Shown here: in pieces, positions 1 to 64,000 of the stretch
Numbering within the stretch: position 1 is the first letter of the stretch
How the letters are laid out: every line of letters begins with the position of its first letter
Source of the DNA: Chryseolinea sp. H1M3-3
GTDB lineage: Bacteria > Bacteroidota > Bacteroidia > Cytophagales > Cyclobacteriaceae
DNA length: 64,000 nt
Direction: 5' to 3'
NCBI RefSeq assembly: GCF_029360725.1
Contig: NZ_JARKMY010000009.1
Location: 248,001-312,000 of the forward strand
Made by a program: the position numbers and the translations under genes
The notes under the pieces: model-generated
The model's input: only the letters and a program-made list of their open reading frames with translations
Told to the model about the DNA's origin: nothing
Databases searched by the model: none

Positions 1-1080
1 AAAAACCTCTCGGAAAAGCTGTACAACTTAACGACAAATTTTACAGGATTTAATCAACGCATGCATAATAAGACCTTTATTGTTGATGGCGAAGTGGTTA
101 TTACCGGCGGGCGAAATATTGCAGATGAATATTTTGATTATGATCACGAATATAATTTCAGAGACCGTGATGTTTTGCTAATCGGAAAAACATCACGAGA
201 TGTGCAAAAGTCGTTCAATCTATTCTGGGATAGCAAATTGAGTGTTCCAATTACGCAGGTTGTCAACGAGAAAGATTTCAATCTTAACACTGAAGTAAAA
301 TACGATTACCTGCATCAATACGCCTGTAATTCGGAAAACTTCTGGCCTCAGGTACGTGAGAAGATAAAAGCGATGCCGGCTGCATTTCGAAAAATAGTGG
401 AATCAGGCGACTTGGTCTGGGTGGATCACATATCATTTGTATCCGACCTTCCGGGAAAAAACAATGGCGATGAAGGACTCCAAGGTGGCGGTGTTTGTAC
501 CGACTCACTCATCAATCTTATAAAGAAAGCAAGGACATCGATCGACATTCAATCGCCTTATTTGATCACCACAGCATTAAGCCAACAACTTTTTCGCGAA
601 GCAGTGATGCGAGGTGTTCGTGTTAATATATTGACGAACAGTTTATCCTCGACAGATAATCTGGAAGCTTTCAGTGGTTATCGAAGGGAAAGGGAAACAC
701 TCCTAAATATTGGTATTAATATTTATGAATTTAAACCCGATGCGGCGTGCCGCTTTAAGATAATGACCGGAGCGTTACAAAAAAAAATAAACTATACACC
801 AATCTTCGGCCTGCATGCAAAGTCGATTGTAATTGATCATGAGATCGCCGTTATTGGTACTTTTAATCTGGATCCAAGAAGTGCAAACCTGAACACCGAA
901 TGTGTGGCGATAATTTATGATCCAAAAATCGCCAAAGATTTGTTCAATGCCATGCAGGAAGATATAAAACCTGAGAATGCATGGAACACAACGATATCTT
1001 ACAATCCTGACTCAGAAGCAGGGTGGCTAAAGAAAACCAAAGTTTGGTTTCGAGGTGTAGTGCCAAAGTCAATTCTATAG
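1..1080 (+). CDS. Phospholipase D-like / cardiolipin synthase-like protein, 5' end cut by window
   Basis: Two HKD motifs (HxKxxxxD) mark the phospholipase D superfamily: HNKTFIVD at codons 22-29 and HAKSIVID at codons 272-279, counting from the first base of the window. The second is followed by GTFNLDPRSANLNTE, typical of PLD phosphodiesterases. The frame is open through bases 1-60 with no stop, and the methionine just before the first HKD motif is internal (the histidine needs its usual upstream strand), so the true start lies left of the window. Each HKD supplies half of one active site that cleaves or transfers phosphatidyl groups. Whether this is a true cardiolipin synthase or another PLD-family hydrolase cannot be told without the N-terminus; no membrane segment is visible in the part seen. 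The C-terminus is complete (TAG at 1078-1080). Confidence 0.9.
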   Translation, partial: KNLSEKLYNLTTNFTGFNQRMHNKTFIVDGEVVITGGRNIADEYFDYDHEYNFRDRDVLLIGKTSRDVQKSFNLFWDSKLSVPITQVVNEKDFNLNTEVKYDYLHQYACNSENFWPQVREKIKAMPAAFRKIVESGDLVWVDHISFVSDLPGKNNGDEGLQGGGVCTDSLINLIKKARTSIDIQSPYLITTALSQQLFREAVMRGVRVNILTNSLSSTDNLEAFSGYRRERETLLNIGINIYEFKPDAACRFKIMTGALQKKINYTPIFGLHAKSIVIDHEIAVIGTFNLDPRSANLNTECVAIIYDPKIAKDLFNAMQEDIKPENAWNTTISYNPDSEAGWLKKTKVWFRGVVPKSIL

Positions 1081-1241
1081 TGCCAACGCCTTATTTTTCT
1101 CAATTTGCATGGAATTCCTTTGTGATGCAGGTGAGTTTTTAAAGGCTCGGATAAAAATAAAATCCATTTGCTTTTGTCGGTTTTTTTCTATTTCTAAACA
1201 GCGCGACACCGTACTTTTGGCAAGCAAAATAACGGATCTAA

Positions 1242-1738
1242 ATGGCGCTACTATTTAAAATTTCATTGTTCGTTACAACGTTCATGGTGGCATTGATTGC
1301 CGGCCTTTCTATTCATATACTATTTCTGTAAACCTTGGATTGGCCAAGCTCTCGGATGCGGAATACTTACGATCCATGCAAAGTATCAACCGGGCCATCC
1401 TAAATCCATGGTTCTTTATGAGCTTCATGGGTTCGCTGATAATGTTGCCTTTAAGCACCTGGATGTCATCGAGAGCAGGTGGATATGACTTATCATTCTA
1501 TCTGCTTCTGGCGGCGACTATGCTCTACGTTGCGGGGGTATTCGGTGTAACGATTTTTGGCAATGTTCCATTAAATGAAGCCCTGGATAAGTGGGATATG
1601 AGCACTGCAACGTTGCAGGAATTAAATAACAAAAGGAAGGAATTTGAAATTCCCTGGAATAAATACAACATGATCAGAACCCTCACGAATGCCGTGGCGC
1701 TTGCCGTACTAATATGGAGTATCGTAAGAAAATATTGA
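1242..1738 (+). pseudogene. DUF1772-like small membrane protein, interrupted by a -1 frameshift
   Basis: The C-terminal 130 residues (from about 1340) read as a DUF1772-type membrane protein: AKLSDAEYLRSMQSINRAI, two or three hydrophobic segments and a short cytosolic tail. The expected N-terminal membrane helix is present just upstream but in another frame: the ATG at 1242 opens MALLFKISLFVTTFMVALIAGL and then stops at TAA 1329-1331. If one T is added to the CCTTTC run at 1304-1309 the two frames join and the text continues FYSYTISVNLGLAKLSDAEYL, exactly the continuity expected. I see the two frames directly; the missing T is inference. It may be a genuine pseudogene, a homopolymer sequencing error, or a slippage site. 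Function of the family is not established (some members resemble anthrone-oxygenase-like proteins). Confidence 0.75.
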
Positions 1739-1877
1739 GCATGTATCGTTCGATATCGGATAGTTTTGTTCACTTCCCAACAATGATGATTTCCAATTAG
1801 CCTGTAATTGTGGTCCTCCCGTTTGGCTCGGTATTGGCAACACGGTACGAAATCTTCGGATATTTATTAACCTCTGA

Positions 1878-1901
1878 AAACTTCTGTAAAGTTTATCTTT
1901 G
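1878..1901 (+). promoter_or_regulatory. Candidate Bacteroidota promoter with inverted repeat, upstream of the beta-lactamase-like gene
   Basis: TATCTTTG at 1894-1901 matches the Bacteroidota -7 consensus TAnnTTTG. It is abutted by a perfect inverted repeat AAACTT-ctgta-AAGTTT (1878-1894), whose last base is the first base of the -7 box. No clear -33 TTG is seen. The distance to the ATG at 1972 leaves a leader of about 60 bases. Confidence 0.4.
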
Positions 1902-1971
1902 AAATAACTGTAATGTTATCTGTGTTTACCCCACTAATCCGAAAGATGTTACCGAATTTAAATCTGCACCC

Positions 1972-3639
1972 ATGAAAAAATCCTTCCTTGTCGGTCTTGC
2001 TCTCATTTTCATCACTTGCGTTGCGTGTGGCCAGGCGACACCTGAAAAGCAAATTGACCAGCTTGTTTCCGCAATGCTGCAACCAGCAAATGGCGGAGTC
2101 GCGATCGCGGTGGCAAAGCAAGATAAAATCCTTTTCAGCAAAGGGTATGGATCGGCAAATCCCGAGTATGATATTGCCTGTTCACCAAAAACTATTTTTC
2201 ACGTAGCCTCGGTTTCAAAACAATTTACAGCTTTTGCTATTGCATTGCTGGCAGACCAGGGTAAGATTTCGCTTGATGACGACATTCGTAAATATCTTCC
2301 GGAACTTCATGATTTTGGTCACAAGATCATTATTAGACATCTCGTTCATCATACCAGCGGACTTCGTGATCAATGGAACCTCCTCGCGCTGGCCGGTTGG
2401 CGTTTAGATGACGTTATTACCCGAAATCAGGTTTTAAGACTAATAAGTCATCAGGAGGAGTTGAACTTCAAACCAGGTGACGAGTTTTCATACTGTAACA
2501 CTGGTTATACACTGATGGGTGAAATTGTGAGCAGGGTGTCGGGAAAAACCTTTTCGGAGTGGTGCAGTGAAAATATTTTCAAACCGTTGCAAATGAACAA
2601 TACATTGTTCTATGATGATCATGAAAAAATTGTAAAAGGAAGAGCGTATTCGTTTCAGGAGTCACCCGGTGGTTTAAAAAAGAGTGTACTTAGTTACGCC
2701 AACGCTGGAGCTACCAGCCTTTTTACGACGGCTGAAGATTTGACCAAATGGTCGAATAATTTTTATACAATGAAAGTCGGCAATGCTAAGGTGATGAAAC
2801 AAATGGAAGGCCGTGGCATATTGAATAAAGGTGACACTATCTCTTACGCTTTCGGTCAGGATATTTCAAAATACCGTGGCGTTAAAACCGTTTCACATTC
2901 AGGTGGTGACGCAGGCTACAGAAGCTATTTGCTGCGGTTTCCTGAACAAAAGTATTCGATCGTCGTCTTGAGTAACCTTGCCTCTTTTAACCCAGCTAAG
3001 CTGGCCAACAACATCGCAGATATTTATTTGAAGGGATATTTGAAAGAAGAACCAATAAAGAAGGAAGAAAAGACACAAGCTTCTGTGTCGAAGGTTAGCG
3101 AAGCATTACTAAAACTATATGAAGGACAATATCAGCTCAACAATGAAATGATTGTCTCTTTTAAATTGGATGGCGGTAAATTTATCGCTCAGGCTACTGG
3201 TCAGCTGCCAGTCACATTGCTGGCCAGTTCTGACACTGAATTTCTAATTGAAGGAATGGATTTAAAAATTGTCTTTAACAAAGAATCTGATAACACTGTA
3301 AACCAGTTCACATTATATCAAGGAGGGCATACCATAGTTGCACCGCGAATGAAGCCTTTTGACGTAAGATCCGTAGATCTCAAGATGTTTACCGGGACAT
3401 TTTACAGTCCTGAACTCCAGACTAGTTACACATTGGCACTTAGCGGTGACACTTTAATAGCAAACCATATCCGCCACGAACCCGCAAAGATGACAGCGGT
3501 AGCGAACGATTCATTTGCCACAGACGCATGGTTCATGAGTAAAATCGAATTCACCAGAAATGAGAAGTCGGAAATTACCGGGTTTAAAGTTTCAAGCGGC
3601 CGTGTAAAAAATGTAAAATTTTTTAAAAAGGAATTGTAA
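1972..3639 (+). CDS. Serine beta-lactamase-like hydrolase (class C / penicillin-binding family), exported
   Basis: The product carries the three serine-acylase motifs of the class C beta-lactamase fold: SVSK at residues 80-83 (SxxK nucleophile), YCN at 174-176 (YxN) and HSG at 309-311 (position of the KTG box). An N-terminal hydrophobic signal (KSFLVGLALIFITCVACGQ) shows export; the cysteine in CVACGQ could be a lipoprotein site. After the catalytic domain (about 25-350) there is a beta-rich C-terminal part of about 180 residues, common in esterases and D-aminopeptidases of this family in Bacteroidota. Such proteins are usually esterases or peptidases rather than true resistance enzymes; the substrate is unknown. 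It stands alone, convergent with the gene at 3709. Confidence 0.88.
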   Translation: MKKSFLVGLALIFITCVACGQATPEKQIDQLVSAMLQPANGGVAIAVAKQDKILFSKGYGSANPEYDIACSPKTIFHVASVSKQFTAFAIALLADQGKISLDDDIRKYLPELHDFGHKIIIRHLVHHTSGLRDQWNLLALAGWRLDDVITRNQVLRLISHQEELNFKPGDEFSYCNTGYTLMGEIVSRVSGKTFSEWCSENIFKPLQMNNTLFYDDHEKIVKGRAYSFQESPGGLKKSVLSYANAGATSLFTTAEDLTKWSNNFYTMKVGNAKVMKQMEGRGILNKGDTISYAFGQDISKYRGVKTVSHSGGDAGYRSYLLRFPEQKYSIVVLSNLASFNPAKLANNIADIYLKGYLKEEPIKKEEKTQASVSKVSEALLKLYEGQYQLNNEMIVSFKLDGGKFIAQATGQLPVTLLASSDTEFLIEGMDLKIVFNKESDNTVNQFTLYQGGHTIVAPRMKPFDVRSVDLKMFTGTFYSPELQTSYTLALSGDTLIANHIRHEPAKMTAVANDSFATDAWFMSKIEFTRNEKSEITGFKVSSGRVKNVKFFKKEL

Positions 3640-3708
3640 CAAGCATTTTATTGTCAGCAATTAAAATACGTCTGGCGTTTGCGGTTTCAAATTTAGCTGA
3701 AGTAAATC

Positions 3709-4782
3709 TTACAGGGCAGCGTCAATTTTCTCCTCAGCCAATTCATGGTCTTCTTGGTCCGCTTCTTTTTTGTCTTCGGCATTCGATTTTATTTCATAGG
3801 GCATCAATGAGACTTCAATAAAAATCGGAAAGTGATCAGAATCAATGGTTGGTAAACGTCTTAAATTATGCAAATAGAAATGCGACGAACAAAATACATG
3901 GTCAAGGGGCCATCGCAGTAATTTATATTTTGCATTATAGGTACTGAAAAATCCGCGGCCTATGCGTGGATCAAGTAACTCACTCACTTTAAGGAAAAGG
4001 TTTGTGGTATAGCTCCAGGCTACATCATTTAAGTCACCCGCGACAATAACCGGTTGACTTAATTTTTTTGCTTCTTTACCAATGATGAGTATCTCCGCAT
4101 CACGCTCAGTTGAATTTTCTGATTCTCCAGGAACGGGTGGCTTCGGGTGAAGACAATATAAACGAAAGACTTTTCCATCTTTTGTTTTAATGTCGGCCGT
4201 GATGGAAGGAACATCAGCCTCTACCAAAAACCGCACTGAATACTTTATTATTTCAAGTTTAGAAAACAGTACCATTCCGTACGTATTAGGTTGAGGTTGA
4301 AGGACACGGTATGGGTATTTGCCAACACACGGTTGAACATCCTTAACCCATCGTTCATCAGTTTCCACCAGCAAGACAATGTCTGGTGCAAACTGTGTGA
4401 TTAAGTTATTGCATAAGCTAGCGTTCTTGTTGTCTTGAAAAACATTGGCAATCAATATTTTTATGGTGGCCCGAACTTCTCCTTGTGGATTTTTCTTCAT
4501 CTGATTGGATGCTAAGAGGGTATACGACCAAATCAATGAAAGCAAGTATAGTTCATTCAAAAATAGGGCGATCATAAAAAAGACATCATGCGTTCGGCCG
4601 AAATCAGATAGAAACAGAAACAACACAAGGATAATTGTATTGAGCCAGAATTTTTGTGACCGTGGATAATCAAAAACCCGGATGGCCCAGTAGTCGCTTT
4701 TGATCAGAGGAAGAAGAGAAAAGAAAATAATGATATAGCCAATCGAAAAAGTCAGTAGGCGCGCAATTTCAATTGTCGTCAT
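3709..4782 (-). CDS. Endonuclease/exonuclease/phosphatase (EEP) family protein with N-terminal membrane region
   Basis: Residues about 1-95 contain three hydrophobic segments, followed from about residue 105 by an EEP-fold domain: KILIANVF at the start, the acidic metal-binding VETDERW, HPKPP, the conserved GDLND, and at the end LDHVF and SDHFPI. These are the usual metal and catalytic residues of DNase I-like phosphodiesterases. With the active domain after the membrane anchor, it probably acts on the outer face of the inner membrane; whether the substrate is a phosphodiester, nucleic acid or sphingolipid-like molecule is unknown. The C-terminal 20 residues are very acidic and lysine-rich. 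It is convergent with the beta-lactamase-like gene and divergent from the methyltransferase at 5002. Confidence 0.87.
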   Translation of the reverse strand: MTTIEIARLLTFSIGYIIIFFSLLPLIKSDYWAIRVFDYPRSQKFWLNTIILVLFLFLSDFGRTHDVFFMIALFLNELYLLSLIWSYTLLASNQMKKNPQGEVRATIKILIANVFQDNKNASLCNNLITQFAPDIVLLVETDERWVKDVQPCVGKYPYRVLQPQPNTYGMVLFSKLEIIKYSVRFLVEADVPSITADIKTKDGKVFRLYCLHPKPPVPGESENSTERDAEILIIGKEAKKLSQPVIVAGDLNDVAWSYTTNLFLKVSELLDPRIGRGFFSTYNAKYKLLRWPLDHVFCSSHFYLHNLRRLPTIDSDHFPIFIEVSLMPYEIKSNAEDKKEADQEDHELAEEKIDAAL

Positions 4783-5001
4783 AGTATAATTTAGTCACTT
4801 TTTAAAACACATTAACTGTAAATTGGTTAGAAGAATGCCTAAAAAAATATTTACTCCTGGCTTACTGGAAATTACAAATGGTTTCAGCGCGCTACAGTGA
4901 CGTCTGAGCCATATTTTCTTTCACCTCACTGAGGCCTGGTCGAAAGTCCGATTTCATTGGCTATCTTTATTTCAGTATTAATCTCCTGAACCCGTTGACC
5001 A

Positions 5002-5823
5002 ATGATGAATCCAATTTCTAAGACCGCATATTATACCCTGGGCGTTCGTGCCTGGGATGCAGCCCTCCCAAGTCCCATATGCAGCGATTCTTTTGCGAAA
5101 ATTTTTATGAACGACGATGCTCAAAAAGTTTGGAAGGAATTTAAAGATCAGTCAAGGCCAAATATGAGCAACGCCGCCCGACATGCCATCATCGATAATC
5201 AGTTGCGTTCCGTATTTAGTGAGGCCCCTGATTCCAGAGTCGTCATTATAGGTGCCGGATTTGATACGCGCGCTTACCGCATTAAAGGTGGAAAATGGAT
5301 TGAATTGGATGAGCCATCAATTATTGAATACAAAGAAGCCAAATTACCAACATTGAAATGTCCGAATGCACTAACACGAATACCGATTGAGTTTTCAAAA
5401 GAGTCTTTGATAGAAAAACTACAGCCATATGCTTCACAAGAGGTTACGCATATTATTATTGAAGGTGTGTTAATGTATTTAACCCATGGGGAACGTCAGA
5501 AATTAGTAAGTGGACTTCAAGAACTTTTTCCAAGACAAATTGTGTATTGTGACCTGATGCGCAAATCGTTTTTTGAACGCTATAGCAAAGAATTGTACGA
5601 GAAAATCCGTTCCTTGGGTGCAAGCTTCAAAGACCTGGTGGAGCAACCGGAAGATATTTTTCTAGGTAACAGTTATACGATGCTGGGTTGCACCTCTGTC
5701 CCACTGTATGCCGTCCAACACGGAAAAGATGGATTGGCTTCATTTATTATCCGCTATTTTCTTAAAACCCTTAGAGAAGGTTATCGCATTTGCAGATTTG
5801 AATATATCAAATCAAATGATTGA
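5002..5823 (+). CDS. Class I SAM-dependent methyltransferase, leucine carboxyl methyltransferase (PPM1/LCM)-like
   Basis: The N-terminal pattern SKTAYYTLGVRAWDA and the SAM-binding VVIIGAGFDTRAYRI are characteristic of the LCM/PPM O-methyltransferase family, as is the later IIEGVLMYL. At 273 residues it has the usual length. Family members methylate carboxyl groups of small molecules or, in eukaryotes, of PP2A; the bacterial substrates are mostly unknown. Two adjacent ATG codons (5002 and 5005) are possible starts. It is monocistronic, divergent from the EEP gene. Confidence 0.85.
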   Translation: MMNPISKTAYYTLGVRAWDAALPSPICSDSFAKIFMNDDAQKVWKEFKDQSRPNMSNAARHAIIDNQLRSVFSEAPDSRVVIIGAGFDTRAYRIKGGKWIELDEPSIIEYKEAKLPTLKCPNALTRIPIEFSKESLIEKLQPYASQEVTHIIIEGVLMYLTHGERQKLVSGLQELFPRQIVYCDLMRKSFFERYSKELYEKIRSLGASFKDLVEQPEDIFLGNSYTMLGCTSVPLYAVQHGKDGLASFIIRYFLKTLREGYRICRFEYIKSND

Positions 5824-5908
5824 GACGATTCATAGCTTTAATACGTTGCGCTGTGGTGAATCCGTTTAACATGGGTGAGCAATTCAAGAACGTTATGGCA
5901 TGGGTTCC

Positions 5909-6931
5909 TTACCCATTCACCAAATACTTATCCAGCCAATTTAAAATGATCGCCCGCATTTCAGGCAATTCTTCGTGTGGACAGTCAAACAGTTCGATCC
6001 TGCAATCTTCAGCCTTTCCAAATTTCTGATACAACGGCACGAGGTAATCGCGAATTTTCTCAACGCCTTTGGGTGGTGTGAGATCATCAAAGCGCCCGTT
6101 AAGACTCACGTGCGGTCGCGGTACAATTAATTCATTGATTGTTTTCGTGTCGAAATATTTTAACAGCGAAGGAACATAGTAATAGATTCCATGTCCTTTC
6201 AGGTTATTGGCTTTCATTAACTCCTCAAAATCCGTCATGCAACATAAATCAAGACACACCGTAATTCGCGTATCCAAAGCAGCGAGCCACCACGCCTTTG
6301 TCGCACCCATGGAAAGCCCGAACACCCCTACCTTTTTAGAATCAGCCTCTGGTCGTGCTAACAAGTAGTCCAACGCTTTTATTTCATCGTATAGCATCAT
6401 ACCAAAAAGTGTTCTTCCTTCCCACAGCATTTTTTTAAACGTATCCATCTCCGTGTTTGCTTTACGTTCACCAAAACACCAGCTGTCTATCGCAAGTGTC
6501 AGAATTCCTTTCTGAGCATAAACGGGAGCATATGCCGGCATTACTGTGCGGCCATTGAGCAGTTCATCTTTGCCAATGCCATAGGTGCCGAAATGTGCGT
6601 GGCAATATAACATGCATGGCGCTTTGTCTTTAATTTTTGCCGGAACAAGCAAGATGCCTGGAACACGTTCGAGACCGTTAAAATCGAATTCAAGATACTC
6701 CAGCGTATAGCCATCATGTTGCTCTTTCTTTAAAAGTTTTGGGGGTTTTGGCGAATGACGCGATGGAACTTCGCCCAACAGTGCAAATAATTTCTCGCGC
6801 TGTTCCTTTTTTGCGATTCTGTTTTCAAGTTCCATGTTGTTCATAGTTGAGAAAGAATTTAAAGATGATAGCATGCCTGCCGTACCGGCCGCTATTGACT
6901 TTTGCAGAAAACTTCTTCTTGGGTAATGCAT
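5909..6931 (-). CDS. Tat-exported alpha/beta hydrolase (dienelactone hydrolase / acetyl esterase type)
   Basis: I place the start at the ATG 6931 because MHYPRRSFLQKS is a clean twin-arginine signal (RRSFLQK followed by a hydrophobic AAGTAGMLSSL stretch); an in-frame upstream ATG at 7033 would bury it. The catalytic triad is readable: the nucleophile elbow GLSMGA, an Asp in NGRFDDLTPP and a His in CPHEELP. The fold resembles dienelactone hydrolases and cephalosporin-C deacetylase-like esterases. As a Tat substrate it should act in the periplasm or be anchored to the membrane. Substrate unknown. Confidence 0.86.
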   Translation of the reverse strand: MHYPRRSFLQKSIAAGTAGMLSSLNSFSTMNNMELENRIAKKEQREKLFALLGEVPSRHSPKPPKLLKKEQHDGYTLEYLEFDFNGLERVPGILLVPAKIKDKAPCMLYCHAHFGTYGIGKDELLNGRTVMPAYAPVYAQKGILTLAIDSWCFGERKANTEMDTFKKMLWEGRTLFGMMLYDEIKALDYLLARPEADSKKVGVFGLSMGATKAWWLAALDTRITVCLDLCCMTDFEELMKANNLKGHGIYYYVPSLLKYFDTKTINELIVPRPHVSLNGRFDDLTPPKGVEKIRDYLVPLYQKFGKAEDCRIELFDCPHEELPEMRAIILNWLDKYLVNG

Positions 6932-7129
6932 AGTCAACCGCTGTGATTTTGATAATGGGACACTGAGTGAAAAATCAAGTACAAATTCTTTCCATAATCT
7001 ACAGTATTTTTGCAAGATTTTGCAAGAAAGCATGTTACCGCTGTCCCGGCAAGAATAGCAAATTTCATTAAAAATTATGCTCGTCGAGCATTGGTTATTC
7101 TGAAGCGCAGATTTTGTGTTATTTTTTAC

Positions 7130-8104
7130 TTACAAAGGCACCTGGACGATAATCTTTCCGATCGCCTCTCCATTTCCAATACACTGCAAAGCTTCAGGAA
7201 CTTGCGACAAAGGGAAGCATTTATGAATAATTGACTTTATTCTACCGGCCCGAAGCAAATCCATCAGGACCGTTAAATCCTTATTTGGTTGGTGCATAAG
7301 TATGCGTAATTTCCGGCTGTCAGTCATGGAAGCCAGGGTTCTAAAAAACATGAATTGTAAAATTGTTGATGTTGATCCACCTATCAATACGCAGACTCCC
7401 CCAGGTAGCAATGCACGTTTATAATCCGCAAGGCTGCGGCGAGCTACTACATCGAGCACCAAGTCATATTGATCACCGGTCTGGGTGAAATCTTTCATTG
7501 TGTAGTCGATGACATGATCTGCGCCGAGCAATTTTAATATTTCAAGTTTATCGCCACGGTCGACCGCAGTAACTTCTGCACCAAGCATTTTGGCTAGCTG
7601 GACGGCGTAGGTACCCACACCGCCAGCCGCACCGTTGATTAAAACCTTTTGACCAGTTTGTAACTTCCTGAAATCATGAATGCCCTGCCACGCCATAACA
7701 CCCGCTTGTGGCAAGGCGGCGGCTTGTTCAAAGGAAACATTAGGAGGTTTGAGCGTCAGTAAGTTTTCGGGAACGGAAACAAATTCAGCAAAGCCTCCCC
7801 AACGCGCCGATGAGAGATCTCCAAATACAGCATCTCCACATTTAAATTGTTTTACTTTTTGTCCTACGGATTCCACGACCCCCGCGACATCAGCGCCTAA
7901 CACCGGTAACTTTGGTTTGATAATACCACCGCCCGCAAGGCGCACAATGAATGGCTTTCCACGAAGCAGATCCCAGTCCCATGAGTTCACCGATGCAGCA
8001 TGTATTCGAATCAGGACTTCATTTGCCTTAGGAACCGGGAGAGGAAGCTCGGTTAGATGAAGAACATTGGTCAACCCATATTTTTGATAAACAATCGCTC
8101 TCAT
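7130..8104 (-). CDS. Zinc-free MDR oxidoreductase (quinone oxidoreductase-like)
   Basis: A 324-residue medium-chain dehydrogenase/reductase: N-terminal GroES-like domain with EVLIRIHAASVNSWD and PVLGADVAGVV, then a nucleotide-binding domain with VLINGAAGGVGTYAVQLAK, which is the NADPH-binding AxxGxxG-type loop of quinone oxidoreductases. The structural-zinc cysteines of true alcohol dehydrogenases are missing, so reduction of quinones, enones or related carbonyls with NADPH is the likely reaction. It is the second gene of a pair: its ATG overlaps the stop of the upstream paralogue in TAATG, so translation is probably coupled. Confidence 0.88.
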   Translation of the reverse strand: MRAIVYQKYGLTNVLHLTELPLPVPKANEVLIRIHAASVNSWDWDLLRGKPFIVRLAGGGIIKPKLPVLGADVAGVVESVGQKVKQFKCGDAVFGDLSSARWGGFAEFVSVPENLLTLKPPNVSFEQAAALPQAGVMAWQGIHDFRKLQTGQKVLINGAAGGVGTYAVQLAKMLGAEVTAVDRGDKLEILKLLGADHVIDYTMKDFTQTGDQYDLVLDVVARRSLADYKRALLPGGVCVLIGGSTSTILQFMFFRTLASMTDSRKLRILMHQPNKDLTVLMDLLRAGRIKSIIHKCFPLSQVPEALQCIGNGEAIGKIIVQVPL

Positions 8105-9090
8105 TAGACTTTATGTGTAGGGACCACGATGATTGTTACATTTCCTCTTTTCAAACCTGTGTCCACGTAGCGGTGAGCTTCCGGAACTTGCTCGAGCGTA
8201 AAGCGTTTGTCAATGAAGGGAACGATCGTTCCGGTTTCAATCTGGTCTCTGATGTAAATACGGCTCGACTGGGTATACTTGGCTAACTGAAAGAATACTT
8301 TCTTGTCAGTTACCCAGGAAGTCCATATCGCCCTAAACATTCCAGTCACGCTTGGGTTTCCAAGAACATATCTACCCTTTCTCTTTAGCATTTTAATGCA
8401 ACGGGAGTAGGAACTCTCGCCGGCAATGTCAACGATGACATCATATTGCTCGCCGTTTTTTGTAAAATCTTCCTTTGTATAATCGATGACTTTATCTGCA
8501 CCGAGCGCAAGAAGCATCTCTAGTTTTGGCCCCTTGTCCACACAGCTTATCTCTGCACCGAGCAACTTGGCAAATTGTAACGCATAGGTCCCGATACTTC
8601 CACCCGCGCCATTGATCAGGACTTTGTCTCCATGATGAATGTTTGCCTTGTGTATCAAATGAAGTCCGTTAATACCACCGGTAGGAATTGTAGCGGCCTG
8701 CTCAAAGGTCATACGATCCGGGTTAAATGGCGTTAGGTAAAATTCTGGCAGGCAGATGAACTCCGCGTATGCTCCTAGCCTCATCGTTGTAGGACCAAAT
8801 ACAGCATCACCTTTTTTAAAACCCTGGACATCGCTTCCAACAGTTTCAACCCTGCCGGCGTACTCTTGTCCAAATATTCCGGGCCGCGGTCTTGTAATAC
8901 CCATGATTAGCCGCAATGGAATCCAAAATAAGAATGGAATATTGAACCGCCGTATTTCACAATCACCAGTGGTAACAGTTGCAGCATGAATCCTAACCAA
9001 AACTTCTTTGCGTTGAGGCATCGGCTGATGGATATCCCGTAAGCTCATTGTATCCGGAGGGCCGTAACGTTCACAGACAATGGCTTTCAT
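8104..9090 (-). CDS. Zinc-free MDR oxidoreductase, paralogue of the downstream gene
   Basis: It has the same architecture as its neighbour: MKAIVCERYGPPDTM at the N-terminus, IFGQEYAGRVETVG, then VLINGAGGSIGTYALQFAK as the cofactor loop and GADKVIDYTKEDFT. The two proteins are clearly related and probably arose by tandem duplication; both keep the quinone oxidoreductase-like loop and lack zinc ligands. It is the first gene of the pair, transcribed away from hmgA. The stop codon shares bases with the next start (8102-8106). Confidence 0.88.
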   Translation of the reverse strand: MKAIVCERYGPPDTMSLRDIHQPMPQRKEVLVRIHAATVTTGDCEIRRFNIPFLFWIPLRLIMGITRPRPGIFGQEYAGRVETVGSDVQGFKKGDAVFGPTTMRLGAYAEFICLPEFYLTPFNPDRMTFEQAATIPTGGINGLHLIHKANIHHGDKVLINGAGGSIGTYALQFAKLLGAEISCVDKGPKLEMLLALGADKVIDYTKEDFTKNGEQYDVIVDIAGESSYSRCIKMLKRKGRYVLGNPSVTGMFRAIWTSWVTDKKVFFQLAKYTQSSRIYIRDQIETGTIVPFIDKRFTLEQVPEAHRYVDTGLKRGNVTIIVVPTHKV

Positions 9091-9227
9091 AACTTGGAGG
9101 CAGGTTTAAGGGGTACTTTTGCAGCAATCAACCAAAGACGACAAAGGATACCAAATGTTACTCAAATTTTTCCCCCTCCGACAGAAATGGTCATATATTT
9201 TAAGTAAAACGGATTAAAAGGTTGGCG

Positions 9228-9286
9228 ATGACAGGGGCTAAATCGCATTTTTTACTGTCATTAAAACGATTGCAGTCGTATCTTTG
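9228..9286 (+). promoter_or_regulatory. Candidate promoter and inverted repeat for the phenylalanine/tyrosine catabolic operon
   Basis: TATCTTTG (9279-9286) fits the Bacteroidota -7 box TAnnTTTG, 36 bases before the hmgA ATG. Upstream, ATGACAG at 9228-9234 and CTGTCAT at 9255-9261 form a perfect 7-bp inverted repeat separated by 20 bases; its right half covers the expected -33 region (TTTACTG). The arrangement suggests binding of a dimeric regulator at the promoter; no regulator gene lies next to the operon. Confidence 0.45.
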
Positions 9287-9322
9287 TTAATAATAATAGA
9301 TTTTAACCGAAAGCGATAATTC

Positions 9323-10483
9323 ATGCCGGTATATCATGCTTTAGGAAAAAGGCCTGCCAAGCGTCACACCATTTTCGAAAAGCCAAATGGTGGATTTTAC
9401 TATGAACAACTCTTTGGAACGGAAGGATTTCATGGAATGGCATCACTGCTCTATCATGCGCATCGGCCGACTGAAGTTAAAGCCGTGAATGAAGTTATTG
9501 ATGTAGCACCTAAAATCGCTTTTCAGAAAAGTCTGTTCATGAGAAAGTTGATTGGGTTTGACATAGCTCCTGTCGACGACTTTCTTAACAGCAGAACACC
9601 GTTGCTCGTGAACCATGATGTTCACATTGGTGTAGCAGCACCACGCAAGTCGATGGTTGAGTACTTTTATAAAAACGCCAGTGCTGACGAGCTTCTGTTC
9701 ATTCACAAAGGATCTGGAAAACTTAGAACACTTTTAGGTACGATAGAATTTAAGTACGGTGATTACTTGGTCATTCCACGAGGTATGATTTATCAGATTC
9801 ATTTCGATTCAACGGATAATCGTTTGTTTTATGTGGAGTCCTTTAGCCCGATCGTTACGCCTAAGCGATATCGAAATGAATTTGGCCAAATGCTCGAGCA
9901 TTCACCTTACTGCGAGCGTGATATTATTCTGCCTGTAGATCTTGAAACGCATGACGAGCGGGGAGATTTTCTGATCAAGATTAAGAAACAACACAACCTT
10001 TATCATTACACATACGCCACGCATCCATTCGACGTAGTAGGCTGGGATGGATACAATTATCCCTGGGGTTTTTCAATTCATAACTTTGAACCGATCACAG
10101 GACGGTTGCATCAGCCTCCGCCAGTTCATCAGACTTTTGAAGGTCATAACTTTGTGGTCTGTTCATTTTGCCCGCGTTTGTACGACTACCATCCACGATC
10201 AATTCCAGCTCCTTACAATCATAGCAATATTGATTCAGATGAAGTGATTTATTATGTCGATGGAGATTTTATGAGCCGTAATGATATTGCGCAAGGGCAA
10301 CTGACCTTACATCCGGGTGGAATTCCGCATGGTCCCCATCCGGGCGCCATGGAGCGCAGCATCGGGAAGACAAAAACCGACGAACTTGCCGTGATGGTGG
10401 ACACTTTTCAGCCGCTGATGGTGACGGAAGCCGCAATGAAGATTGATGATGGAAAGTATTTCAAATCCTGGTTAGAACATTAA
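9323..10483 (+). CDS. hmgA: Homogentisate 1,2-dioxygenase
   Basis: Opens the aromatic ring of homogentisate to maleylacetoacetate with non-haem iron. The sequence has the family's opening (MPVYHALGKRPAKRHTIF), and in the C-terminal half the metal-site region: HQTFEGHNFVVCSFCPR, SDEVIYYVDGDF and LHPGGIPHGPHPG, which hold the conserved His/Glu/His iron ligands. At 386 residues it is shorter than the roughly 440-residue human and Pseudomonas enzymes, as usual for the Bacteroidota form. It is the first gene of an operon with hppD, fahA, a flavin reductase and phhA. Confidence 0.95.
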   Translation: MPVYHALGKRPAKRHTIFEKPNGGFYYEQLFGTEGFHGMASLLYHAHRPTEVKAVNEVIDVAPKIAFQKSLFMRKLIGFDIAPVDDFLNSRTPLLVNHDVHIGVAAPRKSMVEYFYKNASADELLFIHKGSGKLRTLLGTIEFKYGDYLVIPRGMIYQIHFDSTDNRLFYVESFSPIVTPKRYRNEFGQMLEHSPYCERDIILPVDLETHDERGDFLIKIKKQHNLYHYTYATHPFDVVGWDGYNYPWGFSIHNFEPITGRLHQPPPVHQTFEGHNFVVCSFCPRLYDYHPRSIPAPYNHSNIDSDEVIYYVDGDFMSRNDIAQGQLTLHPGGIPHGPHPGAMERSIGKTKTDELAVMVDTFQPLMVTEAAMKIDDGKYFKSWLEH

Positions 10484-10622
10484 AAGCAAACCAGCAGGGA
10501 CTCCGTTGGACGATTCTCAATAAAATACAGCGTTTTGAAAAACATTTCGATACATGCTGGGACTGGCTTTTAAAAAGAAAGTTCGATTTTGAAAATCAAT
10601 TGCTGAAAACAATGAGTAAAAT

Positions 10623-11762
10623 ATGACGACAAATACACCGGCAACACTGAGCGACTTGCACAAAGATGTTGCAGAAGATTTTCTGCCACTGAATGGCACC
10701 GACCATATTGAACTTTATGTGGGTAATGCGAAGCAATCCGCACACTATTATCAGCATGCTTTTGGATTTGAGCTGGTTGCATATGCTGGGCCGGAGACAG
10801 GTCAGCGTGAATATGCATCCTACGTTTTGCAACAAGGAAAAATCCGGCTGGTGCTTACTACTGCGCTTAATAACAACAGCCCAATTGCGGAACACGTTTA
10901 CCGCCATGGAGACGGCGTGAAAGTGTTGGCCTTGTGGGTGGATGATGCCACTAAGGCGTATGCGGAAACAATAAAACGAGGAGCAGTTTCTGTTATTGAA
11001 CCAAAAACCTTAACAGACAATTTTGGAACAGTCATCACTTCCTCAATCAAGACGTATGGAGACACCATTCATACTTTTGTGGAACGTAAAAATTATACAG
11101 GACCATTTCTACCTGGATATATCAAAACGACGAGCCGTTTTAAGACAACGTCCATCGGGTTAAAATATATAGATCATTGTGTTGGCAACGTCGCCTTAGG
11201 CGAAATGAATAAGTGGGTGAAATTTTATGAAGATGTCATGGGTTTTAAATTACTGATTACCTTCGATGACAACGATATCTCTACTGAATATACTGCATTG
11301 ATGTCCAAAGTTGTCTCAAACAAAAATGAGTTTATTAAGTTTCCTATTAATGAGCCAGCAGCTGGAAAGAAACGTTCGCAGATAGATGAATATTTGGATT
11401 TTTACCAAGGGGCTGGTGTGCAGCACATTGCCATTGCTACTGATGATATTATACATACAGTCAGCGAAATGAAAAGCAGGGGTGTCGAATTTCTGACTAT
11501 TCCTAATCATTATTATGATACCTTGCTGGCGCGTGTAGGTAAAATCGACGAGGACGTACAGCCCTTGCGTGATTTGAATATTTTGGTGGATCGTGATGAG
11601 GAAGGATACCTTCTTCAGATCTTTACAAAGCCGGTTGAAGACCGGCCTACTTTATTTTTCGAGATCATTCAGCGTAAAGGGGCGAAGTCCTTTGGCAAAG
11701 GAAATTTCAAAGCGCTGTTTGAAGCTATTGAACGCGAGCAAGAGATCAGAGGCACATTATAA
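10623..11762 (+). CDS. hppD: 4-hydroxyphenylpyruvate dioxygenase
   Basis: Converts 4-hydroxyphenylpyruvate to homogentisate. Two vicinal-oxygen-chelate halves are visible: the N-terminal one starts GTDHIELYVGNAKQSAHYY and the C-terminal one KYIDHCVGNV, then GVQHIAIATDDI, ending FFEIIQRKG and FGKGNFKALFEAIE. The metal ligands are the His of DHCV, the His of VQHIA and the Glu of FFEII. Length 379 is normal. It follows hmgA by 139 bases and precedes fahA by 30. Confidence 0.96.
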   Translation: MTTNTPATLSDLHKDVAEDFLPLNGTDHIELYVGNAKQSAHYYQHAFGFELVAYAGPETGQREYASYVLQQGKIRLVLTTALNNNSPIAEHVYRHGDGVKVLALWVDDATKAYAETIKRGAVSVIEPKTLTDNFGTVITSSIKTYGDTIHTFVERKNYTGPFLPGYIKTTSRFKTTSIGLKYIDHCVGNVALGEMNKWVKFYEDVMGFKLLITFDDNDISTEYTALMSKVVSNKNEFIKFPINEPAAGKKRSQIDEYLDFYQGAGVQHIAIATDDIIHTVSEMKSRGVEFLTIPNHYYDTLLARVGKIDEDVQPLRDLNILVDRDEEGYLLQIFTKPVEDRPTLFFEIIQRKGAKSFGKGNFKALFEAIEREQEIRGTL

Positions 11763-11792
11763 AATTTACTTTCAGTGATAACACGAGTAAGC

Positions 11793-13052
11793 ATGAAGAG
11801 TAGCCCACTCACTTCCTGGGTAGACGTATCAGAGGATAGTGATTTTAGTATCTATAATATTCCATTCGGTGTATTTAAAACCGACACCGTGCCGGCGAGG
11901 TGCTGCACCGCTATTGGCGATTATGTGGTTGACCTTGTCGTACTTGCCGAACACGGCTATTTCAATCCGATTCCGGTCTCGCCCCTGCTCTTTCGTAGAG
12001 ACTCCCTCAATTATTTTGTTTCAATGGGAAAAGATTATACCAGCCTCGTACGTGATCGGCTGATAGAATTGTTTTCCATTAACCATCACGATTTGCAGGA
12101 TAATATAGATCTCCATCCTTTTGTCCTCTACAAGCGCGATTCGGTAACAATGATGTTGCCAATGAAGGTTGGTAATTATACGGATTTTTACTCGAGTAAG
12201 GAGCATGCGACTAACCTGGGCGCTATGCTCCGCGATCCCAACAATGCATTGTTACCAAACTGGAAACATTTGCCAGTGGCATATCATGGACGAGCATCGT
12301 CCATCGCTGTGTCAGGTACTCCGGTTAAGCGGCCACAAGGGCAGTTTAAAAAGAATAAGGATGACACGACGCCAACGTTTGGCCCGACGCAGGCGCTGGA
12401 CTACGAACTGGAGTTGGCTTTTGTAATCGGTAAAGACTCCAACCTGGGCGAAACTGTCAGCGTTGATAACGCTGAAGATTATATCTTTGGCTTTCTGCTG
12501 TTTAACGACTGGTCTGCACGCGATATTCAAAGCTGGGAATACGTTCCCCTCGGACCATTCTTATCCAAGAATTTCATGTCGTCGGTGTCACCCTGGATTG
12601 TTACAATGGAAGCCCTGGCGCCGTATAGGACGCAAGGCCCGGTGCAGGATGTTCAGGTATTGCCCTACCTTCAGTCAAAGGGTAATCATAACTATGATAT
12701 TGAATTGGAGGTAGAGCTAAAGCCTGAAGGCGGCTCAGCAGAACGCATCAGTCGTACAAACTTCAAACACATGTATTGGAACATCTGCCAGCAGTTGGCG
12801 CATCATACGGTAAACGGGTGTAACGTAAACATTGGCGACATTATGGCATCGGGTACTATTAGTGGCCCAACGCCAGACAGTGTTGGGTGTCTCCTTGAAC
12901 GAACGCGCAATGGCCAGGAACCAATTGCATTGAAAAATGGCAGCACACGTAAGTTTCTCGAAGATGGCGATACTGTGATCATGAAAGGGTTTGCAGTAAA
13001 GGAGGGTAAACGTGTAGGCTTCGGAAGTGTGGAGGGAAAAGTGATACCATGA
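11793..13052 (+). CDS. fahA: Fumarylacetoacetase
   Basis: Hydrolyses fumarylacetoacetate to fumarate and acetoacetate, the last step of tyrosine degradation. The N-terminus TSWVDVSEDSDFSIYN matches the family, as do the catalytic-domain segments MKVGNYTDFYSSKEHATN, LPVAYHGRASS and FGPTQALDYELELAFVIG with its metal-binding acidic residues. I chose the ATG at 11793, which gives the family's usual short leader before TSWV; a GTG at 11775 is possible. Length about 419 residues is typical. Confidence 0.96.
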   Translation: MKSSPLTSWVDVSEDSDFSIYNIPFGVFKTDTVPARCCTAIGDYVVDLVVLAEHGYFNPIPVSPLLFRRDSLNYFVSMGKDYTSLVRDRLIELFSINHHDLQDNIDLHPFVLYKRDSVTMMLPMKVGNYTDFYSSKEHATNLGAMLRDPNNALLPNWKHLPVAYHGRASSIAVSGTPVKRPQGQFKKNKDDTTPTFGPTQALDYELELAFVIGKDSNLGETVSVDNAEDYIFGFLLFNDWSARDIQSWEYVPLGPFLSKNFMSSVSPWIVTMEALAPYRTQGPVQDVQVLPYLQSKGNHNYDIELEVELKPEGGSAERISRTNFKHMYWNICQQLAHHTVNGCNVNIGDIMASGTISGPTPDSVGCLLERTRNGQEPIALKNGSTRKFLEDGDTVIMKGFAVKEGKRVGFGSVEGKVIP

Positions 13053-13137
13053 TTCCTTTTGAAGTTAAAAATTGACGGAAATATAAGAGTAAAACAAGGC
13101 GACCCTGCCTCGCACCAACTAATGATTTAACGTACCC

Positions 13138-14037
13138 ATGATCATAGATCCAACAAACGTTGTAAACCACAAAGATTTTCACGATCTGCTTCTCGGTACC
13201 ATAGCGCCAAGGCCGATTGCGCTGGCCTCTACCGTTGACGCAAAAGGAAATGTTAATCTTAGTCCGTTTAGTTTTTTCAATATCTTTAGTTCACGTCCTC
13301 CAATACTAGTCTTTTCACCATCACGTCGTCAACGCGACAATACAACCAAGCATACCCTTGAAAATATGCTGGACATCAAAGAGGTTGTGATCAATACCGT
13401 CAACTACGCGATGGTTGAACAGATTTCTTTAGCAAGTGCCGAGTATCCTAAGGGAATCAATGAGTTTGTTAAATCAGGGCTTACACCAATAAAATCCGAA
13501 CGTGTAAAACCACCACGTGTAAAAGAGTCGCCGGCCTCTTTCGAATGTCGTGTGCTGGAAATAAAAACGTTGGGTACGGAAGGTGGTTCAGGAAACCTGG
13601 TGACCTGCGAAGTTCTGCTGGTACACACGCAAGAATTTATTTATAATGAGAAAGGAAAAGTTGACCCGCGAAAAGTTGACAGTGTTGCCCGTATGGGCGG
13701 CGACTATTATTGCAGGATAAATGGCGATAATATTTTCGAATTGCCAAGGCCGGTTGCTGGTATAGGAGTGGACCAACTTCCTGATCACATTCGGAATAGC
13801 CCGGTGCTGACAGGCAATAACCTCGGACGGCTTGCCAGCATCGATAAAATTCCGATGCCTTCTGAGGTAAAATCATTTGCCGAAAACTTTGACTACAATC
13901 TCCTTTGGAGAAATAACGGAGGTAATCGAATTGATGCTATTCACAATCATGCGCAACTCCTGCTTGACCGTGGTGAAGTGAAAAAGGCGTGGCTGCTGTT
14001 ATTGAGCGCTAGTTATCAAACAGAGTTATGGAATTAA
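13138..14037 (+). CDS. Flavin reductase-like FMN-binding split-barrel protein in the tyrosine operon
   Basis: The first 200 residues form a flavin reductase (DIM6/NTAB type) split barrel: GTIAPRPIALASTVDAKGN, NLSPFSFFNIFSSRPP, and NTVNYAMVEQ. The last 80 residues are extra. The gene sits between fahA and phhA; its stop overlaps the phhA start by 10 bases, so it belongs to the operon. Known family members reduce FMN for partner monooxygenases or simply bind FMN. No flavin-dependent monooxygenase is present here, since the neighbouring dioxygenases use iron and phhA uses pterin. A role in keeping a pterin or iron reduced is possible but only inference. Confidence 0.85.
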   Translation: MIIDPTNVVNHKDFHDLLLGTIAPRPIALASTVDAKGNVNLSPFSFFNIFSSRPPILVFSPSRRQRDNTTKHTLENMLDIKEVVINTVNYAMVEQISLASAEYPKGINEFVKSGLTPIKSERVKPPRVKESPASFECRVLEIKTLGTEGGSGNLVTCEVLLVHTQEFIYNEKGKVDPRKVDSVARMGGDYYCRINGDNIFELPRPVAGIGVDQLPDHIRNSPVLTGNNLGRLASIDKIPMPSEVKSFAENFDYNLLWRNNGGNRIDAIHNHAQLLLDRGEVKKAWLLLLSASYQTELWN

Positions 14038-15785
14038 ATGAAGTAACCAAACGGCTTCCGAAGCACTTGCTGCAATTCGTCGTAGATCAACCGTACAACG
14101 AATACACTCCTGTAGATCAAGCGGTATGGCGGTATGTCATGCGGCAAAACTATCATCACCTGCAAAAGGTGGCCCATGAGTCATACGTTGAGGGTCTAAA
14201 ACTTGCCGGGGTAGAAATTGAAAATATTCCGACCATGTATGGGATGAACAGGATATTGCAACGCATTGGCTGGGCAGCAGTCGCTGTAGACGGATTTATA
14301 CCACCTGGTGCATTTATGGAGTTCACCAAGTACAACGTGCTGGTCATTGCCGCGGATATACGTACGCTGGAACATATTGAATATACACCAGCACCTGACA
14401 TCATCCATGAATCAGCCGGACATGCTCCCATTATTGCCGTTCCTGAATTTGCAGCATACCTGAAGGACATTGGTGAAGCCGGAAGCAAAGCATTCTCTTC
14501 AGTAAAGGACGTTGAGCTTTACGAGGCCATTCGTCATTTATCTATCATCAAGGAAGATCCTCACACCAAACAGGCAGAGATCAACGAGGCTGAACTTGCG
14601 ATCGAAAGGATACAAAGCAACATGGGGCCGCCTTCCGAAATGGCACTGATCCGTAACCTGCATTGGTGGACCGTTGAGTACGGTTTGATCGGAACGTTGG
14701 ACAAGTTTAAGTTATATGGCGCGGGCCTGCTTTCGTCGATAGGCGAAGGTATGAGTTGTTTAAATGAAAAAGTAAAGAAGCTTCCTTATACGCTTGAGGC
14801 TATGCACTGCAATTATGATATTACCAAGCCACAACCGCAGCTTTTTGTTACTCCCGATTTTGCCCATCTTACTACCGTACTCAGCGAGTTTAAGAAACTC
14901 ATGGCCTGGACAACGGGCTGGCTGGATGGAATTAAAAAAGCGATAGCTTCCGAACAGATTGGTACCATAGTCTACAGTTCGGGTCTACAGGTAACTGGAA
15001 CGGTTGCAAAAGTTATTGAAGCCGACGGTGTTCCGATCTTTATTCAAACCATGGGACCCGCTGCCCTATCGGTTAACGACGTTCAACTGAATAAGTATGG
15101 CAAAGAATATTTTCCGTCAGGATTTTCTTCACCGGTTGGAAAACTTACAACATCCCCGATGCCATTGGAAGATATGATTGGTGAGGTACTACGAAGAAAT
15201 GGTATAGAAATAAATAAACAAGCGTTGCTAAATTTTGAGCATGACATCGTTGTTGAAGGAATTGTCCGCCAGATATTAAGAAGCCGTGCTGGTAAGATCA
15301 TACTGATAGAATTCGAGCATGCAACTATTCAACACCGAGGCAATGTAATTTTGGTTGCCCCTTCCTATATCATGGCAGTGGGTCAACATATTGTTTCGGC
15401 TTTTGCCGGACCAGCGGATGTTGAGGCGTTTCAACCGACCGCTTTTGTGCCCCACGAAAAGATGCACAAGATCCACTATGATGAGAAGGTTTTGAAACTT
15501 CATGACTTATATCGTATTGTTCGAAAGACAAGGCAAGACACGCACCTGATTCCTCGGCTACCGTCACTATGGAAAATCGTTGTTCATGATTTTCCAGACG
15601 ATTGGCTGTTGTCGCTGGAAATATTGGAAATACTAGAACGCTCAGGCGACTATCAACGATCCGCTCACGAAATCCGCGAATATCTCGAGACGAAACGAGC
15701 AAAGAAACCCCACCTGCATAATCTCATTACAAACGGATTAACATTGTTACACGTCGAAAAAGAGCAGCCTGCTGTTAATGAATAG
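14028..15785 (+). CDS. phhA: Long-form biopterin-dependent aromatic amino acid hydroxylase (phenylalanine 4-monooxygenase type)
   Basis: The N-terminal part (about 1-270) is the aromatic amino acid hydroxylase catalytic domain: the iron ligands lie in HESAGH at residues 127-132, followed by PIIAVPEFAAYLKDIGEAG, as in phenylalanine hydroxylases. Context with hppD, hmgA and fahA points to phenylalanine-to-tyrosine conversion. The protein is 585 residues, about twice the length of the Pseudomonas enzyme; residues from about 290 on are not an obvious ACT domain and I do not recognise them. They include YSSGLQVTGTVAKVIEADG and SGFSSPVGKL. Long bacterial forms are known in Bacteroidota. No pterin-4a-carbinolamine dehydratase is in the window. 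Confidence 0.88.
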   Translation: MELNEVTKRLPKHLLQFVVDQPYNEYTPVDQAVWRYVMRQNYHHLQKVAHESYVEGLKLAGVEIENIPTMYGMNRILQRIGWAAVAVDGFIPPGAFMEFTKYNVLVIAADIRTLEHIEYTPAPDIIHESAGHAPIIAVPEFAAYLKDIGEAGSKAFSSVKDVELYEAIRHLSIIKEDPHTKQAEINEAELAIERIQSNMGPPSEMALIRNLHWWTVEYGLIGTLDKFKLYGAGLLSSIGEGMSCLNEKVKKLPYTLEAMHCNYDITKPQPQLFVTPDFAHLTTVLSEFKKLMAWTTGWLDGIKKAIASEQIGTIVYSSGLQVTGTVAKVIEADGVPIFIQTMGPAALSVNDVQLNKYGKEYFPSGFSSPVGKLTTSPMPLEDMIGEVLRRNGIEINKQALLNFEHDIVVEGIVRQILRSRAGKIILIEFEHATIQHRGNVILVAPSYIMAVGQHIVSAFAGPADVEAFQPTAFVPHEKMHKIHYDEKVLKLHDLYRIVRKTRQDTHLIPRLPSLWKIVVHDFPDDWLLSLEILEILERSGDYQRSAHEIREYLETKRAKKPHLHNLITNGLTLLHVEKEQPAVNE

Positions 15786-16024
15786 CACAAGATTGTCGTG
15801 AACACTGCTTCCCTAAGCTACCTATTAGATGTACAGTTACCATTTGATCTGTACAATTCATAAATCAGTTTGACAAAATTCAGTTGATTTCCTGTCATCA
15901 ATCATTGTTGCCAGACATTGGTCAGAGTAATATTGGTTTGAAATGATCGACAGCCGTAACAGGACTGCCTTTATTGTTGCGTGTTTCAAATACAAGAACG
16001 TTCAAACAAAAATACATTACTACT

Positions 16025-16285
16025 ATGAAAGAAGAAAAAGACCCTCAGCTCTGGCAGCAAGCAAAGGCAAGAGCCGACTTTAAAATTCATTTGACGGTTT
16101 ATCTCATCACCATGGGCGTACTGTGGGTAGTGTGGTTTTTTACCGGCGGCATTCATAGCCATCCCTGGCCAATTTATCCGACCGCAGGCTGGGGTATCGG
16201 TGTGATTTTTAATTATCTCGGCGTATTCAAATTTGGCGATGCAGCAGAAAGAGAATACGAAAGATTAAAAGGACAGCACAAATAA
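16025..16285 (+). CDS. 2TM-domain small membrane protein
   Basis: An 86-residue protein with a charged N-terminus (MKEEKDPQLWQQAKARADFK), a first hydrophobic helix (HLTVYLITMGVLWVVWFF), the short loop HSHPWPIYPTAGWG and a second helix, then a charged tail REYERLKGQHK. This is the 2TM domain pattern found in many Bacteroidota, sometimes fused to LytTR regulators or histidine kinases. Function unknown. I placed the start at ATG 16025; a start at 15974 would add an unlikely basic leader. Confidence 0.82.
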   Translation: MKEEKDPQLWQQAKARADFKIHLTVYLITMGVLWVVWFFTGGIHSHPWPIYPTAGWGIGVIFNYLGVFKFGDAAEREYERLKGQHK

Positions 16286-16694
16286 AGCCCGCCCTGACGT
16301 TGGATCCTGTGCCTGTACAGACTCTTACAACATTTAGCCTTACCGTTATAACGCAAGGCTATTGCTTATGACTTTAGCGTTCAGAAAAAAGTATTTGCGG
16401 GGAACCAGCAATCTGCCAACCAAGGACATTCGTAAATGATTTATATCGTGGCATGACAACGGAAGTTTCCTTGTTGTGCGTTTTGATTAACGCACTTTTG
16501 CGGCACGTTCAAAGGACATCTCTTACACTAAATTTCTCTTACACTTAATTTTCAATTTGGCCGGATTCGCACAGAGTGATTCGAAGGCGAACACATGCCG
16601 CTGGAGCGATACGGCTAAATGGCATATTTCAGTGCTTTTTCGACCATGGCATACATGTTGAATTGTTCCGGTTTTTATATCCTTCTCTAACGCT
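16286..16694. other. Intergenic region with two hairpins
   Basis: No convincing gene. TAGCCTT (16335-16341) pairs with AAGGCTA (16355-16361) and the loop between holds a further palindrome CGTTATAACG, giving a nearly continuous stem. A second hairpin, GTGCGTT (16476-16482) with AACGCAC (16489-16495) and a 6-base loop, is followed by four Ts and could be a weak terminator. A short direct repeat of TCTCTTACACT lies near 16519-16545. Confidence 0.5.
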
Positions 16695-19049
16695 ATGATC
16701 AAGAGTTACATAAAAATCGCCTTGCGAAAACTGGTACGAAACCAAGCTTACTCTATTATCAACATCGGCGGTCTTGCCGCCGGAATGACCGTCGCCATGC
16801 TGATTGGTTTGTGGGTCTATGATGAACTTTCATTTGATTCCTATTTTCACAACCATAGACAACTCGCTCAAGTCATGGTCAATCAAACGACTGGCGGCCA
16901 GACGTACACGGGAGGAACTGTTGCAATGCCTTTAGGGGATGCGTTACGAACAAAGTACGGAGCGGATCTTAAGGCTGTGTCGCTAACATCGTGGATTGAT
17001 GGTCATTTGATTACGACTGGTGAGAAGACGGTATCATCTTCGGGTATGTGGGTGCAACGTGATTTTCCCGAGATGTTTTCTCTAGCAATGATTCGGGGAA
17101 GCCGCCATGTACTAAAAGATCCTTCTACGGTGTTGATTTCACAATCCCTGGCAAAAAGTCTATTTGGTGATGGCGATCCGCTAAACAAATCATTGCGCAT
17201 AGATAACAGGTTAGACATGATTATTGGTGGTGTTTATGAAGACTTGCCTCACAATACAACCTTTTACAGTTCCAATATATTTCTGCCATGGGATCATAAA
17301 GACAATTGGAGGAATTCCCAAACGAGTTGGAGTAATCATTGCGGTCAGTTGTTTGTTCAACTCGGTGATAAGGCAAATTTGGAAGAGACAAGTGAAAAAA
17401 TCAAGAATGTGCCCACCCCTTTTATAACCGACGTTAAGGAAGAGGTAATGCTACACCCAATGGAAAAGCTGCATCTGTATGATGAGTTTGAAAACGCAAA
17501 AGCGGCCGGCGGTCGTATTGATCTTGTTTGGTTAATTGGCGTTATTGGTGTATTCGTATTGTTCCTGGCCTGTATTAATTTTATGAACCTTTCTACCGCG
17601 CGAAGTGAAAAACGATCCAAGGAAGTGGGCATCAGAAAAACGGTAGGATCCCTGCGAGCCCAACTCATTGGTCAATTTCTTAGTGAATCGATTGTCGTAG
17701 CATTGATAGCCTTTATATTTTCAATCATACTCTCACAACTTTCGCTTTCATTTTTCAATCAGCTTGCGGATAAAAGAATATCCCTTCCGTTAGACCATCC
17801 TGTGTTCTGGTTATTAGCACTGAGTTTTACATTGTTCACCGGAATCATCTCCGGAAGCTACCCTGCATTTTACCTGTCAGGATTCAAACCTATCAAAGTA
17901 TTAAAAGGTACTTTCAAGGCAGGAAGGTTTGCTTCTCTACCAAGAAAGATTTTAGTCGTTACTCAATTTACAGTATCCATTACGTTGATCATTGGAACGC
18001 TGATCGTTTTTCGTCAGATCGAATTTGCTAAAAATCGTAATCCTGGTTTTTCACGTAACGGACTTATCACTGTGTGGCTCAATACCCCGGATCTGGAGAA
18101 ACACCGTGAAGCTATTCAAAACGAGGTACTTCAAACGAACGCCGTAGAACATATGGCACTAGCCTCTCAATCACCGGCACACTTTAGTAATAACAACGGT
18201 ATTGACTGGCGGGGCAAAGATCCGGGGTTAACTGTGTATTTCAGAAACGTTGATGTCACACCGGAGTTTGGAAAGACATTAGGTTGGAAAATCAGCCAAG
18301 GTCGTGATTTTATCCCTAACGCCGCTGGAGATTCTGCATCAGTCATTATCAATGAAACGGCGTTAAAAATCATGGGCCTTCAGGAACCTTTGGGGGAAGT
18401 CATACAATATCAGAATAAGAATTATAATATTGTCGGTGTGGTAGAAGACATTGCAACGCAATCTCCCTACAGGAAGAATGAACCTTCCATATTTTTCACC
18501 GATGGATGGAAGGGTTTATTTATCATGAGGTTGAATTCTTCAATGCCGGTGAGAGAAGCCCTGGCGAAGATTGAGCCGGTATTCAAAAAACATAATCCCG
18601 ATGCACCGTTTGGATACAGCTTTGTAGATGTTGAGTATCAAAGAAAATTTTCCAATGAGCAAAAGATCGGCAGCCTCGCCGGCTCCTTTGCTGTACTTGC
18701 TGTGTTCATCTCATGCCTGGGTTTATTTGGCTTGGCTTCTTACGTGGCAGAGCAGCGCACAAAGGAAATCGGTATCAGAAAAGTCCTGGGTGCATCGGTA
18801 CTTAATCTTTGGAAAATGCTATCAAAAGATTTTGTGGCGCTCGTCATCATTGCCTGCGCCATCTCCACTCCTATTTCATTTATATTCATGAATGACTGGC
18901 TTCAAAATTTTGAGTATCGTGCGCCGATCTCCTGGACGATGTTTGCGATGGTTAGTGTAGGGACCCTTGTAATTACTTTGCTAACCGTTAGTTTTCAGGC
19001 TATTACTGCAGCAGTGGCCAATCCTATTCGCTCCTTGCGAACTGAGTGA
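16695..19049 (+). CDS. ABC-type permease protein of the FtsX/MacB family, without adjacent ATPase
   Basis: A 784-residue duplicated permease. It starts MIKSYIKIALRKLVRNQAYS, followed by a first helix and a large periplasmic MacB_PCD-like domain (about 45-260); then three helices with the FMNLSTARSEKRSKEVGIRK motif, a second periplasmic domain (about 430-650) and a final FtsX block with EQRTKEIGIRKVLGAS. This two-half arrangement is typical of Bacteroidota proteins that stand alone without an ATP-binding gene. They are thought to work with a distant MacB-like ATPase in export or mechanotransmission. Substrate unknown. Confidence 0.9.
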   Translation: MIKSYIKIALRKLVRNQAYSIINIGGLAAGMTVAMLIGLWVYDELSFDSYFHNHRQLAQVMVNQTTGGQTYTGGTVAMPLGDALRTKYGADLKAVSLTSWIDGHLITTGEKTVSSSGMWVQRDFPEMFSLAMIRGSRHVLKDPSTVLISQSLAKSLFGDGDPLNKSLRIDNRLDMIIGGVYEDLPHNTTFYSSNIFLPWDHKDNWRNSQTSWSNHCGQLFVQLGDKANLEETSEKIKNVPTPFITDVKEEVMLHPMEKLHLYDEFENAKAAGGRIDLVWLIGVIGVFVLFLACINFMNLSTARSEKRSKEVGIRKTVGSLRAQLIGQFLSESIVVALIAFIFSIILSQLSLSFFNQLADKRISLPLDHPVFWLLALSFTLFTGIISGSYPAFYLSGFKPIKVLKGTFKAGRFASLPRKILVVTQFTVSITLIIGTLIVFRQIEFAKNRNPGFSRNGLITVWLNTPDLEKHREAIQNEVLQTNAVEHMALASQSPAHFSNNNGIDWRGKDPGLTVYFRNVDVTPEFGKTLGWKISQGRDFIPNAAGDSASVIINETALKIMGLQEPLGEVIQYQNKNYNIVGVVEDIATQSPYRKNEPSIFFTDGWKGLFIMRLNSSMPVREALAKIEPVFKKHNPDAPFGYSFVDVEYQRKFSNEQKIGSLAGSFAVLAVFISCLGLFGLASYVAEQRTKEIGIRKVLGASVLNLWKMLSKDFVALVIIACAISTPISFIFMNDWLQNFEYRAPISWTMFAMVSVGTLVITLLTVSFQAITAAVANPIRSLRTE

Positions 19050-19243
19050 CAGGCAAGGTGAAGCAGTAAACCCTGTGTTTTTCAAAAAAATATAGGTTAA
19101 AAAAACTTCTTACCGCGAATTTATGTTGCCAGAAGGTTAAGGAAAACGTTTAGAAGCGTCTTCAGAAAGACAGGTGCACGGTTGATACGATGCTCACGTT
19201 TTCATTTAATGATCAACCTGTTCGACATTTCAACCCATAAGTT

Positions 19244-20194
19244 ATGACCAACGAAAAAACCTTTGATGTTATTATTATTGGCGGAAGTTACGCCGGATTA
19301 TCAGCCGGCATGGCGCTGGGTCGCGCATTACGAAAAGTAATAATTATTGATAGTGGGAAACCCTGTAACGTCCAGACGCCACACTCGCACAACTTCATCA
19401 CTCAGGATGGAAAAACGCCAAAGGAAATTTCCTCACTTGCCAAACAGCAAGTTGGAGCGTATAAAACGGTAACATTTTATGATGGTCTTGCCATCAGCAG
19501 CACAAAGACGACAAATGGATTTGAAGTCAAAACGCAGTCAGGGGATACTTTCACAGGCAAGAAAATAATTCTTGCAACTGGTATTAAAGATATTCTTCCC
19601 GAGATCAAGGGCGCTGCGGAGTGTTGGGGAATATCCATGATCCATTGTCCCTATTGTCACGGTTACGAATACAGGAATGAAAAGACAGGGATTCTTGCCA
19701 ATGGAGAATCAGCTTTTGAACTCGCCAAGTTGATTTCCAATTGGACTAAAAATTTAACAGTTTTTACAAATGGAAAATCAACTTTAACAAAAGATCAATC
19801 CGAGATCATTAGCAGAAAGAACGTTGAAATTAATGAAAACGAAATTCATAGTTTCGGTCATAATGATGGGCAGATCGAAAATATTCAATTTAAAGATACA
19901 TCGACTATTTCCGTCAAAGCCATTTATGCCCGTCCTTCATTCATCCAACATAGCGGCATACCGAAAGCGCTAGGCTGTGAGCTAACGGAACACGGACTTA
20001 TAAAAGTAGATATGCTGCAAAAAACTTCGGTTCCGGGAGTCTTTGCCGGCGGAGATAATGCTACGTTAATGCGTTCGGTTGCTTCAGCAGTATTTACAGG
20101 GTCGATGGCGGGTGCTGCAGTCAATAGAGAATTGATTGATGATGAATTTAACTCAATGATGGTGGAACCAGAAAAGGAAAAAGCATTGATTTAA
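19244..20194 (+). CDS. NAD(P)/FAD-dependent oxidoreductase, thioredoxin reductase-like
   Basis: FAD-binding DVIIIGGSYAGLSAGMALGR at residues about 9-28, the CPYCHGYE motif (CxxC) in the middle, and VPGVFAGGDNA near the C-terminus show the thioredoxin reductase-like fold. The CPYC motif differs from the CATC usual in thioredoxin reductases, and the NADPH-domain GxGxxA motif is weak (ILANGESAFE), so the true partner may not be thioredoxin. Length 316 is typical. It is flanked by non-coding DNA on both sides. Confidence 0.85.
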   Translation: MTNEKTFDVIIIGGSYAGLSAGMALGRALRKVIIIDSGKPCNVQTPHSHNFITQDGKTPKEISSLAKQQVGAYKTVTFYDGLAISSTKTTNGFEVKTQSGDTFTGKKIILATGIKDILPEIKGAAECWGISMIHCPYCHGYEYRNEKTGILANGESAFELAKLISNWTKNLTVFTNGKSTLTKDQSEIISRKNVEINENEIHSFGHNDGQIENIQFKDTSTISVKAIYARPSFIQHSGIPKALGCELTEHGLIKVDMLQKTSVPGVFAGGDNATLMRSVASAVFTGSMAGAAVNRELIDDEFNSMMVEPEKEKALI

Positions 20195-20220
20195 GGTAGA
20201 ATAGGGCTGACGTTATAATG

Positions 20221-20306
20221 GAATAAAACTTCCCGGCTGGATTTCTTCATGCATCACGCAAGTCCGGTATGGACGATATATCGCTAGAAAATCAACCGAC
20301 ATTCGA
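20221..20306 (+). repeat. REP-like intergenic repeat, copy 1
   Basis: Shares with the copy at 20495 the order: GAATAAA-ACTTCCC, TGCA-CAC-CAAGTCC, GATATATCGCTAGAAAATCA and ATTCG. It lacks the final TCCC-GTTA-GGGA mini-hairpin seen in copy 2. The style (short TCCC/GGGA palindromes in intergenic DNA) recalls REP sequences mobilised by Y1-type REP-associated transposases, but no such transposase is in the window. Confidence 0.6.
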
Positions 20307-20494
20307 ACCAATATATAATTTGCCATTAAATAGGAGCAATTGCCTTTTGCTATGTTATATCATGCCTACGGCACTCCGATAAAATCTTCAATCGAGTGCT
20401 ACCGATATTCAATGCCTAACGGCCGCGTAAATGCATTCAATTGATCAAACGCTACAGCGAAAATTGATAAGCGCGATGCGATAGAATAGATAGT

Positions 20495-20606
20495 GAATAA
20501 ACTTCCCTGCTGATTCTACATGCACCACACAAGTCCCGGCAGGATGATATATCGCTAGAAAATCAATAGAAATTCGAGACAAATCCCGTTAGGGATGGCA
20601 TATAAT
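20495..20606 (+). repeat. REP-like intergenic repeat, copy 2
   Basis: The more complete copy. After the block shared with copy 1 (to 20576) it ends with a mini-hairpin TCCC-GTTA-GGGA at 20584-20595 and TGGCATATAAT. An imperfect hairpin AGTCCCGGCAGGA lies at about 20532-20543. The copies are direct repeats about 275 bases apart. Confidence 0.6.
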
Positions 20607-21206
20607 CTTTCTATTACAGTTTTTGCTAGTCAAGCATGAGAAGAGAATTGATTCTCAGCCAATGGACTTTCGAACCAGCAGGACGATTCCTAGAAAGAAA
20701 TCCTTCCTGTCCTCGGGATCCGGCAATTTGGATTACACACTTTGTAGATAAGCCCACTTTGATTATTGACTATGTCTATAAACTGTTGATCCATATCATA
20801 ATAGTCGAAGCTTTAGTCTTCGCAGCGCCGGAAAACTTACAAGAAAGTCAGAAATTGTTTAGTTGTTTTTTAGGTTCGCCGGGACACCACAGACCGGAAT
20901 GTGAGGTTTCATTGCTTAGGTCTCTTTTTCTGAACTTCAAACATTTAGTCTGACCTGCAAAAGGAAAACGTCACAGATTTAGCGTTTTAAAATATTGCTC
21001 CAGGGACATCATCCTTCTTATGCAACTATTTTACCCGCTATTGCAACATTATTCGGCCAAAATTAAAGGTAGTCTCTTCCAATTCTTACGTTCAAATCCT
21101 CGACAAAAGCTGAAGGTGATGCATTGCGCAAGTATCAATTAGCGATTTTTTTTAACGGATGGAAGTTTTCCCTTCCGACTATGGATGCTTTTAAACAAGG
21201 CTTGAG

Positions 21207-22055
21207 ATGAAAAAAATTACTATCCACGCCTCTGACGGATATCCGCTAAGCGCATTGTTTGGTGAGCCTGACAAAAACCCGATGGGAACAATCGTCATTA
21301 GTTCCGCAACAGGAATACGAAAGGAATTCTATATTAACTTCGCGCAATTTCTTGTAACCCAGGGGTACCGGGTCTTGCTCTATGACTATCGTGGTATTGG
21401 GGAATCGGCGCCAGCCGACATGAAAACCTCCACGATTTACATGCACGAATGGGGCACGCAAGATATGAATGCGGTTATCAATCACCTCGTGATCAAACAA
21501 GGTTACTCGGGGATTATATGGCTGGGGCACAGTATCGGCGGCCAATTGGTTGGATTAATTGAAAATAAGCATCATGTACGCAAAGTAATTGCTATTAATG
21601 CTGCAGTGGGCTATTGGGGATATTTCCCATATCCGATGAGAATGGTAGTGTGGCTACTGTGGCATGTCATAGGCCCTCTGCTCATTAAAGTTTATGGCTA
21701 TGGGACGATGACTAAAATCGGATGGGGTGAAAATCTTCCACGCAATGCAATCCTGGAATGGAGGTCCTGGTGCCTTAGTAAAACGTACTACATGGATTTT
21801 CTAAAAAACAAGATTAAATCAGACCGGTTCTATGACTTCACCATTCCGATCACTGCGATTTATACGAGCGACGATTATATTGCTAACGACAAGACTGCAC
21901 CGCTCATGGTGCAATTCTTTCCGAACGCACCCTGGAGACTTATTAAACTTGAAGTTGATCAGTATACCGAACACAAAGTTGGTCATACTGGAATTTTTCG
22001 AAAGCGGTTTGAAAAGGTGCTTTGGCCTTGGCTCCTGCGAATTATTCAAGGTTAA
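21207..22055 (+). CDS. Alpha/beta hydrolase (serine aminopeptidase / lysophospholipase-like, COG4757 type)
   Basis: A 282-residue protein with the order MKKITIHASDGYPLSALFG, YDYRGIGESAP, and the nucleophile elbow WLGHSIGGQLVG (GHSIG, Ser about residue 111). A candidate catalytic Asp lies in IYTSDDYIAND and a His in KVGHTGIF near the C-terminus. No signal peptide, so it is probably cytosolic or peripheral. The middle (WLLWHVIGPLLIKVYG) is a hydrophobic lid-like segment, suggesting a lipid-like substrate. Substrate unknown. Confidence 0.85.
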   Translation: MKKITIHASDGYPLSALFGEPDKNPMGTIVISSATGIRKEFYINFAQFLVTQGYRVLLYDYRGIGESAPADMKTSTIYMHEWGTQDMNAVINHLVIKQGYSGIIWLGHSIGGQLVGLIENKHHVRKVIAINAAVGYWGYFPYPMRMVVWLLWHVIGPLLIKVYGYGTMTKIGWGENLPRNAILEWRSWCLSKTYYMDFLKNKIKSDRFYDFTIPITAIYTSDDYIANDKTAPLMVQFFPNAPWRLIKLEVDQYTEHKVGHTGIFRKRFEKVLWPWLLRIIQG

Positions 22056-22147
22056 ATAATTGATGAGCATAAAGTAAACGTTAACATAATCTCCGGAAAA
22101 ACAACTTGTTATCGAAACATATCGTACTAATGGATTTACCGTGTTGC

Positions 22148-24895
22148 ATGACTAAAACCTGTTTCGTATTTCTTTGTTACCTGTTCCTATCCAGTGCTTT
22201 TGCGCAGGCCCAACTCCAAGATACCCTGCTGCAGCAACTTGAACATCATCCAGAAATTGACACCGTCCATATTAATTTGCTGAACGCATTGAGTCACCAG
22301 AACCAATGGAAGGATTTCAATAAATCCCTTGTCTATGCCACGGAGGCACTAAAGTATGCGGAACAGTTATCCTTTGAGTCGGGTATCGCGCAAGCTTATA
22401 ACCGGCAGGCACATTGTTATTGGGCGTTGGGTGACAGCGATCGGGCGATAGAAAAAGCGTTGCATGCTGTTGCTGTTGCCGAACGTTCTGGACTCACCAA
22501 CGTGCTCGGCGAAGCTTATAGAACCTTAGCAATGTGTTATCGCGATCAGCAGGAACTGGCGAAAGCTGTCGCTTATATACGACACGCCGAGGCGCTGGCT
22601 ACGCAAAAAAAAAATTGGGACTTGCTGGCCAGGGTCTTCAATCTTGCTGGTGTCATAGCGCATTCGCGCGCACAATATGACAGTGCATTAATATATTATA
22701 ATAAATCTTTGCAGGTAACTTCAGAGCATGCAATCACAACCTTTCACGTATCGCAGGCACTATCGAATATGGGTGAAGTCTATTTAAGAAATGATCCGGA
22801 AAAAGCGCTCGGCTATTTTAACCGCGCCTTGGCTAGTGCGAAGGAAACACAGAATCGCTCAGCGGAAGCCGGAATACTTGCAGACGTCGGCAGAGCGCTC
22901 CTTAGGTTAAAGAAATATGCTGAAGCAGAACGTTACTTAAATCAATCGTTAGTATTGGCACGCACCCTTGGCCTTAAACGTGTAATCCGGCATGTTTATC
23001 TTGCGCTTACAGACCTAAAAATAACTGGAGGTAAAACAACAGACGCTTTAAATTACATGCAGGCATATTATGATGTACGCGATAGCCTGCTCAATGGATC
23101 TAAGACGAGACAAATTGTAGAACTGGAAACACGTTTCGAAAAGGAAAAGCAGGAGCAAAAAATTCAGTTGCTTGAACAGGAAAAAAGAATCCAAAGCCTG
23201 TGGCAAAATGTTCTGATCGTAGGATCAATGTTGCTCGTAATTGCCCTCGTAATAATTTACCGGCTGCAGCAATTACGATCCTCGAAATCCCGGCAGCTTC
23301 TGGAAGCCCAGCAGGCATTAAATAATAAATTAAAGGAAACTGATGCACTCAAATCGAAATTCTTTGCGAATCTTTCTCATGAATTTCGTACCCCCCTTAC
23401 ATTGATTCTTAGTCCCGTAGAAGAACAACTCCGAAATTTCAGCTTGCCCGAATCTGAACGGAAAAAACTGACCGTGATACAACGGAATGCCCACCGCCTT
23501 TTGGATTTGGTGAATCAGTTGCTCGATCTTTCCAAATTGGAAGCAGGCAAAATGGAGCTTTCCATCCATTATCGTAACCTTTCAAAATATCTTCATGTTT
23601 TGATCTCATCATTTGATTCGCTTGCCGAGCATAAACAGATCGATTTTATCAAAAATATTTCCACGTACGAAACACCCGTTGGCTTTGATGCAGATAAGAT
23701 TGAGAAAATTGTTAGCAATATCCTTTTCAATGCGTTCAAGTTTACGCCGGCTGGAGGCCAGGTGATTTTTTCAATGCATGTCTTCGCCGAGGAGAATGAA
23801 GTTGTGATGACGGTAGCTGACACCGGTAAAGGAATACCAACGGAAGAACACGCTAACGTATTCTCACCATTTTATCAATTGAAGCCGGAAGAAGAAAATC
23901 ATCCGGGGACTGGATTGGGCCTATCATTGGTTCACGAATTGGTTAAGTTATACGAGGGCACAATTGAATTGACAAGTGAGGTGAATAAAGGTACTTGTAT
24001 TGTCGTGACGCTGCCTCTCTTTCCGATGGAGAATGCGGTTGAATTCCCGATAGAAGAAAAAGACTCACAGCATGATGTTCGACAGGCGTTTGAGCCAACC
24101 GAAGCGTCGGTCCCCTCGACGATTGCTGAAATTGAGCTCTACAACACCATCCTGGTCGTGGAGGATAATACCGAACTGCGGAATTTCATTATATCGGGAT
24201 TTGAAAACCAGTTTGCCATTTTATCAGCGGTAGATGGTGAAGAAGGCGTTGCCTTGGCACTGGAGCATATACCTGATGTAATCATTTCTGATGTTATGAT
24301 GCCAAGAATGAACGGTCTGGATCTTATAAGCCGAATCCGGAAAGATGAACGTACGAGTCATATACCTGTTGTTCTGCTTACTGCTAAGGTGGACGATCAA
24401 TCAAAACTGGAAGGATTAAAAACCGGTGCTGATGAATATCTGGCCAAGCCTTTCCTGATGGAGGAACTTCAAGTAAGGGTAAATAATGTCATCGAACAAC
24501 GCAAACGGCTGGCCATAAAGTTAAAGCAAGATTTTGCAGATGAACAGGTCTCAACTGCTGACATAAAGGAGCCGTCACTAGATGAAAAATTTATTGCGAA
24601 AGTTAGGAGTATAGTGGAAGCAAATATCGGCAATTCATTTTTTAGCGTTGAAATGCTCGCTGCCGAAATGAATCTCAGCAGGGCACAACTGTTTCGTAAA
24701 CTTAAGGCTTTGATCAACACGTCCCCAAGCGAATATATCCATGACCTGCGCCTGCAACGGGCTGCGAAATTGATCCGCGCAAAAGCTGACAACGTTGCGC
24801 AGATCGGGTATGCGGTTGGGTTTAATGAACAATCATATTTTGCAAAACGCTTCCGGAAAAAGTATGGCGTCTCCCCCACTGAATATGCACGATGA
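22148..24895 (+). CDS. Hybrid two-component regulator: periplasmic TPR sensor, kinase, receiver and AraC output in one protein
   Basis: I start at ATG 22148 because it gives a clean signal peptide (TKTCFVFLCYLFLSSAFAQA); ATG 22130 and TTG 22106 are alternatives. Order, by residue from this start: TPR repeats about 30-320, a transmembrane helix about 352-371 (VLIVGSMLLVIALVIIY), a coiled segment, HisKA with the phosphorylated His in NLSHEFRTPL at residue 411, HATPase with DTGKGI and GTGLGLSL, a receiver domain with phospho-Asp in ISDVMMPRMN at 715, and a C-terminal AraC helix-turn-helix. This is the Bacteroidota hybrid two-component type, with TPRs where polysaccharide sensors often carry beta-propellers. 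Target genes unknown; no obvious transport cluster is adjacent. Confidence 0.92.
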   Translation: MTKTCFVFLCYLFLSSAFAQAQLQDTLLQQLEHHPEIDTVHINLLNALSHQNQWKDFNKSLVYATEALKYAEQLSFESGIAQAYNRQAHCYWALGDSDRAIEKALHAVAVAERSGLTNVLGEAYRTLAMCYRDQQELAKAVAYIRHAEALATQKKNWDLLARVFNLAGVIAHSRAQYDSALIYYNKSLQVTSEHAITTFHVSQALSNMGEVYLRNDPEKALGYFNRALASAKETQNRSAEAGILADVGRALLRLKKYAEAERYLNQSLVLARTLGLKRVIRHVYLALTDLKITGGKTTDALNYMQAYYDVRDSLLNGSKTRQIVELETRFEKEKQEQKIQLLEQEKRIQSLWQNVLIVGSMLLVIALVIIYRLQQLRSSKSRQLLEAQQALNNKLKETDALKSKFFANLSHEFRTPLTLILSPVEEQLRNFSLPESERKKLTVIQRNAHRLLDLVNQLLDLSKLEAGKMELSIHYRNLSKYLHVLISSFDSLAEHKQIDFIKNISTYETPVGFDADKIEKIVSNILFNAFKFTPAGGQVIFSMHVFAEENEVVMTVADTGKGIPTEEHANVFSPFYQLKPEEENHPGTGLGLSLVHELVKLYEGTIELTSEVNKGTCIVVTLPLFPMENAVEFPIEEKDSQHDVRQAFEPTEASVPSTIAEIELYNTILVVEDNTELRNFIISGFENQFAILSAVDGEEGVALALEHIPDVIISDVMMPRMNGLDLISRIRKDERTSHIPVVLLTAKVDDQSKLEGLKTGADEYLAKPFLMEELQVRVNNVIEQRKRLAIKLKQDFADEQVSTADIKEPSLDEKFIAKVRSIVEANIGNSFFSVEMLAAEMNLSRAQLFRKLKALINTSPSEYIHDLRLQRAAKLIRAKADNVAQIGYAVGFNEQSYFAKRFRKKYGVSPTEYAR

Positions 24896-25193
24896 AGTTT
24901 TTGCAACGACAATACCGGGATTGGTAACAATTGTTCAAGCATCATTCGTAATTGAGGTGTCACCTTTGTCATGACAAAACAACACGAGTATGGATAGCCA
25001 CAAAACAACCCCTGCACTAAGCGCCACCTTGAGGAATCTTATGACCAGACTATTCCTTCGCCCTTTACAAGACTCGGTATTATTTTTATTTCACCTTAGT
25101 CGCATTCGAAACGATGATTTTTATTATTGGTGACTTATTCTTAATCCGTGACTTTACGTTGGTTCCGGTTTCTTTGCGTTTATTGAAACTTCA
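24896..25193. other. Intergenic sequence before the repeat array
   Basis: About 300 bases after the hybrid regulator with no gene, terminator or promoter that I can support. Confidence 0.5.
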
Positions 25194-25251
25194 CCGTTGT
25201 TGATCTGCTCACAGTCTTACCCGCAAGGCCAATGGATCAGTGAAGTATACG
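25194..25251 (+). repeat. Diverged head copy of the palindromic repeat family
   Basis: CCGTTGTTGATCT near 25194, then AAGGCC and GAAGTATACG (25242-25251). The first part resembles the reverse complement of the B end of the array (26051-26107), and GAAGTATACG is the exact inverted match of CGTATACTTC at 26118-26127. It may be the left boundary of the whole element. Confidence 0.4.
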
Positions 25252-25283
25252 TTGTCGGGGAAGCCAGCAAGTAAGTAAAACGT

Positions 25284-26022
25284 CGCCGTTGTTGGTGTTG
25301 TGCGGAGCCTGGTGCGTGAGCTCCACCAACAACCGCACACACTAGGATGACAGACTTTAACGTAGTACGGTTCAAAAATTTGACGCAACGCCTGTTTGTT
25401 CTTCTATTAATTTTCAATCACATTCGTCTTCGCCGTTGTTGGTGTAGTGCGGAGCCTGGTGCATGAGCTCCACCAACAACCGCACACACTAGGATGACAG
25501 ACTTTAATATAGTACGGTTCAAAAATTTGACGCAACGCCTGTTTGTTCTTCCATTTAATTTTCAATCACATTCGTCTTCGCCGTTGTTGGTGTAGTGCGG
25601 AGCCAGTGCGTGAGCTCCACCAACAAACGCACACGCTCGGATGACAGACTTTAACATAGTACGGTTCAAAAATTTTGACGCAACACCTATTTGTTCTTCC
25701 ATTTAATTTTCAATCACATTCGTCTTCGCCGTTGTTGGTGTTGTGCGGAGCCTAGTGCGTGAGCTCCACCAACAACCGCACACACTAGGATGACAGACTT
25801 TAACATAGTACGGTTCAAAAATTTTGACGCAATGCCTATTTGTTCTTCCATTTAATTTTCAATCACATTCGTCTTCGCCGTTGTTGGTGTTGTGCGGAGC
25901 CTGGTGCGTGAGCTCCACCAACAACCGCACACACTAGGATGACAGACTTTAACGTAGTACGGTTCAAAAATTTGACGCAACGCCTATTTGTTCTTCCATT
26001 TAATTTTCAATCACATTCGTCT
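25284..26022 (+). repeat. Tandem array of five ~148-bp palindromic repeat units (unit A plus spacer)
   Basis: Units begin at 25284, 25431, 25579, 25727 and 25876 (periods 147, 148, 148 and 149). Each starts with a hairpin: GTTGTTGGTG pairs with CACCAACAAC, with an inner stem GGAGC/GCTCC; then follow about 90 bases of conserved spacer containing GGATGACAGACTTTAA, TAGTACGGTTCAAAAA, GACGCAA and TTTAATTTTCAATCACATTC. Units differ by only a few substitutions and one-base gaps. There is no variable spacer, so it is not a CRISPR array, and no reading frame is conserved across units. Confidence 0.92.
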
Positions 26023-26050
26023 GAATACTGTCGAAACCTGTTATCAGCTT

Positions 26051-26107
26051 GCGTGCGGTTGTTGGTCAGACGCGCACGGCCTTACGCACAAGACCAACAA
26101 CGGCGTG
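26051..26107 (-). repeat. Terminal B hairpin of the repeat element
   Basis: GCGTGCGGTTGTTGGTC pairs with GACCAACAACGGCGTG. Read on the other strand its ends match those of unit A (CGCCGTTGTTGGT ... ACCAACAACCGCAC), so B is an inverted, diverged copy of the A hairpin and closes the array. A homologous B follows a single A unit at 37845-37902. Confidence 0.8.
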
Positions 26108-26175
26108 GGATACAGTGCGTATACTTCGCCGGTGAAACATTCATTAAGAAATTGAAATGAGCGTGGGTATCAATT

Positions 26176-27759
26176 TCAGACTCCCTTCAACTTTGCAGTG
26201 GCTTGTTTGATCCCATTGACCGCATTCAGGCGCCCAGCATGGCGTTCTAAATCAGCCTCGTAGGCTTCAAGCGCATTTCGATAATCTTTCAGCTCCATGT
26301 AAAGATCTCCCAAAAGTTCTCTGGCCGGAACGACTTCACCTGGCGTTACGGGATGCTTCTCAGTAGCATCTTCCATGTCAGCTGCTTCTGTCATCAGGCG
26401 AATGGCTTCATCACGATCACCCCGGGAAAATGCTAACCACGCTTCCGATGCTTTGATTTGGATTTGTACCTGGTTTGCTTCGTATGTTTTTTTATTTTCA
26501 ACCAGCATGGCATGGTTTGCTTTTAAACTATCCAGAGCAGCAATTGCATCTTCATTCCGATGCAGATGGACGGCACCTAAAAGTTTTCCAAAAAAAATCA
26601 GTGACCTCTCCCATGGATAATTCTTCCATGGAAAATCATGCGGTTTTAATTCCAATGCTAATACCGCCGGCCAGTCTTTGCGTTCCAGCGCATAACGCGT
26701 AGGTGCTGCGGCCATGGTATACGCAACCTTATTGTTAAAAGGAAAAACGACCTGCATCGACTGCAGGTAATCCAATTGTTCTTTTGCCTTATCATACTTT
26801 CCTTCCTGCAGATAAGCATAAACAAGGTAGTCCAGTCCATGGATTTCTTCATCCCAATGACCTTGCATGCCGGCATTCTCCGCGTAACATTTTGCTGCGG
26901 TCATAGAGTTGATGTTGGACTGCGCAGACTCCTCCCACAGACCCAGCCTTGTAAAAATATGAGAGGGCATATGCAACGCATGGGCTGATGACGAGGCAAT
27001 TGAGGCATACTTTCGTGCTGCCGGCAAGCCCATTTCGGCAAGTTCAGGGTAATCGTAAATATGAATGAGATAGTGTGCAATCCCTGGATGATCAGGTTGA
27101 CTGGCGAAAATCGAATTCAATATTTCTCCAGCTTTGCGTTGTTTTACAAATGTTTTGTCCGTCGGATCCGATGCTGCGCGCAATGCTAATGCATAAAATA
27201 TTGCGGCTTCCGTATCTGCCGGATACTTTTGATAAATCTTCTCGGCAGCTTTTTCAAACTTTTGAAGGCGACTGGCATGGCTAACGTTACTCCAGTCGTC
27301 ATATAAAGTTGCAGCCGCTTCGAGATATTCGGACTCGCGGTTATCACCACCTCCTAATGAACGCGCAACCGAGATTGACTTCGACCCCTTCTCTAATTCA
27401 TCTTTGGTTGGTGGAGCCCATAAAGGGTGAAAGTTGCTCATGGCTACACCCCAATATGCCATCAGGCACTCGGGATCCTCATCGATGACTTTCGCAAAAA
27501 CCTTTTCGGCTTCGGCGTATTCAAACGAATGAAGCAACGCTGTGGCTAGATTAAAGTTTGCCTGCACTTTTTGCGCGCATGACTGGCCAAAGTCCACTTT
27601 ACCGAACTTGGCTTGCTCAGCGCCGCACAGCGCTATATCGCCACTTAACAGATTGAGCGACTTCAGCTCACTCCTCAACTGGGTTTGATCCCTTTTCTCC
27701 TGACAGGAACTGATCAGGAGAATGGAAGCAACATATAATATTTGGAGGTGAAATTTCAT
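26176..27759 (-). CDS. Exported TPR-repeat lipoprotein
   Basis: The signal ILYVASILLISSCQEK ends in a lipobox (LISSC), so the mature protein should be lipid-anchored at Cys about 19. The rest is tetratricopeptide-like helical repeats: FEYAEAEKVFAKVIDEDPECLMAY near residue 80, others around 180-300, and a C-terminal pair including EVVPARELLGDLYMELKDYRNALEAYEADLERH, with NALEAYEADL typical of TPR. The middle contains HYLIHIYDYPELAEMG and HALHMPSHIFTRLGLWEES, recognisable from a widespread TPR protein group, but no enzyme motif is visible. Probably a scaffold or binding protein. Confidence 0.85.
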   Translation of the reverse strand: MKFHLQILYVASILLISSCQEKRDQTQLRSELKSLNLLSGDIALCGAEQAKFGKVDFGQSCAQKVQANFNLATALLHSFEYAEAEKVFAKVIDEDPECLMAYWGVAMSNFHPLWAPPTKDELEKGSKSISVARSLGGGDNRESEYLEAAATLYDDWSNVSHASRLQKFEKAAEKIYQKYPADTEAAIFYALALRAASDPTDKTFVKQRKAGEILNSIFASQPDHPGIAHYLIHIYDYPELAEMGLPAARKYASIASSSAHALHMPSHIFTRLGLWEESAQSNINSMTAAKCYAENAGMQGHWDEEIHGLDYLVYAYLQEGKYDKAKEQLDYLQSMQVVFPFNNKVAYTMAAAPTRYALERKDWPAVLALELKPHDFPWKNYPWERSLIFFGKLLGAVHLHRNEDAIAALDSLKANHAMLVENKKTYEANQVQIQIKASEAWLAFSRGDRDEAIRLMTEAADMEDATEKHPVTPGEVVPARELLGDLYMELKDYRNALEAYEADLERHAGRLNAVNGIKQATAKLKGV

Positions 27760-27878
27760 ACAAGTTTAGGTTAATGAAAATCGTCGGAATGGAATTCACC
27801 GATATAATAAAGGTATGGGAATAAGAAGCAATAAGCAATCCATGCCATTCGAACCTTTTCACTGAAAACTTGATGGCC

Positions 27879-30284
27879 CTAATTGCTTATACGTCCTCTT
27901 TCCTCATCGGATCCGGTTTTTGATTTCACTACACGTGGTTTATGGTTTCCCAGCGTCCGGGTGAAGGTGACTCTTACAAACCGATTGTTAAAATTGTAGT
28001 GAAAATAGGAATACAAATTTTCCTCCGGCATATCTGTCTTGATCCTCCAATTGTTCGTATTGAGGATGTCGTCAATTGAAAATCGTAACGTTCCCTTTTT
28101 TCCAAATTGCTTTTGAATACCAGCATTCAGGGAGCCGGCAGACATAAACCATGCTATTCCAGATAACGTTTTGGATTGATACATTCCGGAAATTTCAATC
28201 GTAAAGTCTCGTGGCAGTTTCACGATATTTATCAGGTTAAAGTTTATACCATATTGGTGCAACCTGGTGTGATGTTGATGTTGTGAGGTCTGCGCAATTT
28301 GGTATTGTGCGGTGACATTGCTTTGTACCTCCCAATATGATGCTATCCCAATGTTGTACAAAGTGGTTATTCCAAATGTCTTTAAATACTTTAGATTTTG
28401 TGCCCGATATATAACATTTGTCTCGCTATCTATTTCAGGCTGCCAAACAGTGATCTCGTTTAGTGAATGATTAAAGTGCAGTGAAATCAACCAATTCTTT
28501 ACGTGGTATCCGATTTTAAAAGCGTTAGATACCGCCGGCCTTAGCGTTGTGTTTCCCCCTGAAAAGGTGCTAGGTCCCCAGAAGAATACAAAAGGCGCCA
28601 TGTCATTATAGGTGGGTCGTGTAATTCTCCGTGAAAAAGAGAATTGCAGATCCCGTTCGTGGTCGAAATCTTTCTTCAAAGAAATGCTTGGAAAGAAATA
28701 ACCATACTTTCTGTCCACAAGATTTTTTTCTGTTGGTGTACCAATCGATGTATGCGTGTATTCATACCGAAGGCCGGTGCTAATCTGCCACCGATCATCT
28801 GGCGTCCATTTCGATGAAACATAAGCTGCATTGATGTACTCCCGAAGATTTGAGTTGGATGTAAACGCTGGATCGATTGCCCATGTATCATTTGCCGTTC
28901 GTTTAACCAAAATATCATTGCTAAGTGTTGACACTACTGCTTTGACGCCAGCCTCCAAGGTGATGTAAGGAGATATTGCATATACGTAATCCATCTTTCC
29001 GATAATAAAGTGGATAGGCGTGTTTTTTTTTAAATCAATTTTCGATGTTTCTTTGACGTTGCGTTGAGAGTAGCTCAATTCATAATTATAATCGGACGGA
29101 TTGCTATTGTGATAAAATAGGTAGTCCAGGTTAAAATTGATTTCATTTTTTGAATTGAGTTTGGTATGCAGGCCCATTGCCCCAGTTACACTTTGCCAGA
29201 TATTGGATTCATTGATCTTTGTTTTGGCAATAACAGTGGAATCCCATGCAGCGTTATTTATTTCATTTGCTAAAGCTTTTAACCGCCAGTCTCTCCGATA
29301 GCCTGTTAACAATAGGTTTAGCATTGTTTTATCACTAATGTTCCATTCGAAGCCGGCCGTGAGGTTTTGTTGGTGAGTAACATTTTCGCGGTCGCTGTTA
29401 CCATTGATAGTTTGAACAGATTCTTTGTCAATCGATCTTCGGTTCATTTTCATGATGTGAAGGTTGTGATTTCTCAGAACGGAATAATCTAAGGAGTAGG
29501 CAAACTTCTTATTTCTGGAGTTGAGATTAAAATTTCCACCCAGCGTCTCCGCCCAGTGCGCGCCCAACGTTATCCCTATTGTTCCGTTGGTGCCGAAATC
29601 TGCGTTTCCTTTTGTAACTATGTGAATTATTCCGGCGTTTCCTTCAGCATCATATTTTGCCGGAGGAGTTGTGATAAGCTCTATCTTTTCAACATTCGAG
29701 GAATTCATTCCGTCCAGCATCTGCACAATAACATCTGTGGGTAGTTGCGTGAGTTTTCCGTCGATCATAATGCGTACACCTGATTTACCGTTCATTGATA
29801 TGCTGTTGTTCTGCTTGTTCACCACAACACCAGGAGATTTTTGAAGGAGCTCCAGAATTGTGTTACCGGCTGAGGTGATGCTACCCTGGACGTTGATGAC
29901 GAGTCTGTCCATCCGCTGTTCGTAAAATGGTTTTTCAGCCTTTATTATAACTTCATTCAATTCGATAGATGTTTCGTTAAGAACTATTTGGGGAATAGCA
30001 ACATGAGCGTCGTTCGATATTGAAACACGCGGCGAAATAAAATCTGCATATCCGATCATTGAGGCTGAAATAACGTAAACACCTTGGCCGACGTTTTCAA
30101 ATAAAAATTCGCCTATACTATCCGTCGTAACCCCCTTCACCAGCGCAGCGCCGGAATCCAGAAGAAGCACAGTCACTGAAGAAAGATCTTGCTGCCCGTC
30201 TGTTATTTTTCCTTTAATTGATCCCTGGCTAAAGCAACAGATGAGTGGATATGAAAATAGCAGGATGAGCAACGAGGTCCTCAT
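27879..30284 (-). CDS. TonB-dependent receptor-family outer-membrane protein (OMP_b-brl_3 type)
   Basis: A signal peptide is followed by a carboxypeptidase-regulatory-like domain (about 22-110: GSIKGKITDGQQDLSSVTVLLLD), then a plug-like domain (about 120-220) with MDRLVINVQGSITSAGNTIL and IMIDGKLTQLP, and a beta-barrel of about 550 residues rich in alternating aromatic strands, ending VRVTFTRTLGN plus a charged tail. This matches the outer-membrane beta-barrel family with uncertain ligands. No SusD-like partner is nearby, so it is not a standard glycan locus. An inverted repeat lies 83-121 bases upstream of its start (listed separately). Confidence 0.9.
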   Translation of the reverse strand: MRTSLLILLFSYPLICCFSQGSIKGKITDGQQDLSSVTVLLLDSGAALVKGVTTDSIGEFLFENVGQGVYVISASMIGYADFISPRVSISNDAHVAIPQIVLNETSIELNEVIIKAEKPFYEQRMDRLVINVQGSITSAGNTILELLQKSPGVVVNKQNNSISMNGKSGVRIMIDGKLTQLPTDVIVQMLDGMNSSNVEKIELITTPPAKYDAEGNAGIIHIVTKGNADFGTNGTIGITLGAHWAETLGGNFNLNSRNKKFAYSLDYSVLRNHNLHIMKMNRRSIDKESVQTINGNSDRENVTHQQNLTAGFEWNISDKTMLNLLLTGYRRDWRLKALANEINNAAWDSTVIAKTKINESNIWQSVTGAMGLHTKLNSKNEINFNLDYLFYHNSNPSDYNYELSYSQRNVKETSKIDLKKNTPIHFIIGKMDYVYAISPYITLEAGVKAVVSTLSNDILVKRTANDTWAIDPAFTSNSNLREYINAAYVSSKWTPDDRWQISTGLRYEYTHTSIGTPTEKNLVDRKYGYFFPSISLKKDFDHERDLQFSFSRRITRPTYNDMAPFVFFWGPSTFSGGNTTLRPAVSNAFKIGYHVKNWLISLHFNHSLNEITVWQPEIDSETNVIYRAQNLKYLKTFGITTLYNIGIASYWEVQSNVTAQYQIAQTSQHQHHTRLHQYGINFNLINIVKLPRDFTIEISGMYQSKTLSGIAWFMSAGSLNAGIQKQFGKKGTLRFSIDDILNTNNWRIKTDMPEENLYSYFHYNFNNRFVRVTFTRTLGNHKPRVVKSKTGSDEERGRISN

Positions 30285-30366
30285 TTACATTTAGTTTAAA
30301 GATTGCGAAATAGATATCCATCGTACCAAGCTGAATGCCGAACGATGTGTTGAGACCGGCAAGATG

Positions 30367-30405
30367 ATGGTCCATAGCCACAGCTAGCAGTGTGCCATGG
30401 ACCAT
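30367..30405. repeat. Inverted repeat between the MddA-like gene and the TonB-dependent receptor
   Basis: ATGGTCCAT at 30367-30375 and ATGGACCAT at 30397-30405 are perfect 9-bp inverted arms; pairing extends imperfectly inward (GCCAC against GTGTGC). There is no T-tract on either strand, so it looks more like an operator or leader structure than a terminator. Confidence 0.6.
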
Positions 30406-30416
30406 TGGTTGACAGA

Positions 30417-31190
30417 CTAATTACCGTCGATGGTAGGTTGTGGGCTCCGGGTTTTATTTTTAGATGCTTTGGTAAATGGAATCAGCATGGGCGCAGATCG
30501 TTTATAATCCCGATATTTTGTTCCAAACGTTGTGATCAAATCCCTTTCTTCGAATTGAATCGCTGTTAGCATGTACAGTGTTGTCATGATAGCAAAAAAT
30601 AAGTGGGCGGCGGTCATGGTAGGCGTTGACCAGAATGCGATCATAAATCCCAGGTACAAGGGGTGACGGACATATTTATAGAAAAATGGTGTCCTGAAAG
30701 GAAGCGACTCATATTTTTTGCCAATGAAGTAGAACCATACTTGCCGCAGGCCAAAGAGGTCGAAATGATTGATGAGGAATGTACTTACTAAGACGATGCC
30801 AAAGCCCAGCAAGCACAGCGACTTGAGAACGATTTGTGCTGCCTGCGATTCAACTTGCCATATCACTCCGCCAATCGGCTGCCAATACTGAAAGAGCAGG
30901 ATCAGGCACAAGCTTGATAATAAAACATAGGTGCTCCTTTCAATAGGCTCTGGGACAAAATTTGTCCACCACCTTTTGAACGCCGGACGCGCCATGACAC
31001 TATGTTGAAGCGCAAACAAAGTTAGTAGTCCTGCATTGACCAGCAAGGCATAGCTCAACGGTGACTGCGGAACACTATCAATGTGTTTGGGGACGAGCAA
31101 CGAGCTAACAAATCCTACTGCATAGGAAAATGTTGCAAAAAAAATGACATAGGCAATAATGCCGTAAAAAAGGAAAATGGTTTTTTTCAT
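30417..31190 (-). CDS. MddA-like membrane methyltransferase (methanethiol S-methyltransferase family)
   Basis: A 257-residue multi-helix membrane protein. The C-terminal part has the signature of the isoprenylcysteine methyltransferase-like / MddA group: DLFGLRQVWFYFIGK, then YKYVRHPLYLGFMIAFWSTP and EERDLITTFGTKYRDY. MddA proteins methylate methanethiol to dimethyl sulfide. I moved the start to ATG 31190 (MKKTIFLFYGIIAYVIFF), since the upstream extension is hydrophilic and arginine-rich. Activity is inferred from family only; other thiols or substrates are possible. Confidence 0.75.
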   Translation of the reverse strand: MKKTIFLFYGIIAYVIFFATFSYAVGFVSSLLVPKHIDSVPQSPLSYALLVNAGLLTLFALQHSVMARPAFKRWWTNFVPEPIERSTYVLLSSLCLILLFQYWQPIGGVIWQVESQAAQIVLKSLCLLGFGIVLVSTFLINHFDLFGLRQVWFYFIGKKYESLPFRTPFFYKYVRHPLYLGFMIAFWSTPTMTAAHLFFAIMTTLYMLTAIQFEERDLITTFGTKYRDYKRSAPMLIPFTKASKNKTRSPQPTIDGN

Positions 31191-31561
31191 AGCGGGTGTC
31201 TGTTTGTTTTTTACTGAAATGATTTCGCCGCCTTCAGTGGAGTTTGGCGTTACATAAATTCCAAATACTCCGAAACGGCGACGGTGGACTTTTAAATTTT
31301 CAGTAAAGATGGCGGGGCTCAAAAAAATCCAGCTTCAACACATGTTGCAAAGACTTTAAACTTTTTTTTCAAGCTTTAAAATATGTTGTGAGACTCACAA
31401 AACGCCTAAAGTGTATCCATAGGTGTGAGTTTATCTAATTGCTGGTACATCCCTATAGCATATCTTGCGGGGACATGGTCGAAATCCAGAAAGAGGGGTC
31501 TTTAAACAGCCGACGCTCATGGGTATTATCGACCACGAACGTTACTGTAAACAAGGTGTAA

Positions 31562-33466
31562 CTATTCGGTGTGCGATTTAAATCCAATCTGCTTCGCGAG
31601 CTGCTGAAATTCTGGCTCATCGTGCAGATTATAAAATTGAGGTTCCGTCATGAGCCAGGGCATTTCCATATCATGGCTCTCATAGGCATTCTTCAACCAC
31701 AACAGCGCTGATTGTTTTTCATCTAATGCAGAATAGATGACAGCTATAAAAAAAGCAATGGATGCCTTATCGTTTTTTGCTAAACGACTCTTTAATTCAT
31801 CTATAATTTTCACGGCGTCGTGCCGCTTGCCAGATTTGGCATACGCCGCTCCCATCCATCCCAGCATACGGGGATAGCGGATTCCTTCTAACGCAATGGC
31901 TTTTTTAAAATACGCGATCGCTTCGTTGTAACGCTTCATATTCAGCATCAGAAAACCATGCGAATCCATCGTGTAGTAGTTGTTAAATAACTTCAATCTG
32001 GATTCAGAAAATTCAAGTGCTTCGTCCATGCGGCCATTGTATATGTAGGACAAGATCATTCTGCTGTTGGGGTAGTACGGATCTTTAACATTTAAGCGTT
32101 CTGCGAATGACAGCGCTTCGTCGTGGCGCAAAACAAAGTTCAGATAATCTATATACAAAGCTAGCGCGTCTGGATGATCTGAATCTATCGCAAGTTTGTA
32201 CTCCGCTTCTGCGCCTTCAAAATCCCAATCATTATATAATTTGTAAAAGCCCATGAGCATGTGCGCTTCGTCGAGATTGGGATCTAATACCAATGCCTTA
32301 TCGATGAAAGGTTTCCCTTTTTGCAGCGCATCTAAGGCACTTAGTTCAGCTCCCCATATGGCGGCTAATCCGATATAACTATTGGCAAGAAAAGCATAGG
32401 CTCGGGCATAATTCGAATCAAGAGCAATGGCTTGTGTCAACAGATCTATGGAATTATGTGCTCCCTTATTTGTATAAGTCCTGTATTCGTAAATTGCCTT
32501 TAAATAGAGGTCGTAAGCTTTAGGATTATCAGTATCGGTCTTCGAAAGTTTTGACTTTTCCTCGGGAGAGAGTTTGGCATTGAGCTCATTCGCTACTTGC
32601 TGGGCAATCTCACTTTGAATCGCAAATACATCTTTTAGTTCACGATCGTAACTTTTAGCCCATACTTGTTGTTCTGACACTCCATCGACCAGACGTACTT
32701 CAATTCTTACTTTATTGTTGTCACGCTGAATACTTCCCTCCAGCAATGCAGCAACACCCAGTTCACTCGCAATTTCACGTGCTGATTTTGCGCTCTCGCG
32801 GTACTGCTCAACAGATGTTCTAGCAATAACACGAAGTTCGCCAACTTGCGAAAGGCCCGTCCGGATGGCCTCGATAACGCCTTCACTGAAATACTCATTG
32901 CGGTGATCTTCACTCAAATTTTTAAATGGCAGTATTGCTATGGATTTGTCATCCTTGGTCACCGGAACTGTGTTCTCATAGTAATTGAAGTACAGCCACC
33001 CCGCAATTGTGATCAGCAGAGCAATCAGGCTTAATATTAATGCCACCGAAAAATTTCTATGCTGCCGCGAACCTGATGGAGAAGAAATTATTGGATTGAT
33101 TGGAACTGGCTTATCCTGAATTTCTGTCTTTTTATTTTTGACTTCGCCTGGGGGAAAACCATAGTATTCATTAAAACATTTGTTAAAATAGGTTGCACTT
33201 CCGAAACCAATGCGGTCGGCCACTTCAGCTGCAGTAAGATCTCCCTCCTTTAGCAAAGCCATACCAAGTTGCAACCTGTATTCGCGGATAAACTGACTCA
33301 CGGATTGACCAGTAATACTATTGAGTTTGCGATGAAGCTGTGATCGGCTCATTCCGATATTTTTGGCCAACTCTTCAACACTATACTGTTCGTTGGTCAG
33401 GTTGTCATCAACTTCCTTCTTAAGTTTTTCCAGGAACATGTCGCCGACACCGTTTGTAGGTTCCAT
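31562..33466 (-). CDS. Membrane-tethered AraC-type regulator with FlgO/TolB-like and TPR domains
   Basis: Three parts in order: an AraC/XylS helix-turn-helix domain at residues about 10-108 (YSVEELAKNIGMSRSQLHRKL and TAAEVADRIGFGSATYFNKCF), a single transmembrane helix at about 139-160, and a C-terminal part with the KSIAILPFKNLSEDHRNEYF motif (about 174-290, as in adenylate-cyclase-like and FlgO-like domains) followed by TPR-like repeats to the end. This resembles a one-component transmembrane regulator, with DNA binding in the cytoplasm and sensing outside, the reverse order of most hybrid regulators. Signal and targets unknown; a similar architecture is common in Bacteroidota. Confidence 0.88.
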   Translation of the reverse strand: MEPTNGVGDMFLEKLKKEVDDNLTNEQYSVEELAKNIGMSRSQLHRKLNSITGQSVSQFIREYRLQLGMALLKEGDLTAAEVADRIGFGSATYFNKCFNEYYGFPPGEVKNKKTEIQDKPVPINPIISSPSGSRQHRNFSVALILSLIALLITIAGWLYFNYYENTVPVTKDDKSIAILPFKNLSEDHRNEYFSEGVIEAIRTGLSQVGELRVIARTSVEQYRESAKSAREIASELGVAALLEGSIQRDNNKVRIEVRLVDGVSEQQVWAKSYDRELKDVFAIQSEIAQQVANELNAKLSPEEKSKLSKTDTDNPKAYDLYLKAIYEYRTYTNKGAHNSIDLLTQAIALDSNYARAYAFLANSYIGLAAIWGAELSALDALQKGKPFIDKALVLDPNLDEAHMLMGFYKLYNDWDFEGAEAEYKLAIDSDHPDALALYIDYLNFVLRHDEALSFAERLNVKDPYYPNSRMILSYIYNGRMDEALEFSESRLKLFNNYYTMDSHGFLMLNMKRYNEAIAYFKKAIALEGIRYPRMLGWMGAAYAKSGKRHDAVKIIDELKSRLAKNDKASIAFFIAVIYSALDEKQSALLWLKNAYESHDMEMPWLMTEPQFYNLHDEPEFQQLAKQIGFKSHTE

Positions 33467-33815
33467 AACAATAGATAAGCAGTGACATAAAGTTATATTA
33501 AAATGCTGTTACGTGTTTACCTATGTTTGGGTTTAGGTTGTTTGTGGTAGATGAATTATTCCGGACGTTAAGCTTGTCTGATTGTTTGTTACGGGGGGAA
33601 TAGTTTGCTTACAGCTGCATTGACACTAAAGAAGCGGCAAAGACTTCATTAAAAAAAGGTTCTTCACCTTTTTCAGGTATGGAAATCTCAGAAAAAAATA
33701 TAAGAATTAAATAAAGGCTGCTCTGTAAATAACCTTTGTCACGGAAAACAGTGAGCCCGGTTCGAGATACCAAGGACTCTGGTAGAAGTGCGAAAAATTA
33801 TACCGCCAGACCTTG
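33467..33815. other. Intergenic region, no feature supported
   Basis: AT-rich sequence upstream of the tethered regulator. I found no gene, hairpin or clear TAnnTTTG box I would defend. Confidence 0.5.
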
Positions 33816-34337
33816 CTATATCCATCGTCTTACGTTTTTCATGTATTCCTCAAATTCCACATTGAACCTTCGAAGCAGATATTGCTCTTCTTTCTTTATC
33901 ACATATCCTTGAATAGTGGCCATAAGCAATGGTATTTCAATCATGGTCCAAGGATTTCCCTTAAACATGGCGATGCCGCTGTACAAAAACAAAAGCGATA
34001 AGTACATCGGGTTGCGAGAAACCGAATATATTCCTGACTTCTGTAGCGCGTTTGCCGGCCTGATGGTAACAAGGGTGTTTTTGGAAAGTATAAACTGCCG
34101 GACGGCTGGTAAAAAGAATATGAGATAGAGTACAATAAACCCCCACCCGACAATTTCCGCCAGCAGCGTGTCATGCCATGTAAATGGTATAGGTAATTTC
34201 CTTTGTAATAACACAGAGAGAAAGAAAAATAAAACATAAATTAACGGTGGGGGTAGATACACACCGGGATTGTCTTTTGAAATTAAATGCATGTTGTTGT
34301 TTTCCATACGCGAAGACTTGATATTATCTTTTTTCAT
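33816..34337 (-). CDS. Isoprenylcysteine methyltransferase (ICMT)-like integral membrane protein
   Basis: A 173-residue protein with four or five hydrophobic segments and the ICMT/PEMT pattern SGIYSVSRNPMYLSLLFLYSG near residue 105-125, where the RNPMY block binds SAM in the family, and a C-terminal LRRFNVEFEEYMKNVRRWI. It is smaller than the MddA-like protein at 30417 but from the same broad family. Substrate unknown. The likely start is ATG 34337, although internal ATGs at 34307 and 34292 would remove a lysine/asparagine-rich leader. Confidence 0.8.
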   Translation of the reverse strand: MKKDNIKSSRMENNNMHLISKDNPGVYLPPPLIYVLFFFLSVLLQRKLPIPFTWHDTLLAEIVGWGFIVLYLIFFLPAVRQFILSKNTLVTIRPANALQKSGIYSVSRNPMYLSLLFLYSGIAMFKGNPWTMIEIPLLMATIQGYVIKKEEQYLLRRFNVEFEEYMKNVRRWI

Positions 34338-34433
34338 CCATCATCGTTTCTCCAGGAGAACCCGTGAATCTTGAATGATGGATCAAACTTAATTCAGGAG
34401 TTGCAAATTGTCTTAGTAAAAAAACGACACATT

Positions 34434-35261
34434 TTATCCTGTAGGAAAGTCGCTATGGCCACTGGTAGGGTGAAGGTAGAATTTGCTGGGTGGAAATTCC
34501 GCAAACTCGTTAAACTCCCTGAGCAAGTGAGACGAGTCGGTGTAACCACATTCCAGCGCAATCTGCGACCAGCTCTTGTCAGCCGCTGCATTCTTTATTG
34601 CCATTGCGTTCTCAAAACGCACGATACGAATGAATAGTTTAGGTGATAGACCCACCCGCATAGTAAAATTTCGTTCGAACTGGCGAAGGCTTAGGCATGC
34701 GTCATCTGCCCATTCAGTAAGTGATCGATGCATTTGAGGATCAAGCATTTTGATGGCTGTACGATCAATGGGCTCCTCTGCACGAACTGAAGACCTGATT
34801 TTGGTCTCAAGAAATGCTGACAGTGTTTCTTTCATTTGATCATAACCATTGACTAATCGCAACGTTTCGGATACATGTTTTATCTCGTCTCCCCAAAATG
34901 TAACGGCATCTAATCCCTTGTTTGCGGTCGTTCGCATATCGATGCCAAGCAGACGATACAAACCCGTTGGTTGAAAAGTAGCTTTCACCATCAGGTGATC
35001 ACTCCCAAATAACAAACCGATCGGCTTGGTCTTTGGGCCAGTCACCACAATGGGCGGCGCCGGAATTTCTAGCTGCGCGGCAGGCACAACTTTTACAATA
35101 TCATTTAAATAGAAATATAGACCCTGAGTAGTATTGGCGAGGCAAGTTATGAATGGCTGGGGTAGCAATGTGTCGATATTCCAATTGGCATGGTAAACCT
35201 CAAATTCACGGACAAATGAACAAACAACAGACGACGGCTTATAGGTTTTATAAAAACTCAA
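34434..35261 (-). CDS. AraC-family transcription regulator
   Basis: The C-terminal third is an AraC/XylS double helix-turn-helix: SLTEWADDACLSLRQFERNFTMRVGLSPKLF and WSQIALECGYTDSSHLLREFNEF with FPPSKF. The N-terminal 150 residues (SFYKTYKPSSVVCSFVREFEVYHANW) look like the DUF6597-type sensing domain found in many Bacteroidota AraC proteins. It is divergent from the glucan phosphorylase gene across 319 bases, but a regulatory link is only a guess. Confidence 0.88.
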   Translation of the reverse strand: MSFYKTYKPSSVVCSFVREFEVYHANWNIDTLLPQPFITCLANTTQGLYFYLNDIVKVVPAAQLEIPAPPIVVTGPKTKPIGLLFGSDHLMVKATFQPTGLYRLLGIDMRTTANKGLDAVTFWGDEIKHVSETLRLVNGYDQMKETLSAFLETKIRSSVRAEEPIDRTAIKMLDPQMHRSLTEWADDACLSLRQFERNFTMRVGLSPKLFIRIVRFENAMAIKNAAADKSWSQIALECGYTDSSHLLREFNEFAEFPPSKFYLHPTSGHSDFPTG

Positions 35262-35580
35262 GGTTCACATTTTAACAAAGCTACAATATTCCATAATTCT
35301 CCATATGATACATTTTTTTTAGAGAATCACATATCATAAAAAATTGCTTTGCCATAATCTAATTTTACTTGACGACAACGTATAGCCTAAGCTTGCAACG
35401 CGTCACTACTGTGAAATTGTATTGCTTCAAGTTCATTTCAAAACTATGGCCTAGTGGCATTACCACCCAAGGTAATTTTTCGATTATGTTAATATTATAT
35501 GACATTTGAAGATAATGGTAAGCTATATTTCTTTTTCAATTTAATTGACCGATATTTCATTGTCATAAACCAATTCTTCT
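35262..35580. other. Divergent intergenic region between AraC regulator and glgP
   Basis: AT-rich, 319 bases, no gene. Several T-rich stretches and ATATTT-type boxes occur, but none forms a clear -33/-7 pair. No obvious long palindrome. Confidence 0.45.
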
Positions 35581-37200
35581 ATGCCATCTTCCTCTCTGCC
35601 CCGCGTGGCCTACTTCTGTATGGAATATGCTTTACAAAGCGACTTTAAAATGTATGCCGGAGGCTTGGGTATCCTGGCCGGGGATTATCTAAAGGGTGCA
35701 AAGGATCACAAATTCCCTATCGTAGGTGTGGGTATTAAATGGAAACAAGGTTATACAGATCAACGAATTTCTCCCGAAGGAAAAGCAATTGATTCATATC
35801 CCATTTACAATTATCCTTTTTTGAAAGATACCGGTGTTATGGTATCTGTTATGATACGCAAGCGTGAGGTGAAATGCAAAGTGTGGCTCTGCGATAAATT
35901 CGGTAACGTCCCTCTCTACCTTCTTGACACAGATGTCCCGGGCAATGAAGATGCGTGGACCACTGGACAACTTTATGGTTGGTTTGGGGAAGAACGTATC
36001 GCCCAGGAAATGGTATTGGGTATCGGTGGGGTAAAAGCTTTACGCGCGTTAAAAATACCGGTAGACGTTTATCATTTCAACGAGGGTCATGCCCTTTTCG
36101 CAGGTTTTGAATTGGTACGAGAAAAAATTAAAGGTGGCAAGCGTTTCGAGGATGCTGTTGCCGCTGCGCGCAAGCAAATTGTTTTTACAACGCATACACC
36201 AGTGGTACAGGGAAACGAATCGCATTATCTCGACCGTCTTCTCTATATGGGGGCAGACAATGGCGTTTTCTCTAAACAGCAACTGAAACAGCTGGGGGGC
36301 TCTCCTTTTAACATGACGGTGGGTGCTTTACGCCTTTCGCGAAATGCAAATGCAGTGGCGCAACTCCATGCCGTAACCGCTAATAAAATGTGGGAGGGCG
36401 TAAAAGATCGAGCGGAAATCATCGGCATTACCAATGCGATTCACCTTCCTACCTGGGTAGATAACAGAATCGTCAAAGCCGCGAAAAACGATTCCGGGGA
36501 TATCTGGAAATTGCATCAGGAAAATAAGAAAGCACTGCTTGGTTTTATTCATGAGCGAACTGGCGTCAAACTAAAACAGGACGCTCTTTTGTTGGGATTC
36601 TCACGCAGGGCTGTACCGTATAAGCGAAGTGATTTTATTTTTAGCGATCGTTCAAAAGTAGACCGGTTGTTTAGAAGTGGTAAGCTTCAAATCGTTTTTT
36701 CGGGAAAAGCTCACCCGCTGGACGATGGCGGAAAACAAATTGTCGCCAACATCGTAGCGCTTACAAAAAAGTATCCGACATCTGTAGTCTTCCTTGAAAA
36801 CTATGATATGACGATAGGTTCTATGCTGGTACGAGGATCGGATGTGTGGCTCAATAACCCCCGCAGACCACAAGAAGCAAGTGGTACATCCGGTATGAAG
36901 GCGGCCATGAATGGTGTATTGAATCTAAGTATTCTTGATGGATGGTGGCCTGAGGCATGTGACCACGGCGTTAATGGATGGCAGATCGGTGATGGGTATG
37001 AAAACAAGAATGAAAAGAAATTGGATGCCCACGATCAAAAAGCATTGTATAAGGTATTGTTGAACGAAGTTCTGCCCACATATTATTCGAATAAAAAACA
37101 ATGGATAGAAATGATGAAGCAAAGCGTTCTTACAACGCACAAGCCATTCGCCGTAAAGCGGATGTTGGAGGAGTACTATGAAAAGCTCTATATGAAATAA
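35581..37200 (+). CDS. glgP: Alpha-glucan phosphorylase (short GT35 form)
   Basis: Releases glucose-1-phosphate from alpha-glucans. The N-terminus VAYFCMEYALQSDFKMYAGGLGILAGDYLK is typical of the short phosphorylase form, as are the motifs FNEGHALFAGFEL and FTTHTPVVQGNE. The C-terminal ASGTSGMKAAMNGVLNLSILDGWW carries the conserved lysine region that binds pyridoxal phosphate. At 539 residues it lacks the longer N-terminal regulatory region of the animal enzymes. It is followed 14 bases later by a VOC gene that may be cotranscribed. Confidence 0.93.
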   Translation: MPSSSLPRVAYFCMEYALQSDFKMYAGGLGILAGDYLKGAKDHKFPIVGVGIKWKQGYTDQRISPEGKAIDSYPIYNYPFLKDTGVMVSVMIRKREVKCKVWLCDKFGNVPLYLLDTDVPGNEDAWTTGQLYGWFGEERIAQEMVLGIGGVKALRALKIPVDVYHFNEGHALFAGFELVREKIKGGKRFEDAVAAARKQIVFTTHTPVVQGNESHYLDRLLYMGADNGVFSKQQLKQLGGSPFNMTVGALRLSRNANAVAQLHAVTANKMWEGVKDRAEIIGITNAIHLPTWVDNRIVKAAKNDSGDIWKLHQENKKALLGFIHERTGVKLKQDALLLGFSRRAVPYKRSDFIFSDRSKVDRLFRSGKLQIVFSGKAHPLDDGGKQIVANIVALTKKYPTSVVFLENYDMTIGSMLVRGSDVWLNNPRRPQEASGTSGMKAAMNGVLNLSILDGWWPEACDHGVNGWQIGDGYENKNEKKLDAHDQKALYKVLLNEVLPTYYSNKKQWIEMMKQSVLTTHKPFAVKRMLEEYYEKLYMK

Positions 37201-37214
37201 ATTAGATATATCCA

Positions 37215-37619
37215 ATGAGTCAGGTAACCGAAAATCACCATACCTTTTTTGCACCACACCTGGCAATCAAAAATGTGTTGGCTGCCATGGCCTTTTATCA
37301 AAAGGCATTTGGCGCTGTGGAGCTACGCAGATGGAGCAATCCTGATAACAGTGTGCATGTAGCCGAGATGTCAATTAATGGCGCCTTATTTCACATCCAT
37401 GAGGAAGTCAATGGAAAAAGCCAGTTGAGTCCAGAGTCAGTAAATGCAGTGACGTCTTTAATAGGCATCTTTGTTCCTGATCCTGACGCTATCGTTAATA
37501 GTGCCCTCGTTGCTGGCGGCAAACTTTTGGATCCGGTTCAGAGTTATGATTACGGCTATAGGCAGGGAGTTGTAACCGATCCTTTTGGTCATCAATGGCT
37601 GGTGCAAAAGAGAATTTGA
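37215..37619 (+). CDS. VOC (glyoxalase/bleomycin resistance)-fold protein
   Basis: A 134-residue PhnB-like vicinal-oxygen-chelate protein: FFAPHLAIKNVLAAMAFYQKAFGAVE, then HVAEMSINGALFHIHEE, and GVVTDPFGHQWLVQ near the end. The positions expected for metal ligands (His in APHLAI, the His-bearing strand, and the terminal FGHQW region) are recognisable but the function is unknown. It lies 14 bases after glgP. Confidence 0.85.
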   Translation: MSQVTENHHTFFAPHLAIKNVLAAMAFYQKAFGAVELRRWSNPDNSVHVAEMSINGALFHIHEEVNGKSQLSPESVNAVTSLIGIFVPDPDAIVNSALVAGGKLLDPVQSYDYGYRQGVVTDPFGHQWLVQKRI

Positions 37620-37670
37620 TTTTATTCAGTTGCATGAAATCCACGCTGTTTGATGAATATTATTTTCTCT

Positions 37671-37902
37671 CGCCGTTCTTGGTGTTGCGGGAATCCAGTG
37701 CGTGAGCTCCACCAACAACCGCACGCATTTGGATGACAGGCTTGGGAATGTACCGCTTAAAGTTCGACGCTACGCCAGTTTATTGTTTAATTCAATTTTT
37801 GTCATGTCGGCAACCTAAGTACCATCGAAATCTGTTATCCACTTGCGTGCGGTCGTTGGTCAGCCTCGCGCGATCCTTACTCACAAGACCAACAACGGCG
37901 TG
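37671..37902 (+). repeat. Single-unit copy of the A-spacer-B palindromic element
   Basis: An A hairpin starts at 37671 (CGCCGTTCTTGGTG ... CACCAACAACCGCAC), then a spacer with GGATGACAGGCTTG and GACGCTACGCC homologous to the array at 25284, then the B hairpin (37845-37902, GCGTGCGGTCGTTGGTC ... GACCAACAACGGCGTG). One A here against five at 25284-26022 shows that A plus spacer is the expandable part. It lies between the VOC gene and the DUF4350-like gene, in DNA with no open frame. Confidence 0.85.
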
Positions 37903-38082
37903 GGTCAGCGTTGTCTGATAAATATAATTTGTGTCAATCATTCATAGCTTGTCCCGGTCAATGGCGGTCAATTATTTCCATTATCGCACGACGACACGTA
38001 ACTAATACGCTATTAAGATTAATTCAGCGAGAATTTGCTTATGGCATCGAAGTTGGAATAACATTTAAAATAACGTTTTCTC

Positions 38083-38991
38083 ATGGAACTTTTCAAACCA
38101 ATCTTGTTTGTCATCATTAACATAACATGGACCATCGCACAAGGACAACAAATTCCTGATAGGAGTTTTAGCTATGAAAACAAAAGGCCGGCTTATATGA
38201 AATCAGGTGGCCCGGTTGTTACGTTGGACGAATCGCATTTTAATTTCCACACCCTTGATGGGCGGTACAGTTCTTTTGGAAAACTTTTGGCCAATGATGG
38301 ATATGTTTTGAAACCGGGCAAGGAAAAATTTACGTTAACGTTTCTTCGAGGAACGAAGATTCTTGTAATAGCCAATGCGTTAGGTGATACTGGAGAGTGG
38401 AAACTGCCGACGCGGCCGGCGTTCACAAACGAAGAAGTTATCGCGGTAGAACAATGGGTAAAGGATGGCGGTTGCTTGTTTATTATTGCAGATCATATGC
38501 CTTGCGCCGGCGCTGCGGCGAATCTTGCTGAAGCGTTTGGTTTTAACTTCATCAATGGTTTTGCATTTAGACGAAGTGATGGACCAGAAATGTTTACGAG
38601 AACCTTAAAAAATCTCTCTGACAACGTCATAACAAAAGGAAGAGATATCACCGAAAGAATAGATAGCATTCAAATGTTTACAGGATCTGCGTTCCTCCCT
38701 CCTCCAGAAGCTGTTGTTATTTCAAGCCTGGATGAGCGGTATGTCATCGAGTTAAGTTCAGTCGCGTGGGAATTCAATGACAAGAATCCAAAATTATCCG
38801 GGAGGCACTTTGCCAACGGGGCAATGCTTCAGTATGGCAAAGGCCGGGTAGTGATTTTTGGAGAAGCAGCGATGTTCACAGCGCAGCTTCAAGGTCCCCA
38901 TAAAATCCCTATGGGAATGAACCAACCGACCGCAAGACAAAATGCTCAGTTGTTGTTAAATATTATTCATTGGTTGGATGGCAAGCTGTAA
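38083..38991 (+). CDS. Exported DUF4350-like protein (GATase1-like fold)
   Basis: Begins with a hydrophobic export signal (FKPILFVIINITWTIAQG), then DEVIAVEQWVKDGGCLFIIADH-type pattern (KDGGCLFIIADH), and late GKGRVVIFGEAAMF, as in DUF4350 and ThuA-like proteins with a class I glutamine amidotransferase-like fold. It has no recognisable catalytic triad of a known enzyme. The paralogue at 39973 shares the pattern KxGGALFLVMDE. The two lie on either side of a small lipoprotein and three repeat relics. Function unknown. Confidence 0.72.
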   Translation: MELFKPILFVIINITWTIAQGQQIPDRSFSYENKRPAYMKSGGPVVTLDESHFNFHTLDGRYSSFGKLLANDGYVLKPGKEKFTLTFLRGTKILVIANALGDTGEWKLPTRPAFTNEEVIAVEQWVKDGGCLFIIADHMPCAGAAANLAEAFGFNFINGFAFRRSDGPEMFTRTLKNLSDNVITKGRDITERIDSIQMFTGSAFLPPPEAVVISSLDERYVIELSSVAWEFNDKNPKLSGRHFANGAMLQYGKGRVVIFGEAAMFTAQLQGPHKIPMGMNQPTARQNAQLLLNIIHWLDGKL

Positions 38992-39040
38992 GCAGATTTC
39001 ATTTTGTATGTAAATCCATTACAACGATCTCCTCCTTCCC

Positions 39041-39067
39041 TTCTTAGTTGTGCGGAGCCACCAACAG
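39041..39067. repeat. Degenerate relic of repeat unit A
   Basis: TTGTGCGGAGC directly joined to CACCAACAG: the centre and right arm of unit A with the inner part deleted. It sits in the 301-base gap after the DUF4350-like gene; the rest of the gap has no feature. Confidence 0.5.
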
Positions 39068-39292
39068 AATTGTTTCATTGGCGTCCTGATATTAATCACC
39101 TTATTTTTTGATCAATGTTATCGCTTTTTCCAGGGATGAGATACAACTTTGTTTTAGCGATGCCTTAGGAGCAAGAGAAGGATTCAAGTTGGAATACGGG
39201 TTATGCAATCCATACTTTGTGAAGTAGTAACGAATGTTGCTGCTTAAGTAAGGCCTTCGATGATAACTGTTGTACATTAATTTTATATTAAA

Positions 39293-39742
39293 ATGAAGAA
39301 ATCGATAATTTTAGCAACTATGGTAGGCGTAATCGCCATAGGCATCTGTATTTCCGGATGTGATAACGAAGAGGATGGGGAGGACTATAGAAAAGCGTTT
39401 GTTGGATACTATAAATTTCGGTCCCATCATTTCGCTTACACAGTAAACCCTTACAATCCCGATACATTTGACCTTGGTTACACTTATTCGAGTGGTTATG
39501 TGTCAATACAAAAAGGCTCTTCCACCGGCATAGCTATTGATTACCAAAATGACTTTCCTTTGATTCTCACCTCTGTGTCGCCGGGAGGTATATTAGCAGA
39601 TACTATCGTAGATGATGGTACTTGTCCGCACAGATTTGTCGAAGCATCGTTTCAGCAGGATACCCTCAAATTCAGATTGTCAAGGTTTCCATGTAACAAC
39701 ACCCAACACTATTTTTTGATTACAGGAATGAAATTGGAGTAG
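39293..39742 (+). CDS. Small lipoprotein of unknown function
   Basis: A 149-residue protein with a strong lipoprotein signal (KKSIILATMVGVIAIGICISGC, lipobox ISGC) followed by an acidic spacer (DNEEDGEDY) and a compact beta-rich mature part with two late cysteines (DDGTCPHRF and FPCNNT). I recognise no domain. It is flanked by the two DUF4350-like genes and may be an accessory envelope protein. Confidence 0.65.
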   Translation: MKKSIILATMVGVIAIGICISGCDNEEDGEDYRKAFVGYYKFRSHHFAYTVNPYNPDTFDLGYTYSSGYVSIQKGSSTGIAIDYQNDFPLILTSVSPGGILADTIVDDGTCPHRFVEASFQQDTLKFRLSRFPCNNTQHYFLITGMKLE

Positions 39743-39755
39743 CGAATACATCTCT

Positions 39756-39820
39756 CCGTTGATTCTGAGATTGCGTGAACCAGCCCCGCTGCAACCGCAC
39801 GCATGCCGATGACAAGTTTT
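39756..39820. repeat. Degenerate relic of repeat unit A
   Basis: CCGTTG ... GCGTGA ... GCAACCGCACGCATG then GATGACA in the order of unit A and its spacer, but the arms no longer pair well. It matches the single-unit copy at 37671 (CCGCACGCAT ... GGATGACAG) best. Confidence 0.5.
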
Positions 39821-39972
39821 GCAAAAGTTCATAAGACACCGTTCATACCCGTGCAATATTTCGCGGAAGCGAACATCACAAAATTATCTCTTTGCAATTT
39901 TGCTGTAGTTCTTGCCGTATTTATTGGCATCATCATTGAATTCTTTGGGATTGATTACTAAAATCTTCACAA

Positions 39973-40728
39973 ATGAAAAAACTTCACCAACATATCAGTG
40001 CGTGTCTCCTGATGTTCTGTATATTATTTTCGGCAGATGAATTATTAGCGCAAACTACTGCTTCAAAGAATCGAATATTAATCGATATAGCCCACGGCCA
40101 AAAATTTTGGAACGACCCAGCTACTATGAAAGGTGATCAAAACTCAATCGAAAGAGTTAAGTACATGACCGCTGAACTAAACAGCACAGCTTCTTCCGTG
40201 AACGCCGATCTGGGTTACTTAAAAGAAAAAATAAAGTCCGCTGACCTAGCAACGTGTAACTTGTTGTTCATTCATTTACCATCGTCGAAATATGATGCGG
40301 ATGAAGTAGATGCGATAAAACGGTACCTTCAAAAAGGTGGTGCTTTGTTTCTGGTAATGGACGAGGATTACTGGACGACGTTAGATCTAACCAATGTGAA
40401 TGACATCCTTAGTATTTCAAATATAAAGTTTGGAAATAACAACCCTGATACGCTTTCGGGAGGTTATACCAAGCCAAGCGCACTTACTGATAAAAAATTA
40501 AAAGTGACGTATCACGGTGGGAGAATCGTCACAGGAGGAACTCCCTTTTGCTACGATAACCAGTCCGAAAAATATCCCTTTGGAGCTTTTACCAAGCTAA
40601 AAGGTGGCGGCAAGATTGTCGCTATGGGTGACGGCATGGTCTCTTTATACATGACCAGTTGGAAGAATATCAATGACTATCAGTGCCGCGAGTTTATGCA
40701 TGAAGTGTTCGCCTGGCTAATGAACTAG
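39973..40728 (+). CDS. Exported DUF4350-like protein, second paralogue
   Basis: A signal peptide (HISACLLMFCILFSADELLAQ) precedes ILIDIAHGQKFWND, NLLFIHLPSS, RYLQKGGALFLVMDEDYW and KIVAMGDGMVSLYM, the pattern of the DUF4350/GATase1-like fold. Its last 18 codons are repeated, slightly diverged, 186 bases downstream (40861-40914). Function unknown; the location beside a lipoprotein and the paralogue at 38083 suggests an envelope role. Confidence 0.72.
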   Translation: MKKLHQHISACLLMFCILFSADELLAQTTASKNRILIDIAHGQKFWNDPATMKGDQNSIERVKYMTAELNSTASSVNADLGYLKEKIKSADLATCNLLFIHLPSSKYDADEVDAIKRYLQKGGALFLVMDEDYWTTLDLTNVNDILSISNIKFGNNNPDTLSGGYTKPSALTDKKLKVTYHGGRIVTGGTPFCYDNQSEKYPFGAFTKLKGGGKIVAMGDGMVSLYMTSWKNINDYQCREFMHEVFAWLMN

Positions 40729-40794
40729 ACCCCTTTTTCAACAGTGATCTGGAGCGTGGCCAATTATTTGAGTTAGTGAATGTCAATCTTCTTT

Positions 40795-40859
40795 GCCGTT
40801 GTTAGTATTGCGCGGAGCCGAAGCGCGTGAGCGCTACCAAACCAAAGACCACCAACGGC
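40795..40859. repeat. Diverged A-type palindrome between the two copies of a gene end
   Basis: GCCGTTGTTAGT ... GCGCGGAGCCGAAGCGCGTGAGCGC ... ACCACCAACGGC, an A-type unit with substitutions in the arms; the terminal GCCGTTG and CAACGGC still pair. It ends at the base before the duplicated gene end at 40861. Confidence 0.6.
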
Positions 40860-40860
40860 T

Positions 40861-40914
40861 GACTATCAGTGTCGCGAGTTTATGCATTAAGTATTGGCTT
40901 GGTTAAAGAACTAG
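40861..40914 (+). pseudogene. 54-bp duplicated 3' end of the DUF4350-like gene
   Basis: These 54 bases align without gaps to 40675-40728, the last 18 codons (DYQCREFMHEVFAWLMN plus stop) of the preceding gene, with seven substitutions. One turns GAA into TAA, so the fragment would read DYQCREFMH-stop. It is a decayed remnant of a duplicated or recombined copy, not a gene. Confidence 0.85.
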
Positions 40915-40965
40915 GGATACCACTACTTTGACATCATCTAGCTACGACCGAATGGCTGAGGCCAC

Positions 40966-41775
40966 TTAAAAATGAATGTCAATCTTCTGGTACCGAGCTT
41001 TCACAAACATAAAAATTCCATACCCCAATAAACCGAACGCTACCGCTCCCATCAACAGGCTTCCAAAATTATTCTCAAGGAAATCGAACACACCTTTAGT
41101 GCCTTGTGCTTCGCTTGCATTTTTATTCAGCGCCGCTCGAAGGAAAAAGTAACCGATGATAAGCAATACCACTCCCCTGCTGACATAACCAATTATCCCT
41201 GCTCTTTCAAAGATGGAAGCGTGTTTACTTTGATAGAAGTTCACATTCTTCATAAATCGTTTTAACGACCCTTTATATATCTGGCGGAATCCATTTATAA
41301 TAATGATGATAGCAACAATTCCCAGCATCCAAGCGCCACCCGGATAGTCGAGAAGTTTGCTTATCAGAGTTTTTTGTGCATCGCCTTCGCCGGACGAAGA
41401 CCCCTCGAGCGCCAACTTGAATGCATAAATACCCAATGATAAATAAATAAATGCACTAAAGGCGTATCCAATTCTAATCATGATGGCTTTCGAATCATTC
41501 CCTTTATTATCAATATCACGTATGGATTGGAACAAGCGCCAGGTTACATATCCGAATAAACCAATCGCAATGATAATCAACAGTGTTTTCCCAAAAGGTT
41601 GCTCATAAATTACTTTAAAAGCATCGGCTTTATCCATCTTTTGGCCCCGAAAGCCGAGAGCGGCGAGGAGCGTAAGTAACCCTATTAGACAGTATACAAT
41701 TCCCTTTGCAATTATCCCTGTTCGCGCAAAATACTCAATCCATTTTTCTTTACTTGCTGAAGCTGCTAGTTCCAT
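40966..41775 (-). CDS. DUF1206 membrane protein
   Basis: Six hydrophobic helices arranged as three two-helix repeats of the DUF1206 family, with the recurring ARTGIIAKGIVYCLIGLLTLLAA at the N-terminus and AGIIGYVSRGVVLLIIGYFFLRAAL later. A paralogue is at 44138. Function unknown. It is divergent from the App1-like gene. Confidence 0.85.
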   Translation of the reverse strand: MELAASASKEKWIEYFARTGIIAKGIVYCLIGLLTLLAALGFRGQKMDKADAFKVIYEQPFGKTLLIIIAIGLFGYVTWRLFQSIRDIDNKGNDSKAIMIRIGYAFSAFIYLSLGIYAFKLALEGSSSGEGDAQKTLISKLLDYPGGAWMLGIVAIIIIINGFRQIYKGSLKRFMKNVNFYQSKHASIFERAGIIGYVSRGVVLLIIGYFFLRAALNKNASEAQGTKGVFDFLENNFGSLLMGAVAFGLLGYGIFMFVKARYQKIDIHF

Positions 41776-41933
41776 ACCTATTTGTTAAGTTGATAAATAA
41801 GTAACGACGTGTTATATATGACTGTTCAAAAGAAAGTCAGATATTATCTTTACCGGAACGTGTCCGGGCAACTTCCGATTAGAACAAAAAAATAATTAAG
41901 TTCGAACAGGAAAAGCCGCATTCTTATGAATTT

Positions 41934-43079
41934 ATGGGTGAATTGAAGAGCCATTTTTCAAAACTTGTATTTAGACTTGAAGACCGCCTCGACGGGCTAG
42001 CCCTCTCGTTGCGTAAGAGACTTCACATGGATAGGCCGCTCCAAATTATTACCTACCGCAGCTATGGGACAGTAAACAGGTTGTATCTTACCGGTCGCGT
42101 ACTTAGAGACAAGGGTATTCGTAAGTCTATCGGAAAAGATAGCGTGTGGAAGAACCTGGTAGAGATGTATAAGCGGTTTCAAAGTGCAGAAGCTCCATTC
42201 GCACAATTGAAAATAGAATTCCAGGGTAAATCACATGTGGTCACTACAAACGCGGAAGGATACTTCACCTTGGACATTCACCCGGAAAATCCGATCGAAC
42301 AACAAAGCATGTGGCTGGAAGTGGAAGTTGAACTTATCGCAGCCCCTTTTGGCTTTAGGCCGGGTTTAAAAACTTCGGCATCCATTCTTATCCCAACATC
42401 CGATGCGGAATATGGCATTATTAGTGACATTGATGATACAGTTGTTAAAACAACAGCAACAAGTTTAATCGCAATGGCAAGAAATACTTTCTTTCACAAT
42501 GCGCATAGCAGGCTCCCTTTTGCAGGCGTTTCAGAATTTTATCGCGCGCTTCAGCTTGGCCGAAATGGAAAACGAAACAATCCGTTTTTTTATGTCTCAA
42601 GCAGCCCCTGGAATTTATATGACTTATTGGTCGACTTTCTAGACATCAACAATATCCCGGAGGGACCTTTATTACTGCGTGATTTCGGACTTGACGAGAA
42701 CAAGGAAAGCTCAAATCATATGGGCCATAAACTGCGTGAGATTCAAAACATACTGTTGGCCTATCCGCATCTTAATTTTATTTTGATCGGAGACTCAGGA
42801 CAGGAAGACCCGAAGATCTATCGGCTCATTGTTTCAAGGTTTCCTGGCCGTATTCTTGCAATTTACATCCGCGATGTAAAACTGTCACAGCGTGAAAAGA
42901 TCGCTATTGAGATTTCAAAAGAATTGATGCAGGAAAGTGTTGAGATGATCATTGTCGATAATACAGTCCAAGCCGCTAAACATGCTGCCGCGAGGGGTCT
43001 CATTTACACCACGCATATTCAAGAAATTGTCAAAGATAAAATGCAGGACAAAGGAGAGCTCCCAGGAAAGCTGGAGTGA
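41934..43079 (+). CDS. App1-type phosphatase (DUF2183)
   Basis: The centre carries the HAD-like phosphatase signature SDIDDTVVKT, with nucleophile Asp 165 and Asp 167, and the later IGDSGQEDPKIY block, as in the DUF2183 catalytic domain of yeast App1 phosphatidate phosphatase and bacterial homologues. The N-terminal 150 residues include a beta-rich domain (VVTTNAEGYFTLDI) typical of the family. Reaction predicted: removal of phosphate from phosphatidate-like lipids. It is flanked by the DUF1206 genes. Confidence 0.88.
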   Translation: MGELKSHFSKLVFRLEDRLDGLALSLRKRLHMDRPLQIITYRSYGTVNRLYLTGRVLRDKGIRKSIGKDSVWKNLVEMYKRFQSAEAPFAQLKIEFQGKSHVVTTNAEGYFTLDIHPENPIEQQSMWLEVEVELIAAPFGFRPGLKTSASILIPTSDAEYGIISDIDDTVVKTTATSLIAMARNTFFHNAHSRLPFAGVSEFYRALQLGRNGKRNNPFFYVSSSPWNLYDLLVDFLDINNIPEGPLLLRDFGLDENKESSNHMGHKLREIQNILLAYPHLNFILIGDSGQEDPKIYRLIVSRFPGRILAIYIRDVKLSQREKIAIEISKELMQESVEMIIVDNTVQAAKHAAARGLIYTTHIQEIVKDKMQDKGELPGKLE

Positions 43080-43477
43080 CCAGCATTCAAAACTTAGACG
43101 CAATACATAATTATCACCCGTTGGTTCGGACGTTAAAACATAATTCTTCCTAGGCCCGAGACGAACACAACGTAGACTATATGCAGCCCACATCTTTAAG
43201 TTTTAACACATAGGACTTAATGCTTGTGAATAACAGTACATCGACGTACGCTGCCAGCACTCTTAAATACCAAAAGGGTTTAATTACACGATAAATCTTA
43301 CTTGACCTAGTCAAATCTGGTTACGGGACTGGCTACAATAGAATTAAATATGGTTCCTTGAAAAATAAGGCATAAAGAGAGCATTCAAAACCCTCTTAAA
43401 CTGCTTTTTTACAGTTTTCAAGCAAAGTGGGAATATGCCAAATGACACTTTAAATCGAAGTAGGCAAACTAAAATTA
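43080..43477. other. Intergenic region without supported feature
   Basis: About 400 AT-rich bases between the App1-like gene and a small membrane protein gene; no repeat, hairpin or gene seen. Confidence 0.45.
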
Positions 43478-43795
43478 ATGATCATGATAGTTTGGTCAGG
43501 TAAAGGTTTTTTAGCCGTAATAGTACTCATTGCTTCATTCGCAGTCTCAGTAAATCTTTTTCCGAAAGAACAGTCAGATTATGCTTTCATATTAGCATTT
43601 TTTGCCACAGCTGCATTCAGCTGGTTTATGGGAAAGAAATGGAATGAACAAGACGCGCGGACATTCATTGACAAATCCACGGGACAAGAAATTGTCTTTA
43701 AAGCAAACCACAGTTTATTCTGGATAAAACTTCAATACTGGGGAATCATCTTCAGCATCTTTGGATTTATTATCCTGTTACAGAATTTACGTTAA
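43478..43795 (+). CDS. Small three-helix membrane protein, unknown
   Basis: A 105-residue protein with helices at about 7-27, 34-50 and 82-102, an acidic linker (WNEQDARTFIDKSTGQEI) and a terminal LQNLR. It is probably real because its composition and helix pattern resemble hypothetical membrane proteins of Bacteroidota, but I recognise no family. The ATG at 43478 and one at 43484 are possible starts. Confidence 0.6.
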   Translation: MIMIVWSGKGFLAVIVLIASFAVSVNLFPKEQSDYAFILAFFATAAFSWFMGKKWNEQDARTFIDKSTGQEIVFKANHSLFWIKLQYWGIIFSIFGFIILLQNLR

Positions 43796-44137
43796 TCTGG
43801 TTGCATTTATAACGCCCAACTAAAAAGAGCGGGCGGCGACTACCCGATTTTTTATAAAGTACTAGCAAGCCAACAAAGAAGGCGATTGCGTTCATCGTGG
43901 AACCCTTCCTCCGATAACCACGGTGCATCACAATCGTCACGCCGTCTAGAGTGCAGACAGTGTGGAGAAAGAGTGGAGCAGCAGTGGAACCAAGCCAGGT
44001 TTTATTTACTTCTTAAATAAATTTAAACCATTAATGGTCAAGGCGTTATAAGGTACGAAAAATAGTGGGAAGAAAAGTTTTAATAGCCTCATTTTTTTGA
44101 CACAATGAGGTCGCCTATTAGGATAACTGGCTCAAGT
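43796..44137. other. Intergenic region with one weak hairpin
   Basis: CGGG (43830-43833) and CCCG (43843-43846) with a 9-base loop, then a run of six Ts to 43853: a weak candidate terminator for the gene at 43478. The rest has no feature. Confidence 0.35.
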
Positions 44138-44950
44138 TCAATCTTTATTGGCATCGTAAGTTAATCCCAGCGCGACCATGAAAAGAGCGTAGCAGATTGT
44201 GCCAGCTGCTACAAGAATAAATGATGCGTGTCCAACATTATCTCCAATAAAATCAAACGCTTTGTCGGTATTTACAACATAGTTATGATCTTTCAGAACA
44301 CCGGCCTTGACAAAAAAGAAACCGACGATCCCTAAAATAATACCTCTTGCTACGTATCCAGTCAAGCCGAAAAAATGAATCAGGTGCTTCATCGTCACGC
44401 TAAAATGTGCGATATCTAGACGCTCTTTATAACCCCGTGTAGTGCCATAAAGAAGTTGAACACCCGCACTGATGAAAATGATTCCGCCAAGCAGCACAAC
44501 GACGGCACTACCCCAGGAATGGCCCAAAAGATCCCGTACCATTTGGCGGTCCTGTTCGGGGTTTCCATCCACGCGTACGTTGCTTGCCCCAAGTAAAATG
44601 AGAATCGCAGAATAGGCAATTAAGATATCGGCCACCGTACTTGCAGCTATTCCAATACGTTTCGATAAACCCACTGCTGTGCTGCCATAATCATAAGGAT
44701 CTGTAATAGCTTCATAAACTCGCCAGATGATATAGGCAACCGTGCCTATGAGAATTGCCCATACAAATAGTTTACCTAAGATGTATTCATTCAAAAATGC
44801 AAGAAGGCTGGTTTCATCTGCGCCACCGTCTTTCAACTTAAAAAAAGACAGAATGGCAACGGTACCAATTCCAAAATATATCATTGCCGTAGAGATGCAT
44901 CCATACAACGGAAGGTATCGAACATAAGAGCGGAGCTTCGTGCCTGGCAT
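44138..44950 (-). CDS. DUF1206 membrane protein, second paralogue
   Basis: Related to the protein at 40966 and of the same length (270): GIGTVAILSFFKLKD after the first helix, ending with FFVKAGVLKDHNYVVNTDKAFDFIGDNVGHASFIL and another helix pair. The two flank the App1-like phosphatase. Function unknown. Confidence 0.82.
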   Translation of the reverse strand: MPGTKLRSYVRYLPLYGCISTAMIYFGIGTVAILSFFKLKDGGADETSLLAFLNEYILGKLFVWAILIGTVAYIIWRVYEAITDPYDYGSTAVGLSKRIGIAASTVADILIAYSAILILLGASNVRVDGNPEQDRQMVRDLLGHSWGSAVVVLLGGIIFISAGVQLLYGTTRGYKERLDIAHFSVTMKHLIHFFGLTGYVARGIILGIVGFFFVKAGVLKDHNYVVNTDKAFDFIGDNVGHASFILVAAGTICYALFMVALGLTYDANKD

Positions 44951-45306
44951 GAATCAATCAATAGAATTTGTCGCGGCAGTATAACAAGCCTTGAACACTC
45001 AGGTTATAGATTTGCTCGACGATCAATGAGATGTTTAACGTGATACCGACCATTTAAAAGCACACCAAATAAAACTCTTTCCACATCATTGTATCAAGTA
45101 AAATACAATATAGGTGATGTTAACATCTTTTAAGTCAATTCATTAGAGCTTATTACAAAAGTTTTACTTAAGTCATATAACCATATAATATTTGGTTATT
45201 CCACCTCCGTAGGCCTCTTTTGTTCATCTGGTTAAGCGTGTTTTAAAAAGGTCCTACCTGGCAATCAATTCTAAGGACCAGAAAAATGAGCGGGGATCGT
45301 TACCCG
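44951..45306. other. Intergenic region upstream of the DUF1206 gene and downstream of cydB
   Basis: No gene seen in these 356 bases. The cydB terminator candidate is listed separately. Confidence 0.45.
45245..45279 (-). terminator. Candidate rho-independent terminator of cydAB
   Basis: On the minus strand GGTCCT and AGGACC (6 bp) enclose an 18-base loop and are followed by five Ts. It lies 28 bases after the cydB stop. The loop is long, so confidence is moderate. Confidence 0.5.
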
Positions 45307-46314
45307 TCATACATTCTCTTTCTTTTGAAAACTATAGTATAAGTAAAACAATGCAGGTAGAATAAAAACGCTTCCAATTAATAACGCCCAACCCAGAGCC
45401 TGCATGGTTTTAGCAGGCGCTATGTTCTCGAGCAAAGAAATTTTGGCATCACCCTGCAATATTACCAAGTTCGGAAAATGGGCGTAACTGACTGCCAGTA
45501 GAATCATGGCAACCTGCAAACCTACCAGGATACGAGGAAGCATTACCCGCGGTGTATCAATCCATCGCCACATGAACAATAGGGAAAGCGTGGCAACAAT
45601 CACGGCCATTAGACCAACAGGGTGACCAAACACCCAGTTTAATAAAGGTATTTCATCTAAGACGGCCGCAAGGAATACCAGCGCCCCGGTACCCACGGCT
45701 GCTATATTCATCCGTTTCGCCTTGCTAACAAAACGCCGACGGTCATTTTGATTTTGAGCCTCTCCTATTAAATAGATTGAAGCCATAAATCCACATAAGA
45801 AAACAGTAAATAATCCGACCGACAGTGAAAACACATTGAACCAGGAGAAAACGTAGGCTTCAGCAAATGTAGTCGCAGCTTGGTTTATATGTCCCGAGAT
45901 GGTGCTTCCGGCAATGACGCCGAGGAAAAAGGGCGTTAAAAAACTGGACCATATAAAAACATTATTATAAAGTTCCTGCATTTCATCCCGGACAGCATCA
46001 TAATGTCGAAACACAAATGCAGTGCCCCGCGCGACAATACCCATCAGCATAATAAGCAACGGAATGTGTAGGTAAACCGATAGCGTACTGTATACCATCG
46101 GAAATCCGACAAACAGAATCACGATAGCAATTATAAGCCACATGTGATTAGCTTCCCATATAGGACCTATGGCGTGATATAACGTGCTGCGCGTGTGCCG
46201 GATGTTTTTTTGCGAAGTAAACATCTCGATAATTCCGGCGCCAAAATCTGCTCCCCCCAACACCAGGTACAGGAGAATTGAGAGATACAGGTATGAAATA
46301 ACAACATATTCCAT
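45307..46314 (-). CDS. cydB: Cytochrome bd ubiquinol oxidase subunit II
   Basis: Eight or nine transmembrane helices and the family motifs LGGADFGAGIIE near residue 20 and GPIWEANHMWLI near residue 50. It pairs with CydA to reduce oxygen with quinol. I start at ATG 46314 rather than the TTG at 46320, because it follows the cydA stop by two bases and gives the usual short N-terminus. Confidence 0.94.
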   Translation of the reverse strand: MEYVVISYLYLSILLYLVLGGADFGAGIIEMFTSQKNIRHTRSTLYHAIGPIWEANHMWLIIAIVILFVGFPMVYSTLSVYLHIPLLIMLMGIVARGTAFVFRHYDAVRDEMQELYNNVFIWSSFLTPFFLGVIAGSTISGHINQAATTFAEAYVFSWFNVFSLSVGLFTVFLCGFMASIYLIGEAQNQNDRRRFVSKAKRMNIAAVGTGALVFLAAVLDEIPLLNWVFGHPVGLMAVIVATLSLLFMWRWIDTPRVMLPRILVGLQVAMILLAVSYAHFPNLVILQGDAKISLLENIAPAKTMQALGWALLIGSVFILPALFYLYYSFQKKENV

Positions 46315-46316
46315 GT

Positions 46317-47642
46317 TCAACTTATTATGTTGTTTTCCGACTTACCATATAAAACCGGTACCATTTTAATCTGTCTATAGAGCAAATAAATAACGGCTAT
46401 GCTCAGCAAAAAATAAACAAGGGTAAACAAATAGAAAGACCACTGTATTCCGGGCATGGGAGTAACAGCGTCGGCAGTGCGCATAATGCCTTGTATTATC
46501 CACGGCTGGCGACCCACTTCAGTAACTGTCCAGCCGGCCTCTACCGCGATGAATCCCAACGGCATGGCTAATACAAACAGCTTTGGCAACCACGCCGAAT
46601 AAAACCATTTTCTTTTAAATAGCGTCACAAAAAATACAATCGAAATCAACATCATGATCACACCACATCCGACCATCACCTGAAAGGCATAATGGACAAT
46701 TGACACTGGCGGCTGATCTGGTTCCGGAATTGAATCTAATCCTTTGACTTCTGATGTGAAATCGCCGTGTGCTAGAAAACTTAACATACCTGGCAGTTCA
46801 ATAGCGTAATCGACCTTCTTGTTTTTTACGTCAGGAATACCGCCGATGATCAGTGGGGCGGATTTCTGCGTATGAAAATGCGCTTCCATAGCAGCAAGTT
46901 TTGCTGGCTGTCGGCTCGCTATATCCTTTGCAGAAAAATCGCCACTTATTGGCTGGAGAATGGCGGCGACGGCCGCAAAGATTGCAGCAATCTTAAATGC
47001 CCTTGAATGGAATACTACATTCTTCTTTTTCAGAATCATGATGGCGTGAACCCCTGCCACGGCGAATCCGGTTGCCACGAATGCTGCCAGGCTCATATGT
47101 AATGCCTGAGAAAACCAGGCTTGGTTGAACATGGCTTGTATTGGGTCGATATTTAAGTATTCACCATTAACGTAGTCGAAACCAGAAGGACTATTCATCC
47201 ATGCATTTGCGGAAACGACCAGTATGCCGGAGGCTAATCCACTAGCCCCAACCACGACACCCGTTATCCAATGAAACCAAACGTTAAAACGACCCCATCC
47301 ATAAAGAAAAAAACCTAGGGCGATCGCTTCGATGAAAAATGCAGTGCCCTCCAGGGAAAATGGCATTCCAAATATTGGACCTGCGTGCTTCATAAAAGAT
47401 GGCCATAGCAACCCCAGTTCGAACGAAAGAACGGTACCCGATACAGCTCCCGTAGCAAAAAAAATTGCGACACCTTTACTCCACGCCTTGGTTATGTTTT
47501 TATAAACTTCATCTTTTGTTCTGATCCACTGATAATGGGAAACGGCCATAAAAAAAGGCATAACCATGCCAATACAAGCATAGATAATATGGAAGCCAAG
47601 CGATAAAGCCATTTGCGATCTGGCTGCCAGAAAATCATCCAT
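46317..47642 (-). CDS. cydA: Cytochrome bd ubiquinol oxidase subunit I, short form
   Basis: Binds the three haems of cytochrome bd. Family motifs: FLAARSQMALSLGFHI at the N-terminus, IEAIALGFFLYGWGRF, and VGCGVIMMLISIVFF in the C-terminal half. At about 441 residues from ATG 47642 it is shorter than the E. coli protein (522), consistent with a short Q-loop as in cyanide-insensitive-type oxidases. An upstream ATG at 47687 is less likely because the helix-1 pattern begins with MDDFLAARSQ. Confidence 0.93.
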   Translation of the reverse strand: MDDFLAARSQMALSLGFHIIYACIGMVMPFFMAVSHYQWIRTKDEVYKNITKAWSKGVAIFFATGAVSGTVLSFELGLLWPSFMKHAGPIFGMPFSLEGTAFFIEAIALGFFLYGWGRFNVWFHWITGVVVGASGLASGILVVSANAWMNSPSGFDYVNGEYLNIDPIQAMFNQAWFSQALHMSLAAFVATGFAVAGVHAIMILKKKNVVFHSRAFKIAAIFAAVAAILQPISGDFSAKDIASRQPAKLAAMEAHFHTQKSAPLIIGGIPDVKNKKVDYAIELPGMLSFLAHGDFTSEVKGLDSIPEPDQPPVSIVHYAFQVMVGCGVIMMLISIVFFVTLFKRKWFYSAWLPKLFVLAMPLGFIAVEAGWTVTEVGRQPWIIQGIMRTADAVTPMPGIQWSFYLFTLVYFLLSIAVIYLLYRQIKMVPVLYGKSENNIIS

Positions 47643-48107
47643 ATGCGTAGCGTTACATTGCTTAACAAAAGTAATCACGGATTGCATATTTCATAGTTTA
47701 ACCGGCGCTGATAAAAAAATCAAATGTTCATTGTAACCAGCATGAATGTGCCATGCGCGCTTTAACGCGTAAAAGCTAAATCTCATCCTGTCACAATTGC
47801 TTGTAATCTCATCTATTAAAATGCGTCTAATATTATTCTTGGCTTTTTGATTTCGGACGCTGTTTCAAAATGTGCAGTAGCCTGTAGGTACGATCGCCAA
47901 GCTAAAAGAAAGCATTGAATCGGATGAGTGTGGTGGTGAACGAAACGTCACAAGAAATTTACTGCCGAATCACGCCAGGCCTGAAGAAAAAAATCAGCGC
48001 TGTAAAGACGAACAACAAAACATGGATGCCCGCTCTAGCACCGCTGATGTAAGAACACGAATGGGTGGATCGAGTATCTTGCATTTAAAAAAAACTAGAG
48101 GTGACTT
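47643..48107. other. Intergenic region upstream of cydA
   Basis: A TACTTTTG box on the minus strand (47666-47673) fits TAnnTTTG and could serve cydA, but it is only 24 bases from the ATG. A short frame from 47924 has no recognisable feature. The part near 48090 has a run of eight As, which reads as Ts downstream of DoxX. Confidence 0.35.
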
Positions 48108-48518
48108 TTATTTTCTATTCAGCAGTCTGTCGACGGAATATTTACCGCTTCCAAATACAAAAAGTACTATGAAGATTAATAGAAATAATAACGGTTTTTC
48201 CTTCGTGGAAAACGGATCGTTTGCGTGCGCATGGAATGCAGCTACCCCCATTGCTATGATCAGGGGCAGTGACGCCAGGCGTGTACCTAATCCAAGAATA
48301 ATCAGTATCGAGCAGATTACTTCAGCGAAAACGACGAGTACAAGGGAGATCGCCGGCCCGAAGCCAAAAGGATCCGCAAATTTTATTTCCTCACCGGAAG
48401 TGAGCCTGTTGAGTTTAGGCAGCCCATGCGTTAACATGAATGCACCTGTAGCAATCCGTACTACCAGAAGGCATAAATGAGCAAGTGATTCGGAGAAGGA
48501 GGTACTGAATATTTTCAT
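48108..48518 (-). CDS. DoxX-like small membrane protein
   Basis: A roughly 136-residue four-helix protein with LVVRIATGAFMLTHGLPKLNRL and ILIILGLGTRLASLPLIIAMGVAAFHAHA, the DoxX family pattern. Family members are small quinone- or thiol-linked membrane proteins of unclear function. Start placed at ATG 48518 (MKIFSTS); an ATG at 48533 is possible. A cluster of AGTGTTG-type repeats lies just upstream. Confidence 0.85.
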   Translation of the reverse strand: MKIFSTSFSESLAHLCLLVVRIATGAFMLTHGLPKLNRLTSGEEIKFADPFGFGPAISLVLVVFAEVICSILIILGLGTRLASLPLIIAMGVAAFHAHANDPFSTKEKPLLFLLIFIVLFVFGSGKYSVDRLLNRK

Positions 48519-48523
48519 AGCTA

Positions 48524-48588
48524 AAGTGTTCAAGTGTTGAAGTTCTGCGTGTTGAAGTGTGATGCAAATAGCGTGTTGGCGTGTGAGG
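48524..48588. repeat. Cluster of short AGTGTTG-type direct repeats upstream of DoxX
   Basis: Plus-strand heptamers in quick succession: AAGTGTTCAAGTGTTGAAG, GCGTGTTGAAGTGTGATG, GCGTGTTGGCGTGTGAGG. The same words make up the 35-bp arms at 61624 and 61735. Their spacing overlaps the expected promoter/leader of the DoxX gene. Confidence 0.55.
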
Positions 48589-48745
48589 TCGATTTGTTTT
48601 CATAAATCACAAAAGTGATGCAAGGGTGAAATTTTAATTGGGGCATTGATTTATAAACCGATGGCAAGCTGTGAAGCAATTAGTAATGATCGAAACAGTT
48701 TTGGAGCAGTGGCTCATAGCTGCCATTCACGGTGAATGACTGTGA

Positions 48746-49429
48746 CTACAAATGAGAAAGGATCTCCTTTAGGTGCGTGAATTGTTTGAAGTTCGTATGG
48801 TTGACTTCATATTCAATTTTTTCGTGGCCCCAGGTGACATGATAGGGAATATGAAATGCATGTCCTCCGATGTTCAATACCGGTAGTATATCTGATTTTA
48901 AAGAATTGCCTATCATTAAAAAATTTTCGGGTTGAATATCAAGATGCTTGATTAACTTCCGAAAATCAGCTTCACCTTTTTCAGACATAATTTCTGTGTG
49001 ATGGAAATAATGTTCTATCCCGGACTTTTTCAATTTTCTTTCCTGGTCAAGAAGGTCTCCCTTGGTAGCCACAACCAATCTATACCGGCCCTTCAAAGTT
49101 TGAAGTACTTCATCAACCCCGTCAATTTTCTGAATGGGCTTTTGTAATAGTTCCTGGCCATATTCAATAATTTTTTCGATCACGCTCACATGGATTGTCT
49201 TGTTGGAGATCTCCATGGCAGCTTCAATCATCGACAGCATAAATGCCTTTATACCGTAGCCATATAGTGGTAAATTTTTAATTTCAATTCGCAACAATTC
49301 TCTAGCTGAACTATGTTGAGGCAAGTACGCCTCCATAAGTTCGCAAAATTTCTTCTCAATTTCCTGAAAGTAATTTTCGTTTTCCCACAAGGTATCGTCG
49401 GCGTCAAAGGCAATTACTTTTATGTTCAA
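48746..49429 (-). CDS. HAD-superfamily phosphatase
   Basis: The nucleophile motif AFDADDTLW lies at residues 7-15 (Asp 9 and Asp 11), a VVATKGDL segment in the middle gives motif II (Thr), and FLMIGNSLKSDILPVLNIG is motif IV. The alpha-helical cap lies about 20-90. Length 227 is usual for small phosphatases. Substrate unknown. Confidence 0.87.
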   Translation of the reverse strand: MNIKVIAFDADDTLWENENYFQEIEKKFCELMEAYLPQHSSARELLRIEIKNLPLYGYGIKAFMLSMIEAAMEISNKTIHVSVIEKIIEYGQELLQKPIQKIDGVDEVLQTLKGRYRLVVATKGDLLDQERKLKKSGIEHYFHHTEIMSEKGEADFRKLIKHLDIQPENFLMIGNSLKSDILPVLNIGGHAFHIPYHVTWGHEKIEYEVNHTNFKQFTHLKEILSHL

Positions 49430-49465
49430 AGTGTTTATGTATTTGGATGTTAGAGTGTTTATGTA
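49430..49465. repeat. Pair of 12-bp direct repeats before the HAD gene start
   Basis: AGTGTTTATGTA occurs at 49430-49441 and 49454-49465, spaced 24 bases, ending right at the start codon of the HAD gene on the minus strand. Could be an operator pair or a leader element. Confidence 0.55.
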
Positions 49466-49537
49466 CAGCTTACCGCTTACATGCTAATATAACGTACGCG
49501 AAACAATTAACAATAATTCAAAATTCATCAAAATAAA

Positions 49538-50083
49538 TTACCAGTCGTCGTTGATTTTTTTCTGGGCGAGTTCTACATATTGAAGCTTGTCTGTAAAAGC
49601 TTGATCTAGTAAACCCAACATGTTCGGGCGGCACCAATCCTGTGCTAACACAGTGCCATTATTCTTGCACGCATAGCTGGTCAGTTCATCTTTTACTGTA
49701 ATTTTTTTGTATCCGATATCGCCTGTAAGCATGATGGTATGAAAAGTAATTCTATACTTGCCGTCTTTAACGCTTACGTCTACACTTCCACTGTACTTTC
49801 CTGTTTGGATGATGGGAGGTGTGGCAACCTGCGTAAATTGAAACTTCTTATAATCGACCGTAAGATCATTAACATCAAACGTCACCCCTCCTTCCTTCAG
49901 CTTTAGGTTGCTAACATAAGGAAGTGATTTGTAAAACGTTTCCATTTTTTCAGCAGTCACCGAGTCGAGGGGTACAATCTTCTGGTAGATGATTTCTTGT
50001 TCGGAAACTTTGAAATTGCCGTACGAAGTTGGCTGACTATAAAGAACAGTGGTTACTAAAAGAAAGAAGATTAGCAGTCGCAT
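49538..50083 (-). CDS. Exported DUF4468-like protein
   Basis: A signal peptide (RLLIFFLLVTTVLYSQ) and a compact beta-alpha domain with KMETFYKSLPYVSNLKL, VTVKDELTSY-like ITVKDELTSYACKN and a closing helix pattern; the order matches DUF4468 of Bacteroidota, a TBP-like fold of unknown function. Length 181. Exported to the periplasm or surface. Confidence 0.72.
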   Translation of the reverse strand: MRLLIFFLLVTTVLYSQPTSYGNFKVSEQEIIYQKIVPLDSVTAEKMETFYKSLPYVSNLKLKEGGVTFDVNDLTVDYKKFQFTQVATPPIIQTGKYSGSVDVSVKDGKYRITFHTIMLTGDIGYKKITVKDELTSYACKNNGTVLAQDWCRPNMLGLLDQAFTDKLQYVELAQKKINDDW

Positions 50084-50203
50084 AACAAGTGATTTTTACT
50101 AAATATATGCAGTAACCAGCAGGACAGAGAAGAAGGCACGGTAAGGCGCGGGATAAGTCGTGGCGCAGAGGAAAATCGGGGTTTAGTGCGTCTGAAAAAG
50201 CAC

Positions 50204-50242
50204 AAAAAAGTTAACCGCCTGCCTTTTGAAAAGCAGACGGTT
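50204..50242 (-). terminator. xylA: Rho-independent terminator of xylA
   Basis: On the minus strand AACCGTCTGC pairs with GCAGGCGGTT (one mismatch allowing G-T), loop of about 10 bases, followed by AACTTTTTTG. It lies 20-60 bases after the xylA stop and is the best terminator in the window. Confidence 0.85.
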
Positions 50243-50262
50243 CAGGTTAACTGGGTACTATC

Positions 50263-51591
50263 TTAAATGAATTTATTGATCAGATTTTCAAAATATTCTT
50301 GTCGGCCGCTGATTTGCTGAGGCTCGCCATTTTGACGGGCAAGTTGTCTTAAGCTTTCAAGTGATAATCTACCTTGGTCAAATTGCTTCCCTTTTCCAGA
50401 ATCAAAAGAACTGTAACGTTCTTTACGAAGATTCAGGTATTCTCCATCATCGAGGATTGCCTGGGCTGTAAGTAACGCACGGGCAAAAGAGTCCATACCA
50501 CCGATGTGTGCGTAAAATATATCTACCAGGTCAGTTGAGCTACGTCTGGTTTTAGCATCGAAGTTTACCCCTCCGTTTTTGAAACCGCCCGCTTGCAAAA
50601 TAACCAACATAGCTTCTGTCAACTCGTACAAGTTGTTAGGAAACTGGTCAGTATCCCATCCATTCTGGTAATCACCACGATTTGCGTCAATGCTACCCAG
50701 CAATCCAGCATCTGCAGATACCTGCAATTCGTGTTGGAACGTATGATGTGCTAATGTAGCGTGGTTTACTTCAATGTTTAGTTTAAAGTCGTCCATCAAA
50801 TCATGTTGACGAAGGAAAGCAGTTACGGTTGCTGCGTCAAAATCATACTGATGCTTAGTAGGTTCCATCGGCTTTGGCTCGATGAGAAATGTTCCTTTAA
50901 ATCCATTCTTCCGTCCATAATCACGAGCTGCATGAAGAAAATTAGCAAGGTGTTCTTGCTCACGTTTCATATCAGTATTTAATAATGAAACATATCCCTC
51001 TCTTCCACCCCAGAACACATAATTAGATCCGCCTAGAGCAATCGTTGCATCGATGGCATTTTTTACTTGTGCGCCAGCCCAGCATACAACGTTAAAGTCA
51101 GGGTTGGTAGAAGCGCCGTTCATATAGCGCGGATGAGAAAATAAATTGGCTGTTCCCCAAAGTAATTTTACACCAGATGCTTTCTGTTTTTGTTTCGCGT
51201 AGTCAACTATTTTTTCAAGTCTGGATTCGGATTCTTTCAATGTCTCGGCTTCTTCAACCAGATCGTAATCATGAAAGCAATAAAAGGGTGCGCCTATTTT
51301 GGTAATAAACTCAAACGCTGCATCCATTTTATCGTAAGCGCGTTGCATCGGATCAGCACCCTCATTCCACGGGAAATTTTTTGTGCCAGGTCCAAAAGGA
51401 TCACCACCGGTTCCACAGAAGGTATGCCAATATGCAATTGCAAAGCGAAAATGTTCCTCCATTGTTTTTTTACCAACTCTGCGTTTCGGGTTATAAAATT
51501 TAAACGCAAGAGGATTATCTGACTCAACGCCTTCAAACTTAATAGGCTTAATGCCTTTAAAGTAGGTCTTGTCTCCAAGTGTAGCTTTCAT
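50263..51591 (-). CDS. xylA: Xylose isomerase
   Basis: Converts D-xylose to D-xylulose. Family signatures: [13 protein letters not shown] near residue 50, the catalytic His in FYCFHDYDL at about residue 103, [41 protein letters not shown] and [20 protein letters not shown], all carrying the metal-binding acidic residues and histidines. Length 442 is standard. It follows xylB by 43 bases in the same operon; a strong hairpin terminator closes it. Confidence 0.96.
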
Positions 51592-51634
51592 AGTTACCGG
51601 TTTTGTATTGTATTTGATTAAAAAATTAAGCGTA

Positions 51635-53152
51635 TTAAATACTTGATTGTAAATGTTTCATCCAATGCTGATATGCTTCTGCATAGGGCGATTTTAATTT
51701 GTCACTTGGTTCTTCCGACCGGATTACTTTTAATCCTTTAAAGGCTTCTTCAAATGAGTTATAGACTCCAGCTCCCACACCGGCACCCAATGCTGCACCC
51801 TTCGCTCCGTCCGTATCATATAATTCCAAACGTGCATCGATGGTATTAACGAAAGCTTCCCGGAACAAAGGACTTAAAAACATATTCGCATTTCCTGCAC
51901 GGATTACATTGGTTTTTAATCCCATTTGCTGCAATACGTCAAAACCATACTTCAATGCAAACACAATTCCTTCCTGTGCAGCCCTGAATAAATGTGATTG
52001 CTGATGTCTATTAAAATTTAAGCCGTGAAATGAGCTATTAATATTTTTGTTTTCCAATACACGTTCTGCTCCATTGCCGAACGGAAGTACCACTAGCCCG
52101 TCGGAGCCGATTGGTGCTTCTGCAGAGATCTTATTCATCCTGTCATAGTCATATGGAACACCGGTACTTGTATTTTTTCGTAGCCAACTGTTGAGTATAC
52201 CGGTGCCGTTAATACAGAGCAAAACTCCATTACGGTGTTCAGGCTTGTTTTTAGTGGCGCCTACCGCTGCTTGATTATTTACATGAATAAAAGTGTTTAC
52301 CCTGGACTTCGGATCATAAGCATTTTTTTCTGTGACGCTATAAATCACACCGGAAGTTCCTGCTGTTGCTGCAGTTTCTCCAGGATTCAACACGTTTAAT
52401 GAAAAAGCATTGTTAGGTTGATCGCCTGCGCGATATGCAATGGCCGTCCCTTCTTTAAGACCGAGCGTATCGGCCGCAGATTTTGTTAATTTACCCTGCA
52501 CTGAAAAAGTAGGAACCACAGTAGCGAGCAACGCAGGGTCTATTCCATAAAAACTCAGCAATCGTTCCGGAGAAGTATTTTTTTCATAATCCCAAAGCAT
52601 GCCCTCTGATAGTCCTGACGCGGTGGTAACAATCTCGCCCGTTAATCGCATGGCAATAAAATCGCCTGGAAGCATTACTTTATATATTTTCGCGTAAACC
52701 TCGGGCTCATTTTCTTTTACCCACTTTAATTTAGATGCTGTAAAATTTCCAGGCGAATTTAATAACCGCTCCAGGCAGTATTTTTCACCCAGCTTTCTGA
52801 AAGCTTCATTTCCAATTTCAACAGCGCGACTGTCGCACCAAATGATTGACGGCCTAAGCGCCTTCTGATTTTTATCAACACATACTAGCCCATGCATCTG
52901 ATATGAAATTCCAATCGCAGCAATATCCGAAGCCTGTACATTACCCTTCTGAAGGCAACTTTTGGTGCTTTTTATTACATGGTCCCACCACATTTCAGGA
53001 TCTTGTTCAGCCCAGCCCGGTTTTACTGCTAACATGGGCATTTCTTCTGACGGCGACTGCGCTGATGCAACTGATTGACCCGTTTCTGAATTAACCAATG
53101 AAGCTTTAACAGAAGAACTCCCTAAATCATAACCCAATAAGTAACGAGCCAT
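51635..53152 (-). CDS. xylB: Xylulokinase
   Basis: Phosphorylates D-xylulose. The FGGY-kinase N-terminal motif [17 protein letters not shown] binds phosphate, MHGLVCVD and [13 protein letters not shown] follow, and [17 protein letters not shown] and [16 protein letters not shown] are the C-terminal motifs. Length 505 is standard. First gene of the xylBA operon, with promoter and candidate operator directly upstream and a divergent Nudix-type regulator on the other side. Confidence 0.94.
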
Positions 53153-53180
53153 AAACCCTGTCCGTAATGTTCAATAATAA

Positions 53181-53228
53181 CTTATAGTAAATTTGACTAC
53201 AAGGTAATTAAATTTTTATATTTGGCAA
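53181..53228 (-). promoter_or_regulatory. xylB promoter with overlapping operator palindrome
   Basis: On the minus strand TTG (53226-53228) and TACCTTG (53200-53206) are separated by 19 bases, close to the Bacteroidota -33/-7 consensus, 48 bases before the xylB start. The 23-base palindrome 53181-53203 has arms CTTATAGT and ACTACAAG with one mismatch and centre AAATTTG; it overlaps the -7 box, the typical place for a repressor operator. Confidence 0.6.
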
Positions 53229-53442
53229 CGATTGTTATGCTGAAAAGCTTACATACCCTCAACCGGCTACAAATGGACGCAATAGATAGGTTTTAGGGGG
53301 TCTAAAAAAAATGAATTTTTTACTCTTGAGCCTCGTCTTCCTGTTGGGGTACGAAAAAGCTCAACTTATTTTTGCCTGCCATAAAATATATTTTTTGCAG
53401 ACACAGTTCAACACTGTATGTTGTACGCTGTAAACTTTATCC

Positions 53443-54138
53443 ATGAAACAGATACCCGCCACTGACATCATTATTGAAGCGTTGTCTATCGACTGCTTGA
53501 TTTTCGGATTTAAAGAAAATAAGTTGGATATTCTTCTTGTCCAGCATGGAGAAGGTATTAGCAAAGGCAAGTGGGCGCTTCCGGGAGGCTGGATTAAATA
53601 CAATGAAGGAATTGATGATGCCGCCACACGCATATTAAGAGATCTTACCGGTGTGTCCAACATCTATCTGGAGCAGCTTGAAGCATTTGGAAATGTTGAC
53701 CGGTATCCTACCAAGCGCGTGATCACCATTGCTTATTATGCACTGGTTAAACCCGAGGACTATACGCTGCAGGCGGGCTTCACAGCCGCTGATGCAAAAT
53801 GGTTTAGGGTGAATGGCATACCCGAACTTCCTTATGATCACGCAAAAATTCTAAGACAAGGTTTAGAATATCTCAAACACAAATTGAGACACGAGCCAAT
53901 CGGATTTAATCTCCTTCCGAAAAAATTCACACTGCTTCAGTTGCAGGAATTGTATGAAGCCTTGCTGAATAAAAAATTGGACAAACCTAATTTCCGGAGG
54001 AAATTGATGAAAATGAATCTGCTTGTTCCCTGCAAGGAAAAACAAACTGATGTATCACATCGCGCGGCCAACCTTTACCGATTTGACAAAAAGATTTATG
54101 ATAAGCTCGCGGAGAAAGGTTTTACGTTTGAGTTGTGA
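53443..54138 (+). CDS. Nudix-fold transcription regulator (NrtR/AraR-like) of xylose genes
   Basis: A Nudix domain (1-140) with GGWIKYNEGIDDAATRILRDLTGV in the Nudix-box position; the usual REUXEE acidic residues are replaced (RILRDLTG), so hydrolysis is unlikely. The last 80 residues (LLPKKFTLLQLQELYEALLNK and DKPNFRRKLMKMNLL) form a winged helix. Bacteroidota Nudix-type proteins with this architecture are known as regulators of arabinose or xylose use. It is divergent from xylBA. Confidence 0.85.
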   Translation: MKQIPATDIIIEALSIDCLIFGFKENKLDILLVQHGEGISKGKWALPGGWIKYNEGIDDAATRILRDLTGVSNIYLEQLEAFGNVDRYPTKRVITIAYYALVKPEDYTLQAGFTAADAKWFRVNGIPELPYDHAKILRQGLEYLKHKLRHEPIGFNLLPKKFTLLQLQELYEALLNKKLDKPNFRRKLMKMNLLVPCKEKQTDVSHRAANLYRFDKKIYDKLAEKGFTFEL

Positions 54139-54172
54139 GAGAAGTGGCGTACGAAAAAAAGCTGTTTAACAA

Positions 54173-54451
54173 TCACTTACTCTTCACCACCCATCGCATG
54201 AGATTAATCCATGTAGGATGATAGTCGGTACGTTTTAAAATTCCATTTAGGAGGGGTTGAATTTTCTTCATACCAAATTCAATGAATGCCTGACGTTCGG
54301 ATATTTCCCGCGACTGGTTGAGCAAATATTTATTAAAATCTTCTTTCCAGCCTTTAATATTAAACGAAAATTTTTCCTCCAATACATCCCATATTTTTTG
54401 AATATGAACTTCTTCAAAACTATTCTCTACATCCCGTGGCAGCCTCACCAT
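54173..54451 (-). CDS. Small hypothetical protein, 92 aa
   Basis: MVRLPRDVENSFEEVHIQKIW, then mostly helical, charged sequence with a conserved-looking FIEFGMKKIQPLLNGILK. No family recognised. It is preceded by a TATATTTG box and a 15-bp palindrome, which supports it being a real gene. Convergent with the Nudix regulator (34 bases between stops). Confidence 0.6.
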   Translation of the reverse strand: MVRLPRDVENSFEEVHIQKIWDVLEEKFSFNIKGWKEDFNKYLLNQSREISERQAFIEFGMKKIQPLLNGILKRTDYHPTWINLMRWVVKSK

Positions 54452-54453
54452 AT

Positions 54454-54480
54454 ACTAATTTAATTAGTTATTCAAATATA
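54454..54480 (-). promoter_or_regulatory. Candidate promoter and palindrome of the 92-aa gene
   Basis: On the minus strand TATATTTG (54473-54480) fits TAnnTTTG. A perfect palindrome ACTAATT-A-AATTAGT (54454-54468) lies between it and the ATG, a place where a protein could repress its own gene. Confidence 0.45.
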
Positions 54481-54688
54481 CAAACTCATTTTATTAGTTT
54501 TAAGAAGGAGACCGGTTTTTTTGTCGCAGGAAATTTTAAATAAGGTTTCGAGATTAGCAGCTTATGCAAATCAATACCAGAAGTGCTGTAGAGGCAGGTT
54601 TCAGTCAGATGGCCAATGAGAGTTGAACTATATCTTTAACATTCGGCAAGAATATAAAAGTGAATTGCGTACGTGATTAATGTAGAAA

Positions 54689-56389
54689 TCACTTTTTTCT
54701 TAAACTGTCGCTGGGCATAAATGCTTGAAGAACTATGGAAAGCCCGATCACGGCAGCACATCCTATAATATTATAAAGTAAAAATGCAATGTCTGTATAA
54801 GCATAACAATAAAGCACGATGCACTCGGCCACAACTGCAGCCCAAAATACCGCCGTGCCTTTTACCCACTTGATATAAAAAGCAGTCAAAAATATTCCGA
54901 GTATGGTGCCGTAAAACAAAGAGCCAATGATGTTTACAAATTGAATTAAATTTTCCGCAAAGCTTGCAAGCATGGAGAATACCATCGCTATAAGCGCCCA
55001 CATTATTGTAAACCACCTGGAAGCTTTCAGATAATGCATAGGACTCGCACTGGCATTGACAGAACGCCTGTAAATATCTATTGTTGTTGTTGATGCCAGT
55101 GCATTCAACTCTCCGGCCATGGAAGACATTGCCGCCGAAAACATCACGGCCAACAGCAATCCAATGACACCGTGCGGTAAATTGCTAAGCACGAAATTCA
55201 AAAATATATAATCCCGGTCCTGCGTCTTTGCGTTGGGAATCGCAGTACCGATGGTTGCTTTCACAGAATCCCTTATTATAACTTCCTGCTTCTGTAATTC
55301 TTTTACAGCTTCACTATGTGTTTCAATGTTTGCCGCATCTTCTTCATGAATAGCTTTTACCAATCCATCCACAGCCTTTCTTTTTTCCTGATATAAAGAA
55401 TTGTAATCCGCTTCCAAACTATTCAACACCGGTGCGCTGGAAGTCTCCATGGCGCGTTCTTTTAGCACGCGGTTGTGAAAAACCGGTGGTTGATTAAATA
55501 AATAAAACACGTAGACCAATACACCAATGAACAGAATAATAAATTGCATTGGAATCTTCAGCAATCCATTAAAAATCAATCCTAACCTGCTCTCGGCGAT
55601 AGAAGTCCCACCAAGATAACGTGCTACCTGCGATTGGTCTGTCCCAAAGTAGCTTAAAAACAAAAATGTGCCGGCTATCAACCCCGACCAAATGTTGTAT
55701 CGATCATTGGGATTGAACTCCAGGTTCACCAGATTCATTTTACCCAACTCTCCCGCTATCTGCACGCTGTCACCAAATGAGACGTGGTCTGGCAACATAT
55801 ACAACGCCAGGAAACCTGCCAGAATCATTCCGCTCATAATCACCGTCATTTGTTGACGCTGTGTAAGACTCACGGCTTTCGTTCCGCCGCTGACAACATA
55901 AATGATCACGAGTGTACCGATGATAACTGTTGTAAAAGTAACAGACCATCCCAATATTGTAGATAACACGAGCGCAGGCGCAAACAACGTAATGCCCGCT
56001 GAGAGTCCACGTAGCACTAAAAAAAGCAATGCCGCCAGCGACCGCGTCTTTATGTCAAATCGAGATTCAAGAAATTCGTAGGCGGTAAAAACTTTTAAAC
56101 GATAATAGATCGGCACCATTGTTATCGAAATAATCACCATGGCGATCGGAAGTCCAAAATAGAACTGCAGGAATCGCATCCCGTCTTCAATCGCTTGTCC
56201 GGGTGTTGACAAAAATGTAATTGCACTTGCCTGTGTAGCCATGATCGACACGCCGATCATCCACCAGCGCATCGAATTATCCCCTTTGAGAAATCCTTCA
56301 ACTGTTTTGTTTCCGCGCGTTCTCCAAACGCCATAGGATACGATGAACAATATAGTACCGAACAATACAGCCCAATCGAAATAATTCAT
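54689..56389 (-). CDS. Sodium:solute symporter (SSS family)
   Basis: About 13 transmembrane helices. Family features: VSYGVWRTRGNKTVEGFLKGDNSMRWWMIGVSIMATQASAITFLSTPGQA at the N-terminus, and the later GQYLGGT-like VARYLGGTSIAESRLGLIFNG. Length about 566 from ATG 56389; I chose it because a longer reading from 56461 is a Cys-rich non-helical stretch, and because ATG 56389 overlaps the stop of the 42-aa gene as ATGA. A soluble-looking insert at residues about 330-400 carries many charges. Substrate probably a sugar or sugar-like compound given the PIG-L partner. Confidence 0.9.
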   Translation of the reverse strand: MNYFDWAVLFGTILFIVSYGVWRTRGNKTVEGFLKGDNSMRWWMIGVSIMATQASAITFLSTPGQAIEDGMRFLQFYFGLPIAMVIISITMVPIYYRLKVFTAYEFLESRFDIKTRSLAALLFLVLRGLSAGITLFAPALVLSTILGWSVTFTTVIIGTLVIIYVVSGGTKAVSLTQRQQMTVIMSGMILAGFLALYMLPDHVSFGDSVQIAGELGKMNLVNLEFNPNDRYNIWSGLIAGTFLFLSYFGTDQSQVARYLGGTSIAESRLGLIFNGLLKIPMQFIILFIGVLVYVFYLFNQPPVFHNRVLKERAMETSSAPVLNSLEADYNSLYQEKRKAVDGLVKAIHEEDAANIETHSEAVKELQKQEVIIRDSVKATIGTAIPNAKTQDRDYIFLNFVLSNLPHGVIGLLLAVMFSAAMSSMAGELNALASTTTIDIYRRSVNASASPMHYLKASRWFTIMWALIAMVFSMLASFAENLIQFVNIIGSLFYGTILGIFLTAFYIKWVKGTAVFWAAVVAECIVLYCYAYTDIAFLLYNIIGCAAVIGLSIVLQAFMPSDSLRKK

Positions 56390-56514
56390 GAGAACGAATT
56401 CGTTAACAGATAATAAAGAACAATTTGAATGAGAAGCACACCCAATACAAGCCAATACCACCGGCTCCAGGATTTAAACACGGGAGGCTTTTCATCAAGA
56501 TGCGTTTTACTCAT
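56386..56514 (-). CDS. 42-aa single-helix membrane protein coupled to the symporter
   Basis: MSKTHLDEKPPVFKSW, then WYWLVLGVLLIQIVLYYLL as one helix, and a short polar tail. Its stop TGA overlaps the symporter start in ATGA, and it starts 43 bases after the PIG-L gene. A small membrane protein in this position is recurrent in Bacteroidota symporter operons. Probably an accessory or stabilising subunit; too small for most gene callers. Confidence 0.75.
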   Translation of the reverse strand: MSKTHLDEKPPVFKSWSRWYWLVLGVLLIQIVLYYLLTNSFS

Positions 56515-56557
56515 AAGACTGTGTAGTCGGTGGATATTTGATGTGGAATGGTTAAGA

Positions 56558-59044
56558 TCAGCTCTTTGGCTTTTTTGCTTTACCCAACGAGATGATGTTG
56601 GTAAATAATTTATAGGCCCCTGAAACGCCTTCAGGCAGTTGGCGGAAAAATGATAATCCCGTGTACACGTAATGGCCTTCACCATATTTAGCGATCAGCA
56701 AACCGCCATCTTTTGCGGGTTCACCGTTATCGTTCATAGAAAGCAACGCTTCATAGTTAGGATCCCATTTATTCGGAAAATAAAGTCCACGTTCTTGTAC
56801 CCAACCTTCAAAGTCCCGGGCAGATATTTTGTTCGGCAATGAGAGCAAAGGATGATCAGGTTTTAAAATTCGCACCCCGGCATTTTCGTCGGTCACACGG
56901 TCCCTTGAAAGTGTTATCGGAAAGGGAGCAAAATTGCTTGTTTGCAAACGGCCATCGGTATTATACTGAACAACCAACGTACCGCCTAGCCGAACATACT
57001 CCATTAGTGCTGGCATGAAATATCGAATACGTTCATGAACATTTAAGGCGCGAATTCCCAAAACGACGGCATCAACACGTTTAAGATTATCTTGCGTAAT
57101 TTCTTCAGCTTTCATTTCCCAAACCTCATATCCAATCGTACGCAACGCTTTGGGAATTTCATCGCCTGCTCCTGCGATGTACCCAACAAGATTGCCCTCC
57201 TTTTTTAGATTGATCCTTGCGAGCTTTGCTTCAGCAGGAGGTAAAAATGTTTGTGTTGGAATATGATCGTAGGCTAGTGTTTTAATTGCCCGATCGTATT
57301 TTTTGCCATTAACTTCTGCAACCGCACGAAGCACGGATGTGATTTCCGTTTTCGCTGGATGAATATTAAAATCGAAAGTCATTTCTTCGCCCCTTGATTT
57401 TAATTCGAAGGGAATCGTCGCTGGTTCTGAACTCCAATCTGTGGGTAGCTGTAGTTTCAGTTCCCCCTTCATTGCGTTTGCACTGGCCGACTTCATTCTT
57501 ACGATAACATGGCGGGGTTGATCATCATTGAATATCAAAACGTTTTCTGCCAGGTCAACGGACAACGGCGGTACAATTTCCACAGGTCTCCACAGCTCAC
57601 CTTTTACGGGATCTGTCCATTTATAAATGACAGGTTTTATCACGACCATAGACTCCTCTCCGACTTTTATTTTGAACTCCATCATAACGGCCGGGTCGTT
57701 TTGCGACTTTCCGATTAAAGATTTGTCAGTTACATTAAAAATTCCCGGCTCATGTGATTTTTGCAACCAGTATGGATCGGAATACGATTTAGAGGCTAGC
57801 AAGTTTTTTTTACTTTTGAGGACGTTGGATACATTGTCCTTCATCTGCAGCAAAAATGTCGAATCCATGGAAAGATCCTGCGACTTCAGTTGCAGTAAAT
57901 CTACTACGACTTTCGACCGGTTGATGGCTTCAACATTTATTTGAATTTCCTCACCTGGAGAAATCCAATATTCCGATGCTTTCACTTCCAGATGTAACCC
58001 TAAACAATCCTGGATCAACTGTTCAACTTCTTTTAGTTTACGGCTTTTCCACACCCCGTTTTCCAAATTCAAAATCTCTTTTCGAATCTGGAATAAGATT
58101 GGTACACTAGCCTCCGGATGTTCGTCATCGAAACTTTGGATGGCTTTCGTTACAACGGTCTGAACTTTTGAACCGCCCTTCACCCTGGCCCATGTGGTAT
58201 TGATTCCTTCAAAAAGATCTTTGTTTGCTTTCTCCCCTTTTGCATATTCAAAAAATTCGTGATCGTTGCCACGTTGGCCTGGCCGACCCCAGCCCTGACT
58301 TTTATGTTGGCTACTACTTAATGCGGCTATTTCGGTAATGGATTTACCCAATAATGGATTATATGTTCCGACGTTGAGCGCCACGATGCCGGGCGTATTT
58401 TCATTAATCGAATTATTCCACCAGCGGCCCGTGTTGGTATAAAGTCGTTTGACTTGCCAGGTGCCGAACTCTTTTACTTGATCAGGATAGACGTTACTTT
58501 GTGCGGCGATGTCAAAAGCCTCCAGGGCCAGCATCGCTGATCCGGTATGATGACCGTGTCCTGCGCGCGCATCGGGTGGAAAGCGGGTAATGATTACATC
58601 AGGCTGATATTGACGAAATACTTTTACCACATCCGATAATATTTCATCCTTGTTCCAAATCTTAAAAGCCTCATCGGCCGATTTTGAAAAACCAAAATCA
58701 ATTGCACGCGTAAAAAATTGTTGCCCACCATCAATGCGCCTTGCTGCCAGCAGTTCCTGTGTGCGGATCAATCCAAGCAAATCACGTATTTCAGGGCCTA
58801 TTAAATTTTGTCCTCCATCACCCCTGGTCATTGCCAAGTAGGCAGTCTCCATTAATTTGTCGTTTGCCATAAAAGAAATCACCCGAGTGTTCTCATCGTC
58901 CGGGTGCGCAGCAACATACAAGACCGAACCAAGGACATTCAGCTTCTTTAGCTTTTGTTTTATTTGCGCAGCGTCAGGCTGTTGCTGTCCCGATGAGATG
59001 AATGAGACAAATAATAAGGGTATAGAAAAAAGTAATCTCCGCAT
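56558..59044 (-). CDS. PIG-L family deacetylase with C-terminal extension
   Basis: The start at ATG 59044 gives a signal peptide (RRLLFSIPLLFVSFISSGQ). The PIG-L/LmbE catalytic pattern follows: AAHPDDENTRVISF (zinc ligands) at about residue 44, RDLLGLIRTQEL, then RFPPDARAGHGHHTGSAML with the second histidine site. These enzymes remove N-acetyl groups from GlcNAc-like compounds. The C-terminal 500 residues hold Ig-like and a ThuA/GATase-like part (DAVVLGIRALNVHERI ... YVRLGGTLVVQYNTDGR), common in Bacteroidota PIG-L proteins of this length. Exported. First gene of a three-gene operon. Confidence 0.88.
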   Translation of the reverse strand: MRRLLFSIPLLFVSFISSGQQQPDAAQIKQKLKKLNVLGSVLYVAAHPDDENTRVISFMANDKLMETAYLAMTRGDGGQNLIGPEIRDLLGLIRTQELLAARRIDGGQQFFTRAIDFGFSKSADEAFKIWNKDEILSDVVKVFRQYQPDVIITRFPPDARAGHGHHTGSAMLALEAFDIAAQSNVYPDQVKEFGTWQVKRLYTNTGRWWNNSINENTPGIVALNVGTYNPLLGKSITEIAALSSSQHKSQGWGRPGQRGNDHEFFEYAKGEKANKDLFEGINTTWARVKGGSKVQTVVTKAIQSFDDEHPEASVPILFQIRKEILNLENGVWKSRKLKEVEQLIQDCLGLHLEVKASEYWISPGEEIQINVEAINRSKVVVDLLQLKSQDLSMDSTFLLQMKDNVSNVLKSKKNLLASKSYSDPYWLQKSHEPGIFNVTDKSLIGKSQNDPAVMMEFKIKVGEESMVVIKPVIYKWTDPVKGELWRPVEIVPPLSVDLAENVLIFNDDQPRHVIVRMKSASANAMKGELKLQLPTDWSSEPATIPFELKSRGEEMTFDFNIHPAKTEITSVLRAVAEVNGKKYDRAIKTLAYDHIPTQTFLPPAEAKLARINLKKEGNLVGYIAGAGDEIPKALRTIGYEVWEMKAEEITQDNLKRVDAVVLGIRALNVHERIRYFMPALMEYVRLGGTLVVQYNTDGRLQTSNFAPFPITLSRDRVTDENAGVRILKPDHPLLSLPNKISARDFEGWVQERGLYFPNKWDPNYEALLSMNDNGEPAKDGGLLIAKYGEGHYVYTGLSFFRQLPEGVSGAYKLFTNIISLGKAKKPKS

Positions 59045-59176
59045 TCGTTTATGGGTTTTCTGCGAATTAACATAGAAAAGTCCAATTATATGAATGACTA
59101 TGTTATGAACGGGCTCCGGTAAATGCTTACAATCGTTGGTCATGTTAATCGTTGGTGCAAAAAAGATTCGTGAAGG

Positions 59177-59198
59177 TATAACGAACATGTCCGTTATA
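59177..59198. promoter_or_regulatory. 22-bp near-perfect palindrome between the PIG-L operon and proB
   Basis: TATAACG at 59177-59183 and CGTTATA at 59192-59198 flank a central ACATGT, with only the base pair 84/91 (A against C) not matching. It is 65 bases before the proB ATG and 133 before the PIG-L ATG. The form suits a dimeric regulator. Confidence 0.65.
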
Positions 59199-59262
59199 GA
59201 TTTTTGTCTAGCTGATGCGAAAGCCGTATAATTGGAGGCCATTTTTTGAAGGATCGATTATA

Positions 59263-60357
59263 ATGGCTTTTCAAATGAGTGCATCTAAAAAGAAGATTGT
59301 AGCTATAAAGGTTGGTTCAAACGTTATCACCAATAAGCAAGGTTTACCTGATGAAGAGGTGATCATTAATATCTCCCGCCAGATCAAAAACTTAAAAGAT
59401 CAGGGTTATCAGGTGCTTTTGATTTCTTCCGGAGCCGTGGCCGCTGGTAAGAGTTTATATCAATTCCAAAAGAAAGCCGATACGGTGATACAGCGTCAAG
59501 TGTTGGCGTCTATAGGTCAGGTTAAACTTATCTCTTTATACAAAGATGTCTTCGACAAGCAAAATATGTTATGCTCCCAGGTGCTGGTGACAAAGGAAGA
59601 TTTTAAAAGCCGAACGCATTATCTGAACATGCAAAACTGTTTATCGGCATTATTGAGCAACAAGATTGTACCTATTATAAATGAGAATGATGTAGTTTCC
59701 GTTACAGAATTAATGTTTACTGATAACGATGAACTGGCGGGTTTGGTAAGCGCTATGATGAATGCAGATATGCTGATCATTCTTACCAACGTTGATGGAA
59801 TCTATAACGGAGATCCTGATCTTCCCGGGACGAGCATTCTTTCTACTTACGATGCAAAAAAAATTAATCTCGAACAGATTGCAACGGGAAAGAAATCCGG
59901 TTTCGGCCGTGGAGGAATATTAACAAAGTGCCAGACTTCTGAAAAAATCGCCAGCATGGGAATTCCGGTCCATATTGCAAATGGGAGGACCGGGGATATT
60001 ATCCTTAAAGTGTTACAAGGTGACGAAATCGGTACACGGTTTCCGGCAAAGAAAATAACCTCCAGCTTTAAAAAATATATGGCCCATGCCTATGAGGAAC
60101 CAAAGGGCAAGGTTGTTATCAATCAGGGCGCGAGAGAAGTACTACTCTCTTCTTCCAAGGCGCATAGCCTGTTGCCTGTTGGAATAGTTAAGGTGATAGG
60201 CACATTTAAAAAAGGTGACATTATTCGTATAGTGGACGAAAAAGATAAAGAAGTGGGCCTTGGGTTAGCAAAGTATGGTTATAAGAAAGCGAAAGAAGTC
60301 CTGGGATTAAAAAACCAGCCGCCATTAATCCACTATGATCATTTATATTTACACTGA
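59263..60357 (+). CDS. proB: Glutamate 5-kinase
   Basis: First step of proline synthesis. The amino acid kinase domain reads KIVAIKVGSNVITNKQG, VLLISSGAVAAGKSL, FTDNDELAGLVSAMMNADMLIILTNVDGIYNGDP and GKKSGFGRGGILTKC; the C-terminal 80 residues (GKVVINQGAREVLL ... GDIIRIVDEKDKEVGLGLAKY) are a PUA domain. I start at ATG 59263 (MAFQMSASKKK); 59215 and 59275 are alternatives. proA follows after 19 bases. Confidence 0.95.
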   Translation: MAFQMSASKKKIVAIKVGSNVITNKQGLPDEEVIINISRQIKNLKDQGYQVLLISSGAVAAGKSLYQFQKKADTVIQRQVLASIGQVKLISLYKDVFDKQNMLCSQVLVTKEDFKSRTHYLNMQNCLSALLSNKIVPIINENDVVSVTELMFTDNDELAGLVSAMMNADMLIILTNVDGIYNGDPDLPGTSILSTYDAKKINLEQIATGKKSGFGRGGILTKCQTSEKIASMGIPVHIANGRTGDIILKVLQGDEIGTRFPAKKITSSFKKYMAHAYEEPKGKVVINQGAREVLLSSSKAHSLLPVGIVKVIGTFKKGDIIRIVDEKDKEVGLGLAKYGYKKAKEVLGLKNQPPLIHYDHLYLH

Positions 60358-60376
60358 TTAATTAGACTTTATCAAC

Positions 60377-61624
60377 GTGTTAGAAAATATTTTCAAATCG
60401 GTCCAAGGAGCAAGCCGTAAATTGGCTTTGTTTCCGGAAGAAAAAGTAAATCATATTTTACTTGCGCTGGCTGATAAGACCGAAAAGAACAGCATTAAAA
60501 TATTAGAAGAAAACAAGAAAGATCTTGAACGCATGCCGGAAAGTGATCCGAAGTATGACCGTTTGAAATTAACCGAACAACGTATCAAGGATATTGCAAG
60601 CGACCTTCGGAGTGTTGCCACGCTGCCGTCGCCCCTCGATATTGTAATAGAAAAAAGAACCTTAAAAAGCGGTCTTTCACTGGAAAAGATCACTGTTCCC
60701 CTGGGGGTCATTGGGATTATTTATGAAGCCCGTCCGAATGTTACGTTCGATGTTTTTTCGTTATGCTTAAAGTCCGGAAACGCCTCCATTCTAAAAGGCG
60801 GAAGCGATGCGGAATATTCAAACAAGTACATCGTAAATCTTATTAAGGAAGTGCTTCAAAGTCACAACCTTGATCCACAAATTATTGAACTCCTTCCCTC
60901 CGATCGTGCTGCCACCCATGCATTATTAAATGCTGTGGGATTTGTCGACATCATCATTCCACGCGGCAGCCAAAGTCTCATTGATTACGTGAGAGACAAT
61001 TCCAAAGTACCCGTTATTGAAACTGGTGCTGGCATTGTACACACCTATTTTGACGAAAGCGGTGACGTTAAAAAAGGAGCGGACATTATTTACAATGCCA
61101 AGACAAGGAGAGTCAGCGTTTGCAATGCATTGGATTGTCTGATCATTCACCACGCGCGGCTACAAGACCTCCCTGCGCTGGTGAAAAAGTTGGCCGATAA
61201 AAATGTCTGTATTTATGCCGACGAAAAAGCCTACAGCACGTTAAAAGACAAGTACCCAGATGCACTATTGCAACGTGCAGAAGAAAAACACTTTGGTACT
61301 GAGTTTTTGGATTATAAGATGAGTATAAAAACCGTTGACACACTAGACGAGGCGTTGGATCATATTTTTAGCTATGGGTCAAAGCACAGTGAAGCAATTG
61401 TTGCAGAAAACGAAAACGTCATTACCACCTTCCTCAAGAACGTTGATGCCGCAGCAGTCTATGCGAATGCTTCTACAGCCTTTACAGACGGTGCACAATT
61501 TGGACTTGGAGCCGAAATTGGTATCAGTACTCAAAAATTGCATGCACGCGGACCGATGGCGTTGCGAGAAATGACTTCATATAAATGGCTTGTGCGTGGC
61601 AATGGCACCGTGAGAATTCCTTAA
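60377..61624 (+). CDS. proA: Gamma-glutamyl phosphate reductase
   Basis: Second step of proline synthesis. Family motifs: [36 protein letters not shown], the catalytic Cys in [12 protein letters not shown], and [28 protein letters not shown]. Length 415 is typical. The start is GTG at 60377. It is coupled to proB with 19 bases between. Confidence 0.95.
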
Positions 61625-61769
61625 GTGTTGGAGTGTTGAAGTTCTAAGTGTTGAAGTTGCGAGCATTTAATTACTGGTGTCTGGATATTTCATTAACAAC
61701 TCACGAATTGAAAACCAAGGATGTTTGTAAACTGAACTTCAACACCTCGAACTCCAACACTCCAACACT
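61624..61769. repeat. 35-bp inverted repeat between convergent proA and the DUF5916 gene
   Basis: The arm 61624-61658 (starting AGTGTTGGAGTGTTGAAGTT) and the arm 61735-61769 (ending CTCCAACACTCCAACACT) pair over 35 bases with three mismatches and a loop of 76. Each arm is itself made of AGTGTTG words. It begins in the last base of the proA stop and ends two bases before the DUF5916 stop, so it probably ends transcription from both sides. Confidence 0.85.
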
Positions 61770-61770
61770 A

Positions 61771-64000
61771 CTATAAAACGAACCGGTAGGTGTATTTCAG
61801 CATAAAAATATTATGCGCCTTGTCGCTGAACTGGAATTTATATTTTTCATGAAGCGGTCCGGATTGATCATAGAAGTCGCCGTTCATTTCCTGGGTCCAT
61901 ACCAGGAAAAAAGTGGATCCTGGAATATACTCCCATCGTAATACCATGTTGGAGCGGAATTGCCCAACGTTGAAATCCGGTTTCTCGAATTTATAATCGG
62001 TGACACCATCATTGTTTTCGTCTACGGCATACTCCTCTTCCTGATCATTAAGACTTATTGCTTCAGCGGGTATCTCTGTGAATCTCGCATTGAATGCTGC
62101 TGCTTTTGCATCGGTAATGTATTTGAAGTTAGAATATTTTCCAGTCGTTCCGAAAGGCTGCCCCCATGCCTGCACAGATAAGTTTGGTGTAATCATATAA
62201 GTCATGCGCAGGGATAGCCTGGCCGTTGTCTGATTAATTTCACCCACAATATACCGGTCATCATTGCCGACAGAGCCGGTATTTACGTATTGCATTTTGT
62301 TCTTGTTATGGCTGAAGCTTGGCGCCAACGAAATGCTCAGCGCATTAACTGGCTTATAGTTCAGTACAATATCGAAACCCCCACTTCTGGAGTAGCTTTC
62401 CAGTCCGCGATTTCCATGAGGACTGAAAACCAAGTTCAATTTTTTGCGTTGATCAGTTCCAATCCATAGCCAGTAGCTATAACTGCCAGGATATCGCAAA
62501 GCAGGTCCCCCGCGGAGGTTCGCGTTCGATAAAAAGTGGGTTGAGTAGGAGGCACCGGCGCTGACGGACCAGAAGTTTTTAAATTGTAAAGAAGTATTCG
62601 CGTTGAACCCTTTCGATGTATTACGCCTGTCAAAATCCCAACCCAGTGATTGACCACCGTTGAATCTTAATGATCTGAAAATACCAACAGGATTTAATAT
62701 GCGATATTGAAACCACGTCCATTGCGTCATTACATCGGTTTGGTTTAAGAACCCGATATCATTCAATTCCAGTTCAGGGGAAAGCCACGTATATCCAGCC
62801 TCATACACAAATTTTCCACCACGTTTACCATACATAAATGTTCCTGCTGTTCCGGTCAAGGAAGTGCGCGTGGTGTCGACATCGGCGTGATCGTTGTCTG
62901 GACGCTGAAAATATCGCTCCGGGGCTTCTTGCGTGACCGTTATCGCTTCAGGTGTTCCTTTTACGCTACTGACAAGCGTCTTTGCACTGATAAAATATTT
63001 TCGGTTGTTCCAGTTATGTACCACATCAACCCCACCGCTATAGGCATCCTTGTGAAGCCACTCCAGTTCTTTGTCATTCAACTGGCGGTTGGTGCTGGTA
63101 AACATGGCCCCGATTACGGTGTTCCCCTTATTGATATCCTGTTGTGTCCGTGCCACTAAATAGTTTGTCAACGGTTCAATCATTTGTGACCTTCGCACAC
63201 CCATGCTGTCGATCTTTGCCCTTTCAGGCGAGGTTACTGATTCCAACACGCCCCAGGAAAAACCTTTTTTGTTTTTGCCGGTAAGTTTTGCGGCGCCAAG
63301 AATGGTGGTGTTGTTATCAGATTTTACATACTCTTCGACACCGTCATCTTCATCCTCCTCATCGGTCAATACTTCGCCTTGCGGAGCTCTACCAATCCGG
63401 CGTGAGTAAAAGAGATTGTTGCTGTTAAATCCGGTAACGGGAAAATTAAGTGTATTATTTCCTTCAATAAAAAATGGTCTTCTTTCCTGAAAGAAAACTC
63501 GAAACGCACTTAAGTTAACTTGAGACGGATCAGCTTCTACTTGTCCAAAATCCGGATTGACTGTTAGGTCAAGCGTTATGTCACTGGTAATACCAATCTT
63601 AGCATCAAGACCGACATCTACCGATGACGATTTACCGGTGACAAATGGATTACCCTCCTCTTCCTGAAACCGTTCAGCCTTCGCTACGATATAAGGTTGA
63701 ATTTCCACTTGCTTCTGAGGTCGTATGCCTGTGATTCCTCTCAGCTCACCAAATAAATGTACCCAGCCTGTTGCATCTGGTGGAATGTATTGCCAGAGCG
63801 ACTGTTCCTGATTCCTAAAAAACTGCCTGCTAATTTGCAAGCCCCAGGTATGTTCTTGTTTATCTGCAAACCGTAATTGACTTAAAGGGATTCGCATTTC
63901 AGCTATCCAACCTTCGTGATCGATCTGCGTATGCAGGTACCAGATAGGGTCCCAGTTGGCGTCCCAGTTTCCGCCGTTGTTAGACACATATTCATCTCCT
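61771..64000 (-). CDS. DUF5916 outer-membrane protein, N-terminus outside the window
   Basis: The visible 743 codons begin GDEYMSNNGGNWDANWDP, in the second half of the CBM9-like N-terminal domain (EMRIPLSQLRFADKQ and WGLQISR), followed by the DUF5916 beta-barrel: LDLTVNPDFGQVEADPSQVNLS and FFQERRPFFIEGNNTL, then alternating aromatic strands ending FMLKYTYRFVL. The reading frame is open to the right edge, so the true start is not seen; the methionine at 63987 is internal. Role unknown; the family is common in Bacteroidota outer membranes. Confidence 0.85.
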   Translation of the reverse strand, partial: GDEYVSNNGGNWDANWDPIWYLHTQIDHEGWIAEMRIPLSQLRFADKQEHTWGLQISRQFFRNQEQSLWQYIPPDATGWVHLFGELRGITGIRPQKQVEIQPYIVAKAERFQEEEGNPFVTGKSSSVDVGLDAKIGITSDITLDLTVNPDFGQVEADPSQVNLSAFRVFFQERRPFFIEGNNTLNFPVTGFNSNNLFYSRRIGRAPQGEVLTDEEDEDDGVEEYVKSDNNTTILGAAKLTGKNKKGFSWGVLESVTSPERAKIDSMGVRRSQMIEPLTNYLVARTQQDINKGNTVIGAMFTSTNRQLNDKELEWLHKDAYSGGVDVVHNWNNRKYFISAKTLVSSVKGTPEAITVTQEAPERYFQRPDNDHADVDTTRTSLTGTAGTFMYGKRGGKFVYEAGYTWLSPELELNDIGFLNQTDVMTQWTWFQYRILNPVGIFRSLRFNGGQSLGWDFDRRNTSKGFNANTSLQFKNFWSVSAGASYSTHFLSNANLRGGPALRYPGSYSYWLWIGTDQRKKLNLVFSPHGNRGLESYSRSGGFDIVLNYKPVNALSISLAPSFSHNKNKMQYVNTGSVGNDDRYIVGEINQTTARLSLRMTYMITPNLSVQAWGQPFGTTGKYSNFKYITDAKAAAFNARFTEIPAEAISLNDQEEEYAVDENNDGVTDYKFEKPDFNVGQFRSNMVLRWEYIPGSTFFLVWTQEMNGDFYDQSGPLHEKYKFQFSDKAHNIFMLKYTYRFVL

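Follow-up and report, generated by a model that had tools for sequence, protein, structure and literature searches.

The window analyzed here, a stretch of 64,000 nucleotides from the genome of Chryseolinea sp. H1M3-3, contains a gap of 1,280 bp between two convergent genes (22106-24895 on the plus strand and 26176-27759 on the minus strand), and a unit of about 148 bp is repeated five times in this gap. An earlier note on this DNA had offered a structured RNA array, a protein-binding array, or a mobile non-autonomous element as possible roles. The question is which kind of element this array represents. Very probably, it is a BIME-like cluster of REP hairpins, the REPIN-equivalent unit of which (“A-spacer-B”) is a non-autonomous passenger of a subclass 2.6 RAYT encoded near another cluster, C7.

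Layout of the array in the window

Tandem Repeats Finder scored positions 25283-26022 as a tandem repeat with a period of 149, 5.0 copies, 95% matches, and a score of 1336. The five direct units span positions 25284-26022, start at positions 25284, 25431, 25579, 25727, and 25876, are 147 to 149 bp long, and have pairwise identities of 92.6 to 96.6%, which confirms the five-unit tandem array in a 1.3-kb non-coding gap as initially described. The array ends with one complete inverted module at 26038-26105, which had been taken for an inverted half. A spacer of about 90 bp had been reported for all units; calculated from the module coordinates, this holds for the last spacer with 92 nt, but the others are 77 to 79 nt long. 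In front of a single B module, the A module has been amplified to five copies together with most of the spacer, and this 148-bp A-plus-spacer unit was seen in the window cluster only. The cluster reaches slightly past 25284-26107, since a decayed B copy is located upstream. The features in the window were as follows.

25196..25261, minus strand: decayed B module with outer linker, a direct copy of about 26058-26135 (alignment score of 49 versus 30 for the best of 200 shuffles), not matched by the covariance model
25284..25353, plus strand: A-type REP module 1, 84.1 bits, CGCC foot, stem GTTGTTGGTG/CACCAACAAC, tail GGATGACAG
25354..25430, plus strand: spacer of unit 1, the interval between modules
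25431..25500, plus strand: A-type REP module 2, 78.4 bits (covariance model)
25579..25647, plus strand: A-type REP module 3, 77.4 bits (covariance model)
25727..25796, plus strand: A-type REP module 4, 85.7 bits (covariance model)
25876..25945, plus strand: A-type REP module 5, 84.1 bits (covariance model)
25946..26037, plus strand: full-length spacer of 92 nt, part of the complete A-spacer-B unit
26038..26105, minus strand: array-closing B-type REP module, 79.8 bits, stem GTTGTTGGTC/GACCAACAAC, tail CTGATAACAG
25876-26105: complete A-spacer-B unit of module 5, last spacer, and B, with whole-unit homology to other loci
37671..37900, plus strand: solo intergenic A-spacer-B unit of about 230 bp, with A at 37671-37739 (plus) and B at 37832-37900 (minus)
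39754..39815, plus strand: possible degenerate single module, no partner seen, 17.3 bits, E of 4.4e-3 for the window
40794..40869, plus strand: degenerate single module, no partner seen, 20.1 bits, E of 6.5e-4 for the window

A recent expansion, as had been proposed, is plausible for the 148-bp units, although these already differ from each other at 3 to 7% of their positions.

The REP module and its two ends

The REP module is about 69 nt long (67 to 71 nt among the extracted copies) and has a loop region of 23 to 27 nt. The stem common to the copies is formed by GTTGTTGGTN with N'ACCAACAAC plus two outer pairs, and the 3' tail ends mostly with GGATRACAG or TGATAACAG. Two alignments were used. 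Alignment A1 contained 28 of the 45 pattern-extracted modules of the own genome, with near-copies omitted, and was the basis of the covariance model; the extraction pattern did not capture 3 of the 48 strong modules. Alignment A3 had 47 rows, of which 3 were own-genome modules and 44 came from eight other genomes. The 44 were hand-picked from 74 matches, with partial ends shifted by up to about 25 bases, and A3 omits the matches of L090, L091, L138, L140, L143, L146, and L150, the overlapping duplicates, and the single matches of L085, L136, L137, L151, and L152.

All 28 own-genome modules of A1 have a CGCC foot. In A3, the foot is C in 46 of 47 rows, followed by C in 39 of 47 and by G in 35 of the 42 filled rows, and 12 of 17 exact-pattern hairpins in the second set of RAYT loci (see below) have a GCC foot. 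A C.C mismatch separates the stem from the outer pairs in 26 of the 28 own modules of A1 and in 27 of the 47 rows of A3. Concerning the nested hairpin with an inner GGAGC/GCTCC pairing that had been assigned to every unit, the stem is present in the modules, but the inner pairing does not occur in every module, being absent from the B type.

The family has two distinct ends. The loop-proximal stem pair is G-C or A-T in the A type and C-G in the B type, with 12 CG, 8 GC, 7 AT, and 1 GG among the 28 modules of A1. The covariation score of this inner pair in the own genome was 0.142 compared to a shuffled mean of 0.058, and none of 500 shuffles was that high. The outer stem pair covaries as well, with 18 CG, 16 GC, 9 UA, 1 AU, 1 GU, and 2 unpaired among the 47 rows of A3, these numbers being counts of sequences and not of events. 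Its score of 0.174 (shuffled mean of 0.042, 0 of 500 that high) fell to 0.025 to 0.063 when the partner was slid by 1 to 3 columns. The relatives in A3 were chosen with a model that contained the stem, which favors pairing in general and not a particular pair type. Variation on both sides was found in only 2 of the 10 stem pairs of A3, and these two pairs and the 9 further pair types were no better than the slid controls (3 and 10, respectively). Folding of single modules gave z values of 0.0 to −1.7 in seven folds, no better than shuffled sequence, so that the case for the hairpin is based on covariation and not on fold energies.

An internal pseudoknot, TTGYG or a loop GTGCG with a 3' CGCAC, was dropped after inspection by eye because loop and tail vary independently. 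Hairpins with a loop shrunk to a few bases occur in genome G028 at L137 5574-5623 and 2358-2407 and at L083 1386-1434. Their end pair is GGTC/GACC, as in the B type, their tail in the aligned rows is GATAACAG, and they sit opposite full-size A-like hairpins.

Dispersal in the host genome

When the last array unit was used as query, 45 matching places were found in the own genome, and the solo unit gave 48. Eight clusters with a total of 48 modules at E≤1.3e-12 were identified by the covariance model, plus one module at 6.7e-6 and one at 0.033. The clusters contained 15 (C7), 10 (C12), 8 (C19:146k), 6 (window array), 3 (C10), 3 (C2:570k), 2 (solo unit), and 1 (C2:228k) modules. All of them are intergenic, and frames overlapping them were either spurious ones inside the repeats or an extended RAYT frame that starts at an upstream GTG. 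Three of the eight (window array, C12, and C2:570k) lie between convergent genes. Inward-facing A-spacer-B pairs are present in five clusters, the window array, the solo unit, C19:146k, C7, and C12, with an A-B spacer of 92 to 94 nt in the four units measured. Because the other three, C10 and C2:570k with three modules each and C2:228k with its single module, have one orientation only, the pair is not universal.

The loci are separate and have sharp borders. Over its whole length, the window unit was 76.6 to 78.6% identical to C19:146k, 75.2 to 76.0% to C7, and 71.8 to 75.2% to C12, and this similarity stops at most 14 bases from the CGCC feet in the matches listed, which were the four longest per locus pair. 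The 25 bases beyond the feet differ between the clusters; within C2:570k, two of its three modules have them in common. This recurrence of A-spacer-B at separate, sharp-ended intergenic loci agrees with the mobile non-autonomous element considered in the earlier note.

Among the matches listed, C7 and C12 were about 89% identical over 1.2 to 1.37 kb, and C19:146k was 66 to 69% identical to both. C7 (L014 6486-8510) and C12 (L015 6224-7554) have units and outer linkers in common over a length of up to 1.37 kb, which gives the impression that an entire array of several units was copied from one locus to the other.

No clean empty site was found, and the flank pairs were not syntenic in congeners. 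No module-like hairpin was located within 1.5 kb of the orthologues of the C19:146k neighbor in all four other congeners with a match, nor of those of the solo-unit neighbor in two of two; the loose pattern used for this check matched only unrelated stretches. The orthologue of the C19:146k neighbor in G004 has a module on the same contig, at a distance of about 3 kb. The hairpin-free surroundings are compatible with a lineage-specific insertion, but a clean empty site was not among them. A unit that is a simple deletion derivative of a RAYT gene was rejected, since the spacers have no clear origin in such a gene: when four spacers were compared with five RAYT stretches, 19 of the 20 comparisons were within the shuffled range, and the exception, a C7 spacer versus L108 (40 versus a shuffled maximum of 37 in 100), was taken as chance.

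The RAYT transposase of the host

About 125 bp from the C7 array, which is upstream of it, is a RAYT gene with an intact frame of 174 residues (L014 5836-6360, minus strand). Modules are on this upstream side only, and none was seen downstream of the gene. The protein contains the motifs NHFH, WQ, and YIHQNP, and thus an HUH motif and one tyrosine. The NCBIfam model REP_Tyr_transpos matched it with an E of 3.1e-22 and 79.0 bits at a cut-off of 80, which was passed by four of the eight RAYT homologues scanned. Pfam Y1_Tnp gave 17.9 bits, under its cut-off of 23. The structure model of the homologue L167 (mean pLDDT of 95.2, 22 sequences) had the RAYT-REP complex 4er8 as best PDB match, with an E of 6e-10, followed by transposases of the IS200/IS605 type, ISDra2 and IS608 among them. 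Unlike this fold search, a sequence search of the PDB found no RAYT match. No tnpB look-alike was seen by eye among the listed frames of at least 90 aa around the own RAYT.

At the three further Y1_Tnp/RAYT-like loci in the host genome, no module was matched at E≤1. Two other Y1_Tnp genes, at L009 (about 253.7 kb on contig C6) and L010 (about 938.8 kb on contig C12), adjoin differing repeated and partly palindromic sets, CCCGAGCTGAAGCTCGGGG-like and GGCCTGAAGTCCTGCGC-like, respectively, which suggests two more REP-like families in the host genome.

Hairpins and RAYT genes in other genomes

In a set of 146 genomes, made up of the own one and those around it, modules were present at E≤1e-3 in 14, the own one included. 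The search of the genome and its relatives thus produced further copies, and covariation exceeded all shuffles in both stem pairs, so that the outcome that would have argued against the array as a family, no other copies and no covariation, was not observed. A RAYT homologue at E≤1e-8 was found in 12 of the 14 module-bearing genomes, compared to 88 of all 146. The other two, G004 with 23 modules and G069 with 2, had no RAYT match at E≤1e-8. G004 belongs to the same genus and is a 380-contig assembly, with modules, for instance, at L148-L152. Here, the repeats may outlive the transposase, or the gene may be missing from the assembly. Among the best 30 RAYT loci, one of them the own locus, 14 of the 29 others had a module match at E≤0.05. 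At L109, hairpins at 1327-1374 (plus) and 1952-1992 (minus) frame the RAYT match at 1430-1939.

A second set comprised 57 RAYT loci from named genomes, the majority of them Bacteroidota and a few of them Ignavibacteria/Chlorobi or from other groups, and may overlap the genomes of the first set. It contained 84 module matches at E≤0.1, and 55 of these were within 300 bp of the gene, a region that makes up about 10% of the bases. Upstream matches were on the strand of the gene in 26 of 30 cases and downstream matches on the opposite strand in 19 of 25, which means that the hairpins face inward. An inward hairpin was present on at least one side in 29 of the 57 loci and on both sides in 14. In the remaining 28, none was detected with the model, which was built from the own genome only. 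At L182, with a RAYT 61% identical, full-length modules occur on both sides, with 52.0 and 52.5 bits.

In a tree of 29 RAYT rows, the label “module” required four changes, while the mean after shuffling was 9.8 to 9.9 and none of 500 shuffles was as low. This clustering is inflated since a model from the own genome detects close relatives more easily, and the label stands for a module match at E≤0.05 anywhere in the locus of about 3.4 kb, not strictly flanking the gene. The own RAYT belongs to a five-row clade (99/99), all loci of which have matches, weak ones in L108 (E of 0.019) and L110 (E of 0.042). L114, L125, the module-bearing locus L127, and L009 are not in the tree because no frame was extracted from them.

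The end of the RAYT frame at L182 3001-3651 diverges from the family despite the two full-length flanking modules; this RAYT is possibly a recently broken copy. L184, L185, and L196, which are Ignavibacteria/Chlorobi records and thus labeled as outside of the Bacteroidota, contain like RAYT genes with inward hairpins. Beside a RAYT gene of a Pontibacter record (L174 3534-3578), a hairpin has AGTAG, the canonical GTAG foot, instead of GCC; being 1 of 17 hairpins, this is perhaps chance.

Proposed mechanism and alternative explanations

The pair of hairpins, in effect a small parasite of the genome, is probably the target of a transposase that cuts single strands and has its gene at another place in this genome. 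Binding, nicking, movement, and the route of amplification are deduced here from the anatomy of the repeats and from the chemistry of TnpA_REP as given in the available text of PMC8266576. When a strand becomes exposed during replication or transcription, the module would fold with its GCC foot 5' of the GTTGTTGGTN stem. The RAYT with its HUH motif and one tyrosine would bind the folded module and nick beside the hairpin, and A-B units might be cut out or copied in single-stranded form and then inserted again into intergenic DNA. The fivefold repeat of A plus spacer would have arisen later, when the left part of one unit was amplified locally, either by slippage between hairpins or by an aberrant strand transfer of the RAYT. 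As RAYTs bind their REPs, the array is presumably also protein-binding, the second role that had been considered.

A more specific form of this mechanism is conceivable but rather doubtful. Recognition in this RAYT clade would follow a code other than the GTAG code that has been solved, namely, a GCC foot combined with a GTTGTTGGT stem; the ends would be told apart by the compensated pair, and the half-unit array would result from aberrant RAYT strand transfer, which would multiply the A end only. In the own genome, the features concerned are the C.C mismatch at the stem base and the G-C or A-T pair in A as opposed to C-G in B. RAYT biochemistry rests, according to the available text of PMC8266576, on gamma-proteobacterial enzymes with GTAG-bearing REPs.

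The hairpins could alternatively be transcribed structured RNAs, such as terminators, mRNA stabilizers, or a small-RNA array, with a regulatory function and spread by recombination. Covariation suits an RNA as well as single-stranded DNA, and REPs between convergent genes can serve as terminators or stabilizers, which fits three of the eight clusters including the window array. Against this stand the absence of any Rfam match in the whole window at gathering thresholds, the inverted pairs in five of the eight clusters, which put a hairpin on both strands and argue against a single transcribed strand, the separate loci with unrelated neighbor genes and sharp borders, and the homologous RAYT genes framed by such hairpins. 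A structured RNA array as the primary nature of the locus is improbable; a secondary regulatory role of the hairpins may exist.

Hairpin DNA is readily multiplied by slippage, and the array might be nothing but a local tandem duplication of an immobile palindrome by replication slippage, the link to RAYT being coincidental. The restriction of the 148-bp unit to the window cluster and the three clusters with one module type would agree with this. Slippage accounts for the fivefold copy but not for dispersal: the module is common to eight clusters and the two-ended, sharp-bordered unit to five, and proximity and orientation of hairpins and RAYT genes in the 57 loci are far from chance, which makes such a coincidence very unlikely. 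An assembly artefact, to which short tandem repeats are prone, is hardly credible in view of the private differences between the units, the position of the array inside a 554-kb contig, the module arrays on other own contigs, and the related hairpin clusters in other genomes.

The array, read as a BIME-like cluster of a RAYT-dependent family, is consequently struck off the candidates for new RNAs and CRISPR-like or integron-like loci. With its defined consensus for the hairpin, its two-ended unit, and its matching transposases, which come mostly from Bacteroidota, the family makes GTAG-less recognition and the origin of REP arrays directly testable.

Comparison with known systems

The attC sites of integrons have RYYYAAC ... 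GTTRRRY boxes, and no copy of either box was found on the two strands of 25151-26200. A CRISPR array was rejected as well because the spacers repeat along with the units and the identity of 92.6 to 96.6% extends over whole units. On both points, the first assessment of the locus is corroborated. A canonical GTAG REP does not apply, since the GT[AG]G foot is absent and is replaced by CGCC in the 28 own modules of A1 and mostly by GCC in other genomes. CGTC-tagged REPs have CGTC at one end, a stem of 8 to 9 bp, and no associated transposase (PMC3733652), and they were dismissed because the foot here is CGCC, the stem has 10 plus 2 pairs, and a RAYT is associated.

IS200/IS605 elements share the HUH/Y1 transposase fold, as judged by the homologue model, and two distinct hairpin ends with the family described here. 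In contrast to them, the own RAYT is under the Pfam Y1_Tnp cut-off, the unit contains no gene, and there is no tnpB look-alike.

The likeness to the REPINs and BIMEs of gamma-proteobacteria, as described in the available text of PMC2817692, is closer. It comprises inverted hairpin pairs (here in five of the eight clusters), an intergenic position (here in all of them), tandem and alternating clusters (alternating arrays are present), and inward hairpins flanking the RAYT gene. The same text gives more than 100 copies as usual for REPs, compared to 48 here. Different from the gamma-proteobacterial elements are the module of about 69 nt with its loop region of 23 to 27 nt and conserved 3' tail, the A-B spacer of 92 to 94 nt, the GCC instead of a GTAG foot, and a single compensated stem pair that marks the two ends.

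Among the papers listed in the literature searches, none was found with the consensus, the two-ended unit, or the half-unit array, the supplement of PMC6006769 being outside of this comparison, and none came nearer by title than PMC6006769 and PMC3733652. This kind of repeat is known in Bacteroidota but little studied. According to the available text of PMC6006769, TnpAY1 subclass 2.6 corresponds to the group 5 RAYTs of Bertels and occurs mostly in Bacteroidetes. Its genes carry the motifs NH[LIV]H, WQ, and YIH[QN]NP, and the structures on their flanks are atypical and weaker, lack GT[AG]G, and have copies elsewhere in the genome. A 21-residue insertion between helix C and strand 4 is a further mark of the subclass. 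The hairpins analyzed here likewise sit beside the gene, lack GT[AG]G, and have genome copies, 48 in eight clusters, a likeness that refers to the description of the atypical REPs in PMC6006769 and not to published hairpin sequences. The own RAYT agrees with the WQ and YIHQNP motifs and has NHFH as its HUH motif, with F in the place of L, I, or V. The family fits the description of subclass 2.6 in that text, with this one deviation in the HUH motif.
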